From: an uncultured beta proteobacterium
Lineage (GTDB): Bacteria > Pseudomonadota > Gammaproteobacteria > Burkholderiales > Burkholderiaceae
DNA length: 64,000 nucleotides
Assembly (NCBI GenBank): GCA_903867305.1
Contig: CAIPQU010000045.1
Coordinates: 1 to 64,000 of the forward strand
Direction: 5' to 3'
Both the position numbers and the translations under genes were made by a program. This document shows, in pieces, positions 1 through 64,000 of the stretch. The notes beneath the pieces are model-generated. The model was given only the letters and a program-made list of their open reading frames with translations. It searched no databases and was not told the origin of the DNA. Position 1 is the stretch's first letter, and each line of letters opens with the position of its first letter.

Positions 1-279
1 AATTATGTATTGTTTTTTAGTTCATTGTTAACCGCTAAAACCTATGAGGGGCCTAATCCTTATTCGACATCATTCAACCCGAGAAACTCTTTTTAACGAG
101 TAGAAATTTCTCCTCATTATGCAACGCAACAAAAATTCACAAGAATTATGATAAATATAATTTATAACTCTGTTAATATATAAAGGTTTGAAACATTAAT
201 TTAATAGAATAAATATATAGCGTATTTATCATTCAATTGCATCAAAATCAATAGCGAAATTTAGCCAAATAAAAACAGA

Positions 280-3200
280 ATGTGGATTGTTAAACTAGCC
301 TTAGATCGACGCTACACATTTATTGTGATGGCGATACTGATCGTTATCGCTACCCCACTTGCTATCATGCGAACGGCGGTGGACGTTTTACCTGATATCA
401 ATATCCCGGTGGTGAGTATCATCTGGACTTATAACGGGCTGCCAGCAGAATCAATCTCGCAACGCATCGTACAAACCCATGAACGTGCGATCACAACCAC
501 CGTCAATGATATTGAACATATTGAATCACAATCGTTGTCCGGCATCGGTATTGTTAAAGTTTATTTTCAACCTAATGTCAATATTGATCTAGCGATTTCA
601 CAAATCACCGCCGTATCCCAGGCAGTGATAAAAAATATGCCTCCAGGGGTTCAATCACCGCTCATTATCAAATACACAGCATCCAGTATTCCAGTACTAC
701 AGATCGGCATCGCTAGTAGCGATCTACCCGATGAAAAACTGTACGATACCGCTGTCAATATTATTCGCCCTCAACTAGTAACGATTCCAGGGACCTCGAT
801 TCCTAATCCCTATGGCGGAAAAGTAAGACTTGTTTCTGTAGACATTGATCCTTCTGCTCTAACCGCTAAAGGTCTACTTCCAGCGGATATTATTAATGCC
901 ATTAGTCTTCAAAATCTCATACTTCCATCAGGAACGGTTAAATTTGGTGACAACGAGTTCGCCATTGGTTTAAACGGTTCGCCAACGACCGTTCGAGGTC
1001 TGAATGACATTCCAGTAAAAACCCAAAATGGTTCTACCATTTACTTAAAGGAAGTTGCTCATGTTAGAGATGGCTATTCCCCGCAAACCAATATCGTCCA
1101 TCAAGATGGAAGTTCTGGAGTACTAATCTCAATTCTGAAGAATGGCGGTGCTTCTACATTAAGCGTTGTTCAGGATATCAAAGCAAAATTACCATCCGTC
1201 ATGGATCTCGCTCCTCCTGGTATTGAATATAAATATTTATTTGACCAGTCTGTGTTTGTGAATGCCGCCATTGAAGGAGTAATTCATGAAGCTTTAATTG
1301 CAGCCGGCCTCACAGCTTTAATGCTTTTATTATTTCTAGGGGATTGGAAGACAACGGCAATTATTTCTATTTCTATTCCGTTGTCAATATTTACCTCTAT
1401 TGTGATTCTCCATTCGCTTGGAGAAACAATTAATATTATGACCCTTGGTGGCCTAGCTCTAGCCGTAGGTATTTTGGTCGATGATGCAACCGTGACTATC
1501 GAAAATATCGAACGCCACATCCATATGGGAAAAGATTTATATCAAGCGATCTTGGATGGTGCGGGTGAAATCGCGGTCCCCGCTTTTGTTTCTACACTTT
1601 GTATTTGTATTGTTTTCGTACCAATGTTTTTCCTGCAAGGTGTTGCTAAATTTTTATTTGTGCCATTAGCAGAGGCTGTTATTTTTGCTATGTTAGCCTC
1701 TTATATTTTATCAAGAACTTTAGTTCCCACCCTAGCAATCATGATGTTAGGCAAGACTGCAAGTGCTGGTTTAATTAGTCGCTTCATTTTGAGCATTCAT
1801 CACAAGTTTAATGATCGTTTTGAAATTTTTCGGGCTAAATATTCAGATTTGCTAAGCTCCATCATGGACCATCGCAAAATATTTGCGAGCTCTTTTTTAG
1901 CCTTTTGTGTTTTATCTTTTGGGATCTTTTTTATTTTAGGAAGAGATCTCTTCCCACAAATAGATTCTGGTCAAATTAAGCTGCATATGCGAGCTCCAAG
2001 TGGCACAAGGATCGAAAAAACATCACAGATGGTTAATAGTGTTCGACAGGCAATTAAGGAGATCGTTCCAGAAAATGAACTTGAAGCAATTATCGATAAT
2101 ATCGGTTTACCCTATAGTGGTATTAACTTATCCTACAGCAATTCTGGAACGGTTGGGCCGCATGATGCAGATATTTTAATCTCACTAACTAAAGATCATC
2201 ATCCAACAGATGAGTATGTGGAAAAACTCTTGCCAGAATTACACAAAAGATTCCCAGGCAATGAATTTTATGTTCTGCCTGCAGACATCGTTACCCAAAT
2301 CCTGAACTTTGGTATACCAGCAGCGATTGATATACAAATCACCGGTAAAAACCTAAAAGAAAATGCTGAAGTTGCGGCAAAAATAAAAAATAAAGTTGTC
2401 TATATTCCAGGTGCTGCGGACGTTCACATTCAAGAAAAGGGTGATTTTCCTGTCATTAAAATGACGATGGACCGAACTAAACTTCAAAATATTGGAATGA
2501 CCCCTAATGATGTTGCTCAAGGGATTTTGTTGCCTCTTGCTGGTAACACTTCAACTTCACCCATTTTTTGGCTCAATCCGACGAATCAAATTGCCTATGT
2601 TTTAGCCCTTCAAACACCGCAATACAAAATTCAATCGATGAGTGACTTAATGCAATTACCAATTGGTAATGCCGTCAATGTAGCAACCGCGCAAAGAAAT
2701 ATAGGCTCTCCTCAAATGTTAGGTAACCTCGTGATTCCGTCCCCCGAAACAGAGTTTGGGGTTGTTGATCGTTATGATATTTTGCCGGCTATTAATATTT
2801 ATATTAATGCTCGTGGTCGTGATTTAGGAGCAGTGGCGAAAGATGTACAACAAATTATTGATGAAGAATCAAAGGATTTACCAAAAGGAACAAAAATTAA
2901 AATGCGAGGGCAGATCAAAACGATGGAATCCTCCTACTTTGGCTTAAGTCTCGGGATTGTAGGTGCAATGGTATTAGTGTATTTGTTAATTGTGGTGAAC
3001 TTTCAGTCCTGGATAGATCCTTTAATCATTATTAGCGCCCTTCCTGCGGCGATCGCAGGTATTGCTTGGATGCTTTTACTCAGCGGGACAAATTTGAGCG
3101 TTCCAGCTCTCACCGGAGCAATTATGACCATGGGGGTAGCAACAGCAAATAGTATCTTAATTGTTTCGTTTGCAAAACAACAATTAGACGAAGGAATGGA

Positions 3201-3453
3201 GCCCATATTGGCTGCTCTAGAAGCTGGCAAAACAAGGCTACGCCCCGTTTTAATGACAGCAATTGCCATGATATTAGGTATGATTCCTATGGCGATTGGA
3301 TTTGGTGATGGATCTGAACAAAACGCCCCTCTCGGTAGAGCTGTCATTGGTGGCTTATTATTTGCTACAGTATCAACGCTATTTTTTGTGCCCGTTGTTT
3401 TTGGAGCTATTCACAACCGAATTGCCTTAAAGAAAAATCATCTAAGAGATTGA
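280..3453 (+). CDS. RND efflux transporter permease subunit (AcrB/MdtB-like)
   Basis: This is an inner-membrane proton/substrate antiporter of the RND superfamily, the pump of a tripartite efflux complex. At 1057 aa it has the usual family length. It shows a first membrane segment near residues 12-30, the TM4 proton-relay motif LVDDATVTIEN with the Asp pair at 401-402, large periplasmic loops after TM1 and TM7, and a C-terminal hydrophobic block ending in VPVVFGAI. The ATG at 280 has no obvious Shine-Dalgarno, but the family-typical N-terminus starts there. The adaptor gene follows after 3 bp and the outer-membrane gene overlaps the adaptor, so the three form one operon. The permease comes first, whereas the adaptor leads in classical acrAB. 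No regulator gene is visible next to it. The substrate cannot be read from sequence. Confidence 0.93.
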   Translation: MWIVKLALDRRYTFIVMAILIVIATPLAIMRTAVDVLPDINIPVVSIIWTYNGLPAESISQRIVQTHERAITTTVNDIEHIESQSLSGIGIVKVYFQPNVNIDLAISQITAVSQAVIKNMPPGVQSPLIIKYTASSIPVLQIGIASSDLPDEKLYDTAVNIIRPQLVTIPGTSIPNPYGGKVRLVSVDIDPSALTAKGLLPADIINAISLQNLILPSGTVKFGDNEFAIGLNGSPTTVRGLNDIPVKTQNGSTIYLKEVAHVRDGYSPQTNIVHQDGSSGVLISILKNGGASTLSVVQDIKAKLPSVMDLAPPGIEYKYLFDQSVFVNAAIEGVIHEALIAAGLTALMLLLFLGDWKTTAIISISIPLSIFTSIVILHSLGETINIMTLGGLALAVGILVDDATVTIENIERHIHMGKDLYQAILDGAGEIAVPAFVSTLCICIVFVPMFFLQGVAKFLFVPLAEAVIFAMLASYILSRTLVPTLAIMMLGKTASAGLISRFILSIHHKFNDRFEIFRAKYSDLLSSIMDHRKIFASSFLAFCVLSFGIFFILGRDLFPQIDSGQIKLHMRAPSGTRIEKTSQMVNSVRQAIKEIVPENELEAIIDNIGLPYSGINLSYSNSGTVGPHDADILISLTKDHHPTDEYVEKLLPELHKRFPGNEFYVLPADIVTQILNFGIPAAIDIQITGKNLKENAEVAAKIKNKVVYIPGAADVHIQEKGDFPVIKMTMDRTKLQNIGMTPNDVAQGILLPLAGNTSTSPIFWLNPTNQIAYVLALQTPQYKIQSMSDLMQLPIGNAVNVATAQRNIGSPQMLGNLVIPSPETEFGVVDRYDILPAINIYINARGRDLGAVAKDVQQIIDEESKDLPKGTKIKMRGQIKTMESSYFGLSLGIVGAMVLVYLLIVVNFQSWIDPLIIISALPAAIAGIAWMLLLSGTNLSVPALTGAIMTMGVATANSILIVSFAKQQLDEGMEPILAALEAGKTRLRPVLMTAIAMILGMIPMAIGFGDGSEQNAPLGRAVIGGLLFATVSTLFFVPVVFGAIHNRIALKKNHLRD

Positions 3454-3456
3454 TAT

Positions 3457-4602
3457 ATGACCGTTACGCCAAATCCACTCAACAGCCCAACTAAAGAAAA
3501 ATCTTCTTTAAAGAACGTCAAATCTATCTTAATCATCATCGCTGTAGGTCTAGTGATTGTTTTGTTAGTTCACTTCTTCCTAAAACATCTACGATACCAA
3601 GAGTTAGTTAAACGTGCGAGTACGAATGCAATGGTCTATGTGCAAACGACCCGCATCAATAGTCAGGTACCGAATATTCCTCTGAGTTTGCCAGGTACTA
3701 TCCAAGGTATCAATGAGTCACAAATCTATTCACGGGCAAATGGCTTTGTCAAAAAATGGCATAAAGATATTGGACAATCGGTAAAAAAAGGTGATTTACT
3801 AGCTGAAATCGAGATTCCGGAAGTTGAAAAACAAGTCGAAGAAGCTCATACAAATTATGAATTAGCTAAAAAAGCTTATCTTCGTTGGCAAGCTCTACGT
3901 GACCAAGATGCAGTATCTCAACAAGAACTCGATGAAAAAACTAATTCTTACCGACAAACAGAAGCTGTTTTAAAAAGAGTTAAAGACCAACTTCAATTTA
4001 GGGAAGTGCGTGCGCCCTTTGATGGCATTGTCTCTAAACGAAACATCAATATTGGGGACTTAGTCAATGCAGGTAATACCGGAGCAGCTCAAGCCCTTTT
4101 TACGATATCTCAAAATAGTCAATTGAAGGTCTATGCATATATCTCCCAAAATTTTGCTTCTAAGGTTTCCGTAGGCTTACCAGTAGAAATTATTCTGACA
4201 GAAAAACCGGATAAAAAAATATCGGCCAAGGTCAGTAAAATCGCCTCTGCCATTGATCCGGCAACTCGTACGATGCAAGCAGAGATCTTACTGCCCAAAG
4301 ACACTGGACTCTTGCCAGGTTTTTATGTCCAAATTAACTTCAAACTGGATAGTAAAGGTCAGACCATTATTCCAACAAAAACACTGTTATTTAGCGTCAA
4401 TGGTACTGAAGTTGCGGTAGTAAAGAATGGCGAAGTTCTCCGTAAGCGTGTCATTTTAGGCAATGATTATGGACAAAATGTCGAAGTTAAAAGTGGTATC
4501 GAGGCAGATGATGAATTGATTATTAATCCCCCTGACTCCATCGAAAATGGTCTAAAAGTGACCGTTAGTCCAAGTCAAGACGAGAAGAACCCTAAGAAAT
4601 GA
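3457..4602 (+). CDS. RND efflux periplasmic adaptor (membrane fusion protein)
   Basis: This periplasmic adaptor would bridge the RND permease and the outer-membrane channel. It has 381 aa, with one N-terminal membrane anchor at about residues 22-42 and no lipobox. A biotinyl/lipoyl-like hairpin follows (GFVKKWHKDIGQSVKKGD...), then a short alpha-hairpin rich in Glu, Lys and Gln, a beta-barrel (VRAPFDGIVSKRN), and a C-terminal membrane-proximal domain. The start is 3 bp after the permease stop and the end overlaps the outer-membrane gene by 4 bp, which suggests translational coupling. Family membership is clear and the transported compound is unknown. Confidence 0.93.
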   Translation: MTVTPNPLNSPTKEKSSLKNVKSILIIIAVGLVIVLLVHFFLKHLRYQELVKRASTNAMVYVQTTRINSQVPNIPLSLPGTIQGINESQIYSRANGFVKKWHKDIGQSVKKGDLLAEIEIPEVEKQVEEAHTNYELAKKAYLRWQALRDQDAVSQQELDEKTNSYRQTEAVLKRVKDQLQFREVRAPFDGIVSKRNINIGDLVNAGNTGAAQALFTISQNSQLKVYAYISQNFASKVSVGLPVEIILTEKPDKKISAKVSKIASAIDPATRTMQAEILLPKDTGLLPGFYVQINFKLDSKGQTIIPTKTLLFSVNGTEVAVVKNGEVLRKRVILGNDYGQNVEVKSGIEADDELIINPPDSIENGLKVTVSPSQDEKNPKK

Positions 4603-6050
4603 AGTCACTTGTATGTCTTAGTTTGTTGACAGTAAGCCTTTGTGCTTGCACTATCGGCCCAGACTACGTTCGACCTGAAGTAACCGCACCAAAGGATTGG
4701 AAAACAATTAGTCAAAACCCACAAATCGAATGGCAAACTGCACAGCCAAAAGATTGGGCACCTAAACCAAAATGGTGGGAACTTTACGAAGATACGACTT
4801 TAAATACTCTTGAAGAAGAATGCTTAAAAAATAACCAAACTCTGATCATTGCATTAGCCAAAATTGATCAAGCAAATGCTGGACTAAAAACAAGGTCTGC
4901 TGCACAACTACCTGTAGTGCAATTTGGAGCTTTAGCTACTGATACAAAAATCTCTGCGGATCGCCCCTTAACAAGTTACTCATCTCCCAATCAAACCACT
5001 ACACAATATGATCTAAAACCATTTGTTGCTGTGAGTTACGAATTTGATTGGCTAGGTAAAATCCGTCGAGATGTCGAGGCAGCAAGAGCCAGCGCTGACC
5101 AAGCCCAAACTGATTTTGAGAACGTCAAATTGATTATGACGGCCCAACTCGCTCAACTATATTTTTTGATTCGGCAAACCGAAGAAGAAATCAGAATACT
5201 GCAAACGATTACCCAACTACAATCAAAAAGTCTCAACTTTATCAAGAAACGCCACGCTAACGGTCTGGCAAATCAATCAGAAGTTGATCTTCAAAATAGT
5301 GCTCTTCAAGTCACTTTGGCACAAATGGAAATTCTTAAAGGTCAACGTAATGTTCAAGAAAACTCTCTTGCATCGATGGTAGGCGTACCGGCACCCTCTT
5401 TTCGTTTAGCAGAAGGTACATTACCCAAGAAAATACCAGATATTCCGAAAGTTATTCCAAGCTCCCTTCTGGAAAGAAGGCCAGATATCGCTTCAGCTGA
5501 AAGAGCTATGGCCGCAGCCAATGCTCAAATTGGAGTGGCAAAAGCCGCATACTACCCGAGTCTTTTGTTAGCACCAAGCTACGCTGGCTATGAAGCAACC
5601 ACCGCTGGAAATCTCTTTTTAATACCACAGCTCATTTGGTCTATCGGCTTATCGGCTACACAAACCCTATTTGATGGTGGCAGACTTGAAGGGGGGGTGA
5701 ATCTAGCGAAGGCTTCCTATACCTCTTCTGTAGCGAGCTACCGACAAACGATTCTGTCTGCTTTTGAGGAAACTCAGAATGCTCTTGGCAATTTAGAGCA
5801 ATTGAGCAAGGCAAGAGTGAATGAAGAGGAAGCCCTACAAAGTCAAAATCGCGCTCTAAAGATATCAAATCTTCGATATGAAGCAGGGTTAGATAACATT
5901 AATATTAAACTCCTGACAGAACAGAACCAATTAAATATCGCTAGAACAGCAGCGCAATTTAAAGGGAGTCAATTAATCTCTTCAGTGGGGTTGATAAAAG
6001 CCATGGGCGGTGGTTGGGATCCACAATCAACCTCAAAGACGCCAAATTAA
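4599..6050 (+). CDS. Outer-membrane efflux lipoprotein, NodT/OprM type
   Basis: This is a TolC-superfamily outer-membrane factor that completes the tripartite pump. It has 483 aa, the usual length. The N-terminal lipoprotein signal has a lipobox-like LCAC followed by TIGPDYVRPE, the sequence typical of NodT-family factors. Two OEP repeats follow, with the LLERRPDIASAERAMAAANAQIG motif region near residue 290-310. The ATG overlaps the end of the adaptor gene. About 100 bp separate it from the downstream CHAT gene, so that gene may or may not be co-transcribed. Confidence 0.93.
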   Translation: MKSLVCLSLLTVSLCACTIGPDYVRPEVTAPKDWKTISQNPQIEWQTAQPKDWAPKPKWWELYEDTTLNTLEEECLKNNQTLIIALAKIDQANAGLKTRSAAQLPVVQFGALATDTKISADRPLTSYSSPNQTTTQYDLKPFVAVSYEFDWLGKIRRDVEAARASADQAQTDFENVKLIMTAQLAQLYFLIRQTEEEIRILQTITQLQSKSLNFIKKRHANGLANQSEVDLQNSALQVTLAQMEILKGQRNVQENSLASMVGVPAPSFRLAEGTLPKKIPDIPKVIPSSLLERRPDIASAERAMAAANAQIGVAKAAYYPSLLLAPSYAGYEATTAGNLFLIPQLIWSIGLSATQTLFDGGRLEGGVNLAKASYTSSVASYRQTILSAFEETQNALGNLEQLSKARVNEEEALQSQNRALKISNLRYEAGLDNINIKLLTEQNQLNIARTAAQFKGSQLISSVGLIKAMGGGWDPQSTSKTPN

Positions 6051-6103
6051 GGTAGCATAGATACTACAGCTTTTAGAATAGTATCCCTTGATAGGATGTG
6101 TCA

Positions 6104-6139
6104 ATGAAAATAAAACGACTACTTTTATCCTTATATTAA
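6104..6139 (+). other. Possible 11-codon leader ORF before the CHAT gene
   Basis: An 11-codon ORF (MKIKRLLLSLY) has an AGGA-like ribosome site upstream. Its TAA stop lies directly at the AAAGG Shine-Dalgarno of the following CHAT gene. The arrangement is visible in sequence. Translation of the peptide and any coupling to the CHAT gene are inference, and an ORF this short can arise by chance. Confidence 0.2.
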
Positions 6140-6151
6140 AGGTAATCATTG

Positions 6152-9100
6152 ATGAACTACAGCCTTCAAAATAGATCTCTCATCAAACTCATCATTCCGC
6201 TTGGGATTCTTTTAACTTTTTTCAGCCATGCTCAAGGCCCTCAAAAGTCAAATCCAACAACAGAAGATATAGAGTCTATTAAGCTTCCTCCGAGGGATAT
6301 TAAAGACATTCTAAAAGCTCTAGATAATTCAAAAATTGATTTAACAGAGGTCAATTTAGCGAAGGAAATTATCCAATTACCTATTCCAACAGATGTCTCC
6401 AATGTTGAGAAAATGAATCAGTTTTATCGAAGAAGAGCTCATGCGTTCGATAAATTAGGTCAAAATAATAATGCTGCAGAGAGTATGAAAAAAGCTGCTT
6501 ACGATTACCCTTCACCCGTCTCAGATTTCCATAATTTTGATGTATTGGATTATGGTCTCCAAGAATTCTTTTCGGGAAATATCTCAGTTTTTAAAGATAT
6601 TCTTGAGGAGTTAAAAAATGTTCCTGGAATGGCTATCAGTGTAAAACGCCTAAAAATTGGCGTCTTATCTAGCCAAAACAATTTTTCAGAGGCAAAAAAG
6701 ACCTTACAACATGCTGAATTGCAATTAAACCAATACCGATCTTCAAGGTATTACTCTACGTATGGGCGCATGTGGGAAGCTAACGTGGAAAGTGCGAGAG
6801 CTGTATTATTATGGCGCCAAGGCCAATGGATTGAAAGTGAGCGCCCTTATCGTAAAGCTATCAGTCTTTATAAAGACATTAATGAGTCCTCAAAAAATCA
6901 TAGATTCAAAGTGAATGAATTAGCTGATACTCCTCGTCAAAATTCAGACCCTATCAACAATCCTAAATATAGTACAACGTTTATTATTAATCAGCAGCTT
7001 GAATTATCTGATATATTACTGAGGCAAAAAAAACTCATTGATGCTGAATTTTATGCAAGAGACTCTTTGCAATTAAGTTTAGATACCTACGATAAATCAT
7101 CCCCCCTTGTAGCAAAATGTTTAAGTTATTTATCAGAAATTATCTCAGAACAAGGTCGTCAGGCAGAAGCCGTGGTTTTGGCAAAAGCCGCCCTTCAATC
7201 TCTTCTAGATGGAGGTATTTCAGACGATGCTATTAGTTTATTTTTTGCAAAAAAATCTTATGGCAAAGCTCTAGCCAATCATGGTCAATACGCCTTAGCT
7301 GATCAAGTCTTTAATGATATGCTCATTGGCCTCAATAAAGACCCTAAAAATTCTAGTTATTTAATAAAAAAAGGGAGTTATGAATGGATTATTTCCATGT
7401 CAAAAATTGGTAAGTTATCAGAAGCACAAGTGATGGCTGATGAAATTTCTTTAAATGATGCGAATTTTTATGGTAACGATTTAAACAAAACGGCCTTTAG
7501 CAAGGCCTTTCAAGCGCATTTACTTAATGCCCAAAATAAATCAGAAGAGGCTAAACAAATATATCAAAAAACGATTCCCGTTTTGCTGAGTCAATCACGA
7601 GAACGAGTTGAAAACGATACATCTTCTATTAATTATCAGCATCAAATCAAGTTTTTATTTGAAGGATACATCGATTTCTTAGCTCAACAAGCAAATAATC
7701 CCTCCCTAGCAGCAAATTCAGCAGCAGAGGCTTTTCAGATTGCAGATATAGCTCGTGGAAGTTCCGTGCAAAGGGCCCTTACCGCGAGTGCGGCCCGTGC
7801 AAATATTCAAGATCCTCAATTAGCTGATTTGGCTCGAAAAGAACAAGATTTACGCAGAAGATCACTTACATTATCTGAATTATTAACTGGGTTACGCTCT
7901 GCCCCTCCAGATCAACAACTTCCTGAAGTTCAGAAAAAAATTCAAGCAGATATAGAGCAATTTAAAAAAGACAGGGATTCCATCACCAAGGAAATCGAAC
8001 GAAAATATCCTGATTACGCAAATTTGGTTGAACCTAAACCGGCCAATATCGATACGGTTAAAAAGACTTTAAAAGATAATGAAGTTTTACTGAGTTGGTA
8101 TTTCGGTGATCAATCGAGCTATTTATGGGGAATCACCAAACAAGGCGATCCACTTTTTGTTAAATTAGCGATCTCCAGAAAAGAAATGGCTAAAAAAGTA
8201 TTTGCTTTGCGCCAAGCACTAGACCCACAAACAGTCCTGACGATGGAGTCTTTTCCAATCTTCAATGTACCCCTAGCCCATCAGCTATATCAAGATATTA
8301 TGGCTCCAGCACAGGCTCTGTTAAAAGATAAGCAATTACTTATTTCCGTTCCACATCTAGAACTAGCAGAACTTCCTTTATCACTTCTGGTCACCAAAGC
8401 TACTCCACAACCTGCAAACACACCTCTTCAATTTATTGGATATCGAACAGTTCCTTGGTTAGCCAAAGAGATCGCCATCACCCAAATTCCTTCTGTGACA
8501 GCATTAGTTTCTCTCAGAAATTTACCGCCAGGTAACCCTACAAGAAAAAGCTTTGTTGGTTTTGGGGATCCTTTTTTCAGTCTTGAACAAGAAAAAGATG
8601 CGACAAAACAAGATGGCAATGTTCAATCTGTTTCAAGGGGGCGGTCAGCAAATTTACGTAATGTTCCAAAAACTCGCGGTGTTAGTTCTGCTGAACTCGC
8701 TTTATTACCTCGATTAGCAGATACTACGGACGAACTTGTCGAAGTAGGTAAAACATTGGGGGCATCTACTGAAGATATTTTTCTCAATAAAAATGCCAGT
8801 GTGAAACAAGTTACCAGCATGGATTTATCGAATCGCAAAGTAGTGATGTTCTCCACCCATGGACTACTTCCAGGAGATCTTAATGGCTTAACCCAACCCG
8901 CATTAGCGCTTTCTTCACCGACAGTCACTGGTGATCAAGATGATGGCTTATTAACGATGGATCGTATCATTCCATTAAAACTCAACGCAGACTGGGTTGT
9001 ATTATCTGCCTGTAACACAGCCTCTGGAGACGCTTCTGGATCTGAGTCGATTTCAGGACTAGGTAAAGCTTTTTTCTTTGCAGGTGCTAGGGCTTTGTTG

Positions 9101-9346
9101 GTTTCTAATTGGCCTGTAGACTCAGATGCTGCTAGATTACTGATGACCAATTTATTCAAAATTGAAAATCAATCGGTAGCTCCTGCTCAAAATAGTGCAA
9201 ATAATGTCAGTAATGTAAAAGCACTATCCCTTCAACAAAGCATGTTGAATATGATTAATCATGATGGACTCATGGAAGGAACAGTGATGAAATTCAGTTA
9301 CGCCCATCCTTTATTTTGGGCTCCCTTTGTGATGGTGGGCGATTAA
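6152..9346 (+). CDS. Exported TPR-CHAT domain caspase-like protein
   Basis: This is a 1064-aa protein of the CHAT class (caspase HetF-associated with TPRs). An N-terminal signal peptide (hydrophobic stretch about residues 12-28, ending FSHAQG) predicts export. Helical TPR-like repeats fill roughly residues 60-560, and a coiled, charged linker follows. The C-terminal CHAT domain spans about 640-1064. The caspase-type dyad is visible as His in FSTHGLLPG (residue 903) and Cys in LSACNTASG (residue 954). The track ORF begins at a TTG, but the ATG at 6152 has an AAAGG site 9 nt upstream and is the better start. It lies just after the RND efflux operon. CHAT proteases cleave partner proteins in several signalling and defence systems, but no partner is recognisable here, so substrate and role are unknown. 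Confidence 0.85.
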   Translation: MNYSLQNRSLIKLIIPLGILLTFFSHAQGPQKSNPTTEDIESIKLPPRDIKDILKALDNSKIDLTEVNLAKEIIQLPIPTDVSNVEKMNQFYRRRAHAFDKLGQNNNAAESMKKAAYDYPSPVSDFHNFDVLDYGLQEFFSGNISVFKDILEELKNVPGMAISVKRLKIGVLSSQNNFSEAKKTLQHAELQLNQYRSSRYYSTYGRMWEANVESARAVLLWRQGQWIESERPYRKAISLYKDINESSKNHRFKVNELADTPRQNSDPINNPKYSTTFIINQQLELSDILLRQKKLIDAEFYARDSLQLSLDTYDKSSPLVAKCLSYLSEIISEQGRQAEAVVLAKAALQSLLDGGISDDAISLFFAKKSYGKALANHGQYALADQVFNDMLIGLNKDPKNSSYLIKKGSYEWIISMSKIGKLSEAQVMADEISLNDANFYGNDLNKTAFSKAFQAHLLNAQNKSEEAKQIYQKTIPVLLSQSRERVENDTSSINYQHQIKFLFEGYIDFLAQQANNPSLAANSAAEAFQIADIARGSSVQRALTASAARANIQDPQLADLARKEQDLRRRSLTLSELLTGLRSAPPDQQLPEVQKKIQADIEQFKKDRDSITKEIERKYPDYANLVEPKPANIDTVKKTLKDNEVLLSWYFGDQSSYLWGITKQGDPLFVKLAISRKEMAKKVFALRQALDPQTVLTMESFPIFNVPLAHQLYQDIMAPAQALLKDKQLLISVPHLELAELPLSLLVTKATPQPANTPLQFIGYRTVPWLAKEIAITQIPSVTALVSLRNLPPGNPTRKSFVGFGDPFFSLEQEKDATKQDGNVQSVSRGRSANLRNVPKTRGVSSAELALLPRLADTTDELVEVGKTLGASTEDIFLNKNASVKQVTSMDLSNRKVVMFSTHGLLPGDLNGLTQPALALSSPTVTGDQDDGLLTMDRIIPLKLNADWVVLSACNTASGDASGSESISGLGKAFFFAGARALLVSNWPVDSDAARLLMTNLFKIENQSVAPAQNSANNVSNVKALSLQQSMLNMINHDGLMEGTVMKFSYAHPLFWAPFVMVGD

Positions 9347-9356
9347 GCCACCATCA
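9330..9356. terminator. Convergent stem-loop covering both stop codons
   Basis: There is a perfect 9-bp inverted repeat (TGATGGTGG and CCACCATCA) with a 9-nt loop between the convergent CHAT and IorB-like genes. Both stop codons lie within it. There is no T-tract on either side, so it may act as a weak terminator or as an mRNA 3' end stabiliser in both directions. Confidence 0.45.
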
Positions 9357-11576
9357 AGTTTGATATTTAGTCAGCTGATCTTTAACGGGTAAGTCACGAA
9401 TAGTCTTACCCGTTGCAGCCGCAATAGCATTGATCACAGCTGGAGCTACCGCTGCAATAATAGGTTCGCCAATACCACCCCACTTGCCACCACTGTTTTG
9501 GATATAAGTCTCTACTTTAGGCATTTCTGCTAAACGTAATACTCGATAGTTATCAAAATTAGTTTGTTTAATGCGCCCATTTTCAACAGTACATTCACCC
9601 CATAAGGCAGCACTTAATCCATACACAATTGAACCTTGGACTTGTGTATCAATTTGACCAGGATTAACTGCATAACCACAATCTAAAGCGAGCGCCACAC
9701 GGTGTACTTTTACCTCACCATTCGGTTTGATGGATAACTCTACAATCGCAGCACTATAGGTGTCATAACTCATGAACTGAGCAATTCCACGATAGATGCC
9801 CTTCTTTAAAGGTTTACCCCATCCCCCTTTTTCAGCAACCAAATTCAAGATCGCGAGTTGTTTCGGTATCTTGGTATATTGGCGCCTAAATTCAAGTGGA
9901 TCAATCTTTGCTACGCGAGCAACTTCATCAACAAAAGCTTCAATGTAAAAAGAGTTTTGTGGAACATTCACTCCCCGCCAGGTACCTACTGGAACATGGG
10001 TATTTCGCATCGCATACTCAATGAGTAAATTAGGTACTCCATAGCAAAGTTGTTGATCACTATTGGGATCTCCAAACCATCCTTGAACTTGTGAATTATC
10101 TTTAAATCCCGTCAAATCTAGCGTAGGGTTTCGCCAAGCATATATTGACTGACCAGATAGACGAACATGCATCGCAGTCATTCGATTATTTTCATCCAAA
10201 CTTGCCGTGAGCTTACACATCGAGATTGGGCGATACTGCCCATGAGTCATGTCTTCTTCACGTGTCCATATCATTTTAATGGGAATGCCTGGCATTTGTT
10301 TAGCGATGTTAACGGCATTTACAACGTAGTCAGAAACTCGTGCCCTACGACCAAAACCGCCTCCAGGATCTAAACGATTAAGGACGCATTTCTCAATCGG
10401 CAATCCTAAGGTTTTCGATATCGCTAACTGCCCCCCCTCCGGATCTTGAGTCCCCACCCAAACTTCTGCACGCTCAGAAGTGACAAGCGCTGTACAGTTG
10501 ATCGGTTCCATCGTTGCATGCGCTAAAAATGGCGTACTGTAGGTGGCCTCAATGGTTTTCTTCCCCTGATTGAGGACGTTGAGTGTATCGCCCTCATTTC
10601 TGAAGGTATATAACCCTGATTTGGCTGTGAGGCCAGTCTTTAAATAAGCGTTTATCGTACCACTCGATTTCAAGCGTAACTCTGCATCATCCCAAGTGGC
10701 TTTGACTTTTTCAGAGGCCACTTTGGCATGCCACCACGTATCTGCAACAACCGCATAACCATCTTGTGCAACTTTGAGCACCCTTTTAACACCGGGCATA
10801 TTAATCGCTTGACTATCATCCAAACTTTTTAGCTGGGCACCAAAAACTGGACTACCAATATAAATGGCATTGAGCATGCCAGGTAATTGAATATCAATGC
10901 CATATTTTTTACTACCATCTAACTTATCTAGAGTATCTAAACGTTTAACCGATTGTCCAATTAATGTCCATTGCTGAGGATCTTTTAATATCAAGGTCTT
11001 TGGATCTGGAGGTGTCAATTTTCCTGCAGCATTAGCAACCGCACCATAGCTGATCGATCGATTCGATGGCCGATGGGTAATGATGCTATTTTTGGCGGTC
11101 AGCTCAGAAACAGGAACTTTCCACTCATTAGCAGCCGCTTGCAATAACATCGCTTTAGCTGAAGCCCCACCGCGACGCACGAGATCTTGTGAGAAGCGAA
11201 TGCCAAAACTACCTACTGTGAGCATTTGACCCCAAACATTTTGACGTGCTAAATTATCATTTGAACTCACGCGCTCTGCTGTGACCTTTGCCCAGTCTCC
11301 ATCTAGCTCTTCCGTAACTAGTTGTGCTAACCCAGTTAAAGTCCCTTGCCCCATCTCTACACGTGCGGTACGAATAATAATCGAATCATCTGGTTGAACA
11401 ACTACCCAAGCATTAACTTCCGGTGTGGCATTACTCGAAGATGTGGCATTTGCAATGAGTGGCAACTCAAAACCCAACACCAAGCCGGCACCTACCGAAG
11501 CAGTGTTGACTAAAAATTTCCTTCGACTTAAACGCTCGACTGTATTTTTATAAGAAGGGGAAGTATTCATCGTCAT
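9354..11576 (-). CDS. Molybdopterin-binding subunit of an isoquinoline 1-oxidoreductase-type hydroxylase
   Basis: This is a large subunit of the xanthine dehydrogenase family, IorB-like. It would hydroxylate an aldehyde or N-heterocycle at a molybdopterin-cytosine-dinucleotide centre, with water as oxygen donor. At 740 aa it has the usual IorB length. The N-terminus carries a twin-arginine signal (SRRKFLV), so the complex is probably exported folded to the periplasm. The motifs DPGGGFGRRARV, GTWRGVNVPQNSFY and the C-terminal GIGEP, holding the catalytic Glu, are all present. It follows the Fe-S subunit gene after 5 bp. No cytochrome c subunit or XdhC/MocA-type chaperone is adjacent. The substrate is unknown and isoquinoline is only the family name. 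Confidence 0.88.
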   Translation of the reverse strand: MTMNTSPSYKNTVERLSRRKFLVNTASVGAGLVLGFELPLIANATSSSNATPEVNAWVVVQPDDSIIIRTARVEMGQGTLTGLAQLVTEELDGDWAKVTAERVSSNDNLARQNVWGQMLTVGSFGIRFSQDLVRRGGASAKAMLLQAAANEWKVPVSELTAKNSIITHRPSNRSISYGAVANAAGKLTPPDPKTLILKDPQQWTLIGQSVKRLDTLDKLDGSKKYGIDIQLPGMLNAIYIGSPVFGAQLKSLDDSQAINMPGVKRVLKVAQDGYAVVADTWWHAKVASEKVKATWDDAELRLKSSGTINAYLKTGLTAKSGLYTFRNEGDTLNVLNQGKKTIEATYSTPFLAHATMEPINCTALVTSERAEVWVGTQDPEGGQLAISKTLGLPIEKCVLNRLDPGGGFGRRARVSDYVVNAVNIAKQMPGIPIKMIWTREEDMTHGQYRPISMCKLTASLDENNRMTAMHVRLSGQSIYAWRNPTLDLTGFKDNSQVQGWFGDPNSDQQLCYGVPNLLIEYAMRNTHVPVGTWRGVNVPQNSFYIEAFVDEVARVAKIDPLEFRRQYTKIPKQLAILNLVAEKGGWGKPLKKGIYRGIAQFMSYDTYSAAIVELSIKPNGEVKVHRVALALDCGYAVNPGQIDTQVQGSIVYGLSAALWGECTVENGRIKQTNFDNYRVLRLAEMPKVETYIQNSGGKWGGIGEPIIAAVAPAVINAIAAATGKTIRDLPVKDQLTKYQT

Positions 11577-11581
11577 ATTAT

Positions 11582-12058
11582 TTATACTTTATTTTTATTA
11601 GGATTTTTGGCTAAATCAACTGCCATATGGATGGCTTCTCGGATACGTTGATAAGTTCCACAACGACAAATATTCGTCATCGAATCATCAATCTCTTGAT
11701 CCGTTGGATTTTCTTTACGTTTCAGTAAAGCACTTGCTGCCATAATCTGACCAGATTGACAATATCCACATTGAGGAACATCAACCTTAGCCCAAGCCTG
11801 CTGAACAGGATGCGATAAGTTTTGCGATAAGCCTTCAATCGTCGTAATTTTGTCTTTACTTGTAAGCATAGACAATTTATATACACAACTGCGCATGACC
11901 TCACCATTGATGTGAATAGAGCAAGATCCGCATTGAGCTACTCCACATCCAAACTTGGTTCCTGTCAGACCTAACTGCTCTCGAATAACCCATAACAATG
12001 GGGTATCAGGCTCAGCATTAACCTCATAAACCTTTCCATTAACGTGAATGGATGTCAT
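11582..12058 (-). CDS. (2Fe-2S) subunit of the isoquinoline 1-oxidoreductase-type hydroxylase
   Basis: This is the small electron-transfer subunit partnering the molybdopterin subunit immediately downstream. It has 158 aa. A plant-type ferredoxin [2Fe-2S] domain with Cys38, Cys43, Cys46 and Cys58 (CGVAQCGSC) is followed by an all-helical [2Fe-2S] domain with CGYC at 97-100 and CRC at 131-133. All eight cluster cysteines are present. It has a good Shine-Dalgarno (GAGGAG) 7 nt before the ATG. It is the first gene of a two-gene operon, with about 200 bp of intergenic DNA separating it from a divergent Bug receptor gene. It has no signal of its own and would be co-exported with the Tat-tagged large subunit. 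Confidence 0.92.
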   Translation of the reverse strand: MTSIHVNGKVYEVNAEPDTPLLWVIREQLGLTGTKFGCGVAQCGSCSIHINGEVMRSCVYKLSMLTSKDKITTIEGLSQNLSHPVQQAWAKVDVPQCGYCQSGQIMAASALLKRKENPTDQEIDDSMTNICRCGTYQRIREAIHMAVDLAKNPNKNKV

Positions 12059-12256
12059 ACCAATCTCCTCAGTTTTTAATTGTCTATTTGGATAGTAAAT
12101 TGATTAGGCGATATATCTATTGGGGTAAATACTATAAAAAAGCATTGAATCAGTGCTAGTTCAAAAAGCTCTAGGAAAGACCAATCAATTTAGAAGTAAA
12201 CTGATAATCTGATCACAGTCTAGCCCCTAAATTATTTAAAAAGTTGGAGGTATATC

Positions 12257-13234
12257 ATGAATCGACGCCTTTTTGGCCTTGCAGCGAGCGTTAGCGTATT
12301 AGGTGCATATCTCCCAAAAATAACTCATGCGGCATCTTGGCCAAATAAACCGATCCGTTGGATTGTGCCCTATGCGCCTGGAGGTTTAAGTGACACGTCA
12401 ACTCGAATCGTTGTTCAAAAATTGGTTGAAAATACCGGTTGGTCAATTGTGATTGAAAACAAACCTGGGGCAAATGCTTTGATTGGCTCCGAGTTTGTGG
12501 CCAGATCAGCTCCCGATGGTTATACCTTTCTCACAGTATTAGCAGCTCACTCAGTAAACCCAACTTTGTATGCCAACACCTTAAGCTTTGACCCTCTCAA
12601 AAGTCTAACTCCTGTCTCTTTAGTGGGTGTCACACCCCTCATGATGACGATTAGTAATGCTCTTCCCGTCAAAGATTTGAAAGAATTTATTGCTTATGCC
12701 AAAGCAAACCCCGGCAAACTTTCGTATGGCTCTTCAGGTATTGGCGCAGCTGCACATATGGCTACTGAACAATTTAAAATGAAGGCTGATATCGATATGG
12801 TGCATGTGCCTTATAAAGGGTCAGCTCTAGCCCTGCAAGATTTAATGGGGAATAATATTCAGGTATTTATCGATACTCCACCAACCGTCATGCCTCAAGT
12901 GCGCAACGGCAAAATTAAAGCTTTGGCAATCATGTCTCACCGCAGAATTTCAAGCGCCGCAGAAGTTCCAACGCTCATAGAAGCAGGTGGACCAGACCTA
13001 GATGCTTCAACATGGTCCATGTTTTTAACCACCACAGGCACTCCAAAAGATATCATTGATAAGGTTGCCTTTGAAACAAAACGAGCTATCAGCTCTGCGG
13101 ATTTGAAAGCACGTTTTGATAACTTGGGTCTTGAACCCTTTGGCAGTAATCCAGAAGAAACCAATAAATTTCTAAATAGTGAAGTAGCAAAAATGGCAGC
13201 TATTATTCAATCAAAAAATATTAAACCAGAATAA
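12257..13234 (+). CDS. Bug/TctC-family tripartite tricarboxylate transporter receptor (1)
   Basis: This is a periplasmic solute receptor of the Bug family (325 aa), which typically binds carboxylates. It has a signal peptide at residues 1-25 (ending THAA), the conserved start WPNKPIRWIVPYAPGG, KPGANALIGSEFVARSAPDGYT, and HVPYKGSALALQDLMG. A GGAGG ribosome site precedes the ATG. A second Bug gene follows after 32 bp. No TctA/TctB membrane genes are present in the window, which is common for this expanded family. Ligand unknown; proximity to the molybdenum hydroxylase or the glyoxylate genes is only suggestive. Confidence 0.92.
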   Translation: MNRRLFGLAASVSVLGAYLPKITHAASWPNKPIRWIVPYAPGGLSDTSTRIVVQKLVENTGWSIVIENKPGANALIGSEFVARSAPDGYTFLTVLAAHSVNPTLYANTLSFDPLKSLTPVSLVGVTPLMMTISNALPVKDLKEFIAYAKANPGKLSYGSSGIGAAAHMATEQFKMKADIDMVHVPYKGSALALQDLMGNNIQVFIDTPPTVMPQVRNGKIKALAIMSHRRISSAAEVPTLIEAGGPDLDASTWSMFLTTTGTPKDIIDKVAFETKRAISSADLKARFDNLGLEPFGSNPEETNKFLNSEVAKMAAIIQSKNIKPE

Positions 13235-13266
13235 TGATTTATCTATAACAAGCAAGATAGGCAAGA

Positions 13267-14226
13267 ATGAAATCACTTCTCCAATTAATTACACTTTTCA
13301 TCGCTAGTATTCCTATTTGTTATGGTCAAACATATCCGAATCGCCCAATCAATTTAGTTGTCCCCCAAGCTGCGGCTGGAACTAACGATATTGTGGCGCG
13401 TTTAATTGCTCCAGCTTTAGGAGAAATTCTCAAAACTTCCGTCATCGTGGAAAACCGCCCAGGAGCTGGGGGAAATATTGGAACTCAAAGTGTTGGAAAA
13501 GGGGCGAAGGATGGCTATACCCTTTTATTAACCATTAACAGTGCACAAGCAATTAATCCAGCGCTATATAAAAACCCAGGATTTGATCCGATGAATGATT
13601 TTGTTTTTCTATCCTATATTGGTTCGACTCCTTACGTTTTAGTTACCCCACCTAACTCCCCTCTAAAAACAATGGCGGATGTTATCGCTGCCGCAAAAAA
13701 ACGGCCAGGTGAATTATCGTATGCTTCTGCTGGTAATGGCACCATTAGTCATCTCTTGGGAGCGATGATCAACACAAGTGCTAATGTTGACATGCAACAT
13801 ATCCCTTATAAAGGAGTTTCTCCTGCGATTAATGATGTTCTGGGCGCACAAGTCCCTTTAGCATTTGCTAGTCTTCCTTCTGCACTCACCTATATTCGAT
13901 CTGGGAAATTAAATGCCATTGCCATGAGCTCTCCAAAACGTTCTCCACTAGCTCCTGAAATTCCAGCCATTGCAGAAACATATCCCGATTGTGTTGGCGA
14001 AGTATGGGTTGGATTATTCGCTCCTACAGGCATTAGTTCCGACATCATCAAGGCTTTACAAAGCGCCATGGAAAAAGTTTTATCTCAAGCAGACGTCAGG
14101 GAAAAATTAGTTGCCCAAGGCTTGGACTTAACGCCAGTTCCAACAAGTCAATTAACCACGAAATTAAAAGATGAGCTCATAAAGTGGAAAAAAATTGTGA
14201 AAGATTCCGGGGCGCATTTAGATTAA
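13267..14226 (+). CDS. Bug/TctC-family receptor (2)
   Basis: This is a second periplasmic Bug receptor (319 aa). Its signal peptide (ending CYGQ) is followed by YPNRPINLVVPQAAAGTND, the RPGAGGNIGTQSVGKGAKDGYT segment and HIPYKGVSPAINDVLG, all typical of the family. It lies 32 bp after the first receptor on the same strand, probably as one transcript. The two proteins diverge enough to suggest different ligands rather than a recent duplication. The gene ends just before a bidirectional terminator shared with the convergent aminotransferase gene. Confidence 0.92.
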   Translation: MKSLLQLITLFIASIPICYGQTYPNRPINLVVPQAAAGTNDIVARLIAPALGEILKTSVIVENRPGAGGNIGTQSVGKGAKDGYTLLLTINSAQAINPALYKNPGFDPMNDFVFLSYIGSTPYVLVTPPNSPLKTMADVIAAAKKRPGELSYASAGNGTISHLLGAMINTSANVDMQHIPYKGVSPAINDVLGAQVPLAFASLPSALTYIRSGKLNAIAMSSPKRSPLAPEIPAIAETYPDCVGEVWVGLFAPTGISSDIIKALQSAMEKVLSQADVREKLVAQGLDLTPVPTSQLTTKLKDELIKWKKIVKDSGAHLD

Positions 14227-14232
14227 TCCATC

Positions 14233-14260
14233 AAAAAAAATCCTCTTACTGGAGGATTTT
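14233..14260. terminator. Bidirectional rho-independent terminator
   Basis: A 9-bp stem (AAAATCCTC and GAGGATTTT) with a 6-nt loop is flanked by a run of eight A on the left. Read on the minus strand this gives a T-tract after the aminotransferase stop codon. Read on the plus strand the stem ends in TTTT after the Bug gene. The stop of the aminotransferase gene lies in the loop. Confidence 0.65.
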
Positions 14261-15430
14261 CTGCGCCGCTAAAACGCCACTACCTTTTAAGGTAATACCA
14301 AAAGCTTGTAAGCCCATCTCACATCCAGAAATCGCCGCCATAAGCGAAAGTTCATTACAGTCTCCAAGATGCCCAATCCTAAATACACGGCCATTGAGTC
14401 GTCCCAGTCCTGTGCCTAAAGATAAGTTATATCGCTCGAGAATGACTTTGCGTAATGCATTTGCGTCGATACCCTCGGGCAAAAGTACGCTGGTGACTAC
14501 CGGTGAATATACTGCAGGATCTTTACATAAGACTTCTAGTCCCCAAGCCTCTACAGCCGCTCGACAGGCAGCCCCTAGTTTTTGATGTCTCTGAAATACT
14601 TGCTCTAAGCCTTCTCCCATAATCATCTCAATGGCTTCACTCAAGCCATAAAGTAAATTTGTAGCAGGCGTCGTCGGAAAATATCCTGTTTTATTAGCTT
14701 CTAAAATCTCATCCCATGCCCAATACGCTTTGGGCATCTTAGAATCATGACTCGCTTCAATTGCTTTTTGAGAGATCACATTAAACCCCAAGCCAGGTGG
14801 CATCATGAGCCCCTTTTGTGAACCACTGATAGTGACATCAACTCCCCAATCATCATTTTGATAATCTGCGGAACATAATCCAGAGATAGTATCTACCATC
14901 AGCAGTGCTGGATGCTTTGCTGCATCAATGGCTTTTCTGACAGCCAACATATCTGAAGTGACTCCTGTTGAAGTCTCGTTATGTACGACACACACTGCTT
15001 TAATCTCGTGTTGCGTATCGGCCTTTAAGCGCTCCTCAATTTTCTGAGCATCAACACCATATCGCCAGCCTTCAATACCTGGCTGCCCAATGATCTCGGT
15101 GCGTAATCCCATCCGCAGAGCTAAACGATTCCAAAGAGAAGCAAAATGCCCAGATTCATACATCAAGACTAAATCACCAGTATTGAGTGTATTTACAAGA
15201 GCGGCTTCCCAAGCACCCGTTCCAGAACTTGGATAAATGATTACGGGATTTTTTGTTTTAAATAACTGCTTGATTTGGGTTAAAAGACTTAAACCAAATA
15301 CTCCAAACTCTGGTCCGCGATGATCAATCGTTTGATAACTAATTGCGCGAAGAATTCTAGAAGGAACCGGGCTGGGCCCAGGGATATGTAAGAAGTGTCT
15401 TCCTGAAGGGTGGTTGTCGAGTTTTAACAT
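14246..15430 (-). CDS. Class V aminotransferase, serine-glyoxylate / alanine-glyoxylate type
   Basis: This PLP-dependent class V aminotransferase most likely transfers an amino group from serine or alanine to glyoxylate. It has 394 aa, the usual length. The N-terminal GPSPVPSRIL motif is typical of SGAT/AGAT enzymes. SSGTGAWEAA binds PLP phosphate, VVHNETSTGV follows, MVDTISG contains the PLP-pyridine Asp, and GSQKGLMMPPG carries the Schiff-base Lys at residue 206. The enzyme is cytoplasmic. It is divergent from a FAD/Fe-S dehydrogenase of the glycolate/lactate type, consistent with glyoxylate or 2-hydroxyacid metabolism. The choice between serine, alanine and purine-linked amino donors cannot be made from sequence. 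Confidence 0.88.
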   Translation of the reverse strand: MLKLDNHPSGRHFLHIPGPSPVPSRILRAISYQTIDHRGPEFGVFGLSLLTQIKQLFKTKNPVIIYPSSGTGAWEAALVNTLNTGDLVLMYESGHFASLWNRLALRMGLRTEIIGQPGIEGWRYGVDAQKIEERLKADTQHEIKAVCVVHNETSTGVTSDMLAVRKAIDAAKHPALLMVDTISGLCSADYQNDDWGVDVTISGSQKGLMMPPGLGFNVISQKAIEASHDSKMPKAYWAWDEILEANKTGYFPTTPATNLLYGLSEAIEMIMGEGLEQVFQRHQKLGAACRAAVEAWGLEVLCKDPAVYSPVVTSVLLPEGIDANALRKVILERYNLSLGTGLGRLNGRVFRIGHLGDCNELSLMAAISGCEMGLQAFGITLKGSGVLAAQKILQ

Positions 15431-15481
15431 GGCACCTAGTCTTTTATAAATATGAGATCACTTATTCTAACTCGATTTATG

Positions 15482-15498
15482 TGGTCTGATGCCGACCA
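15482..15498. promoter_or_regulatory. Possible GntR-type operator between divergent genes
   Basis: The inverted repeat TGGTC-N7-GACCA lies in the 136-bp region between the divergent aminotransferase and FAD/Fe-S dehydrogenase genes. GntR/FadR-family regulators of 2-hydroxyacid operons often bind TGGT-n-ACCA dyads, usually with a shorter spacer. No regulator gene is adjacent, so assignment is tentative. Confidence 0.3.
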
Positions 15499-15566
15499 TT
15501 GGGTATTTACCATGAGGCCCCTAAATTAGTTTATCCTTGGTTGTTAATTGAACAAAATGCACGCCA

Positions 15567-18500
15567 ATGAACAAGCCTAGTGTGACCCACCTATTAGCTG
15601 AGCGCTTAAAAAAATCAAGCTCTTCTGACGTCTATACGGACATCGCTAGCCGAGGACGTTATGCGACTGACGCTTCGATTTATCAAACTATTCCGCATGC
15701 AGTCTGTATCCCTCGCAATGGTGATGATATCGTTGCAGCGATTCAAATCTCTCAAGAACTCGAAGTTCCTATATTACCCCGTGGCGGTGGAACGAGCCAA
15801 TGTGGCCAGACAACAGGAGCTGCGTTAGTTATCGATAACTCGAAATATTTTCGAGAACTTCTCGATGTGAATGTTGAAGAAAAAATAGCTACAGTTCAAC
15901 CCGGTATCGTACTTGATCATCTCAATGCCCATCTAAAGAAACATCAATTATGGTATCCCGTGGATGTCTCAACATCTGGGCAAGCTACGATTGGTGGTAT
16001 GGCTGGCAATAATTCATGTGGTTCGCGGTCAATTGCTTACGGCAATATGGTACATAACGTATTGTCCATTGATGCTTGGTTAGCTAGTGGGCAGCTCGCA
16101 ACCTTTGGCTTAATGGAACATGCGCAAGGTCATGCAAAACGTTTAGGTGAACTAGTTCGAGACTTAGCCCATCAATATCAACCAGAAATTGATTTGAACT
16201 GGCCTAAAGTATTACGACGTGTCGCAGGCTATAACCTAGATATTTTTCATAATCAAAATGAGCGCCCTTATACATCAGATGGTAAAGTCAATCTTGCTCA
16301 CCTTCTCGTTGGCAGCGAAGGATCTCTTGCGTATTTCAAGCAACTCCAACTCAAGCTCTCCCAACTTCCAAAACACAAAACTCTTGGTGTGATCAATTTT
16401 GTGAGTTTTAAAAAAGCCATGGATAGTGCACAACATATCGTCAAATTAGGCCCTAGCGCGGTTGAATTAGTCGATCGCACCATGCTCGACTTAGGACGCG
16501 CAAATCCTGAATTTAAATCTGTGATTGAAACAGCCCTCATTGATAAAAATGCCCCAACTCCAGCAGCCATCTTGTTAGTTGAATTTAGTGGTGAAGAACA
16601 AACGCCTCTGATTGCTCAACTAAAAGATCTCATTAACCTGATGGCGGATCTTGGATTACCCAATAGCGTTGTGGAAATGATTCACCCGCAAATTCAAAAG
16701 AATCTATGGGAAGTTCGAAAAGCAGGTCTCAATATTATGATGAGTCTTAAAGGTGATGGTAAACCTGTCAGCTTTATCGAAGATTGTGCAGTCCCGTTGG
16801 AGCATCTTGCACAATACACTTCTGAGCTTACTGACATTTTTAGCAAATATGGCACACGAGGAACCTGGTACGCCCATGCTTCAGTCGGCACTTTACACGT
16901 AAGGCCTATTTTAGATATGCGGCGTGATGGTGCCACGAAAATGCGCGCCATTGCTGAAGAAGCTTCTGCCCTCGTCAAAGAATATAAGGGTGCCTTTAGC
17001 GGTGAGCATGGCGATGGCATCTCTCGCGGTGAATGGATCCAGTGGCAATTTGGTCCTAAAATTAATCAAGCATTTGAGCAAATTAAAAATGCCTTTGATC
17101 CAAGCAATTTATTCAATCCCGGCAAGATAGTGAACCCACCCAAGATGGATGACTACCAGCTGATGCGTTTTCATCCCCGGTATACAGTGAACTCAATACA
17201 GACTCAGCTTGACTGGTCTGCCTGGGATGTGCAAAACGATCCCATCACGGAACGAGTTACAAGCCCTGGGACAGGAATGGATCCGGCGCAAGGCTTTGCT
17301 AAAGCGGTTGAAATGTGTAATAACAATGGCCACTGTCGAAAATTTGATGCTGGCACGATGTGCCCTAGTTATCGCGTTACCCGCGATGAGCAACATCTCA
17401 CCAGAGGACGTGCGAATACGCTGCGCTTAGCCCTATCGAATCAACTGGAAGGAAATTCATTAACGAGTCCCTCTGTAAAAGCAGCGATGGATCTCTGTGT
17501 TAGTTGTAAGGGCTGCAAAAAAGAATGTCCTACTGGTGTTGATATGGCAAAAATGAAAATTGAGTTTTTGAGCCATTATAAAAAAGAACATGGGCTAACG
17601 CTAAGGGATCGCCTGATTGCCTACCTCCCCCACTATGCCAACTTCATTGCAAAAACTCCCGGACTGCCAGCCCTTCTTAACTTACGTAACCGAATTCCGT
17701 TACTGGCAAAATTGACAGAGTTGGTATTCGGAATCTCTGCTAAAAGATCTCTCCCGACCTGGCAATCAAAAACCATTTGGGATTTGAAAGAATACAATCA
17801 AGGGCTCAAAGAATATCAATCGATGGCAAAACATGGACAACGAATGGTCGTTCTTTTTGCAGATACATTTAATGCCCATTTTGAACCTGACAACATCATT
17901 GCAGCCGCAAAGGTTCTAGAAAAATCTGGGTATTGGGTTTATATTCCTCGTAAATCAAAAGGCCATTATTGCTGTGGTCGTACTTTTTTAAGTAGTGGCC
18001 TGGTCGATGAAGCAAAAGTCCATGCTCGTGAACTTTTACAGTTACTCCATGAATATGCACAAGTAGAAATTCCTATCATTGGTCTTGAACCTTCTTGCAT
18101 ATTGTCATTACGTGATGAATATTTAATGATGGGCTTAAATCATCAAGCTGAGCTAGTTGCAAAACATAGTTATACCTTCGAAGAATTTATTCTCAAAGAG
18201 GCGCTTATAAAAGAATCAACGGACTCAGTTCATCAGAAAAAATTTCAATTTCAACCAACCAATCAGGAAATTCTGGTACATGGTCACTGTCATCAAAAAG
18301 CTTTTGAAGTGGTCAGTCCAATTTTAGAAGTTCTCAAGATGATTCCAGGTGCTCACCCCCAATTAATTGAAACTTCTTGTTGTGGCATGGCAGGTAGTTT
18401 TGGTTATGAAGTTGAGCATGCTGAGATTTCTCAACAAATGGCAGAACTATCTTTATTACCCACCATCAGAAATTCGCCCAATGCCATCATTGTGGCAGAT

Positions 18501-18587
18501 GGAACGAGTTGTCGTCATCAAATTGATGATGGTGCACATCGAAAAGCCCTTCACGTTGCAAAGATTTTACAAATACACTTAAAGTAG
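15567..18587 (+). CDS. Fused FAD-linked and Fe-S 2-hydroxyacid dehydrogenase (GlcD-GlcF / D-lactate type)
   Basis: This is a 1006-aa single-chain oxidoreductase that would oxidise a 2-hydroxyacid such as D-lactate, glycolate or 2-hydroxyglutarate and pass electrons to the respiratory chain. An N-terminal FAD-binding domain (about 40-260, PRGGGTSQCGQTTG) is followed by an FAD-oxidase C-terminal domain ending near SNLFNPGKIVNPP. A helical ferredoxin region has NGHCRKFDAGTMCPSYR and CVSCKGCKKECPTGVD. Two CCG-type cysteine motifs (GHYCCGRTF and ETSCCGMAGSFGY) complete the GlcF/LldE-like half. All parts expected of the Ydij/D2HGDH-like fusion class are present. The gene is followed after 33 bp by a Bug receptor that may import its substrate. 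The exact substrate is unknown. Confidence 0.88.
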   Translation: MNKPSVTHLLAERLKKSSSSDVYTDIASRGRYATDASIYQTIPHAVCIPRNGDDIVAAIQISQELEVPILPRGGGTSQCGQTTGAALVIDNSKYFRELLDVNVEEKIATVQPGIVLDHLNAHLKKHQLWYPVDVSTSGQATIGGMAGNNSCGSRSIAYGNMVHNVLSIDAWLASGQLATFGLMEHAQGHAKRLGELVRDLAHQYQPEIDLNWPKVLRRVAGYNLDIFHNQNERPYTSDGKVNLAHLLVGSEGSLAYFKQLQLKLSQLPKHKTLGVINFVSFKKAMDSAQHIVKLGPSAVELVDRTMLDLGRANPEFKSVIETALIDKNAPTPAAILLVEFSGEEQTPLIAQLKDLINLMADLGLPNSVVEMIHPQIQKNLWEVRKAGLNIMMSLKGDGKPVSFIEDCAVPLEHLAQYTSELTDIFSKYGTRGTWYAHASVGTLHVRPILDMRRDGATKMRAIAEEASALVKEYKGAFSGEHGDGISRGEWIQWQFGPKINQAFEQIKNAFDPSNLFNPGKIVNPPKMDDYQLMRFHPRYTVNSIQTQLDWSAWDVQNDPITERVTSPGTGMDPAQGFAKAVEMCNNNGHCRKFDAGTMCPSYRVTRDEQHLTRGRANTLRLALSNQLEGNSLTSPSVKAAMDLCVSCKGCKKECPTGVDMAKMKIEFLSHYKKEHGLTLRDRLIAYLPHYANFIAKTPGLPALLNLRNRIPLLAKLTELVFGISAKRSLPTWQSKTIWDLKEYNQGLKEYQSMAKHGQRMVVLFADTFNAHFEPDNIIAAAKVLEKSGYWVYIPRKSKGHYCCGRTFLSSGLVDEAKVHARELLQLLHEYAQVEIPIIGLEPSCILSLRDEYLMMGLNHQAELVAKHSYTFEEFILKEALIKESTDSVHQKKFQFQPTNQEILVHGHCHQKAFEVVSPILEVLKMIPGAHPQLIETSCCGMAGSFGYEVEHAEISQQMAELSLLPTIRNSPNAIIVADGTSCRHQIDDGAHRKALHVAKILQIHLK

Positions 18588-18620
18588 AATAATTCATAAT
18601 AAATAATAATTGGAGCCATC

Positions 18621-19601
18621 ATGAGCATCAGAAATACCTTGGTATCTTTTGTACTTCTTTTACTTGGAGTAATGCTCTCAGTCAGTTCACAAGCTCAAAT
18701 CTATCCCAATAAACCAATTCATCTTATTGTTGGCTTTGCGCCAGGTGGCGGAACAGATATCGTCGCTCGAGCAATTGGCCCTAAGATAGGTGAAATTCTA
18801 GGACAGCCCGTGATTATAGAAAATCGTAGTGGGGCTGCTGGAACTATTGCTGCTGACTATGTTGCGAAATCGAATCCAGATGGTTATACGCTTCTCATGG
18901 GCCACTCTAATTCGAATGCTATCGCGCCTTTTGTTTTAGCAAAGGTTCCCTATAATGCTGCAACGGACTTTTCACCGATCACCTACTTAGGTTATGTCCC
19001 CAATGTTTTAGCGATCAATCCCATGACACCTGCCAATAACGTCAATGAGCTTGTCGCCCTAGCAAAAGCCAAACCAGGCCAGTTTACCTATGGTTCATCT
19101 GGTATTGGAAGCACTCAGCACCTAGCGGGTGCGTTATTTGGAAAAATTGCAGGAATTGAAATTAATCATGTCCCCTATAAAGGGAGTGGGCAAGCAATTA
19201 TTGATTTGTTGGCCGGTCAAATCACAATGAATTTTGATACTTTGCCTCCACTACTTGAACAAATCAAAGGTGGCAAGTTACGCGCCCTAGCAGTATCAAC
19301 CCCAAAACGCCTTCCTCAATTACAAAACGTACCGACATTTCTAGAAGTGGGAATCCCTGGATTTGATGTCACCAATTGGTACTCAATTATGGGACCAAAA
19401 GGAATGCCCCCTGAGATGGTAGCCCGCATTGATAAGGCAGTAAAAGCGGCGATGACGGATACGAATATTAAAGGTACGCTAGATAGTCAAGGACTTCAAA
19501 GTAGTGGACCGACGTCACCAGAAGCGTTTGGTGTATTTATAAAATCAGAATTAGATAAGTACTCAAAGCTTGTGAAAGAACTTAATATCAAAGCGGAGTA
19601 A
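18621..19601 (+). CDS. Bug/TctC-family receptor (3)
   Basis: This is a periplasmic Bug receptor (326 aa) with a signal peptide (ending SSQAQ), YPNKPIHLIVGFAPGGGTD, NRSGAAGTIAADYVAKSNPDGYT and HVPYKGSGQAIIDLLAG. A GGAG ribosome site precedes the ATG. It lies 33 bp after the FAD/Fe-S dehydrogenase gene and probably shares its transcript, which suggests a hydroxy- or oxo-carboxylate ligand. That ligand assignment is inference. No TctAB partner is in the window. Confidence 0.92.
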   Translation: MSIRNTLVSFVLLLLGVMLSVSSQAQIYPNKPIHLIVGFAPGGGTDIVARAIGPKIGEILGQPVIIENRSGAAGTIAADYVAKSNPDGYTLLMGHSNSNAIAPFVLAKVPYNAATDFSPITYLGYVPNVLAINPMTPANNVNELVALAKAKPGQFTYGSSGIGSTQHLAGALFGKIAGIEINHVPYKGSGQAIIDLLAGQITMNFDTLPPLLEQIKGGKLRALAVSTPKRLPQLQNVPTFLEVGIPGFDVTNWYSIMGPKGMPPEMVARIDKAVKAAMTDTNIKGTLDSQGLQSSGPTSPEAFGVFIKSELDKYSKLVKELNIKAE

Positions 19602-19616
19602 AGCTTTCGGTAAAAA

Positions 19617-19901
19617 TTACCAAATAGATTTTTTGACTTTTTGGAAGTCAGTGAAAAAACTTTCAACGTTTTTTTGTTTAACGACTAATTCTTTTTTCTG
19701 AGCCTCAGCCTCAGCGTGCTTTTGTAAGTCAGATTTCAGGGCTGCTTGTAAGGGCGTTGAAGGTGGCGGAGCATCAGCTTCACGAGCCTTTTGCTGAATC
19801 GCAGCAAGTGCTTTTGAACAATCTGCACATGTCGATAAACCTCGCTCTTTTCGCTCCGCGTTAAGTGGTTGTAAACAATTTCTACAAACTTTAGCTTGCA
19901 T
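19617..19901 (-). CDS. Small zinc-ribbon-like protein, function unknown
   Basis: This 94-aa protein has two CxxC knuckles at the N-terminus (CRNC at 6-9 and CADC at 25-28), a treble-clef or zinc-ribbon spacing of about 16 residues. A charged Ala/Lys/Glu-rich helix, probably coiled coil, makes up the rest. It has no signal peptide and is probably cytoplasmic. It is convergent with the Bug gene and stands as a single gene. I do not recognise a named family; zinc binding is inferred from the cysteine pattern. Confidence 0.65.
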   Translation of the reverse strand: MQAKVCRNCLQPLNAERKERGLSTCADCSKALAAIQQKAREADAPPPSTPLQAALKSDLQKHAEAEAQKKELVVKQKNVESFFTDFQKVKKSIW

Positions 19902-20224
19902 AAACCTTTGTCACCTAATTATTTAATAATACTTGTCTTTAACTGAACGAACTACCATGTAAGGGTCATAATAATGACACGCTATAACTCTTATGTAACA
20001 AATATTATACTTCATCCACAAAATTTACAAGGGGGATGCCCCCTTCCTGATATAAAGTGTTTGTTTTCAGCCACTTCTTAAGGAAATCTCACTCAATTGG
20101 TTGATATTAATCCCTTATTTAATTATTAAAATTAAAACTTTTATAAATAAGAAACTAAATGTTCTAGTGATTGATGTTTTTCAGAAACATGTTTTAATAA
20201 TATATATTAATTTGGAGACAGCAG
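19902..20224. other. 323-bp intergenic region
   Basis: This AT-rich spacer lies between two divergent genes. It contains a perfect short stem-loop at 20029-20045 (AAGGGGG-ATG-CCCCCTT) without a T-tract and an AAACATGTTT palindrome near 20187. The GGAGA ribosome site of the hydrolase lies at its end. The track ORF 20101-20295 in this region is low-complexity AT-rich sequence overlapping the hydrolase start and does not look coding. I see no RNA gene. Confidence 0.5.
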
Positions 20225-21424
20225 ATGAAAAAAATATTTTTCACATTATTATTCACTATTTTTTCCGCTCAGCTATGCTTTGGCGAAATTCCTGAAAGAA
20301 ACCTAGAGGAGCTTAAGGCTGAATCGCAATTCCGCGCTGATCGTGGAGCATATCCTATGGGTGGCATCTCCTCTGGAGATGCGAAAGAGGCCTTAGCTCT
20401 TATTAAAAATCGTGATCGCGATGAGTGGGCAAAGGGCTGGGGGGCAGTTGCACAGAAATATCTTGATGAAGGTAAAAAAGCATCTAATCCAAAGGATGCG
20501 GGTATTGCTTTTAGAAAAGCTTGGCGGCTATTTTATATGGCCCAATGGCCAGTACCGAACTCAAAAGGTAAACAAGATGCCTATGATCAAGCCATCGAGG
20601 CCTACTCCTCTTATGCCAAAACGCTTACGCCACAACTTCAAGTTGTCAAAATTCCTTTTGGAAACAAATCGATTACAGCTTATGTCAGAATGCCGGCTAA
20701 TGTGCAAGGTAAGGTTCCCATGATTTTAGCAATCAGTGGGCTCGACAGCAGAAAAGAAACTGTCGCGGAGGGTTATGGGCCAATTTTGGAACATGGTATT
20801 GGTTTCATCGCTGTTGATGGCCCAGGTACTGGACAAGCCCCTGTCAAAGTGAGTACCACCGCTGATAAAATGTTTAGCGCAGTTTTAGACTATATCTACA
20901 AAATGCCTAACGTGGATACTTCGAGGATTGTGGTTTCAGGAGTGAGTTTTGGTGGGTATTGGGCGGCAAAATTAGCCTTCACCGAAAAAGACCGTATTAT
21001 CGGCTCCGTAGCCCAATCACCTCCCATTCATGAGTTCTTCTCACCAGAATTTTTAGTGAATAATACGATGGGTAATCGAGAATACCTGTTCGATCTTGCC
21101 CCAGCATTTATTAATGTTTTTGAAGGGGCTAATAATGTCGATGATCTTGCACGTATCATGCCACCAATGTCATTAAAAACCATGGGCTTACTTGATAAGC
21201 CCTCTGCGCCAATGCTGATCGTTGGTGGCACAAAAGATACACAAGTGCCCATTTCTGATCTTGAACTTCTAGCGCGCTCCGGATCAGCTCCTAATTACTC
21301 TTGGATTAACCCAGTCGGTGGGCACTTGGGTCGTGAAATCAAGGGTTGGACTGATCCCGTGATACTCAATAAAATCATTATTCCTTGGGAAGTGAATCTG
21401 ATTAAAAATCACCAACCAAAGTAA
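20225..21424 (+). CDS. Exported alpha/beta hydrolase, FrsA/dienelactone-hydrolase-like
   Basis: This 399-aa protein has a clear signal peptide (residues 1-20, ending CFGE) and an alpha/beta-hydrolase domain in the C-terminal half. The nucleophile elbow is GVSFGG, an acid segment sits around VGGTKDTQVP, and the catalytic His lies in VGGHLG. The N-terminal part is helical, as in FrsA/DUF1100-type esterases. The ATG is preceded by a GGAGA ribosome site at good spacing. It is convergent with serS, leaving 3 bp between the stops. It is a periplasmic or secreted esterase or peptidase of unknown substrate. Confidence 0.8.
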   Translation: MKKIFFTLLFTIFSAQLCFGEIPERNLEELKAESQFRADRGAYPMGGISSGDAKEALALIKNRDRDEWAKGWGAVAQKYLDEGKKASNPKDAGIAFRKAWRLFYMAQWPVPNSKGKQDAYDQAIEAYSSYAKTLTPQLQVVKIPFGNKSITAYVRMPANVQGKVPMILAISGLDSRKETVAEGYGPILEHGIGFIAVDGPGTGQAPVKVSTTADKMFSAVLDYIYKMPNVDTSRIVVSGVSFGGYWAAKLAFTEKDRIIGSVAQSPPIHEFFSPEFLVNNTMGNREYLFDLAPAFINVFEGANNVDDLARIMPPMSLKTMGLLDKPSAPMLIVGGTKDTQVPISDLELLARSGSAPNYSWINPVGGHLGREIKGWTDPVILNKIIIPWEVNLIKNHQPK

Positions 21425-21427
21425 ATT

Positions 21428-22750
21428 TTACTGAGTTATTGGGAGCAGTTTTTCAAGGCCTGCCATATACCTTTGCAGAGGTTCAGGAATTTTGATGCTG
21501 CCATCGGCTTGCTGATTATTTTCAATCAATGCAACTAAACAACGGCCCACAGCAAGTCCGGAGCCATTTAAAGTATGGATTAACTCTGGCTTATTCTGCC
21601 CATCCTTCATCCTAGCCTGCATTCTACGGGCCTGAAAATCCCACATCGTGGAACATGAACTAATCTCACGATAGGTGTTTTGCGATGGAATCCAAGCTTC
21701 TAAGTCATATGTTTTCGCACTACCAAATCCCATATCACCAGTACATAACAATACTTTGCGATAAGGTATCCCCAGCCCCTCAAGGATCGCTTGTGCGTGA
21801 AGCGTTAATTGCTCAAGAGCCTCTAAAGATTGATCAGGCTTGATAAATTGCACCAACTCAACTTTTTCAAATTGATGTTGACGAATCATCCCTCGAACAT
21901 CACGACCATAAGCTCCAGCCTCAGACCGAAAACACGGTGTATGTGAAACATACTTGATCGGTAACTCTTGTGAATTAAAAATAACATCTCGAGCCAAATT
22001 TGTCACGGGCACTTCAGCGGTAGGAATTAAATAAAAATTCTCTGTTGCTGCAGCATCTTGTTCAACAACTCCTTCTTCAGCTATTTTTCGAGGAACTTTA
22101 AATAAATCTTCCTCGAATTTAGGTAATTGTCCTGTACCACGCATACTCGCAGCATTCACCATAAAAGGCACATTGATCTCTTGGTACATGTGTTTTTCAG
22201 TATGCAAATCCAACATGTATTGGGCTAAAGCACGATGCAATTTCGCTAACGCACCTTTCAAAACGACAAATCGAGATCCTGTAATTTTGGCAGCAGATTC
22301 AAAATCTAAACCATGTAAAACACCTAAATCAACGTGATCTTTAATCGTAAAGTCAAACTGTGGCAAAGATCCCCATTTGAGGATCTCGACATTACCAGTT
22401 TCATCTAGGCCAAACGGTACAGAATCATGAGGTAAATTCGGAATACCCATCATGAAGTCAGATATCTCTTTTTGTAAATTTTCTAGTTGGACGGTTGCTA
22501 ACGAAAGGGATTGATTACACTCTAAAGACTGAGACATTTCCGCAGACGCATCTTCGCCTTTGGATTTTTTGATACCAATTTGCTTAGCTAGTTGATTGCG
22601 CTGAGCCTGCAGTTCCTCAGCACTAGCTTGTAATGTTTTACGCTGAGTTTCTAACTTGGTATACAACTCAACGTCTAAATGAAATCGACGAGTAGCTAAT
22701 TTTTGTGCAACCAAGTTGACATCTTTGCGGAGTAATTGAGGATCAATCAT
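21428..22750 (-). CDS. serS: Seryl-tRNA synthetase
   Basis: This class II aminoacyl-tRNA synthetase charges tRNA-Ser. It has 440 aa. The N-terminal long antiparallel coiled-coil arm (about residues 30-105) binds the tRNA. The catalytic core includes [12 protein letters not shown], motif 2 around [25 protein letters not shown], and motif 3 [10 protein letters not shown]. Length and architecture are normal for bacteria. It is the last gene of ftsK-lolA-serS on the minus strand. The rarA gene commonly found between lolA and serS in proteobacteria is absent here. Confidence 0.97.
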
Positions 22751-22777
22751 AGTTCAATCATTCAGTAGAAAAAACAA

Positions 22778-23434
22778 TTAGGGAAGTTTGACAACATCGG
22801 TTCCTGGAGGCGGTTTAAAAACAAACTCCGACGCAGATATCGTCAGATTTGTTCTTAAATGACTCAAGGTTAACAAAACAACATTACCAAAATTATCTCT
22901 CAATTCCATAGCGTAAGGCAGATTATTCATCATGCCTACCCCAATCTTACGGTAAGGGATATCGTCCCCCCCAGACTTGTTCAGCTTGGGAGTTAACTCT
23001 AACCAAGTTAACTCACCTTTCTTCCCAGCCGGGGTAATATCAAAGAATTGTTCAATAGCGGTATCGCCAAATAATATCGCAGCAGGAGTAGATGCAAGGG
23101 CTTGCGTAGCTTTTCGATAAGTCACTTGATTGAGGTCTTTATCCCACATCGCGATTTGCTTACCATCGCCAACCAGCTTTTGTTGATAGGGTTTAGAGAC
23201 CTCCCAAACAAATTTACCCGGTCGGAGAAACATAAAATGCCCAGATAATTCTTTTAATACTTTCGGTTGACCATCACTACCAATCGAAACCTGTTGTTGG
23301 ACAAAGTCACCTGCAGAACTTTTTGCGGATGCTGAGAATATTTTTAATTGCTCAACCGCATCGGCGGCCCAAATCGTCGCCCCATAGAATACCAAGAACG
23401 ATAAGATGAACCATTGACAGACCTTTTTCATCAT
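22778..23434 (-). CDS. lolA: Outer-membrane lipoprotein carrier protein LolA
   Basis: This periplasmic chaperone accepts lipoproteins from LolCDE and carries them to the outer-membrane receptor. It has 218 aa with a signal peptide (residues 1-23, ending WAAD). The LolA fold is recognisable from GHFMFLRPGKFVWEVSKPYQQKLVGDGKQ, the MWDKDLNQVTYR segment and the C-terminal FKPPPGTDVV. It is located 15 bp after ftsK and 28 bp before serS, in the conserved proteobacterial order. Confidence 0.93.
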   Translation of the reverse strand: MMKKVCQWFILSFLVFYGATIWAADAVEQLKIFSASAKSSAGDFVQQQVSIGSDGQPKVLKELSGHFMFLRPGKFVWEVSKPYQQKLVGDGKQIAMWDKDLNQVTYRKATQALASTPAAILFGDTAIEQFFDITPAGKKGELTWLELTPKLNKSGGDDIPYRKIGVGMMNNLPYAMELRDNFGNVVLLTLSHLRTNLTISASEFVFKPPPGTDVVKLP

Positions 23435-23448
23435 TCAACCTATTTTAA

Positions 23449-25797
23449 TTAGCGTGAAATGGTGTTCGGAGCAAGAATCTCTCGACTACCCGAACCAGAC
23501 ATTTTAGAAACAAGGCCTGCTTTTTCCATATCCTCTAATAAACGCGCTGCACGGTTATACCCAATCCGTAAATGTCGCTGTACTAAAGAAATCGATGCGC
23601 GCTTATTTTCAAGGACAATCGCCACCGCCTGATCATATAAAGGATCAGACTCCCCTCCACTTTCTTCACCTAATCCACCGTCAGCATTATCTGCAGGGTT
23701 ATCGAGGATCTCATCAATATAGTTAGGCGAATTTCGCTCTTTTAACCAATTCACTACACGTTGAACTTCATCGTCAGAAACAAAGGCGCCGTGCGCCCGA
23801 ATAGGCTGACCTGTTCCTGGAGGCATATAAAGCATATCGCCCATCCCCAACAATGTCTCTGCACCCTGCTGATCTAAAATTGTTCTACTATCAATCCGGC
23901 TACTGACCTGAAAGGATAAACGGGAAGGAATATTTGCTTTAATAAGTCCAGTAATCACATCAACACTCGGTCTTTGTGTGGCTAAGATCAAATGAATTCC
24001 TGCAGCACGAGCTTTTTGAGCGATCCGAGCAATTAACTCTTCTAATTTTTTACCCACCACCATCATTAAGTCAGCTAACTCATCAATCACAATGACAATC
24101 GTTGGTGCCTTATAAAGCGGCTCGGGATCATCAGGCGTGAGGCTGAATGGATTAAATAAATGTGATCCTGCCTCTTCCGCTTCGGCAATTTTTTTATTAA
24201 AGCCTGCTAAATTCCTAACCCCAAATTTACTCATTAACTTGTAACGCCGATCCATCTCTTTAACAGCCCATTGCAAAGCGTTCGATGCTTGACGCATATC
24301 AGTGACAACGGGCGTGAGTAAATGCGGAATGTCTTCATACATCGCCATCTCCAGCATTTTTGGATCAATCAAAATCAAACGAACTTCGTCAGGCTTTGTT
24401 TTAAATAATAAGGATAAGATCATGGCATTAATCCCCACCGATTTACCCGATCCAGTAGTCCCCGCCACTAACATATGAGGCATTTTGGCCAAATCAGCCA
24501 CCATTGGTTGTCCAGAGATATCTTTACCTAAAGCTAAAGTAAGTAGCGACTGGCTAGAGTTATAGACTTGGGAACTCAAAATCTCGGACAAACTAATCAT
24601 CTGACGTTTCGGATTAGGGACCTCTAATCCCATATACGTTTTGCCGGGAATGGTTTCAACGACTCGTAAGGCTTGTGTACCCAAGGCACGATTAAGATCT
24701 TTACTAAGATTGACAATTTGGCTTCCCTTTACTCCAAGAGCAGGTTCAATCTCATAGCGGGTAATAACAGGTCCAGGATAAGCAGCAATAACTTTGACTT
24801 CAACACCAAAATCTTTTAATTTGCGCTCAATCAGGCGGGAAGTAAACTCTAGGGTGTCCGCAGAAATATTTTCTATAACTACTGGTGCATCATCTAATAA
24901 AGAAAGTGGTGGCAACTCAGAATCAGGGATTTCTTCAAATAAAATCTGCTGTTTTTCACGCTCAACCCGCTCACTTTTTTGAATCACTGGTTCTTGACGA
25001 ACGATTTGTATAGGCTCTTCAACCTCAAATTTTTCTAACTCACCTTCCACAAGCTCTTCACGTTCTTCAGCCGCTGCTTCACCAATCTTACGGTCTTCTG
25101 CGGAAGACTGTTTGTTTCTTAACAACATAAAAGCAAGCTCTAGACTGCGCCCTACTTTTTCAGATAATCCAATCCATGAAAAATGGAGAAATAAGGACAA
25201 TCCTGAGAAAAAGATAAATAGTAAAAATAAGGTTGAACCTGTAAATCCGAGTAAATGTTGTAAAGGGTCGCCGATGGCTTCACCCAATACTCCACCTGGA
25301 AAATTAGGCATTGGTAACTTTAAGGAATACATACGAATCGACTCAAGGGCCACACTTGAAGACAATGTCATTAAAAAACCCAGCCAACGAACCATCCATG
25401 AATCTCGAAGTTGATATAGAGGCTCATCTTCTTGAGGAAGTTGTACATAGACGATTTTTTGCCAACCAGCAAAAACGCGACGAGCAAAGACCACGACCCA
25501 CCAATAAGCAGAAATCCCAAAAATAAATAACATTAAATCGGAAAGATAAGCTCCCGCTCTTCCTCCAAGATTTTTAATCGGGCCGCCAGTATTATTTGAC
25601 CAGGCTGGATCGGTTTGATGGTACGTTACTAAAATTAAAAATAGACCACAACATGCCGCGAGGGAGAGCAACCACCTGATTTCAGTGACTAATTTCTGAA
25701 AACGCTCGGCATTTTCGGAAGGTGGGTTTATCTCAGCATCCGAGCCATAGGATGCTTTAGCGCGTAATGATCTTGGTTGAACAGTGTTTCGCCCCAT
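23449..25797 (-). CDS. ftsK: DNA translocase FtsK
   Basis: This septum-located DNA pump helps resolve chromosome dimers and clears DNA from the division site. It has 782 aa, with four N-terminal membrane segments (about 40-210), a short acidic linker rather than the long proline/glutamine linker of E. coli, and the RecA-like motor. Walker A is [10 protein letters not shown], Walker B lies near [11 protein letters not shown], and [17 protein letters not shown] follows. The C-terminal gamma winged-helix domain (residues about 715-775) reads the KOPS polarity sequences. It is the first gene of the ftsK-lolA-serS cluster, divergent from trxB. Confidence 0.96.
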
Positions 25798-25881
25798 ATA
25801 GTCCCTATTGTAAACCTCGTCATCAAAATGATGGGATTTTTAGAAGATCTGCTCTGTAGAACTTGAATCTCATTTAATACT

Positions 25882-25887
25882 TATAAT
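25882..25887 (+). promoter_or_regulatory. Possible trxB -10 element close to the start codon
   Basis: A perfect TATAAT lies 5 bp upstream of the trxB ATG, with no convincing -35 at 16-18 bp. If used, transcription would begin at or near the ATG and give an almost leaderless mRNA. The AAGG overlapping this stretch could alternatively be a poorly spaced ribosome site on a longer transcript. Confidence 0.3.
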
Positions 25888-25889
25888 AA

Positions 25890-26849
<960 letters not shown>

Positions 26850-26867
26850 TCCCAGGTCACCAATAGT

Positions 26868-26898
26868 AAAAAAGCCAAGCTTGATGCTTGGCTTTTTT
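26868..26898. terminator. Bidirectional rho-independent terminator between trxB and hppA
   Basis: A 7-bp GC-rich stem (GCCAAGC and GCTTGGC) with a 5-nt loop is preceded by six A and followed by six T. It is therefore a textbook intrinsic terminator on both strands. It sits between the convergent trxB and hppA stop codons. Confidence 0.92.
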
Positions 26899-26912
26899 AT
26901 GAGTCTTACAAC

Positions 26913-28967
26913 TTATTTCATGATCGGCAATAAAGGCACAATCAATAAAGCAACGATATTAATAATCTTAATTAATGGATTGACCGCTGGGCCCGCTGTA
27001 TCTTTATAAGGGTCACCAACAGTATCGCCAGTCACAGCAGCTTTATGAGCCTCTGAACCTTTGCCGCCATAATGTCCATCTTCAATATACTTTTTGGCAT
27101 TATCCCAAGCACCACCACCTGTACACATGGAGATTGCGACAAACAAGCCCGTCACAATGGTTCCCATTAGTAAACCACCAAGGGCTTCAGGTCCTAAAAA
27201 TAAGCCTACCAAAATAGGTACCACTACCGGCAATAAGGAAGGTATGATCATTTCTTTAATCGCAGCAGTCGTCAACATATCTACAGCACGACCATATTCT
27301 GGCTTACCAGATCCATCCATAATGCCCGCGATATCTCTAAACTGACGACGCACTTCCTCGACTACTGCTCCAGCACTTCTACCAACAGCCTCCATAGCCA
27401 TCGCGCCAAATAAGTAAGGAATTAATCCGCCAATAAATAAGCCAATAATGACCAGGTGATTGGAGAGATCAAAACTCACTTTTTGACCAGCACCCTCGAG
27501 AGCATTTGTATAGTCAGCAAAGAGTACCAAGGCCGCTAGTCCAGCAGAACCAATCGCATAACCTTTCGTTACGGCTTTCGTCGTATTACCAACGGCATCT
27601 AAAGGATCGGTAATATTTCTGACAGACTCCGGCATCTCAGCCATCTCTGCAATACCACCTGCATTATCGGTAATTGGTCCATAAGCATCTAAAGCAACCA
27701 CAATTCCTGCCATGGACAACATCGATGTAGCTGCAATCGCAATACCGTAAATATCTGCTAATGCAAAAGAAGCATAAATCGCTGCACAAACAAATAAAAC
27801 TGGCCATGCTGTAGATTTCATGGAAATACCTAAACCAGCAATAATGTTAGTACCGTGACCTTTGGTGGAAGCCTCTGCAACATGTTGCACTGGAGCATAG
27901 TTCGTGCCAGTGTAATATTCTGTAATCCAAACCAATGCGGCTGTTAAAAGCAGTCCAATAACGGTGCAACCAAATAAACGCATTTGACTACCAGCGCCCA
28001 ATACATCATCAGGAATCAACCAGTTGGTGACAAAATAAAATCCAATCAACGATAAAACACCTGCAATCATTAAGCCTTTATATAAGGCAGGCATGACGTT
28101 TTTCATTCCTGGAGTGGCTTTAACAAAGCTACATCCAATAATCGATGCCAAGATCGATAAACCACCTAGAACTAGAGGATACGTAACAGCAATAGCCCCA
28201 GCTGAACTAATTTTGAGAGCCCCTAAAACCATCGTTGCAATTAGGGTCACGGCATAGGTTTCAAATAAGTCGGCAGCCATACCAGCACAATCACCAACGT
28301 TGTCACCAACGTTATCCGCAATCACTGCAGGGTTCCGTGGATCATCCTCCGGAATTCCTGCTTCAACCTTACCAACTAAGTCAGCACCAACGTCAGCACC
28401 TTTCGTGAAAATACCACCGCCTAAACGTGCAAAAATCGAAATTAAGGATGATCCAAAAGCTAATCCAACCAGTGGATGCAAAATTGCAGAAAGCTCTTTA
28501 CCTGAACCTTGTGAGCTGAGGAACATGTAAAAACCACCGACGCCTAAGATCCCTAATCCAACGACCAGCATACCTGTAATCGCGCCACCCTTAAAGGCAA
28601 CATTCAGTGCTTCATTCATACCAATAGTTGCTGCTTGTGCAGTTCGAACATTGGCTTTCACCGAAACATTCATCCCAATAAAACCACAGGCACCTGAAAG
28701 TACTGCACCAATCACAAACCCTAAGGCCGTGGTGATGTCTAAAAAGACTCCCATCAATATCGCCAAAATAACGCCAACGATCGCAATCGTCGTATATTGT
28801 CTTGATAAATAAGCAGATGCTCCTTGTTGAATCGCCGCTGCAATCTCCTGCATTCTGGCATTTCCGGCATCTTGAGAAAGAATCCAACTTCTGGTTACCA
28901 AACCATAAACTACCGCAATAATCCCGCAGATCATTGCGAAATAAATACCCATTTGTACTGATGTCAT
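26913..28967 (-). CDS. hppA: Membrane-bound K+-independent H+-translocating pyrophosphatase
   Basis: This integral-membrane pump couples pyrophosphate hydrolysis to proton export. It has 684 aa and about 16 hydrophobic segments. The signature [20 protein letters not shown] and the [18 protein letters not shown] region are intact. The [10 protein letters not shown] motif carries Lys where K+-dependent enzymes carry Ala, which marks the K+-independent class. Divergent from the soluble pyrophosphatase gene, so both PPi-consuming activities may be regulated from the same 209-bp region. Confidence 0.95.
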
Positions 28968-29104
28968 TTTTTAGAATCTCCGTTTTTTATACAACCGACC
29001 TATCTTATCGATGAGAATTCAAATTGACAAGAGTTTGTCCTACTCCATAACCCTAATAAGTAATAACCCTTATGTTAAAATTTGAGTACCGAATACAATA
29101 ACTA

Positions 29105-29170
29105 ATGACTTCAACCGATGCATCATTATTTGTTAAAAACCAACTCGATCTTTTACACTGGGATGAATAA
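29105..29170 (+). other. Possible 21-codon ORF just upstream of ppa
   Basis: This is a short ORF encoding a 21-residue peptide that ends DLLHWDE, with its stop 6 bp before the ppa ATG. No Shine-Dalgarno is visible before its ATG. The composition is not obviously random AT-rich sequence, but there is no independent support for translation. Confidence 0.2.
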
Positions 29171-29176
29171 AAAACT

Positions 29177-29716
29177 ATGAGCTTAGATAACGTAACCCCT
29201 GGTAAAAACCTACCCAAACACTTCAATGTAATTATTGAAATCCCGATGAATGCCGATCCGGTGAAATATGAGGTCGATAAAGAATCAGGTGCGATTTTTG
29301 TGGATCGGTTTATGGGTACAGCGATGCACTACCCCTGTAATTATGGATATATCCCAAAAACGATCTCGGATGATGGCGATCCTGTCGATGTTCTCGTCAT
29401 TACCCCTTTTCCTTTAATCCATGGGGTGGTGGTCTCTTGCCGCGCCATTGGAATCCTTCTCATGGAAGATGAAGCTGGTGGAGACGCTAAAGTACTAGCC
29501 GTTCCTGAAGACAAAATTTTATCGATCTACACCCACTGGCAAAAACCTGAGGATATGAACCCTCTGCGCCTCAACCAAATCAAACACTTTTTTGAGCACT
29601 ACAAAGACCTTGAGGCTGGTAAATGGGTCAAAATTAAGGGTTGGGAAGGCCCTGAGTCAGCTCATCAAGAAATCCTGCAAGGTATTGAACGCTATAATCA
29701 AGAGCAGAATTCTTAA
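29177..29716 (+). CDS. ppa: Soluble inorganic pyrophosphatase
   Basis: This cytoplasmic family I pyrophosphatase hydrolyses PPi to two phosphates. It has 179 aa, a normal bacterial length. The metal-binding signature [10 protein letters not shown] is present, along with [13 protein letters not shown] and the C-terminal [16 protein letters not shown] segment. The gene is followed by nadE and glnB on the same strand with short gaps, probably one transcript. PPi from NAD synthesis by NadE would be a substrate. Confidence 0.97.
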
Positions 29717-29743
29717 AGACACTTGACTCATTGACGGAATACC

Positions 29744-31378
29744 TTGAATACCTCCAAACTCACCATCGCTCTTGCGCAATGCAATTTTTTACTTGGTGAC
29801 TTAAAAGGTAATTCAGAAAAAATTGTTGAACAAGCGAAGCTGGCAGCTTCTGCAGGTGCTCAAGTTCTTGTTACCCCAGAACTATCTCTGACTGGATATC
29901 CTCCTGAGGATCTCCTTTTCAGAGAAGCTTTCTTGAAAGACGTGGAAACTCAGTTAGAACAGCTTCGTTTAGCGCTGGCTGAGTTCAAAGATCTGCATGT
30001 GGTGGTAGGCCATCCTCAACGTGCCGAGCTGAATGATCAACTCAAACTTTTTAATCAAGCCACCGTATTTTGCCAAGGCCAACTGGTGGCCTCTTATTCC
30101 AAACAGTTTTTACCCAACTCGGAAGTGTTTGATGAAGTACGCTACTTCGCCCCGGGTAATCAACCCTGTGTATTTGAAGTTGCTGGAGTTCGGCTAGGTC
30201 TCATTATCTGTGAGGATGCCTGGCACTCTGGCCCCGCAATGCAAGCGAAACAAGCTGGTGCTGAACTTTTAATTATTCCAAATGCTTCGCCATTTCATAT
30301 GGATAAGATGCAACTACGGCAAGACGTGATTAAAGCCCAATCAGTTCAATTACAAATACCAGCCATCTATGTCAACTTAGTTGGTGGGCAAGATGAATTA
30401 ATTTTTGATGGTGCATCTTTCGCACTCAACGCCGCTGGGGAAATGATTCATCTTGCGCCACAGTTTGTTGAACACCTGAGCTTCGTGACGTATGCCAATC
30501 ATCAACTGGAAAAAGGAGTGATTGCTCCAACATTCAGCCTTGAAAAACAAGTCTATGACGCCCTCGTTTTAGGTGTCAAAGACTACATAGGTAAAAACGG
30601 ATTTCCTGGAGCGATTCTCGGCTTATCCGGTGGCGTTGACTCAGCACTGGTTCTCGCCATCGCGGTGGACGCTATTGGTGCTGACCGCGTGCGTGCTGTG
30701 ATGATGCCATCACGCTATACCGCTGACATCTCTTGGATAGATGCTAAAGAAATGGCTCATCGTCTTGGTGTGCAGTACGATGAAATTCCAATTGCTCCAA
30801 TGTTTGACGCCTTTGAATCAACCCTTGCAAAAGAATTTGCTGGGCTTTCTCCTGATGCAACTGAAGAAAATATTCAAGCTCGTGTGCGGGGAACGTTGCT
30901 GATGGCACTATCCAATAAATCTGGTCGTATTGTTCTTACGACCGGCAATAAGAGTGAAATGGCCGTTGGTTATTGCACACTTTACGGAGATATGGCGGGT
31001 GGTTTTGCTGTGATTAAAGACGTTGTAAAAACCCTTGTTTATCGCCTTTGTTATTATCGTAATGGTATATCGTCGGTAATTCCTGAACGTATTATTACCC
31101 GCCCCCCTTCCGCAGAACTTCGTCCTGATCAAAAAGACCAAGATAGCTTGCCACCTTATGACATCTTAGATGCGATCCTAGAAAACTATATGGAGAAAGA
31201 TGTTCCGATCGAAAAGCTGTTAAATGCTGGATTTTTGAAAGATGATGTTGAAAAAGTCACACGTTTGATCAAAATTAATGAATATAAACGTAGGCAATCT
31301 CCCATAGGTGTCAGGATTACTCAACGCGCCTTTGGTCGCGACTGGAGATATCCAATTACTTCCAAATATCGCGGTTAA
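29744..31378 (+). CDS. nadE: Glutamine-dependent NAD+ synthase
   Basis: This enzyme converts deamido-NAD+ to NAD+ using ATP and ammonia released from glutamine. It has 544 aa. The N-terminal carbon-nitrogen hydrolase domain has its catalytic Glu in TPELSLTGYPPEDL, a Lys in SKQFLPN and a Cys in LIICEDAW. The C-terminal synthetase domain has the ATP pyrophosphatase P-loop GLSGGVDSAL. The start codon is TTG; no upstream ATG is in frame, and MNTSKLTIALAQCNF matches the family start. It lies 27 bp after ppa and before glnB. Confidence 0.95.
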   Translation: MNTSKLTIALAQCNFLLGDLKGNSEKIVEQAKLAASAGAQVLVTPELSLTGYPPEDLLFREAFLKDVETQLEQLRLALAEFKDLHVVVGHPQRAELNDQLKLFNQATVFCQGQLVASYSKQFLPNSEVFDEVRYFAPGNQPCVFEVAGVRLGLIICEDAWHSGPAMQAKQAGAELLIIPNASPFHMDKMQLRQDVIKAQSVQLQIPAIYVNLVGGQDELIFDGASFALNAAGEMIHLAPQFVEHLSFVTYANHQLEKGVIAPTFSLEKQVYDALVLGVKDYIGKNGFPGAILGLSGGVDSALVLAIAVDAIGADRVRAVMMPSRYTADISWIDAKEMAHRLGVQYDEIPIAPMFDAFESTLAKEFAGLSPDATEENIQARVRGTLLMALSNKSGRIVLTTGNKSEMAVGYCTLYGDMAGGFAVIKDVVKTLVYRLCYYRNGISSVIPERIITRPPSAELRPDQKDQDSLPPYDILDAILENYMEKDVPIEKLLNAGFLKDDVEKVTRLIKINEYKRRQSPIGVRITQRAFGRDWRYPITSKYRG

Positions 31379-31800
<422 letters not shown>

Positions 31801-31802
31801 GA

Positions 31803-32411
31803 TTACCTTCTAACCTTTTTAGCGGCTGGTCGAGCTGCTTTTTTTGCGGTCGGTCTCGTTGCTTTTTTCACTACAGGTGATTTTTTAGACATCTCAGCAG
31901 CTTTTTTTGCTACCTGATCAACTTGATGTTCTGCGTTTTCTAAAGCGTGATCAACCATCTTACGACCTTCTTTATAGACTTTAGCTCCAGCATCAGTCAC
32001 ATCCTTAACTAACTTGGATAACTCAGCACCTCCCATTGGCATCTTTTTCGCAGCTTGGTCAACATAATCATTTAAAGCTTCGCGCGCTTTTTCAAGGTGC
32101 CTATTGACATCTTCAGATGTTTCTTTACTGACTTGTTTGATAATGCCCTTAACTTTATTTTGGTAGGCGGTCATTCGGTTCACTGCATCATGTGTTGCCT
32201 TCGCCTGACTTTCCTTCAGGGCTGCAAAATCACTTTTAGCAGTTAACTTTGCTAAATCCATGGCATGATCCATGTTTGCTTTTAATTCTTGAACATGATG
32301 CTCACTTATTTGCTTTGCAGCCTCCATTAACTTGTGTGAAATGGCAAATAACTCTTTAGCCTTTTCGGTACTCCACGGCTTAAAATCATCTTGGCTCATC
32401 TTTATCTCCAA
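31803..32411 (-). CDS. Phasin-family protein with basic Lys/Ala-rich tail
   Basis: This is a polyhydroxyalkanoate granule-associated phasin (202 aa). Residues about 5-155 are a long amphipathic helical phasin domain with few prolines. Residues about 172-202 are a histone H1-like tail of repeated KKA/R/P units (KKATRPTAKKAARPAAKK). The combination resembles PhaF-type phasins, which coat granules and bind DNA to segregate them. Single gene, convergent with glnB. No PHA synthase is in the window. DNA binding by the tail is inferred from composition. Confidence 0.85.
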   Translation of the reverse strand: MEIKMSQDDFKPWSTEKAKELFAISHKLMEAAKQISEHHVQELKANMDHAMDLAKLTAKSDFAALKESQAKATHDAVNRMTAYQNKVKGIIKQVSKETSEDVNRHLEKAREALNDYVDQAAKKMPMGGAELSKLVKDVTDAGAKVYKEGRKMVDHALENAEHQVDQVAKKAAEMSKKSPVVKKATRPTAKKAARPAAKKVRR

Positions 32412-32504
32412 TAGGTTTGGTGAATGTGAACTACCTTTACATACATGCTTTCTCTTACCCCCCTATATTAGCTCTTTCCTGTAAGACATTACAATACTAA
32501 GAAC

Positions 32505-33398
32505 ATGTTATTTGCAGATACCCCTTCAAAACGCAGAATTGGCATTATTCTTGGTTCTTTGGTGACAGTTTGTTTTTCTATCCTAGAAACCGCTGGAAAA
32601 TGGCTCTCTACCCATACCCCTTTAATTGAAATTGTCTGGACGCGTTTCGCTATCGCTGCTGTCATCGCAATTACGATGATGTTTTATCGTGGGAAAATAA
32701 ATGAGTTTTTGCAAGAAGATTTTCGAATACAGTTTCTTCGTGCCGTCATGATGACCTCTATGACTTATTTGAGTTTTGCAGGTCTAAAACACCTCCAATT
32801 AGCACAAGCTAATTCCATTCAATTTTCTACGCCGATCATTATTGCTTTGATTAGTTCCTATTTTTTAAAAGAAAAACTCACTATCAATAAATGGATTGCT
32901 ATTATTGGAGGCTTTTTAGGGGTCCTGATCATCTTGGACCCACTGGGTCAACACTTTCATCCTGCCATGTTTTTTATTCTTGCGCAAGCAACTATTTTTG
33001 CTCTATTTAATATTCTGACTCGGAAGATGGCAAGCACTTCTAGCCCCGATATGACGATTGTATATTCAACAGTTTTGCCGACCCTATTTTTGGCTCCTTT
33101 TGCATGGGATCAATGGCAAAAACCAACTCAACATATCGATTATTTGCTTTTTATCGTAGTTGGACTTTTTGGATTTTTAGGACACTATCTGTTAGCTACC
33201 GCCTATCGGTATGCAAAACCAACCACCATCTCGCCTTTTTTCTACCAACAAATTATCTATATGGTTTTTTTAGGTTGGCTGGTTTTTGATCAGGTGCCTA
33301 ACTTGAATGTTTTAATTGGAGCTATGATTGTGATAGCTTGCGGCTTATATTTATTATTTATGGAAAATCGGCAAACAAAAAATGAACGCACTGAATAA
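32505..33398 (+). CDS. DMT-superfamily (EamA) transporter
   Basis: This is an inner-membrane drug/metabolite transporter with ten predicted membrane segments in two EamA repeats (297 aa). The first repeat contains FAGLKHLQLAQANSIQFSTPII, typical of the family. The substrate is unknown. Its 3' end overlaps the start of the following SDR gene by 17 bp, so the two are probably translated together. Confidence 0.88.
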   Translation: MLFADTPSKRRIGIILGSLVTVCFSILETAGKWLSTHTPLIEIVWTRFAIAAVIAITMMFYRGKINEFLQEDFRIQFLRAVMMTSMTYLSFAGLKHLQLAQANSIQFSTPIIIALISSYFLKEKLTINKWIAIIGGFLGVLIILDPLGQHFHPAMFFILAQATIFALFNILTRKMASTSSPDMTIVYSTVLPTLFLAPFAWDQWQKPTQHIDYLLFIVVGLFGFLGHYLLATAYRYAKPTTISPFFYQQIIYMVFLGWLVFDQVPNLNVLIGAMIVIACGLYLLFMENRQTKNERTE

Positions 33399-34140
33399 AG
33401 TAGCTTTAATCACCGGCGCAGGGACAGGTATTGGTAAAGCCTGTGCTTTGAAACTTCTCAAAAATAACTATCAGGTAGTCTTGGTCGGTCGCCGCATAGA
33501 GCTATTAGAGGCTGTAATCAATGACCATCATATCGACCCTCAACAAGCGATGGCCTATAGCTTAGATATTAGTCAAGCTGATCAAGTAAAAGCCTTATTT
33601 TCTAGCATCAAAGAACGCTTTGGGCGCTTGGATGTGCTTTTTAATAATGCGGGTCGTGGAACACCGATCATGCCCTTTGATGAAATTCCATTCGAGATGT
33701 GGCAAGCCACTGTTGGAACAAATTTAACCGGTACTTTTCTGTGTGCCCAGGCAGCTTTTAAAATGATGCGTGAACAAACGCCCCAAGGTGGTCGCATCAT
33801 CAATAATGGCTCGATTTCCGCGCATGCACCACGACCTTTCTCAGCCCCTTACACAAGTACAAAACACGCCATCACGGGTTTAACGAAATCGATCTCCCTC
33901 GATGGACGCCCCTATAACATCGCCTGCGGCCAAATTGATATTGGTAATGCGGCGACAGAAATGACGGATCGTATGGCAAGTGGCATTATTCAAGCCAATG
34001 GCTCGATCGCAGCAGAGGATCGAATGCCGGTTGATGAAGTAGCCAATGCGGTCTTGCAGATGAGTGAACTACCACTGGCAACAAATATTCTGTTTATGAC
34101 CATTATGGCTACCAAAATGCCGCTAGTTGGCCGCGGATAA
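33382..34140 (+). CDS. Short-chain dehydrogenase/reductase
   Basis: This NAD(P)-dependent SDR oxidoreductase has 252 aa. The cofactor motif TGAGTGIGKA is at the N-terminus, NNAG is the structural motif, and the catalytic Ser lies in NGSISAHAP with YTSTKHA supplying Tyr and Lys. Cytoplasmic; substrate unknown. The start overlaps the DMT transporter gene, which suggests that the transported compound and the oxidised or reduced one may be related. That is inference. Confidence 0.92.
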   Translation: MNALNKVALITGAGTGIGKACALKLLKNNYQVVLVGRRIELLEAVINDHHIDPQQAMAYSLDISQADQVKALFSSIKERFGRLDVLFNNAGRGTPIMPFDEIPFEMWQATVGTNLTGTFLCAQAAFKMMREQTPQGGRIINNGSISAHAPRPFSAPYTSTKHAITGLTKSISLDGRPYNIACGQIDIGNAATEMTDRMASGIIQANGSIAAEDRMPVDEVANAVLQMSELPLATNILFMTIMATKMPLVGRG

Positions 34141-34157
34141 GATCCTTCAAAAAAAAT

Positions 34158-34181
34158 CCTCAAGTGATTATCATTTTGAGG
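34158..34181. terminator. Possible stem-loop after the SDR gene
   Basis: A CCTCAA...TTGAGG stem with additional G-T and A-T pairs inside is preceded by a run of A's. It could terminate minus-strand transcripts (T-tract on that strand) or form the 3' end of the SDR mRNA. Moderate stability only. Confidence 0.35.
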
Positions 34182-34225
34182 GATAATATAAATTCTGAGA
34201 AATTTGAAGTTCTAAAGGAATCATC

Positions 34226-34363
34226 ATGAATGAGTGGCACGGCGAGTCTAAAGAAGTTATCAATAAAAAAGTCATCACTTTGATTGTGATGTTTGCAGTA
34301 GCAACATGCTTAGCAATCTTATTTGCTTTGACTGCAGCTCACATAGGTTATGTTTTCGGCTAA
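34226..34363 (+). CDS. Small single-span membrane protein, 45 aa
   Basis: This 45-codon ORF is absent from the ORF track because of its length. It has an AAGGA ribosome site 7-8 nt before the ATG. The product begins with a charged stretch (MNEWHGESKEVINKK) and continues with one membrane helix of about 25 residues ending in HIGYVFG. This N-in single-span layout and the good translation start make it a plausible real gene. Function unknown. Convergent with the DUF2798 gene, leaving 3 bp. Confidence 0.6.
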   Translation: MNEWHGESKEVINKKVITLIVMFAVATCLAILFALTAAHIGYVFG

Positions 34364-34366
34364 AAA

Positions 34367-34612
34367 CTAATGAGATTTGGGGTGGCTTGACTGCCACCAT
34401 CGAATCAATCGACCCGAGATGTTGAGTGATAAAGGCCGATAAACAATAATACAAAAGACAACGATGGGGAAAACCAATGGCCAAAGGTCAAGCCATTGGT
34501 GTAAAAATGCCATCCTCAACCCATTGAAATATAGACTAATACAAAATGTCACTGTCATAGACATAAAAAAACCCATGACAATGGCGAACATGATGGCTGC
34601 AGAGGTGAACAT
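34367..34612 (-). CDS. DUF2798-family small membrane protein
   Basis: This 81-aa protein has two hydrophobic helices (about residues 3-30 and 42-62), matching the pattern of DUF2798 proteins in proteobacteria (FAIVMGFFMS near the start and WPLVFPIVV in the second helix). Probably in the inner membrane. Function unknown. It may share the minus-strand direction of the downstream ybiB-nasA block only by chance, as it lies after the end of that operon. Confidence 0.65.
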   Translation of the reverse strand: MFTSAAIMFAIVMGFFMSMTVTFCISLYFNGLRMAFLHQWLDLWPLVFPIVVFCIIVYRPLSLNISGRLIRWWQSSHPKSH

Positions 34613-34651
34613 AACTTTCTTCCACGAATAAGATTTGGCTATTATCCCCCA

Positions 34652-35551
34652 CTAAATACAATGCTCATCTAAAAGCTCCGCCTGCTTCAAAACTGCAAAG
34701 GGCATTTTTTCTTGACCAGCAATCACCCTTTGCACAAATTCCACATGTCCCTCTAGGCTTAAACCAGATACATTTTCTGCATCATCAAATCGATATTCGG
34801 AAGACTTGTAAGCAAATTGTCCCTGCTTTAAAAATGTGAGCTCTGGTAAGCGCACGAGAGAGCTTGTCGGTTCACCTTCATGACCTCTCATTAAAACAAC
34901 ATTCGATTTAAAAATAGCAAAATACTCCTCCAATATTTTTGGATACTCTGGATGAGTGTAATTCGCAACTTGCCACGTATTTTGACTAACGGGGCTCATG
35001 AGTTTTGCTAGTACATGGCCAGAATTTCGTAACCCTAATTGATCACGAATATCTAAAACAGCCTGTAATGCAGGACAAAATGTGGAAAGTGGTACGAAGA
35101 TGGGTAATTGATCATGCAGCAGCGCTTCATTGCATGGGTGGATGTGAATCGGCCAATTTAATTGTTGAAAGATCTCATATGTACTAACTCGGTCAGGCGC
35201 TCTCATCACTCCTTGAACAATAACCAAAAATCCTAACTTGGATAATTGCAGGGCGAGTAATGGCGTCAAATTCATGTGTTTTCTAGAACCGTTATAGGAG
35301 GGCAACACAATGGTTCGACGTTGATAAGTATCCAGCGTTTTGAGATGCAAGGAAATAGCATCCATAAATCCAGCTAACTCTTCTGCCGTTTCACCTTTCA
35401 TGCGCATCGCAATACAAAAGGCACCTAACTCAAGCTGAGAAATCTCTTTGGATAAAATCTGAGAAAAAAAGAACTTCGCCTGAACTCTCGTTAAGTCCGA
35501 GGATCCTTTAACTCCCCGACCAATTTGGCGAATGATTGAGCTAATGCTCAT
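34652..35551 (-). CDS. ybiB: YbiB/TrpD2-like glycosyltransferase-fold protein
   Basis: This 299-aa protein is related to anthranilate phosphoribosyltransferase (helical N-terminal domain with LSKEISQLELGAFCIAMRMKGE, then an alpha/beta domain). It belongs to the TrpD2/YbiB group, which in E. coli binds nucleic acid rather than making tryptophan. The PRPP-binding glycine motif of true TrpD is replaced by LPSYNGSRKHMNLTP. It overlaps the nitrate reductase gene by 4 bp. A ybiB gene at the end of a nas operon is a recurring arrangement in beta- and gammaproteobacteria as I recall, but its role there is unknown. Confidence 0.78.
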   Translation of the reverse strand: MSISSIIRQIGRGVKGSSDLTRVQAKFFFSQILSKEISQLELGAFCIAMRMKGETAEELAGFMDAISLHLKTLDTYQRRTIVLPSYNGSRKHMNLTPLLALQLSKLGFLVIVQGVMRAPDRVSTYEIFQQLNWPIHIHPCNEALLHDQLPIFVPLSTFCPALQAVLDIRDQLGLRNSGHVLAKLMSPVSQNTWQVANYTHPEYPKILEEYFAIFKSNVVLMRGHEGEPTSSLVRLPELTFLKQGQFAYKSSEYRFDDAENVSGLSLEGHVEFVQRVIAGQEKMPFAVLKQAELLDEHCI

Positions 35552-38409
35552 GCTAAAGCACCACTGATTCCTTTAACTTGATGTAAATACGTTTGAATAA
35601 TTTTTTTCACCTCAGGTTTACATGATCCACAATTCGTCCCACATTGAGTATTATCCTGAACCAATTTAAAACCTACTTCTAAATCTGTGGGATTCAACTT
35701 TTGAAGGGTTTGTTGTATTTTATCCTCAGTAATATTGAAACAGTTACAAATGGGACGCCCCATGATTTGAACCGCTATGGGTGGTTTTTTGGTCGGCGCT
35801 AAAACTAATCGACCGAGGGAGCTTGGATCGATTTCTTGTTCAAGATAGGCCCTTAACCATGGCAAGCTCTGTAATTGCTCTTTTGTCCCAGACATCATCA
35901 CTGCTTTGAGTGTACTTTGGATACGAACCATTCTCATTGATCCTAAACGGGTATCTTGATAACCCATGACTGCAGGATCTGAACTCGTTAGCCGAAAAAG
36001 TTGTGCCACGCGATCGATCGTAGATAAGACATGTTGATCTTTCTTTACATAGGGATTTTCTTCATTTGCTGCTCTAAAAAAAATGCCAATGTCATCTTGA
36101 TCTTGCTCTCTTCCAAACATGCTGGCATAAGCACTACCAAAATTGACATAGAGTTGTTTTAACTCTTCAAAAATGGATAGTGCTTGATCTTTTGGAAAAT
36201 AAGCAAAAGCCACAAAATGCCAAGGCAAATAGGCTTTTAGAATCTTCACGGGTGCATACTTTAGTTCAGGCTGCTCAGATATCGGATCAAACACTGGTGA
36301 AGTTAAACCATTGACACCCTTGCCAAAGGATTTGCCGGAATTGCCTGAAATAAACTCTGAGCCCCAATGCATCGGAATAAAGACCTGTGATGTTCTTACA
36401 TCCTCAGATATTTTGATGGGGAATGTCTCACTGCCCTGATGACTCGTAATATGTGCCAAGTCACCATCCTCCATCATCAATCGACTCGCATCTTTTGCCG
36501 ATATTTCCATATAAGGTTCTGGCGCGTGTGCAAATAAAGTTCCCAGAAGTCCTGTTCGACTCATTCCATGCCACTGATCGCGCAATCTGCCAGTATTGAG
36601 TGTAAAAGGATATCTAGCGCTCACAGATTGAAGTGGTTCTGAATACCCAGCCCCCACAAATTGAGCTTTCCCGGAGGGCGTCGGATAAATACCATCTGTG
36701 TAAAGTCTTTTTTTACCAGATGATGCTCCTTGCGGCATCGGCCATTGTTGAGGACCTTGTTGCTCCAGAATTTCATAAGTAAGACCAGTAATATCCAAAT
36801 CACGGCCTCTAGTTGAATCCCGATGTTCATTCCAGATCTCTTCTACCGTTTGATATGGAAATAATGTTGCCACATCATCTAAGCTTCTCTTAGGGAGCAC
36901 TTTTTCTAGGAGCCTTGCGACTCCCAATGCAATTTCCCAATCATGCTTTGATTGCCCAAATGGTGGAATCGCTGGCCTTACTAGAGAAATCCTACGCTCA
37001 GAATTAGTGACAGTACCAATTTTTTCTGCCCAAGTGGTGGCAGGTAAAAGTACGTCTGCATATTGACATGTGGCAGTATTTTTAAAGGCCTCTTGCACAA
37101 CAACAAATTCTGCATGTTGTAAGGCTTCATGAATATGGTTTTGATTGGGCATTGATTGTGCAGGATTTGTACAAACAATCCATATAGCTTTTAATTTTTT
37201 GGATCGTAAAGCTTCAAACATCGGTACTGCAGTTAAGCCTGGCTGATCAGGGACGCTCACCACCCCCCAAAATTTTGCTACTTCATCCCTATCCTGAGGA
37301 CTTTTGAGATTGCGATGCGCTGATAGTAGATTCGCGAGTCCACCAACTTCTCGCCCACCCATGGCGTTCGGTTGACCCGTTAGTGAAAATGGGCCTGCGC
37401 CAGGTTTTCCAATCTGTCCTGTGGCGAGGTGCAAATTAACTAAGGTACTATTTTTTGCTGTGCCTGATGATGATTGATTAAGTCCCTGACAATACAACGA
37501 TAAAGTGGCCGGTGATTGAGCAAATAACTCACTCGCTAAATATAGGTCTTGTTCAGTAATTCCACAAATTTGTGCGACAGCTTTGGGAGTGTAATCACGC
37601 ACAACATTTTTCAGTGCATCAAAACCCTCGGTATAAGCTTCAATATACTTCGTATCAAGCCAATTCTCCCACATCATAATATTTAACATCCCATGATGCA
37701 AAGCAACGTCTGTTCCAGGAGTAATTTGGAGATGCAAATCAGCTTCAGCGGCCGTGGTCGTTTTACGAGGATCGACAACGATCACTTTTAACTTTGGATT
37801 GTTCGATTTCGCAAGCTCTATTCGGCGATATAAAATGGGATGTGCATAGGCCGTATTGGATCCTGTGATAAAAATCAATTGTGCATGATCAATATCTTCA
37901 TAACATGCTGGTGGAGCATCCATTCCAAGTGTCTGCTTATATCCCGCTACTGCACTAGACATACATAATCTTGAATTCGTATCAATATTATTGGTACCGA
38001 TTAATCCTTTGGCTAGTTTGTTAAAAATGTAATAGTCTTCAGTCAATAGTTGTCCTGAGACATAAATTCCGACAGAGTCAGGACCGTGCTCTAGAATCGT
38101 TTTAGCAAACTGATCAGCCACCGTTTGAAAAGCTTGTTCCCAAGTGATGGGTAGGCCTAAGGCTTTGGGATTTTCTTTTCGATCACGACGCAGTATCGGA
38201 TGACCTACTCGCGTTTGCGTTTGTAAGTGCGGAGCTGCTGTTAAGTGAAGTGTGGAGCCTTTCGTACACAATTGCCCAAAATTGGCAGGATGTTCAGGAT
38301 CGCCACGTACTCCAATGATTTTTTCAATTCCTTGAGCATTTTTTTCAGACTCAACAATGACGCCACACCCTACCCCACAATACGGGCATGTTGTTTTAGT
38401 TTCACGCAT
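35548..38409 (-). CDS. nasA: Assimilatory nitrate reductase catalytic subunit
   Basis: This cytoplasmic molybdopterin enzyme reduces nitrate to nitrite. It has 953 aa. The N-terminal [4Fe-4S] cluster uses Cys8, Cys11, Cys15 and Cys48 (CPYCGVGC). The bis-MGD domains follow, including SRLCMSSAVAGYKQTLG and the C-terminal dinucleotide-binding region (LNTGRLRDQWHGMSRTG). Residues about 720-880 form an extra region of uncertain fold, and a BFD-like [2Fe-2S] domain (CNCF...CGTNCGSC) ends the protein. The long C-terminal extension would accept electrons, and no separate NasB-type reductase gene is seen. It overlaps nirD by 8 bp and ybiB by 4 bp. Confidence 0.93.
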   Translation of the reverse strand: MRETKTTCPYCGVGCGVIVESEKNAQGIEKIIGVRGDPEHPANFGQLCTKGSTLHLTAAPHLQTQTRVGHPILRRDRKENPKALGLPITWEQAFQTVADQFAKTILEHGPDSVGIYVSGQLLTEDYYIFNKLAKGLIGTNNIDTNSRLCMSSAVAGYKQTLGMDAPPACYEDIDHAQLIFITGSNTAYAHPILYRRIELAKSNNPKLKVIVVDPRKTTTAAEADLHLQITPGTDVALHHGMLNIMMWENWLDTKYIEAYTEGFDALKNVVRDYTPKAVAQICGITEQDLYLASELFAQSPATLSLYCQGLNQSSSGTAKNSTLVNLHLATGQIGKPGAGPFSLTGQPNAMGGREVGGLANLLSAHRNLKSPQDRDEVAKFWGVVSVPDQPGLTAVPMFEALRSKKLKAIWIVCTNPAQSMPNQNHIHEALQHAEFVVVQEAFKNTATCQYADVLLPATTWAEKIGTVTNSERRISLVRPAIPPFGQSKHDWEIALGVARLLEKVLPKRSLDDVATLFPYQTVEEIWNEHRDSTRGRDLDITGLTYEILEQQGPQQWPMPQGASSGKKRLYTDGIYPTPSGKAQFVGAGYSEPLQSVSARYPFTLNTGRLRDQWHGMSRTGLLGTLFAHAPEPYMEISAKDASRLMMEDGDLAHITSHQGSETFPIKISEDVRTSQVFIPMHWGSEFISGNSGKSFGKGVNGLTSPVFDPISEQPELKYAPVKILKAYLPWHFVAFAYFPKDQALSIFEELKQLYVNFGSAYASMFGREQDQDDIGIFFRAANEENPYVKKDQHVLSTIDRVAQLFRLTSSDPAVMGYQDTRLGSMRMVRIQSTLKAVMMSGTKEQLQSLPWLRAYLEQEIDPSSLGRLVLAPTKKPPIAVQIMGRPICNCFNITEDKIQQTLQKLNPTDLEVGFKLVQDNTQCGTNCGSCKPEVKKIIQTYLHQVKGISGALA

Positions 38410-38752
38410 AACTCTGTAGTTCAGATCGCATAAAAAACACCATACCCTTTTGAACTTGCGTCGTAAATGTTTTTACACATCCTTGATCTGGAGCTTGAGC
38501 ACAACCATCACCTAACTGTATGTTCCATGCATGCAGTGGGCATGTGACAGTTTTTCCATGAACAATCCCCTGAGATAAAGGTCCCCCTTTATGTGGGCAC
38601 TGATCTAATACAGCAAATATTTGGTCATTCTCTACTTTAAATATGGCGATCTGACCCACAGGAGCTTGAAAAACTCGTGAGCCTAATGAGGGTATTTCTT
38701 CGACCGATAAAATCTCAACCCAATCCGTCAAAGTAGATGATGAACTAGACAT
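38402..38752 (-). CDS. nirD: Nitrite reductase [NAD(P)H] small subunit
   Basis: This Rieske-like small subunit of assimilatory nitrite reductase has 116 aa. It retains a full Rieske ligand set, Cys52-His54 (CPHKG) and Cys71-His74 (CPLH), whereas some NirD proteins have lost the cluster. Overlaps nirB (8 bp) and nasA (8 bp), consistent with tight translational coupling. Confidence 0.92.
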   Translation of the reverse strand: MSSSSSTLTDWVEILSVEEIPSLGSRVFQAPVGQIAIFKVENDQIFAVLDQCPHKGGPLSQGIVHGKTVTCPLHAWNIQLGDGCAQAPDQGCVKTFTTQVQKGMVFFMRSELQSYA

Positions 38753-41195
38753 CAGTTAACTCCTGATTCTTAATCGGCACGAATTGTCGAATATCGACAC
38801 CAGCACGTTCAAACTCTTTCCAAGGGTCAGGAGCATCTTTCAAATCAAACAGCAATCTCTCATAAAGAGATTTTCGGTTCTCAGAATCATTGATAATTTT
38901 TTCAGTAATATATTCCATACCTACACGGGAAACATAATGAACAGTTCGGTCTAAATACCACGCCTCCTCACGATATAACTGTAAAAAAGCGCCGGCATAC
39001 TCACGTACCTCCTCATCAGTTTTTACTTTACATAAAAATTGAGCAACTTCAGTTTTAATTCCACCATTACCAGCAATGTATATTTCCCATCCAGACTCAA
39101 CGCCAATAACCCCAACATCTTTAATGCCAGCTTCAGCACAGTTTCGGGGGCAACCAGAAACCGCTAATTTGACCTTATGCGGTGCATACATACCAAATAA
39201 CATTCGCTCTAAATCAACCCCCATCCGCATGGATGATTGTGTGCCAAAACGGCAATGCTCATCACCAACACAAGTCTTTACTGTTCGAATTGATTTTCCA
39301 TAAGCATGTCCGGATGGCATGTCCAACTCTTTCCAGACTGACGGCAAATCCTCTTTTTTAATACCTAATAAATCGATACGCTGTCCTCCAGTAACCTTGA
39401 CAGTGGGTACCTGATATTTTTCAGCAACATCAGCGATTCTTCTTAACTCAGCTGGAGTTGTCAGACCACCAAACATTCTTGGGACGACAGAGTAAGTTCC
39501 GTCTTTTTGAATATTCGCATGTGCACGCTCATTAATAAATCGTGATTGCGGGTCATCTTTAGCCTCATGTGGCCATGTCGAAATTAGATAATAATTCAGT
39601 GCAGGACGACAAGTTGCGCAACCATTGGGCGACTTCCAATTTAAAAATTCTCGAACCTGATCTTGGCTGATTAAATGCTCTTTACGAATGGTGCTTCTGA
39701 CTTCGTCGTGAGAGAAGTCTGTACAGTTACAAACTGCTTTCTTCCTTGGAGTCGCTGAATAGTCAGAGCCTAATACATTCATTAAAATTTGTTCGACCAA
39801 ACCCGTACAAGAACCACATGAGCTACTCGCCTTAGTACATTTCTTAACCTCATCTAAAGTAAACAAGCCTTGATCTCGCACAGCTTTAACAATAGTACCT
39901 TTTGTAATTCCGTTACAACCACACACCTCATCAGAATCTTTCATTCCCGCAGCTTTATCATGCCCTTGATGTCCAACGTCACCAATATTTGTCTCACCAA
40001 ACATGAGCGTTTCTCGAATCTGTGAAATATCTTGCTTATCCCGCATCAGCTTAAAGTACCAAGTACTATCAGCTGTATCGCCATACATACAAGCGCCAAT
40101 CAAACGGTCGTCTTGTATCACTAATTTTTTATAAACGCCACCATTAGAATCATTGAGTGTGATCTCTTCGACCCCTTCTCCGCCGATAAAATTACCTGCT
40201 GAAAACAAATCAATTCCAGTGACTTTTAACTTGGTGGAGGTAACTGATCCCTGATAATTTCCGATACCGTGCTGAGCCAAATGACTTGCGCATACTTTTG
40301 CCTGCTCAAATAGTGGCGCTACTAAACCATAACTAATTCCTCGATGACTAGCACACTCACCAACCGCATACACTCTGGGATCAAATGTTTGCAAGGTGTC
40401 ACTCACAACAATCCCGCGGTGGCAGTGCAGACCCGCTGATTCAGCAAGTGCTGTATTGGGTTTAATCCCCGCCGCCATGACCACCAAATCAGCTGTAATT
40501 TCTAGCCCTGATTTAAGCCTCACTTTTGCAACACGATCATTATTTTGATTCGGGATCAAGGCCTCAGTTTGTGCTTCTAATAAAAATGTAAGGCCTTTTT
40601 CCTCTAGGGATTTCTGTAAAAGCTTAGCTGCTGTTTGATCTAATTGACGCTCCATCAACCAAGGTGCCAAATGAATCACAGTGACACTCATTCCTCGAAG
40701 AGCAAGTCCATTGGCAGCTTCAAGCCCTAATAAACCACCGCCAATAACAACAGCATTTTGATGGGTTTTTGCTGTTTCAATCATTTCATTCGTATCTTTA
40801 ATATCTCGATACGAAATTACTCCAGGTAGATTATTGCCCGGAATTGGCAAAATAAAAGGTAATGATCCAGTTGCAAAGAGTAATCGATCGTATTCTTCAC
40901 GAGTCCCATCTTCGGCAACAACATATTTTTCTTTTCGATTAATTTGGGTTACTTTTTTTCCTAAATGTAACCGAATCTTATTCTGTGCATACCAATCCAG
41001 ATCGTTCAAAATAATCTGGTCAAGAGTCTGCTCCCCCGAAAGGACGGGCGATAGTAAAATGCGATTGTAATTAGGGTGTGGCTCAGCACCAAAAATTGAT
41101 ATCTCATATAAATCTGGAGCAATCTTTAATAACTCCTCGATGGTACGGACACCAGCCATACCATTACCAATCATGACAAGTTTATCTTTTTTCAT
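38745..41195 (-). CDS. nirB: Nitrite reductase [NAD(P)H] large subunit
   Basis: This sirohaem enzyme reduces nitrite to ammonium with six electrons from NAD(P)H. It has 816 aa. The N-terminal FAD/NAD(P) domains contain GNGMAG and GGGLLGLEAANGLALRG. Two BFD-like [2Fe-2S] regions follow (CGCNGITKG...SSCGSC and CNCTDFSHDE...GCATCRP). The C-terminal sirohaem/[4Fe-4S] module has TCVGDEHCRFG and SGCPRNCAEAG. Complete in length. It overlaps nrtA by 4 bp and nirD by 8 bp. The sirohaem precursor is supplied by the divergent cobA. Confidence 0.95.
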   Translation of the reverse strand: MKKDKLVMIGNGMAGVRTIEELLKIAPDLYEISIFGAEPHPNYNRILLSPVLSGEQTLDQIILNDLDWYAQNKIRLHLGKKVTQINRKEKYVVAEDGTREEYDRLLFATGSLPFILPIPGNNLPGVISYRDIKDTNEMIETAKTHQNAVVIGGGLLGLEAANGLALRGMSVTVIHLAPWLMERQLDQTAAKLLQKSLEEKGLTFLLEAQTEALIPNQNNDRVAKVRLKSGLEITADLVVMAAGIKPNTALAESAGLHCHRGIVVSDTLQTFDPRVYAVGECASHRGISYGLVAPLFEQAKVCASHLAQHGIGNYQGSVTSTKLKVTGIDLFSAGNFIGGEGVEEITLNDSNGGVYKKLVIQDDRLIGACMYGDTADSTWYFKLMRDKQDISQIRETLMFGETNIGDVGHQGHDKAAGMKDSDEVCGCNGITKGTIVKAVRDQGLFTLDEVKKCTKASSSCGSCTGLVEQILMNVLGSDYSATPRKKAVCNCTDFSHDEVRSTIRKEHLISQDQVREFLNWKSPNGCATCRPALNYYLISTWPHEAKDDPQSRFINERAHANIQKDGTYSVVPRMFGGLTTPAELRRIADVAEKYQVPTVKVTGGQRIDLLGIKKEDLPSVWKELDMPSGHAYGKSIRTVKTCVGDEHCRFGTQSSMRMGVDLERMLFGMYAPHKVKLAVSGCPRNCAEAGIKDVGVIGVESGWEIYIAGNGGIKTEVAQFLCKVKTDEEVREYAGAFLQLYREEAWYLDRTVHYVSRVGMEYITEKIINDSENRKSLYERLLFDLKDAPDPWKEFERAGVDIRQFVPIKNQELTDV

Positions 41196-42481
41196 GCTTT
41201 TATCTTGAAGCTATCAGCATATGCATTGGGATTTTGACCATTCCAAACAGTTCCATCAAATAATTTACTAGAACGCATTTCTGATTTCGGTAATGGCGTC
41301 TTCGTTGCATCAGCCGCCTGCTTATAAATACTGATGTTATTGACTTTTTTGGCGACTTCCAAATAATTGGGATGATCCTTCAAAAGGCCCCAGCGTTTAT
41401 GCTGCGTCATAAACCACATGGCATCAGAAAGATAAGGGAAATTGACAGCACCATCATTGTAAAACCTCATTGCATGTTGATCATCCCAAGTCTTACCAAT
41501 ACCATTGTTATAACGTCCCATCATTCGATCTTGAATGACATTTATGTCCGTGTTTACAAATGACGTTGCACTGACCACTTCAGCGGTGTCATGTTTTGAT
41601 TTGGCGGATGAGTCAATATATTTAGAAGCTTCTAAAATTGCTGAAGTAACAGCCCTGCAAGTATTTGGGTACTTTTTAACAAAATCAGCGGTGGTTCCCA
41701 AAACTTTTTCCGGATGATCTTGCCAAATGTCTTGTGTTGTAGTTGCTGTAAACCCAATACCATCAACAATGGCACGTGCATTCCAAGGCTCACCAACACA
41801 ATAGCCATCCATATTACCGCTGCGCATATTCGCCACCATTTGCGGTGGAGGAACCGTAATCACCTTAGCATCTTTAAGAGGATTAATTCCATAATTTGCT
41901 AGCCAGTAATATAACCACATGGCATGCGTACCCGTTGGAAAGGTTTGCGCAAATGTATATTCGCGTTTTTCTTTATCCATCAGACTCTTGAGTTTTTCTC
42001 CATCAGTAACCCCTTTTTGATACAAGGCTTTCGATAAAGTAATTGCTTGACCATTTTGATTGAGTGTCATCAAAACACTCATGTCTTTTTGTTGACCACC
42101 AATCCCAAGTTGTAATCCATAAACAAGGCCATACAAAATATGCGAGAGATCATTCTCACCATTCACTAATTTATCTCGGATCGAAGCCCATGAAGCTTCT
42201 TTGGTTGGGATAATTTTGACACCATATTTTTTATCTAAACCCAGGTGATTCGCCAACACCACAGATGAACAATCTGTCAAAGCAATAAAACTTACCTTTA
42301 CATCAGTTTTTTCTGGAGCATCAGAACCGGCAGCCCAAGCTCCGACTTTTACTAAAGGATCAACCAGGTTAAATAAACTAACTGCACCTATAGCTTTCAA
42401 CGATGATCGCTTTGAATGATTGGGCTTAAGATCTGTTGAAGGTGATGAAATGAGTTCATTTTTTAGTGAAGGTATTTTCAT
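41192..42481 (-). CDS. nrtA: Nitrate/nitrite/cyanate ABC transporter substrate-binding protein
   Basis: This NrtA/CmpA/CynA-family receptor has 429 aa. The N-terminus carries a degenerate twin-arginine-like signal (SKRSSLKAIGAVS, with Lys-Arg rather than Arg-Arg), then the NrtA domain starting at VKVSFIALTDCSSVVLANHLGLDKKYG. The motifs FPTGTHAMWLYYWLA and NMDGYCVGEPWNARA, which line the anion pocket, are typical of nitrate-type receptors. Its ABC partners lie on the opposite strand 1.1 kb away, so receptor and membrane parts are made from divergent operons. It is first in nrtA-nirB-nirD-nasA-ybiB. Nitrate versus cyanate specificity is not decidable. Confidence 0.9.
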   Translation of the reverse strand: MKIPSLKNELISSPSTDLKPNHSKRSSLKAIGAVSLFNLVDPLVKVGAWAAGSDAPEKTDVKVSFIALTDCSSVVLANHLGLDKKYGVKIIPTKEASWASIRDKLVNGENDLSHILYGLVYGLQLGIGGQQKDMSVLMTLNQNGQAITLSKALYQKGVTDGEKLKSLMDKEKREYTFAQTFPTGTHAMWLYYWLANYGINPLKDAKVITVPPPQMVANMRSGNMDGYCVGEPWNARAIVDGIGFTATTTQDIWQDHPEKVLGTTADFVKKYPNTCRAVTSAILEASKYIDSSAKSKHDTAEVVSATSFVNTDINVIQDRMMGRYNNGIGKTWDDQHAMRFYNDGAVNFPYLSDAMWFMTQHKRWGLLKDHPNYLEVAKKVNNISIYKQAADATKTPLPKSEMRSSKLFDGTVWNGQNPNAYADSFKIKA

Positions 42482-42540
42482 AATTTTCTCGCAATAGTTG
42501 ATATCTCTACATTAAGGACAATGGAAGATCAATAAAAACC

Positions 42541-42602
42541 CACCAACGTCAATATGGTGCCCTTATGCACCAATTTGGAATAAAACTCCTTATTTCGGTG
42601 CA
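42541..42602. promoter_or_regulatory. NtrC-like half-site array between the divergent nitrogen operons
   Basis: Four alternating half-sites lie within 62 bp: CACCA (42541), TGGTGC (42555), GCACCA (42567) and GGTGCA (42597). The stretch TGCACCAATTTGGAATA at 42566-42582 resembles the NtrC consensus TGCACCA-N3-TGGTGCA, with a strong left half and a partial right half. NtrC control would fit genes of nitrogen assimilation. I did not find a convincing sigma-54 promoter (GG-N10-GC) on either strand, which weakens the case. Confidence 0.4.
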
Positions 42603-42643
42603 AAGGTTTTTTGCTATTGAATTGCAGGGTTTATAAATTCAAT

Positions 42644-43444
42644 ATGCCCAATAAGAATGTATTTACTAATAGTATCGACACAAGTTTGAGATCTGGTGTG
42701 TACCTCATTGGTGCAGGGCCAGGCGCTCATGACCTCATTACGGTTCGGGGTGCGCAAATCCTTGCAAAAGCGGATGTCGTGTTTTGTGATGCATTGATTG
42801 ATCCTAAAATGCTGCAATGGTGCACTCAAGCAGAAGTTGTTTTTGTAGGTAAACGCTGTGGAAAATACTCAACCTCTCAACTTTTTATTAATCGACAACT
42901 TACCTTAGCAGCAAAAAAATATGACGTCGTAGTTCGTTTAAAAGGTGGTGACCCTCTCATTTTCGGAAGAGCCAGTGAAGAAATCGAGGCTTTGAATGCT
43001 GAGAATATTTATTTTGAAGTGGTACCTGGCATCACCACTGCCTTGGCAGCTTGTGCAGAATTAAAACAGCCGCCGACGGAAAGAAACATTAGTCGAACCT
43101 TAAAAATCACGACGCTGCCTAGCCATCTAAATTATGTAGGTCAAGATACACTGATCTATTACATGGGCAGAGAACAATTACCACAAATTGCTCAAGAATT
43201 AATCGCAAAAGGTTATGCATTAACAACTCCCGTATGCATCATGGAATCCGTCAGCTTGCCAGATCAACGATCTTTTGGTGCCTGCTTAGAAGAGTTACTT
43301 AGCTTTGAGAAAAACCCTCTTTTCAATGAAAAAAAACCAGTCATTGTCCTCATCGGCAATGTGTATAACAAAGCTTCTCAGGAATTAACCCCATTAAACC
43401 CTTTATTCGACCAGACACATCTCTATGAAGGTCTAGCTAGCTAA
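42644..43444 (+). CDS. cobA: Uroporphyrinogen-III C-methyltransferase
   Basis: This SAM-dependent enzyme methylates uroporphyrinogen III twice to precorrin-2, the first step to sirohaem. It has 266 aa from the ATG at 42644; the track ORF begins 11 codons earlier at a TTG, less likely. Motifs are YLIGAGPGAHDLITVRG at the N-terminus and VRLKGGDPLIFGRASEE. It is a stand-alone methyltransferase with no CysG dehydrogenase/chelatase domain. It is divergent from nrtA and heads the operon with nrtB, the ATPase gene and cynS, so it supplies NirB cofactor. Confidence 0.93.
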   Translation: MPNKNVFTNSIDTSLRSGVYLIGAGPGAHDLITVRGAQILAKADVVFCDALIDPKMLQWCTQAEVVFVGKRCGKYSTSQLFINRQLTLAAKKYDVVVRLKGGDPLIFGRASEEIEALNAENIYFEVVPGITTALAACAELKQPPTERNISRTLKITTLPSHLNYVGQDTLIYYMGREQLPQIAQELIAKGYALTTPVCIMESVSLPDQRSFGACLEELLSFEKNPLFNEKKPVIVLIGNVYNKASQELTPLNPLFDQTHLYEGLAS

Positions 43445-43468
43445 ATGAATAACTGCTTAAGGAGTGAT

Positions 43469-43588
43469 ATGCAAAATGTAAATAGCTTTGATTTCAATTG
43501 CCAGTCGACTACCGACATCAATCGCCATAAACGTGTTCATTTGACGCCGTGCGTAAAAGATCCCGTGAACTGTTCCATTAAAAAATAA
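43469..43588 (+). CDS. Conserved-looking 39-aa small ORF in the nitrate operon
   Basis: This 39-codon ORF is too short for the track. It has a very strong ribosome site (AAGGAG, 5-6 nt before the ATG) and fills the gap between cobA and nrtB, ending 18 bp before nrtB. The product is polar with three cysteines (residues 11, 28 and 35) and no membrane segment or signal. Strong initiation and operon position argue for translation. It may be a small protein or a leader coupled to nrtB. I recognise no family. Confidence 0.5.
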   Translation: MQNVNSFDFNCQSTTDINRHKRVHLTPCVKDPVNCSIKK

Positions 43589-43606
43589 TCTCATAGAAAG
43601 AAGCCC

Positions 43607-44482
43607 ATGAAGTCGCTTTCCGTTAAAACTAAAGGCCTTTTACTGTCGATCCTTATTTTAGGATTTTTGCTATTCCTGTGGCATATTTCCACCGTCCCAA
43701 AAGCCTCTAAAATTGCAACAATAGCTGCATCAAATGCGAATAATTCTGCCGAATACAATTCGTTAATGGGCAATGGTAATAGCATGGATGGTGCAACCAA
43801 GTCGGGCTTCCCAACTCTCACACAAATGCGGCAAACTATTTTTGAAAAACTATCACACCCCTTTTATGACAATGGCCCTAATGATAAGGGTGTCGGTATT
43901 CAACTAATGTTCTCTTTGGGACGCGTGGGGCTAGGATTTTTCTTGGCGATGATCATTGCCCTTCCCTTAGGTTTTTTGATTGGTATGTCCCCACTCATCT
44001 TCCAAGCATTAAATCCCTTTATACAAATCTTAAAGCCCATTTCTCCCCTAGCTTGGATGCCGATAGCTTTGTATACGATCAAAGACTCATCTATTTCTGC
44101 AATCTTCGTGATCTTTATTTGTTCCATTTGGCCCATGCTCATCAATACCGCTTTCGGGGTGGCTAACGTTCGTAAGGAATGGCTTAATGTAGCAAAAACT
44201 TTAGAAGTGAACCCCTTTCGCAAAGCTTTTAAAGTGATTCTTCCCGCAGCCGCACCAACAATTTTGACAGGTATGCGGATCTCTATGGGGATCGCATGGT
44301 TAGTGATTGTCGCAGCAGAAATGCTCGTGGGTGGAACAGGTATTGGTTATTTCCTATGGAATGAATGGAATAACCTGTCTTTATCCAGTGTTATCTTTGC
44401 GATTTTATTAATTGGTACCGTTGGAATGCTTCTTGATACACTTTTCGGACAACTACAAAAATGGGTTTCTTATGCTGACTAA
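43607..44482 (+). CDS. nrtB: Nitrate/cyanate-type ABC transporter permease
   Basis: This inner-membrane permease of the NrtB/SsuC family has 291 aa. One N-terminal membrane helix (about 9-27) precedes a polar Asn/Ser-rich periplasmic stretch of about 70 residues. The five-helix core follows, with the EAA-loop contact motif to the ATPase near KTLEVNPFRKAFKVILPAAAP. It overlaps the ATPase gene by 11 bp. The matching receptor NrtA is encoded divergently. Confidence 0.9.
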   Translation: MKSLSVKTKGLLLSILILGFLLFLWHISTVPKASKIATIAASNANNSAEYNSLMGNGNSMDGATKSGFPTLTQMRQTIFEKLSHPFYDNGPNDKGVGIQLMFSLGRVGLGFFLAMIIALPLGFLIGMSPLIFQALNPFIQILKPISPLAWMPIALYTIKDSSISAIFVIFICSIWPMLINTAFGVANVRKEWLNVAKTLEVNPFRKAFKVILPAAAPTILTGMRISMGIAWLVIVAAEMLVGGTGIGYFLWNEWNNLSLSSVIFAILLIGTVGMLLDTLFGQLQKWVSYAD

Positions 44483-45341
44483 TAAATCATTTTTACAAGT
44501 TCAAAACCTGAGTAAGTCTTATAACTTGGATGGCCCCCCTGTATTTGATGGTATTAATTTTGAGATTCAAAAAGGCGAATTCATTTGTATTATTGGCCAT
44601 TCCGGGTGTGGCAAAACAACTATTCTGAATGTGTTAGCTGGCCTAGAAAAAGCCACTTCAGGATACGCCTTTATGCTTGATCGTGAAATTAAAGGTCCAG
44701 GTTTAGAACGTGGCGTTGTGTTCCAAGGACATGCATTGATGCCTTGGATGAATGTGATTGAAAATGTTAGCTTTGCCATTAAGTCTAAATTTCAAGATTG
44801 GAGCAAAGGACAAATCGAAGATCAAGCAAATAAATATTTGCAATTGGTTGGTCTGCATGGAGCTAACAAGAAAAAACCTTCCGAGTTGTCTGGAGGTATG
44901 AAGCAACGGGTTGGTATCGCACGTGCATTTGCTATCGAACCCCAAATGCTTCTTCTTGATGAGCCCTTTGGCGCTTTAGATGCACTCACGCGAGGAGTGA
45001 TTCAAGATGAACTTTTAAAAATCTGCCAAGAAACTCATCAAACAGTTTTTATGATTACGCATGATGTCGATGAGGCTATCTTATTATCTGATCGAATTAT
45101 GCTCATGAGTAATGGACCGAATGCTAAGATAGCAGAAATTGTGATAAACCCCTTACCCAAAGATCGTCAACGGTCCTCATTGCATAAAGAACCACTGTAT
45201 TATCCTGTTCGAAATCACCTGGTTGATTTTTTGGTCAATCGCTCTAAACAACTTCAAGCAGAAGCCGCAAATGGTAAATCTTTGGAAGGATATCAACCCG
45301 TTATTGTCAGACCTGGCATTGATGAAATAATTACCGCTTAA
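44472..45341 (+). CDS. nrtD: Nitrate/cyanate-type ABC transporter ATP-binding protein
   Basis: This is the ATPase of the nitrate-type importer. It has 289 aa from the ATG at 44472, which overlaps the end of nrtB; the longer track ORF starts in shadow sequence. Walker A is GHSGCGKTT, the signature is LSGGMKQR, Walker B is MLLLDEPFGALD, and the H-loop follows (ITHDVDEA). It lacks the C-terminal receptor-like domain of cyanobacterial NrtC, so the NrtD name fits better. Upstream of cynS. Confidence 0.9.
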   Translation: MLTNKSFLQVQNLSKSYNLDGPPVFDGINFEIQKGEFICIIGHSGCGKTTILNVLAGLEKATSGYAFMLDREIKGPGLERGVVFQGHALMPWMNVIENVSFAIKSKFQDWSKGQIEDQANKYLQLVGLHGANKKKPSELSGGMKQRVGIARAFAIEPQMLLLDEPFGALDALTRGVIQDELLKICQETHQTVFMITHDVDEAILLSDRIMLMSNGPNAKIAEIVINPLPKDRQRSSLHKEPLYYPVRNHLVDFLVNRSKQLQAEAANGKSLEGYQPVIVRPGIDEIITA

Positions 45342-45355
45342 CAGAAAGGAAAATC

Positions 45356-45799
45356 ATGAATCGTCATTTAGTAACAGAGAAAATCATCAATCATAAAGTT
45401 CTTAAAGGAATGAAATGGGCTGATATCGCAACCGCTATTGGTGAGTCAAAAGAATGGGTCACCGCAGCTTGTCTTGGGCAAATGACGTTCACTAAATCGC
45501 AAGCAGAAATTGCTGGAAAGTTATTTAACTTAACTGACGAAGAAATGGCTTGGCTACAAATTGTGCCTTACAAGGGCTCGCTGCCTACAGCCGTTCCTAC
45601 TGATCCATTAATCTATCGCTGGTATGAAATTGTGAGTGTCTATGGCACCACCATTAAAGAACTCATTCATGAAGAGTTCGGCGATGGCATTATGAGCGCT
45701 ATTGATTTTTCGATGGATATTACTCGTGAAGCAGATCCCAAAGGGGATCGTGTCAACGTCGTTCTTTCTGGGAAGTTCTTGCCCTATAAAACCTATTGA
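45356..45799 (+). CDS. cynS: Cyanate hydratase (cyanase)
   Basis: This enzyme decomposes cyanate with bicarbonate to ammonium and two CO2. It has 147 aa, forming a decamer in the family. The N-terminal helical DNA-binding-like domain precedes the catalytic domain. Arg88, Glu91 and Ser114 match the E. coli catalytic triad in spacing (Arg96, Glu99 and Ser122). An AAGGA ribosome site precedes the ATG, 14 bp after the ATPase gene. Its place at the end of the nitrate-type transporter operon suggests that the transporter also takes up cyanate. Confidence 0.95.
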   Translation: MNRHLVTEKIINHKVLKGMKWADIATAIGESKEWVTAACLGQMTFTKSQAEIAGKLFNLTDEEMAWLQIVPYKGSLPTAVPTDPLIYRWYEIVSVYGTTIKELIHEEFGDGIMSAIDFSMDITREADPKGDRVNVVLSGKFLPYKTY

Positions 45800-45837
45800 A
45801 ACAATGACCTAGCGATCCTTCTGCTTTCTGGAATACA

Positions 45838-45885
45838 CAGTCCATTAAAATAGATTATTCTTAGATAATCTATACCAATGGACTG
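45838..45885. repeat. 48-bp composite palindrome upstream of pirin
   Basis: Two nested perfect inverted repeats share one centre. The outer arms are CAGTCCATT and AATGGACTG (9 bp), and the inner arms are TAGATTAT and ATAATCTA (8 bp), with 4-nt linkers on both sides and a 6-nt centre. It ends 5 bp before the pirin ATG, where no Shine-Dalgarno is visible. It could be a double operator or an mRNA hairpin that sequesters translation initiation. There is no T-tract, so it is not a standard terminator for cynS. Confidence 0.8.
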
Positions 45886-45890
45886 TTATT

Positions 45891-46604
45891 ATGATTTATA
45901 AACGCTCAGCTTCTTCAAGGGGTTATGCCGATCATGGCTGGCTCAAGTCTTTCCATAGCTTTTCATTTGCTGATTATTACGATCCACAGTTTATGGGTTT
46001 TGGGCCACTGCGTGTGATTAATGAAGATTGGATTGCAGCTGGAAAAGGATTTGGCACACACGGCCATAAGGATATGGAAATTATTACCTATGTTCTTGAG
46101 GGGGAGCTCGCTCACAAAGATAATATGGGTAATGGTAAAGCGATCTACCCCCATGAAGTCCAAAGAATGAGTGCCGGTAAAGGAGTCATGCATAGCGAAT
46201 TTAATCACGCTGAAGGTCAAACAACCCATCTTTTACAAATTTGGATCCAACCAGATGTCATTGGCGTGCCTCCAAGTTACGAACAAACGATGTTTCCACC
46301 CGAAGAAAAACGTGGCAAATTACGCTTGGTAGCATCCCCCAATGGGGGCCAAAACTCAGTCACGATTCACTCCAATACCTATTTATATGCCGGCTTGTTA
46401 GATGGTACAGAAACCATTGAACAACCGTTAGCCGCCGACCGTATTGCATACCTCCATGTAGCCAAAGGAAAACTGGTTGTCAATGGCGAAGCGATTGAAG
46501 CTGGTGATGCGCTAATGATTGCACAAGAAAACTTGATCAATTTATCGAAAGGTCAAGATGCAGAAGTGCTCCTATTTGATTTACCGAAAGCGGCTCAAGC
46601 TTGA
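45891..46604 (+). CDS. Pirin-family protein
   Basis: This bicupin protein of the pirin family has 237 aa. The metal site of the N-terminal cupin is intact, with His57 and His59 (GTHGHKDMEI) and His101 and Glu103 (VMHSEFNH). Bacterial pirins have been linked to quercetinase-like activity, redox sensing and control of pyruvate metabolism. Which applies here cannot be read. Start ATG at 45891 immediately downstream of a 48-bp composite palindrome. The YgiD-like dioxygenase gene follows after 30 bp. Confidence 0.92.
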   Translation: MIYKRSASSRGYADHGWLKSFHSFSFADYYDPQFMGFGPLRVINEDWIAAGKGFGTHGHKDMEIITYVLEGELAHKDNMGNGKAIYPHEVQRMSAGKGVMHSEFNHAEGQTTHLLQIWIQPDVIGVPPSYEQTMFPPEEKRGKLRLVASPNGGQNSVTIHSNTYLYAGLLDGTETIEQPLAADRIAYLHVAKGKLVVNGEAIEAGDALMIAQENLINLSKGQDAEVLLFDLPKAAQA

Positions 46605-46634
46605 ATGGCCCCTAATTAATCAGGCTGGTTACCA

Positions 46635-47432
46635 ATGACAACAATGCCCGCATTATTTGTTGGTCATGGTAGCCCCATGTACGCCATCCAACCCAATGAA
46701 TATAATGAAGCGTGGGCAAGTGTGGCGAAAAAAATACCAAGGCCCTCAGCCATTCTGATGATTTCTGCTCATTGGTATACAAGAGGAACTTGGTTAACGG
46801 CGATGCAGGAGCCTAAGACGATTCATGACTTTGGAGGCTTTCCTCAGGCCTTGTTTGATATTCAGTACCCTGCTCCTGGATCTCCAGCTCTAGCCCAACA
46901 TGTCAAAGGAATCATCTCTTCTCAATTTGAAAATATCACCTTGGAAGAATCAGAATGGGGTCTCGATCATGGTGCTTGGTCGATTCTTAAATATATGTTC
47001 CCTAAGGCAGATATTCCAGTGATACAAATGAGTATTGATGCTACTCTAACTGGGGATCAACATGTTGCACTAGGGCGTAAATTACAGATTTTACGCGAGG
47101 AAAATATTCTCATCATTAGCAGTGGTAATGTAGTCCACAATCTACAACTCATTGCTTGGAAAAGTCATGTGCCAACGCCGTCTTGGGCACTCAATTTTAA
47201 TGATTTCTTCAAAACGCATTTAATCAATAATGATTTAGCACCACTCATCCATTGGCAATCAGCAGGATCTGACGCCCAGTTAGCTATTCCAACTCCAGAG
47301 CATTATTTACCAGCTCTTTACACCTTCGGCTTAAAAAAAGAATCCGAGTCTGCTCAGGTCATTACTGATGGAATCGAAATGTCTTCCATTAGCATGCTAA
47401 GCTTTGGTTATGGTCTACCCTCTACTCTTTAG
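46635..47432 (+). CDS. YgiD-like class III extradiol dioxygenase
   Basis: This 265-aa protein of the LigB-like superfamily is close to E. coli YgiD (4,5-DOPA extradiol dioxygenase). Visible motifs are FVGHGSPMYAI with the metal His near the N-terminus, MISAHWYT, WGLDHGAWSIL and SSGNVVHNL. Probably a cytoplasmic non-haem Fe or Zn enzyme acting on catechols. It follows pirin and precedes an M50 protease with an 11-bp gap, so the three genes may be co-transcribed. Confidence 0.87.
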   Translation: MTTMPALFVGHGSPMYAIQPNEYNEAWASVAKKIPRPSAILMISAHWYTRGTWLTAMQEPKTIHDFGGFPQALFDIQYPAPGSPALAQHVKGIISSQFENITLEESEWGLDHGAWSILKYMFPKADIPVIQMSIDATLTGDQHVALGRKLQILREENILIISSGNVVHNLQLIAWKSHVPTPSWALNFNDFFKTHLINNDLAPLIHWQSAGSDAQLAIPTPEHYLPALYTFGLKKESESAQVITDGIEMSSISMLSFGYGLPSTL

Positions 47433-47443
47433 AAAGTTTCATC

Positions 47444-48082
47444 ATGGGAAATAATTTAATTCTGACAATTTTGATTGTGGCTCCTCCATTGATTTTGGCC
47501 ATTACATTGCATGAAGCCGCTCACGGCTATGCGGCAAAATATTTTGGTGATTACACCGCATACTCCTTAGGTCGGGTAACACTCAATCCAATAAAACATA
47601 TTGACCCTATTGGCACTTTTTTAATTCCACTAGTGCTTAAACTATCAGGATCACCCTTTCTATTTGGCTACGCAAAACCAGTTCCTGTTAATTTTTCAGC
47701 GCTGAACCATCCGAAAAGAGATATGGTGTGGGTCGCCCTCGCAGGTCCCGCCTCAAACTTTATCCAAGCCATGATTTGGTCGATGCTATTTTCGCTGATC
47801 CACCACAGTATTGATAACCCCTTTTTACTAGAGATGGCAAAAGCCGGAATTTATTGGAATGTAGTACTTGCCATCTTTAATTTATTTCCAATTCCACCAC
47901 TAGATGGTGGCAGAATTTTAGTCGGCTTATTACCCTACAAACAGGCCCGGGCCTTGTCCCAGATTGAACCTTATGGTTTTTTTATCGTACTCGGACTTTC
48001 ATTTGCGGGAATCTTGGGTGACTTATGGCTTGAACCACTGATGAGATTGTCGTTTCAAGTATTAGACCTCTTCATTATTTAG
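47444..48082 (+). CDS. Site-2 protease-family membrane metallopeptidase (M50)
   Basis: This intramembrane zinc protease has 212 aa with 4-6 hydrophobic segments. The catalytic HEAAH motif is at residues 23-27 and the third ligand motif NLFPIPPLDGGRI is near residues 146-158. It has no PDZ domain, so it belongs to the short group III/YwhC-like class rather than RseP. The substrate is unknown. The 3' end overlaps the convergent TAXI gene by 8 bp. Confidence 0.9.
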   Translation: MGNNLILTILIVAPPLILAITLHEAAHGYAAKYFGDYTAYSLGRVTLNPIKHIDPIGTFLIPLVLKLSGSPFLFGYAKPVPVNFSALNHPKRDMVWVALAGPASNFIQAMIWSMLFSLIHHSIDNPFLLEMAKAGIYWNVVLAIFNLFPIPPLDGGRILVGLLPYKQARALSQIEPYGFFIVLGLSFAGILGDLWLEPLMRLSFQVLDLFII

Positions 48083-49370
48083 CAGTGGCATTCATTGCAT
48101 TGACCCGTCCACGACAATCCCCAATATGCGATAAAAGATCATATAAGCCCTTATTATTCATTTGCGATAGACGCAAACTCATGGCTCTTGTTTGAAGCTC
48201 ATTTAATTGGTTGATAACCTTATCATGATTAAACTGCCCCCCTTGAACAATGCTTTCTACCGACTTCAGCTCTTTATAAATCACCGCAAATTTTAACTTC
48301 GTACGATAGGTAATAATAGAAGGCAAGAAATTAAATACTGGAATCAAAATAGCTAACAATGGAATTAACACTCGAAGTAAGCGATCGACCCAAACAGCAA
48401 CCCAAAACGGCAGATAACGATGTAAGAAACTTGGTCCATCACGCATCACTTTTTGAGCATCATCATTATTATCAAAATTCAAATGATTCGGATTAGGGAA
48501 ATGTTTTTCTTCACTTAAACTATCTGACTTCGATAATAACTCTTGAGAAATATCAATCAATAATGAAACGATGGCAGGATGTATATCTTTTCTAGCAACT
48601 AACTCCGCAGTCGGCGAAACTAACAGGATATCTCGATCAGGGGAATCATTCATAACATTGAGTGACGCTCTTTTGATATTGATGACATTTAAACCACTAA
48701 TTTTTGGAGGAAATCCATAAGCTTTTGCCATCGACATTATCTTTAAATTAGGGTCAAGAAATATCTTTTGCATAATCTCAGCATGATCGTTGACGCAAAG
48801 AAACATGACATCAATGTCGCCTGATTTGAGACTTGCTAAAGATTCATCAGTGCTTAAACCAAGAATATTCGTTGTCTTTGTTGATATATTGTCAAGTGCA
48901 AATATTTTTTCTACAAGATTACGAGTACCGCTTCCAATCACTCCAATAGACACTCTTTTTTTACTGATATCCTCGATTTTTTCTGGTGGTTTATCTAGTG
49001 ACTTAAAAGCTCCAGCACGATATACGACCCACAAGGGTTCATAAAATACCCCGGCAAGGGATTCTAAATGAGGATATTCTTTTTGATTACTAGTGCCTGA
49101 TTGAATAAAAGCAAGATCAACCTTACTCTTTGCATCATTAATTAAATCTAAGTTTTCAACCGAGCCCTTCGTCACCAAAACTTCTACTTGAATACCATTT
49201 TTTTCAAATTCAGTCTTATATTGGTTACCGAGTCGATAATATTGACCAGTTTTAGATCCAGTGGCAATCACAATTTTTCTGGGTGGAGCGGGCACTAAAA
49301 AATGCAGTGCCATCGCAATCACAAGAATCATTGTAATGATTGAAGCAGCGATATATTTAGTAAAATTCAT
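48075..49370 (-). CDS. TAXI-family TRAP receptor-like protein with C-terminal membrane segment
   Basis: This 431-aa protein has an N-terminal membrane anchor or signal (about 8-28), a TAXI-type solute-binding domain (KIVIATGSKTGQYYRLGNQY...), and a C-terminal hydrophobic segment at about 317-348. A charged tail of about 80 residues follows, apparently facing the cytoplasm. Unlike ordinary TAXI receptors it would be tethered at both ends. No TRAP permease (DctQM) is near. The layout could suit a sensor or an unusual transporter subunit. Confidence 0.82.
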   Translation of the reverse strand: MNFTKYIAASIITMILVIAMALHFLVPAPPRKIVIATGSKTGQYYRLGNQYKTEFEKNGIQVEVLVTKGSVENLDLINDAKSKVDLAFIQSGTSNQKEYPHLESLAGVFYEPLWVVYRAGAFKSLDKPPEKIEDISKKRVSIGVIGSGTRNLVEKIFALDNISTKTTNILGLSTDESLASLKSGDIDVMFLCVNDHAEIMQKIFLDPNLKIMSMAKAYGFPPKISGLNVINIKRASLNVMNDSPDRDILLVSPTAELVARKDIHPAIVSLLIDISQELLSKSDSLSEEKHFPNPNHLNFDNNDDAQKVMRDGPSFLHRYLPFWVAVWVDRLLRVLIPLLAILIPVFNFLPSIITYRTKLKFAVIYKELKSVESIVQGGQFNHDKVINQLNELQTRAMSLRLSQMNNKGLYDLLSHIGDCRGRVNAMNATAK

Positions 49371-49382
49371 ATTGAGTTTATT

Positions 49383-51014
49383 CTACCAAGATGTAGCAGA
49401 AGCCCGCTTCCAATAGTCTCCTAAACCTTGGAAGTGCTGATTAAGATGTTTTTCGGCGTCTGGAGAGATTAACTCGTTAGGCTCAAGCTGAAATAAGTTC
49501 TTACCCAATGGAGTAGCAACTCCACTCTCAGTTCTTCTAATCACCACATTAGCATCTAATTGAGAGGTGTGGGAAAAACCGGTTGCCGAGAGCAACTCCC
49601 CCAAAGCTACCAAGGTATTTTGATGGTAATGAAAGACGCGATGCGCTTTATCTGCAGGATCTAATGCGCGTTGGCGCATCGCATCTTGCGTTGCAACCCC
49701 AGTAGGGCATAGGTCGGTATGGCAAGTCCGAGATTGGATACAACCGACTGCAAACATAAAGCCCCGTGCCGAATTACACCAATCAGCCCCAATCGCACAG
49801 GCCCTCACAATATCAAAGGCTGAAATGATTTTTCCTGCTACGCCTAATTTAATCTGATCTCTTAATCCAGCGCCTATAAGAGACATATGAACCAGTCGTA
49901 AGGCATCTCGCATGGGAGTCCCCATATGATCAACAAACTCAACAGGAGCAGCTCCAGTACCGCCCTCACTACCATCAATGACAATAAAATCAGGTGTGAT
50001 TTTAGTTGCTAACATTGCTTTTACGATAGCAAACCACTCATGTGGTTTACCAATACAAAGCTTAAATCCAATAGGCTTGCCCCCTGAGAGCTCTCTCAAC
50101 TGAACAATGAATTGCATCAACTCAAGAGGTGTCGAGAAGGCAGAATGTCCAGCAGGGGAAACGCAGTCAATACCCATAGGGATGCCACGTGTCCTGGCAA
50201 TCTCTGGCGTAATCTTGGCCGCAGGCAAAACCCCACCATGACCAGGTTTGGCGCCTTGCGAGATCTTGATCTCGATCATTTTAATTTGCGGTTCACTAGC
50301 AACTAAAGCAAATTTTTCTGGATCAAATTGTCCGTCAACTGTTCGACATCCAAAATAACCTGAGCCTAATTCCCAAATCAAATCACCACCATAACGACGG
50401 TGATAATCAGAGACTGAACCTTCACCTGTGTCATGAGCAAAGCCCCCCATCTTGGCCCCCTTGTTTAAGGCCATAATTGCATTGGCAGATAAGGAACCAA
50501 AACTCATCGCGGAAATATTAAATACAGAAATGGAATAGGGCTTGGCACATTGGGGCCCTCCCACTTCAACACGTAAATCCTCAGGTTTGAGATGTTCACT
50601 CGGATTAATGGTGTGCATCAACCACTCAGTTCCACTACTGTAAAGATTTTCAATGGTCCCTAAAGGTCTTTTATCTGAATCCCCTTTTGCACGTTGATAA
50701 ACTAATGCGCGTTCATTTCTGGAGAATGGTAATTGCTCCGTATCAGACTCTAATAAGTATTGCCGAATTTCTGGACGAAATTTTTCAAATAAAAATCGTA
50801 AATGTCCTGAAACTGGATAGTTACGCAAAATAGCATGCTTTTTTTGGTTAACATCTATCCATCCAACAAAACTCAGAAAAATAAAGAAAGCTCCCAAAAA
50901 GTAGGCTTGAATCCTAGCTACTCCTGACTCGATACCCCAAACATAGCTAATGGCCAAAAAAATGCACAGTACCCATGGAATATACCTAGAGTAACTGCGC
51001 AAAGTTTTGAACAT
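49383..51014 (-). CDS. Membrane-anchored FMN-binding glutamate-synthase-like protein
   Basis: This 543-aa protein is related to the synthase domain of glutamate synthase large subunit. The start is taken at the ATG at 51014 (the track ORF begins at an upstream TTG). Two N-terminal membrane helices (about 10-50) precede the FMN barrel with KISQGAKPGHGGVLPAAKIT, DGSEGGTGAAP and the cysteine motif SRTCHTDLCPTGVATQ for a [3Fe-4S] cluster. It lacks the glutamine amidotransferase domain, so it is not a full GltB. Electron acceptor role and product are unknown. Confidence 0.85.
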   Translation of the reverse strand: MFKTLRSYSRYIPWVLCIFLAISYVWGIESGVARIQAYFLGAFFIFLSFVGWIDVNQKKHAILRNYPVSGHLRFLFEKFRPEIRQYLLESDTEQLPFSRNERALVYQRAKGDSDKRPLGTIENLYSSGTEWLMHTINPSEHLKPEDLRVEVGGPQCAKPYSISVFNISAMSFGSLSANAIMALNKGAKMGGFAHDTGEGSVSDYHRRYGGDLIWELGSGYFGCRTVDGQFDPEKFALVASEPQIKMIEIKISQGAKPGHGGVLPAAKITPEIARTRGIPMGIDCVSPAGHSAFSTPLELMQFIVQLRELSGGKPIGFKLCIGKPHEWFAIVKAMLATKITPDFIVIDGSEGGTGAAPVEFVDHMGTPMRDALRLVHMSLIGAGLRDQIKLGVAGKIISAFDIVRACAIGADWCNSARGFMFAVGCIQSRTCHTDLCPTGVATQDAMRQRALDPADKAHRVFHYHQNTLVALGELLSATGFSHTSQLDANVVIRRTESGVATPLGKNLFQLEPNELISPDAEKHLNQHFQGLGDYWKRASATSW

Positions 51015-51028
51015 TGTAAGAATTTTAA

Positions 51029-51271
51029 TCAACTACCTAAAGCGTCGTTAACACATTTTTTGATATGGGCTTCCTTTGCAGCACCATTCGTTCTTTTGCT
51101 AATATCGTCTGTTTCACAGGCAAGGCGAACATCTTTTTCACATTTTTTAATAAAGCTATTTTTTGCAGCTCCATTAAGCTTTTTATCCGCTGCTTTAACT
51201 TCGCAACTATTATCAGCGAAGGCTATATTGAACACCATTAAAGTTGCTGCCGCAAAAACAACTGATTTCAT
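51029..51271 (-). CDS. Small exported PsiF-repeat protein
   Basis: This 80-aa protein starts at the ATG at 51271 (the track ORF starts 4 codons earlier; a GGAG lies 6 nt before this ATG). It has a signal peptide (about 1-19, ending AFAD). Two similar Cys-containing repeats follow, KLNGAAKNSFIKKC and RTNGAAKEAHIKKC, as in the phosphate-starvation-inducible PsiF family of E. coli. It has four cysteines in the mature part. It lies just upstream of the glutamate-synthase-like gene. Periplasmic; function unknown. Confidence 0.8.
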   Translation of the reverse strand: MKSVVFAAATLMVFNIAFADNSCEVKAADKKLNGAAKNSFIKKCEKDVRLACETDDISKRTNGAAKEAHIKKCVNDALGS

Positions 51272-51342
51272 GAGCATCTCCATAATTGAATGAGTTAAAC
51301 CTTAACAAAAATTGATGAATATTCGAAAATCTGTCAAAAATT

Positions 51343-52668
51343 CTATTTTGACTCGAATAATAATATTACAGCACCTATCGCCAAGCAAGCTACCCCGTAT
51401 AAAGCGCCCCAACCAGAATAAGCAATACTGGACCAAAGCAACCAAATAACCGTTAAAACAAACACTATCGGCAATAGTGGATAAAGCGGGATTGGGCAGG
51501 GAATGACCTGATCTGGATTCTTTTTACGCAAAATAAAAATAGATATAGCAATTAACAAAATAAAGAACCAAAAAACAGGTGCCGTAAATTCGACCATGGA
51601 TTTGAAACTCTCACGCTCAAAGGATGCTCCTAGAATCAGAATCAAAGCAATCACACATTGCAAGAAGATCGCTTTTCTTGGAGTGCCTGATGCGTGCCAA
51701 TCACCAATCCAAGAAAATATTTTCCAATCTCTGCCTAAAGCAAAACTACTTCTAGAGCCAAATATAATCGTCGCATTAATGGAATTTAGGCACGAAAAAA
51801 TAACAATCGCACTAAATAGAATTGCGGATTGATGTCCATATGCCAAATCAAAGAGATCACTAGCAATCGCATTGGACTGGCCCATTTTCTGAACTCCAAA
51901 GGCATGTAATAAAGCAAGATTGACTAAGATATACAAAATGGTAACTGAGCCAATCCCAATTAAAAGTGCCTTAAATATCCCACGCCGTTGATCCACCGCT
52001 TCAGCAGAAAGATAGGCCGCCTCATTCCATCCGCCATAGGTTAAGAGAACAAACACAATGGCTAAACTTGCGGCACCAAACGTGGGCTCTACTACCTGCT
52101 GGTTAAAAGCAGGATCCGTTGAGCCTTCTACCAAAAATCCCGTAATGATGATGGCAATGACCCCTAATACCTCAAAAATCGTCAAAACATTTTGGGCGGT
52201 TTTGCCCTCTTTAATTCCTAAAGCATTTAAAAGACTTAAACCAATGACAACGATAGCAGCCCAAATCGAGGATGAATATGACCCTAGCGAAATAATGTTT
52301 GTCATATAGTCCCCTAAGGTAATGCCTAAGATACCTAAGGATCCTGGAACAATTACAATGGAACGAGCCCATCCGTATAAGAAAGCGAGTTTTTGACCAA
52401 ATGCTTTTTGTAAAAAGTAATACTCGCCCCCGACGCTAGGGTACGCCGTGGCAAGTTCAGCGTAACAAAGTGCGCCAACTACCGAAATCAAACCACCGAG
52501 ACCCCAAGCAAGCAAAATTGCAATTTCACTGTTTAACTGCCCTGCCACCATCGATGGAACCCGAAAAATGCCAGCACCTAAAATGGTTCCTACAATTAAG
52601 GAAGCAATGTCTATCGTGCGAAGTGATTTTTGCGGCGTGATGTTCGAACTTGGTGCAGGTTGAGACAT
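51343..52668 (-). CDS. APC-family amino acid permease
   Basis: This inner-membrane transporter of the amino acid-polyamine-organocation family has 441 aa and about 12 membrane helices. The TM1 signature IVGTILGAGIFRVPSMVA and the GGLISVVGALCYAELATAYPSVGG segment are typical. Specificity is unknown. Divergent from the alpha/beta hydrolase gene; the two 5' ends lie within about 45 bp, so promoters must overlap or lie inside coding sequence. Confidence 0.92.
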   Translation of the reverse strand: MSQPAPSSNITPQKSLRTIDIASLIVGTILGAGIFRVPSMVAGQLNSEIAILLAWGLGGLISVVGALCYAELATAYPSVGGEYYFLQKAFGQKLAFLYGWARSIVIVPGSLGILGITLGDYMTNIISLGSYSSSIWAAIVVIGLSLLNALGIKEGKTAQNVLTIFEVLGVIAIIITGFLVEGSTDPAFNQQVVEPTFGAASLAIVFVLLTYGGWNEAAYLSAEAVDQRRGIFKALLIGIGSVTILYILVNLALLHAFGVQKMGQSNAIASDLFDLAYGHQSAILFSAIVIFSCLNSINATIIFGSRSSFALGRDWKIFSWIGDWHASGTPRKAIFLQCVIALILILGASFERESFKSMVEFTAPVFWFFILLIAISIFILRKKNPDQVIPCPIPLYPLLPIVFVLTVIWLLWSSIAYSGWGALYGVACLAIGAVILLFESK

Positions 52669-52712
52669 TATTGAATGATCGCTATATAAGGGTAGAAGGT
52701 TTAGAATCTATT

Positions 52713-53633
52713 ATGCAAAATAGCATTATCATGCTTCGATACAGAAAACAGCTAATTTTGACTTTATTGAGTCTTTCAATGTTGTTGGTCATTTACAGCA
52801 AGACTACCTATGCCCAAAGTTTAACCTTGGCTGCGCATATTCAACAAAAAAGCTTTACGACATCTGACAATATCAAACTTCAATACCTCATCGGCGGTAC
52901 TGGCGATAAAACTTTAATTTTTATCCCCGGATGGTTAATGCCCGCAGAAATCTTCAATGCTCAACTCAATTATTTTTCTCAAAACTATCGTGTTATTTCT
53001 TTTAGCCCTCGCTCTCAAGGTAAATCTCAAATTTATTTAGGCGCTCATTTGGCCGAGCTTCGAGCACGTGATATTAAAGAGTTATTAGAAAGTACGCAGA
53101 CAAAGAACTTTACCCTCATCGGTTGGTCCCTAGGCGTCATGGAAGCCTTAGATTATGTCAATCGCTATGGAGATCAGGGCCTAGTTAGTCTTGTACTAAT
53201 CGATAATTCAATTGGCGAAGGCTCGCCCCCTAAATCTACCATATCGAGTGGTACTGGAAAAATGACAACAGAAAAATTTACACAATATATCAAAGGATTC
53301 GTTCAAGCTATTTTTAAATCAACGCCGCCACCAGATTTTGTTAAAACTGTGGAGAACTCCGCTTTGCGATTGTCAAACAACCCTGAAAATGCTTTTGCCA
53401 TCCTCAGAAAACCTTATGCTCGAGAATACTATCGAGATACCATTTATAAGACACAAGTACCAATTTGGTATGCTATAACTCCGAGATACTCTGAGCAAGC
53501 ATTACTTCTCAGTGAGAAACACTCTCAAAGTGAATTTAAAATTTATAACAAAAATGCAGGGCATGCTTTATTTGTAGATCAAGCCGAAGAATTTAATGTG
53601 GATTTAGAGAGCTTTCTTAGGAAATCAAATTGA
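52713..53633 (+). CDS. Exported alpha/beta-fold hydrolase
   Basis: This alpha/beta hydrolase has about 306 aa from the ATG at 52713; the track ORF starts at a TTG inside the divergent permease gene, and a second ATG at 52731 is also possible. A hydrophobic signal segment (LILTLLSLSMLLVIYS) precedes the domain. The oxyanion/first-strand region is IFIPGWLMPAE, the nucleophile elbow is GWSLGV, and a late His lies in NAGHALF. The downstream M23 peptidase gene overlaps by 4 bp. Substrate unknown. Confidence 0.82.
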   Translation: MQNSIIMLRYRKQLILTLLSLSMLLVIYSKTTYAQSLTLAAHIQQKSFTTSDNIKLQYLIGGTGDKTLIFIPGWLMPAEIFNAQLNYFSQNYRVISFSPRSQGKSQIYLGAHLAELRARDIKELLESTQTKNFTLIGWSLGVMEALDYVNRYGDQGLVSLVLIDNSIGEGSPPKSTISSGTGKMTTEKFTQYIKGFVQAIFKSTPPPDFVKTVENSALRLSNNPENAFAILRKPYAREYYRDTIYKTQVPIWYAITPRYSEQALLLSEKHSQSEFKIYNKNAGHALFVDQAEEFNVDLESFLRKSN

Positions 53634-55051
53634 CTAGAAGTTTTATACGTTATGGGCTTTTGTTGTTATGTTTGAGCTTTGGTTTTATCCATCAAATGGC
53701 TCTAGCGAAGAAAAAACAAAACAATAACCCGCCTACTGTTAGCTCGAATAAACCAGTATCACAGGCTTATTTAAAGCCATATAGTAATTCCTATAGTTCG
53801 TCACTCAATCTATCTGGGGAGCCCTTACCAACCCCGAATATTATTGAAAACATTCTCAAGACACCTAGCCCAGAAGTTATCAAGCCGAATTACTCGTCCA
53901 TGCGCTTTACCATCCGCAAGGGATGTGGAACAGTCGCACAATCGGCTGAAACATTTTTCAAAAATATTAATGTCTATGACAATGAATTTATAGCCTCTTT
54001 TGATCGGCAAGTACCTAACTTCTTTAGGGGATTGCAATCTAGTTGTTTACCCTTTGCGGCCTCGATCAACACCAATGGACAAATACAGGCGTTTTCTATT
54101 TTAAATAATGAAAAAAAGGACATCTCTACAACGCTTGTGACCTTGCATCGTTCACCAAATACGGATGGGTTCTTTGTGGATTCGCAACAACTAGGTACAG
54201 GTTTTGAAACCTATTTAGAAGTTACGATCGATTTGAATAATTTAGTTGTTTATAAAGCAAATAATGCAACGACGTCAATCCCACCCGAACTTATTTGGGA
54301 GCTTGCCTCTTTAGTAAAAGAGCTTTATCCCCAAATCAAGCCCAATGAACAACACTTTGCACGCGTGGTCTATGACGCAGGAAGTAAAAATAAATGGGCA
54401 CAAGTGATTAGTTTAGAAATTCTCGATGAATCTCAAAAAAATATTTTAGCGGATGCATTTTGGGTAGAACGTGGTGACTTATCTGGTGGATTTTTTTCTT
54501 CTAGGGGTATTGAGTTAGAACAAGGTTTTTGGATTAACCCTCTCAATTACAGGCGCATATCTCGTGGAGTTGGTAATGCATCAGTAACGAAGTCGAGGCA
54601 AAAAGTGGTCAAACGAGAGAATAAAAACGTTGTGGTAACGCAGTCATATAGCAGTTATATCGGCCACCAAGGAATTGATTTTGCCGCACCACCAGGAACC
54701 CCAATCTACGCTGTAGCTAATGGGAAAATTGTGCATTATGGCGCCTGGGCTGGCTTTGGTAATCTAGTGATTATTGAACACCCAGGAAACTATAAAACTT
54801 ATTATGCGCATTTAAGCGCCTACAACCCAGAGCTTTCTGTCGGCAGTGAAGTGCGCAGAGGTCTAGAAATTGGTTATGTTGGATCGACAGGGCGCTCAAC
54901 AGGTCCTCATCTGCATTTTGAAATCCGTAAAAACGGGGTTTATCTCAATCCTCTATCAAGTGGATTAGAACTCGATTTATGGACTTTACGTGCTGTCGAC
55001 CAAGATCAACTGACCAAAAATATGGTACTTTTCTCGTTAGTTACCAATTAA
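53630..55051 (+). CDS. M23/LytM-domain metallopeptidase
   Basis: This exported peptidoglycan endopeptidase candidate has 473 aa. It begins at a TTG codon that overlaps the hydrolase stop (TTGA), with AGGA 7 nt upstream. The signal peptide ends near HQMALA. The N-terminal half resembles the opacity-associated/OapA-like and second domains of MepM-type proteins. The C-terminal LytM domain has the zinc ligands in HQGIDFA and HLHFEI and the YYAHLS motif, so it looks catalytically competent. It probably cleaves cross-links in the cell wall. Confidence 0.9.
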   Translation: MTRSFIRYGLLLLCLSFGFIHQMALAKKKQNNNPPTVSSNKPVSQAYLKPYSNSYSSSLNLSGEPLPTPNIIENILKTPSPEVIKPNYSSMRFTIRKGCGTVAQSAETFFKNINVYDNEFIASFDRQVPNFFRGLQSSCLPFAASINTNGQIQAFSILNNEKKDISTTLVTLHRSPNTDGFFVDSQQLGTGFETYLEVTIDLNNLVVYKANNATTSIPPELIWELASLVKELYPQIKPNEQHFARVVYDAGSKNKWAQVISLEILDESQKNILADAFWVERGDLSGGFFSSRGIELEQGFWINPLNYRRISRGVGNASVTKSRQKVVKRENKNVVVTQSYSSYIGHQGIDFAAPPGTPIYAVANGKIVHYGAWAGFGNLVIIEHPGNYKTYYAHLSAYNPELSVGSEVRRGLEIGYVGSTGRSTGPHLHFEIRKNGVYLNPLSSGLELDLWTLRAVDQDQLTKNMVLFSLVTN

Positions 55052-55089
55052 AAAAGTAAATCGATAAATCGCCTGCAGTTAAGATTGAA

Positions 55090-56136
55090 TTACTTCCGCT
55101 GACCGATCATCAACATGGAACCACCTACTTTTTCATAGCCTAGCAAAAATGGTAACTCTTGACTACTAGGATGCTCTTGATAATACGTTGCTAGGCGCTG
55201 AGCAGATTTACTCTTCGCCCATAAGTTATTCGGCGTAATAAATCTACCAAAAATTTGTAACTGATAATTTTCAGACAATGGAACAATATCTAAACCCGTT
55301 TCATCTTGAGTTAACCATTGTGGAAATTCTATTAAGATATTTTTCATGATTGAAAAATAATTGTTTTGTAATAAATGCGAAGCTGATTTAATGAAGACGG
55401 CCTGAGAAGACTTTCGTTCAAATGCCTTGATGAAATTCGGGTTTTTGTATAAACCACTATCCGAAAGATTGGCACTAATATAATCAATCACAACGGACCG
55501 ACCATCATTTGTCTCCCCTAAAAAACGGACTCCATGAGGGTCCTGTCCAGACTTAATGGGTAATATTAACCCTTCAGAATTAATCGACAAGATCTTGACT
55601 TCATTAACCCTCACTTTCGCAAAGGCTAAGTTATAGATAAGTAAGTTAATAAATCTTGGCTTAGGACCATTCTTACCAATAAGGTCATTCGTTAAATAAT
55701 AACCACGTCTTGAGAAATTAATGAGCATCTGGCATTCAAATGCCTGAGAAGTATTGTCCAATGTTTCTGGGGTATCAATGAGGGCATACTCGGGTATCTG
55801 ATCAGCCACCAAAACATAATAATTTGCTTTGGGGAACAATGACATCGCTGTCACAATATCTGGTCCTGAAAAAGGATAAAAGACCGTCTGATACTTTGCT
55901 GGAGATAAATGGGTTGAACTCCAATTGTTCATCTTGGTCACAAACTTCTTCTGATAGTTATCCACTATGCCCTTCAAGTTAGGGCAAGAAACATTGAGTA
56001 ATGACTTTAATGGCTCATTCGTGGCAATTTCATTAGTTTGAGCCATACACGGCGCAATCAAGCCCACATGCATAGTAAACATAGTTTTCAATATTATTTT
56101 GTGAAATCTGACGAAAAAACGAAGAAATAAAGTCAT
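55090..56136 (-). CDS. Exported protein of unknown function
   Basis: This 348-aa protein starts at the ATG at 56136 (the track ORF starts at an upstream TTG). An N-terminal signal segment ends around APCMAQ, where the Pro before Cys makes a lipobox unlikely. The mature part contains NWSSTHLSPAKYQTVFYPFSG and LPFLLGYEKVGGSM motifs and no catalytic pattern I can name. Convergent with the M23 gene, no partner obvious. Periplasmic or secreted. Confidence 0.7.
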   Translation of the reverse strand: MTLFLRFFVRFHKIILKTMFTMHVGLIAPCMAQTNEIATNEPLKSLLNVSCPNLKGIVDNYQKKFVTKMNNWSSTHLSPAKYQTVFYPFSGPDIVTAMSLFPKANYYVLVADQIPEYALIDTPETLDNTSQAFECQMLINFSRRGYYLTNDLIGKNGPKPRFINLLIYNLAFAKVRVNEVKILSINSEGLILPIKSGQDPHGVRFLGETNDGRSVVIDYISANLSDSGLYKNPNFIKAFERKSSQAVFIKSASHLLQNNYFSIMKNILIEFPQWLTQDETGLDIVPLSENYQLQIFGRFITPNNLWAKSKSAQRLATYYQEHPSSQELPFLLGYEKVGGSMLMIGQRK

Positions 56137-56212
56137 GATGCCAATCAATAAAATGAAAGATGAACAACAATCTTTATAACATTTTTTTCTTTTGAAACAA
56201 GACTTGAGGGAT

Positions 56213-56241
56213 TTAAGATGAAAATCATCAACATTTATAAT
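56213..56241 (+). promoter_or_regulatory. Candidate sigma-70 promoter of the Bug-lig operon
   Basis: TTAAGA (4 of 6 against the -35 consensus) lies 17 bp before a perfect TATAAT. Transcription would start near 56248, giving a leader of about 40 nt before the Bug gene ATG. No operator dyad stands out and no LysR or IclR regulator is encoded nearby. Confidence 0.45.
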
Positions 56242-56288
56242 ATTTATGGCAATTAAATGAATATACTAATGGGCACTGTAGACCGATC

Positions 56289-57260
56289 ATGAAAATACAA
56301 CTATTCAAACTAACCTTTATTTTGTGGTTTTACGCATGTCTAACCCCCTTTGCCAATGCACAAAGCTTTCCATCAAAACCAATTAAGATTGTCGTTCCAT
56401 TTGGCCCAGGGGGGATCGCTGATTTAACTGCGCGTATCGTGGCTCAAAAAATGGGGGTCCGTTTAGGTCAGAGCGTCGTGGTTGATAATAAACCCAGTGC
56501 TGGCGGTATCGTCGCCGCTGAAATGGTCGCAAAAGCAGACCCCGATGGCTACACCCTACTCCTCGTGTCAAATGGAACAGCCATCACGGCGAATTTATTC
56601 CAGAAATTACCCTTTGATCCCGTCAAGGATTTTGAGCCTTTATCAACGATTGGCTTTTTTGATATTGCTATCGTAGTTAATGAAGCTTCAAAAGCACAAC
56701 ATCTGAAAGATCTCATAACAGCAGCCCAGAATAATCCAGGTAAGCTTAATGTTGCCAGTATTAATATTGGTAGTACTCAAAACCTTGCCGCAGAACTATT
56801 TAAAAGCAGTGCCAATCTTGACATACAAATCGTTCCATTTAATGGTACTCCTGCTGTCATTACTGCTCTGCGCGGAGGTCAAGTCGATGCCGCCGTTGAA
56901 ATCCTCGGCCCTTTAGTTCCACAGATTCGCTCGAAAGCTATTCGACTGCTCGCAGTCACCGGTGCAAAACGTTCTGCCTTCTTTCCTGAAGTCCCAACCG
57001 CCAGTGAGGCTGGTCTTAAAAATTTCTCAGCATCTTCTTGGAATGCCTTGGCTGCTCCAGCAAAAACACCATCTCAAATTATTGACCTACTCAATAAAAG
57101 TATTGTGGATACTGTGAATGATCCAGAAGTCAAAGCGAAACTTCAAGATATTTTCGTGGAAGCGCAAGGATCTACCCCAAAAGAAATGAAACAGTTATTC
57201 GAAACTGACATTAAAAGATGGGGTAACATCATCGAAAAAGCTCATATTCCAAAACAATAA
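56289..57260 (+). CDS. Bug/TctC-family receptor (4), first gene of the lig operon
   Basis: This periplasmic Bug receptor has 323 aa. The signal peptide ends near ANAQ, followed by FPSKPIKIVVPFGPGG, NKPSAGGIVAAEMVAKADPDGYT and a receptor body of normal length. The family's usual HVPYKG is replaced by IVPFNGTPA. It begins the protocatechuate 4,5-cleavage gene string, 32 bp before ligJ. A role in binding an aromatic acid or a pathway intermediate is inferred from context only. Confidence 0.91.
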   Translation: MKIQLFKLTFILWFYACLTPFANAQSFPSKPIKIVVPFGPGGIADLTARIVAQKMGVRLGQSVVVDNKPSAGGIVAAEMVAKADPDGYTLLLVSNGTAITANLFQKLPFDPVKDFEPLSTIGFFDIAIVVNEASKAQHLKDLITAAQNNPGKLNVASINIGSTQNLAAELFKSSANLDIQIVPFNGTPAVITALRGGQVDAAVEILGPLVPQIRSKAIRLLAVTGAKRSAFFPEVPTASEAGLKNFSASSWNALAAPAKTPSQIIDLLNKSIVDTVNDPEVKAKLQDIFVEAQGSTPKEMKQLFETDIKRWGNIIEKAHIPKQ

Positions 57261-57292
57261 TCTTATCCATTACCACCTGAAAAGGAACTTAA

Positions 57293-58321
57293 ATGATCAT
57301 TGATTGTCATGGGCATTACACAACTGCTCCCAAAGCACTTGAGGATTGGCGTAATTCACAAATCGCTAACTTAAAGTCTCCAGAACTGGGTCCTAAAGTC
57401 AGTGATTTAAAAATTTCAGATGATGAGTTAAGAGAGTCCATTGAAAAAAATCAATTGGCAAAAATGTTAGAAAGAGGAAGTGATCTCACGATCTTCTCAC
57501 CAAGAGCAAGTTTCATGGCTCACCATATTGGTGACTTTAATACATCTGCGACCTGGGCAGCAATTTGTAACGAACTCATTTATCGTGTGAGCCAATTATT
57601 TCCAAATTATTTTATTGGTGCAGCCATGCTCCCGCAATCGCCTGGTGTAGATCCAAAAACATCGGTCGCTGAACTTGAGAAATGTGTTCGTGAATATGGT
57701 TTTGTTGGTCTTAATCTAAATCCTGACCCATCGGGTGGCCATTGGAAAGAGCCGCCCTTATCCGACCCACACTGGTACCCCATCTATGAAAAGATGGTCG
57801 AATATGACGTACCAGCGATGATCCATGTGAGCACAAGTTGTAATGCCTGTTTTCATACAACTGGGGCTCATTATCTGAATGCTGATACTACGGCTTTCAT
57901 GCAATGTTTAACCGCTGATTTATTTAAAGAATTTCCAACCCTTAAATTCTTAATTCCTCATGGGGGTGGAGCAGTCCCCTATCACTGGGGAAGATTTAGA
58001 GGTCTCGCCCAAGAATTAAAAAAACCACTTTTGGAAGAACACCTATTAAACAATATTTATTTTGATACCTGCGTTTATCATCAACCGGGTATTAATCTCT
58101 TAACAGAGGTGATTCCCATCAAAAATATTTTATTTGCCTCTGAAATGATTGGGGCGGTGCGTGGTATCGATCCCCAAACAGGTTTTTATTTCGATGATAC
58201 AAAACGTTACATTGAGGCAAGTACCCAACTAAGTCCAGATCAACGTTATCAAATCTATGAAGGTAATGCACGTCATGTATTCACTCGTCTTAATCAATTC
58301 TTAGAAAAACAAGGTCATTAA
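57293..58321 (+). CDS. ligJ: 4-Oxalomesaconate hydratase
   Basis: This amidohydrolase-superfamily enzyme (342 aa) adds water to 4-oxalomesaconate to give 4-carboxy-4-hydroxy-2-oxoadipate in the protocatechuate 4,5-cleavage pathway. The N-terminal metal motif is DCHGHY (His6 and His8), with further His in MIHVSTSC and [15 protein letters not shown]. Length and N-terminus match LigJ/PmdE. An AAAAGGAA ribosome site precedes the ATG. First enzyme gene of the operon. Confidence 0.92.
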
Positions 58322-58332
58322 TAGGAGCTTAT

Positions 58333-59019
58333 ATGCAAGCCTTCGGAATCGTAAAAACCAAGATCGAACGCGCAGACGCAAAAGCCGTCGCCTTACTCTC
58401 TAAATTTGGAGTAGCCACCATCCATGAAGCTATGGGGAGAATTGGACTCATGAAGCCATATATGCGCCCTATCTATACTGGGGCTCATTTATGTGGCCCA
58501 GCGGTAACCGTGCTATTACAACCCGGTGATAATTGGATGATGCATGTTGTGGCTGAGCAAATCAGGCCTGGAGATGTTGTCGTTGCAGCTTGTACTGCCG
58601 ATAATACCGATGGTTTTTTTGGTGATCTCCTAGCAACTTCATTTCAGGCCCAAGGGGCAAAAGGTCTGATTATTGATGCGGGTGTGCGGGATGTTAAAGA
58701 ATTAACTCAAATGAACTTTCCGGTATTTAGTAAGGCGATTAGTGCCAAGGGAACCGTGAAAGAGACTTTGGGATCTGTCAATATACCAGTCGTTTGTGCT
58801 GGTGCAATGGTTCATCCTGGGGACGTTATTATTGCGGATGACGATGGGGTCGTTGTAGTCCCTGCAGCTTTGGCTCTAGAGGTCGGACTTGCAGCCCAGG
58901 CAAGGGAAGATAATGAAACTGAAAAACGAGCGCGCTTAGCCTCAGGGGTTTTGGGCCTAGATATGTACAAAATGAGAGAAAAACTAGCCCAAGCTGGACT
59001 GAACTACATTGACGATTGA
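58333..59019 (+). CDS. ligK: 4-Carboxy-4-hydroxy-2-oxoadipate aldolase
   Basis: This class II aldolase of the RraA fold (228 aa) cleaves 4-carboxy-4-hydroxy-2-oxoadipate to pyruvate and oxaloacetate, and in characterised relatives also decarboxylates oxaloacetate. The active-site pair Arg119-Asp120 lies in DAGVRDVKE, with GDLL at 97-100. An AGGAG ribosome site precedes the ATG, 11 bp after ligJ. Confidence 0.94.
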
Positions 59020-59030
59020 TACAATGCGGT

Positions 59031-59936
59031 ATGAACTTTGAAAAAACTCCGGGGTGGTTAGATTGGTACCAACAACCGAGTAAACCTAAATTCCAATTAC
59101 CCAAAGGTGCAGTAGATGCGCATTGTCATGTATTTGGTCCAGGAGCCATCTTTCCATATGCTCCAGAACGTAAATACACCCCTTGCGATGCAAGTCGTTA
59201 TGAGCTATTCGCATTACGTGATCATTTGGGCTTTGACAAAAATGTTATTGTTCAGGCAACTTGTCATGGCTCCGACAATAATGCTTTACTCAATGCCTTA
59301 GAAAATAGTCAGGGTAAAGCTCGTGGAATTGCGACAGTGAAGCGATCAGTAACTGATGGTGAGCTCGAACGACTGGATCAAGCGGGAGTGCGAGGTGTAC
59401 GTTTTAACTTTGTGAAGCGCTTAGTCGATTTCACCCCCAAAGAAGAATTATTAGAAATTGCACACCGAATTAAAGCATTGAACTGGCATGTGGTAATTTA
59501 TTTCGAAGCGGTTGACTTACCGGAATTGTGGGACTTTTTTACGGCTTTACCAACCACGGTGGTAGTGGACCATATGGGTCGACCAGATGTCTCGAAACCA
59601 ATTAACGGTCCTGAGTTTCAACTTTTTGTGGACTTTATGCGTCAGCATCCTAATGTTTGGAGTAAAGTGACCTGCCCTGAAAGGCTTTCTATATCAGGTC
59701 CAAAAGCCCTAAGTGGCGAACAGTTTGCCTATCAAGATGTAATTCCTTTTGCAAAATTTCTAGTGGCAGAGTTTTCTGATCGAGTCCTGTGGGGGACTGA
59801 TTGGCCTCATCCCAATCTAAAAGATCATATGCCGGATGATGGCTTGTTAGTCGATTGGATTCCCCATATTGCAAGCACCGCTGAATTACAACGAAAATTA
59901 CTCGTCGATAATCCTACCCGTTTGTATTGGAGTTGA
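59031..59936 (+). CDS. ligI: 2-Pyrone-4,6-dicarboxylate lactonase
   Basis: This amidohydrolase opens 2-pyrone-4,6-dicarboxylate to 4-oxalomesaconate. It has 301 aa from the ATG at 59031; the track ORF begins at a TTG overlapping the ligK end. Motifs are DAHCHVFGP (His31 and His33), VVDHMGRPD and the C-terminal GTDWPHPN. Between ligK and ligA, 3 bp before ligA. Confidence 0.94.
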   Translation: MNFEKTPGWLDWYQQPSKPKFQLPKGAVDAHCHVFGPGAIFPYAPERKYTPCDASRYELFALRDHLGFDKNVIVQATCHGSDNNALLNALENSQGKARGIATVKRSVTDGELERLDQAGVRGVRFNFVKRLVDFTPKEELLEIAHRIKALNWHVVIYFEAVDLPELWDFFTALPTTVVVDHMGRPDVSKPINGPEFQLFVDFMRQHPNVWSKVTCPERLSISGPKALSGEQFAYQDVIPFAKFLVAEFSDRVLWGTDWPHPNLKDHMPDDGLLVDWIPHIASTAELQRKLLVDNPTRLYWS

Positions 59937-59939
59937 GCG

Positions 59940-62117
<2,178 letters not shown>

Positions 62118-62123
62118 TACACC

Positions 62124-63134
62124 ATGACACATCCTTTATCTACTCGTCAGCTTGGCCCATATACCGTTGCTTCAATCGGTTTGGGGTGTATGAATTTAAG
62201 CCATGCCTATGGCGCTCCTCCTTCTGAAGAACTTGCAAATCAAATCCTTGAAGAAGCCTTTGAACTAGGCGTAACTCATTTCGATTCTGCAGCTTTATAT
62301 GGTCTTGGAAGTAATGAAACCCTCCTCGGCAAACAATTTTTAAAAAGACATCGTCAGCAAATCACACTCATCAGTAAGGGTGGGGTTGGTCCAGCGGATG
62401 GTAAGCGGGTGATTGATAGTCACCCAAAGTCAATTCGTCGAGATATCGAAGGTAGCTTAAAACGGCTCCAAACGGATGTGATCGATTTGTATTACCTCCA
62501 TCGCTGGGATAAAAAAGTTCCCATTGAAGATGCGATTGGTACGCTTGGAGACTTTATCAAGGAGGGGAAGGTTCGCGCTATCGGCATGTCTGAAATTTCT
62601 GCGCAAACCTTGAGAAAAGGTCACGCAACCCATCCCATATCAGCTCTTCAAACTGAATACTCAATGTGGTCCAGAAATCCAGAAATTGCATTATTAAAAA
62701 CTTGTCGTGAACTAGGTATTTCCTTTGTTGCGTTTAGTCCGGTTGCACGAGGCTTTTTTAGTCAAACACCACTGAATATTTCCGAGTTCCAAGAAAAAGA
62801 TATTCGCCTTGCAATGCCGAGGTTCCAACCTGAAAATTTCAATAAAAATATCGCTTTTTACGAAGCTCTGAAAAAAATTGCCCTCGACCAAAACTGTACT
62901 CTAGCCCAATTGGCTTTAGCTTGGTTGCTTCACCAAGGGTCTGATATTACCGTCATTCCTGGCACATCAAGACTTGACCATCTGCGCGAAAATATTGCTG
63001 CCGACGGTGTTCACCTATCCCCTGAAACCCTCCAACGTATCACAAATGTGCTCGATACAGTTCCTGTTTTTGGAAACCGTTATAACGAAGTCAGTCAAGC
63101 TGAAGTCGATACAGAACAATTTCCGGCTTCATGA
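62124..63134 (+). CDS. Aldo/keto reductase
   Basis: This NADPH-dependent AKR of the YajO/Tas-like group has 336 aa. The catalytic tetrad is complete: Asp54, Tyr59 (FDSAALYG), Lys85 (ISKGG) and His126 (YYLHRWD). It lies 6 bp after ligC and 14 bp before pobA, so it belongs to the operon. It is not part of the known 4,5-cleavage route. It may reduce an aldehyde derived from an aromatic substrate, but nothing in the sequence defines this. Confidence 0.9.
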   Translation: MTHPLSTRQLGPYTVASIGLGCMNLSHAYGAPPSEELANQILEEAFELGVTHFDSAALYGLGSNETLLGKQFLKRHRQQITLISKGGVGPADGKRVIDSHPKSIRRDIEGSLKRLQTDVIDLYYLHRWDKKVPIEDAIGTLGDFIKEGKVRAIGMSEISAQTLRKGHATHPISALQTEYSMWSRNPEIALLKTCRELGISFVAFSPVARGFFSQTPLNISEFQEKDIRLAMPRFQPENFNKNIAFYEALKKIALDQNCTLAQLALAWLLHQGSDITVIPGTSRLDHLRENIAADGVHLSPETLQRITNVLDTVPVFGNRYNEVSQAEVDTEQFPAS

Positions 63135-63148
63135 AAGATCAATGATCC

Positions 63149-64000
63149 TTGGCTAAAATCATTAAAACTCAAGTAACTATCGTGGGAGCAGGTCCCGCAG
63201 GGCTTTTATTAGGTCAACTATTATCCAAGGCGGGTATCGATAACATCATTATTGAACGCCAATCACAAGAGTACGTTTTGGCCCGAATCCGTGCGGGTGT
63301 TCTCGAACAGGGAACCGTCAATCTCCTAGATGAGGCAGAAGTTAGCCAACGACTTCATCAAGAGGGACTGATTCATCATGGTTTTGATATCGCATTTAAT
63401 CAACATCATCTGCACTTAAATTTCAAAAAATTGACTCAAGGCAAGCACGTTACAGTGTATGGCCAAACCGAGGTCACTAAAGACTTAACGCAAGCTAGGT
63501 TAGATGCTCAATTACCCATTTTTTATAGTGCTGATGATGTGCAGGTCAATGACTTACTAAGTCCAATACCCAAAGTCAATTTTGTTCATGAAGGACAAAG
63601 TTATCAAATTCATAGCGATTTTATTGCTGGTTGTGATGGCTATCATGGCATATGCCGAGCCTCCATCCCACCCTCATCGATCAAAGAGTTTGAGCGTATT
63701 TATCCCTTTGGTTGGTTGGGTATTTTATCGGATACGCCGCCCGTTCAAGAAGAGCTAATCTATGGCAATCACCCTGATGGGTTCTATCTATGTAGCATGC
63801 GCTCTTCAAAACGTAGTAGATACTATTTACAATGCTCTTTGGATGATGATGTTAAGAATTGGTCAGATGAGCGGTTCTGGGATAGCTTGCAATCACGATT
63901 ACCCTCAACACTTGCTAATGGATTAGTGAGAGGTCCATCGATTGAAAAAAGTATCGCTCCATTAAGAAGCTTTGTAGCTGAACCTCTTCAATATGGAAAG
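63149..64000 (+). CDS. pobA: 4-Hydroxybenzoate 3-monooxygenase, 5' part
   Basis: This flavoprotein hydroxylates 4-hydroxybenzoate to protocatechuate using NADPH and O2. The window holds 284 codons of about 390; the gene runs off the end, which is why it is missing from the ORF track. The FAD motif GAGPAG is at residues 13-18, followed by RIRAGVLEQG, VYGQTEVTKDL, IAGCDGYHG and FGWLG, all characteristic of PobA. The start is a TTG, since an in-frame stop lies just upstream. It feeds the lig pathway encoded upstream. Confidence 0.95.
   Translation, partial: MAKIIKTQVTIVGAGPAGLLLGQLLSKAGIDNIIIERQSQEYVLARIRAGVLEQGTVNLLDEAEVSQRLHQEGLIHHGFDIAFNQHHLHLNFKKLTQGKHVTVYGQTEVTKDLTQARLDAQLPIFYSADDVQVNDLLSPIPKVNFVHEGQSYQIHSDFIAGCDGYHGICRASIPPSSIKEFERIYPFGWLGILSDTPPVQEELIYGNHPDGFYLCSMRSSKRSRYYLQCSLDDDVKNWSDERFWDSLQSRLPSTLANGLVRGPSIEKSIAPLRSFVAEPLQYGK

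Follow-up and report, generated by a model that had tools for sequence, protein, structure and literature searches.

A covarying hairpin at the pirin start codon of a Polynucleobacter genome, a possible insulator against readthrough from cynS

Known start-site hairpins

In IS10/Tn10, readthrough mRNA folds back over the start region and inhibits translation of the transposase, whereas mRNA begun at the internal promoter forms no such fold. A comparable arrangement is described in phage T4, where a stem at the start site of gene e (lysozyme), soc, 49 and I-TevI blocks translation of long transcripts that began upstream (PMC3014915, PMC2988022). In hairpins of the T4 type, the DNA that encodes the 5′ strand also holds a promoter, and RNA begun at it lacks this strand and is translated (PMC3014915, PMC2988022). 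In gene e and I-TevI it is the early readthrough RNA that folds over the start, and established late promoters bypass the fold (PMC3014915, PMC2988022). The very stable hairpin of Aeromonas phage 25 seg43, listed in the review without a test of its effect, lies directly upstream of the ribosome site and not over it (PMC2988022).

The LysR-type regulator YhaJ of E. coli has a regulon of yhaK, yhhW and ygiD, with a 16-bp LysR-type promoter box (PMC5031710). A Polynucleobacter transcriptome gives the pirin gene Pnuc_0487 a change of +3.4 fold; the passages found on this gene say nothing of its leader (PMC7522526).

Comparison with the pirin locus

The window, i.e., the whole stretch of 64,000 nt analyzed here, contains a palindrome next to a pirin start codon. 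The gene order, all on the + strand, is transporter permease, ABC ATPase, cynS, palindrome, pirin and LigB/YgiD-like dioxygenase. The features are as follows.

45356-45799, + strand: cynS, cyanate hydratase; upstream of pirin and co-directional with it, no terminator before pirin
45837-45846, + strand: outer left arm ACAGTCCATT (10 bp), from the inverted repeat and RNA fold; covaries with 45877-45886 in seven genomes
45846-45863, + strand: 18-bp box TAAAATAGATTATTCTTA across left inner arm and loop, candidate promoter/operator element of pirin; at pirin in all seven genomes searched
45850-45858, + strand: inner left arm ATAGATTAT (9 bp), from sequence and RNA fold
45859-45864, + strand: central 6 nt TCTTAG, tetraloop and closing pair, from the RNA fold
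45865-45873, + strand: inner right arm ATAATCTAT (9 bp), from sequence and RNA fold
45877-45886, + strand: outer right arm AATGGACTGT (10 bp), from the inverted repeat, RNA fold and covariation
45891-46604, + strand: pirin/quercetinase-like gene (PF02678 and PF17954), no Shine-Dalgarno
46635-47432, + strand: LigB/YgiD-like extradiol dioxygenase, partner gene on the downstream side of pirin

Like T4 gene e and I-TevI, the window has a stable predicted start-site stem on upstream-initiated RNA (-22 kcal/mol, with 17.8 kcal/mol needed to open the start region). In the T4 hairpins, however, the Shine-Dalgarno sequence and/or the AUG is inside the helix, whereas the AUG of the window lies just 3′ of the stem and has no Shine-Dalgarno; for this reason the hairpin may work like the T4 type but is not a member of it. 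Moreover, the late promoters of gene e and I-TevI are established, whereas the internal start in the window is one that we infer, and the gene concerned is a bacterial chromosomal metabolic gene. The hairpin resembles that of seg43 in being very stable and placed directly upstream of the ribosome site, but seg43 has a ribosome binding site right after the stem and the window has no Shine-Dalgarno (PMC2988022). Targets of the kinds found in the YhaJ regulon, a pirin and a LigB/YgiD dioxygenase, stand side by side in the window, but the TCA-N7-TGA repeat described for YhaJ does not appear in the box of the window. The proposed limitation of the fold-back to readthrough mRNA is shared with IS10/Tn10, which differs in that a mobile-element gene protects itself with arms derived from the terminal region of the element.

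Results

The palindrome reads ACAGTCCATT-AAA-ATAGATTAT-TCTTAG-ATAATCTAT-ACC-AATGGACTGT (45837-45886), with linkers of 3 nt each (AAA and ACC) between outer and inner arms, and ends 4 bp before the pirin ATG (45891). An earlier, sequence-only reading correctly recognized the site and its two nested inverted repeats with a shared centre, as well as the lack of a visible Shine-Dalgarno: the sequence just before the ATG, TGGACTGTTATT, contains no clear one. Its measurements need correction, as the arms are 10 and 9 bp long instead of 9 and 8, the linkers 3 nt instead of 4, the limits those given above instead of 45838-45885 with 5 bp to the ATG, and the cynS-pirin gap 91 bp (45800-45890) instead of 92.

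The same reading judged the symmetry to be far beyond chance, and this holds. Around the 6-nt centre, 19 of 22 symmetric positions match, a value not reached when the whole 64-kb window was shuffled 200 times with dinucleotides preserved (best 18; mean count at >=19, 0.00). The window contains no longer inverted repeat within 60 nt, and as RNA the palindrome folds at -22.3 kcal/mol (z = -6.7), with 0/200 shuffles equally stable. It is, with practical certainty, a real feature. The 3.14-Mb genome holds a single copy, which rules out a repeat element or mobile repeat (REP/MITE). The second-longest inverted repeat of the window (49628-49692, 19 nt, 84%) lies in a glutamate-synthase-like ORF on the minus strand.

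Several other identities were considered. The palindrome is not an intrinsic terminator: it has no T run, its tail being TATTATGATTT, and no terminator-like site was found. A search for sigma-70-like promoters gave no match inside the hairpin, and -10/-35 elements placed by hand gave several equally poor options, none of which is claimed. Rfam returned a sub-threshold snoRNA match only, which sets aside a known RNA family. A fourU or ROSE thermosensor is likewise set aside, there being no masked Shine-Dalgarno and no Rfam match above threshold.

The closest relatives of the window pirin protein include, as named isolates, P. rarus and P. kasalickyi; the window genome is for this reason assigned to Polynucleobacter (GTDB sense). 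The pirin gene was traced in named genome contigs as well as in 186 genomes from the genus. An equally placed hairpin is present in six other genomes (G206, G174, G193, G156, G191 and, weakly, G203) with 79-92% pirin identity, and more distant members, with 73-79% identity, have none at the pirin start. Thus, absence from close relatives, named in the sequence-only reading as evidence against its proposal, is found in the more distant of these two ranges, but in the closer one the hairpin is kept. Across the seven genomes (the window and the six others) the MFE z of the hairpin ranges from -3.5 to -8, and its position is fixed at 0-4 nt from the pirin ATG.

The neighborhood of pirin varies within this set. 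In G203, which has the weakest hairpin and the lowest opening cost of the hairpin-bearing genomes (9.2 kcal/mol), cynS was not found and the upstream neighbor is a divergent DUF2798 gene. This weak stem without cynS agrees with a role in readthrough from cynS but is a single case, which could reflect relaxed selection or coincidence. In G193 the hairpin is strong; the contig stops a short way upstream, and the MAG yielded no cynS.

An alignment of the seven related sequences, a small sample, was examined for covariation. For the whole structure, 88.3% of cells are paired vs 26-43% after sliding the register by 1-3 columns, a lenient control because the structure was read off the same seven sequences; in the outer stem alone, 87% of cells are paired. 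Five of 13 outer pairs have changed on both sides (e.g., A-U/G-C at columns 10-61 and 4-67, G-C/A-U at 13-58). None of 500 shuffles matched the score of 0.330 for covariation; the count of double-change pairs, taken alone, was not above shuffles (157/500). Imperfect pairs on the + strand comprise 11 G.U (G.T in DNA) vs 2 A.C (six vs two by distinct column types); the A.C pairs both come from the degenerate G203. In 6/7 genomes the + strand gives a better fold than the complement, the exception being the window, in which the arms are near-perfect. When arms were paired across species, those of G193 and G156 paired best with their own partner and poorly with most others, a preference not shown by G206, G174 and G203.

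Because pairing is kept amid sequence drift, and because the mismatches are mostly sense-strand G.U, the outer arms are best read as a sense-strand RNA hairpin, and selection on the outer stem as an RNA structure is, judging from this comparison, very probable. The sequence-only reading had proposed to distinguish compensatory change from strict conservation in relatives; in the outer arms the change is compensatory, which favors RNA. Its choice between an mRNA structure and a double operator comes out for the former in the outer arms, and what takes the place of the double operator is a single conserved box in the left inner arm.

This box, TAAAATAGNYTATNCTTA, occurs at pirin in 7/7 genomes searched and is the sole site in 6/7, G000 having one further site with one mismatch. 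A box-like sequence is also present upstream of pirin in hairpin-less relatives, with cynS adjacent or not, at varying distance from the ATG; these relatives keep the left box only and not the dyad. Since its sequence is conserved at pirin even where there is no hairpin, the left box looks like a promoter or operator element of pirin. The search for sigma-70-like promoters in the window cynS-pirin gap gave no match, so that it is the conserved box that suggests an internal promoter.

The stem begins only 37 nt after the cynS stop. In three relatives with cynS located elsewhere, a stem (AGGCCTAT..ATAGGCCTTTTTT) followed by a T run lies ~20 nt past the stop and is, by its sequence, a normal terminator. 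The terminator search of the window cynS-pirin gap gave no match; with the terminator of these relatives missing, readthrough from cynS into pirin is plausible. Three other relatives (L063, L064 and L065) have cynS and pirin adjacent but no hairpin at the ATG. They carry another stem, of the AGTACATC..GATGTACT type and without a T run, shortly past the cynS stop (L063 2825-2859, L064 2848-2884, L065 2850-2882). The L063 record (CALPOM020000014.1) is titled Thermoflexus hugenholtzii and contains Polynucleobacter-like cynS-pirin genes; it is probably a mislabelled MAG.

Ribosome access was expressed as opening cost, the energy needed to clear positions -18 to +15 around the start codon, i.e., the ribosome docking site. 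The value for pirin, 17.8 kcal/mol, is the highest among 45 window ORFs. It is 14.8-22.3 kcal/mol in five hairpin relatives and 3.0-7.3 kcal/mol in hairpin-less relatives. In the RNA fold the AUG itself is unpaired, 4 nt 3′ of the stem. When the RNA is made to start at 45845 or later, the opening cost of the window pirin drops to 4-7.5 kcal/mol; thus, the block would affect only RNA derived from upstream. The LigB/YgiD-like gene ranks second in the window with 17.6 kcal/mol, and ahead of it (46605-46634) there is a near-palindrome, CCTAATTAATCAGG, not common to relatives.

Discussion

From the structure, its covariation, the box and the missing terminator, we infer a sequence of readthrough, internal start and translational block. 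The hairpin would form solely on upstream transcripts, that is, on RNA running on from the transporter-cynS operon, after which no intrinsic terminator was found. The end of its 3′ arm, 0-4 nt from the SD-less pirin AUG, would fall within the ribosome docking site, so that pirin initiation on readthrough mRNA would be poor. The separate promoter/operator box would lie within the hairpin DNA, in its 5′ half, and mRNA begun at the box would lack the 5′ outer arm, form no hairpin and be translated with a short leader or none. In this way the hairpin would uncouple pirin from cyanate/nitrogen-driven transcription. That it acts as a readthrough insulator, with pirin initiation blocked on cynS readthrough mRNA, has in our opinion about an even chance of being correct.

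The most serious rival, because the three relatives with adjacent cynS and pirin carry a stem near the cynS stop instead of one at the ATG, is a stabilizer of the 3′ end of the cynS-operon mRNA. Transcription would terminate downstream, for example by Rho, exonucleases would trim the message back to the stem, and the nearness of the pirin ATG would be incidental. Another mechanism for the cynS 3′ end is indeed plausible, since no intrinsic terminator follows cynS in the window, and selection for pairing on the sense strand is compatible with it. We nevertheless regard a stabilizer as unlikely: the place of the stem is fixed with respect to the ATG, the stem contains pirin's own conserved box, and where cynS is elsewhere, as in three relatives, it has the normal terminator about 20 nt after its stop. 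The other explanations are less likely than the stabilizer. A strong covarying stem adjoining a start codon without a Shine-Dalgarno might also be a cis-acting translational switch, responding to protein, sRNA or temperature, or an RNase-processing site, with transcription always coming from upstream of the hairpin. This is improbable, given that neither a conserved loop nor a ligand-like core exists besides the box, that Rfam has nothing above threshold, that a Shine-Dalgarno to mask is missing, and that the 37 nt between the cynS stop and the stem hold no promoter match. The thermosensor that the sequence-only reading gave as an example is not supported: pirin lacks a Shine-Dalgarno that could be masked, and the stem, at -16 to -26 kcal/mol, is very stable.

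Two concentric dyads could also be an operator in DNA for a dimeric or tetrameric regulator, a reading to which the sequence conservation of the inner-left box, its T-N11-A frame as in LysR-type sites, and the control of pirin (yhhW, yhaK) and ygiD genes by the LysR-type YhaJ in E. coli (PMC5031710) lend some appeal. An operator of this kind would nevertheless be very improbable: the outer arms differ in sequence yet remain paired, the G.U-biased mismatches are strand-specific, and of the two half-sites of the dyad it is the left box alone that is conserved in relatives, including those without a hairpin. A search of seven genus genomes with the pirin-adjacent LysR of another burkholderialean (L070) gave no match at E<=1e-40, which, as it was run without a positive control, is a weak negative against a YhaJ-like LysR as regulator. 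Least credible of all, and to be given hardly any weight, is a palindrome that arose by chance or by mutation and has no function. Template switching between quasi-palindromes can perfect imperfect arms, and the window copy has no G.U pairs in its two arms; six other genomes, however, stay paired with different arm sequences and sense-strand G.U, and the window shuffles (0/200) speak against chance.

If the preferred reading, an insulator against readthrough, is true, the start-site hairpin of phages and transposons, formed by upstream transcripts alone, would serve as a translational insulator between ordinary chromosomal genes, at a place without a terminator and at a start codon without a Shine-Dalgarno. 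We tentatively propose, as a possibility somewhat doubtful at present, a "readthrough lock" of ~50 bp, in which an own-promoter box would give short-leader or leaderless mRNA, and a stem, maintained through compensatory changes at places where no terminator follows the upstream gene, would silence the SD-less start on polycistronic mRNA. Should the arrangement prove general, locks of this type would be a substitute for intergenic terminators. Their comparative signature would be a hairpin abutting an SD-less start, a conserved box in its 5′ arm and a co-directional upstream gene without a terminator.

Box-like elements are also found elsewhere. The one-mismatch copy of the box in G000, AAAAATAGTTTATCCTTA (L166 about 1502-1519; G000 C30:54733-54750), is flanked by genes for an MFS transporter and a 3-hydroxyisobutyrate-dehydrogenase-like protein, and by its sequence it is a possible second target of the same putative regulator. 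Many other Polynucleobacter (L014, L016, L021, L025-L028, L030, L031 and others) have a conserved element like AAAGCTAATGATAATGTGCTTATT before pirin, which partly resembles the reverse complement of the box of the window clade and also a Fur-like half-site.
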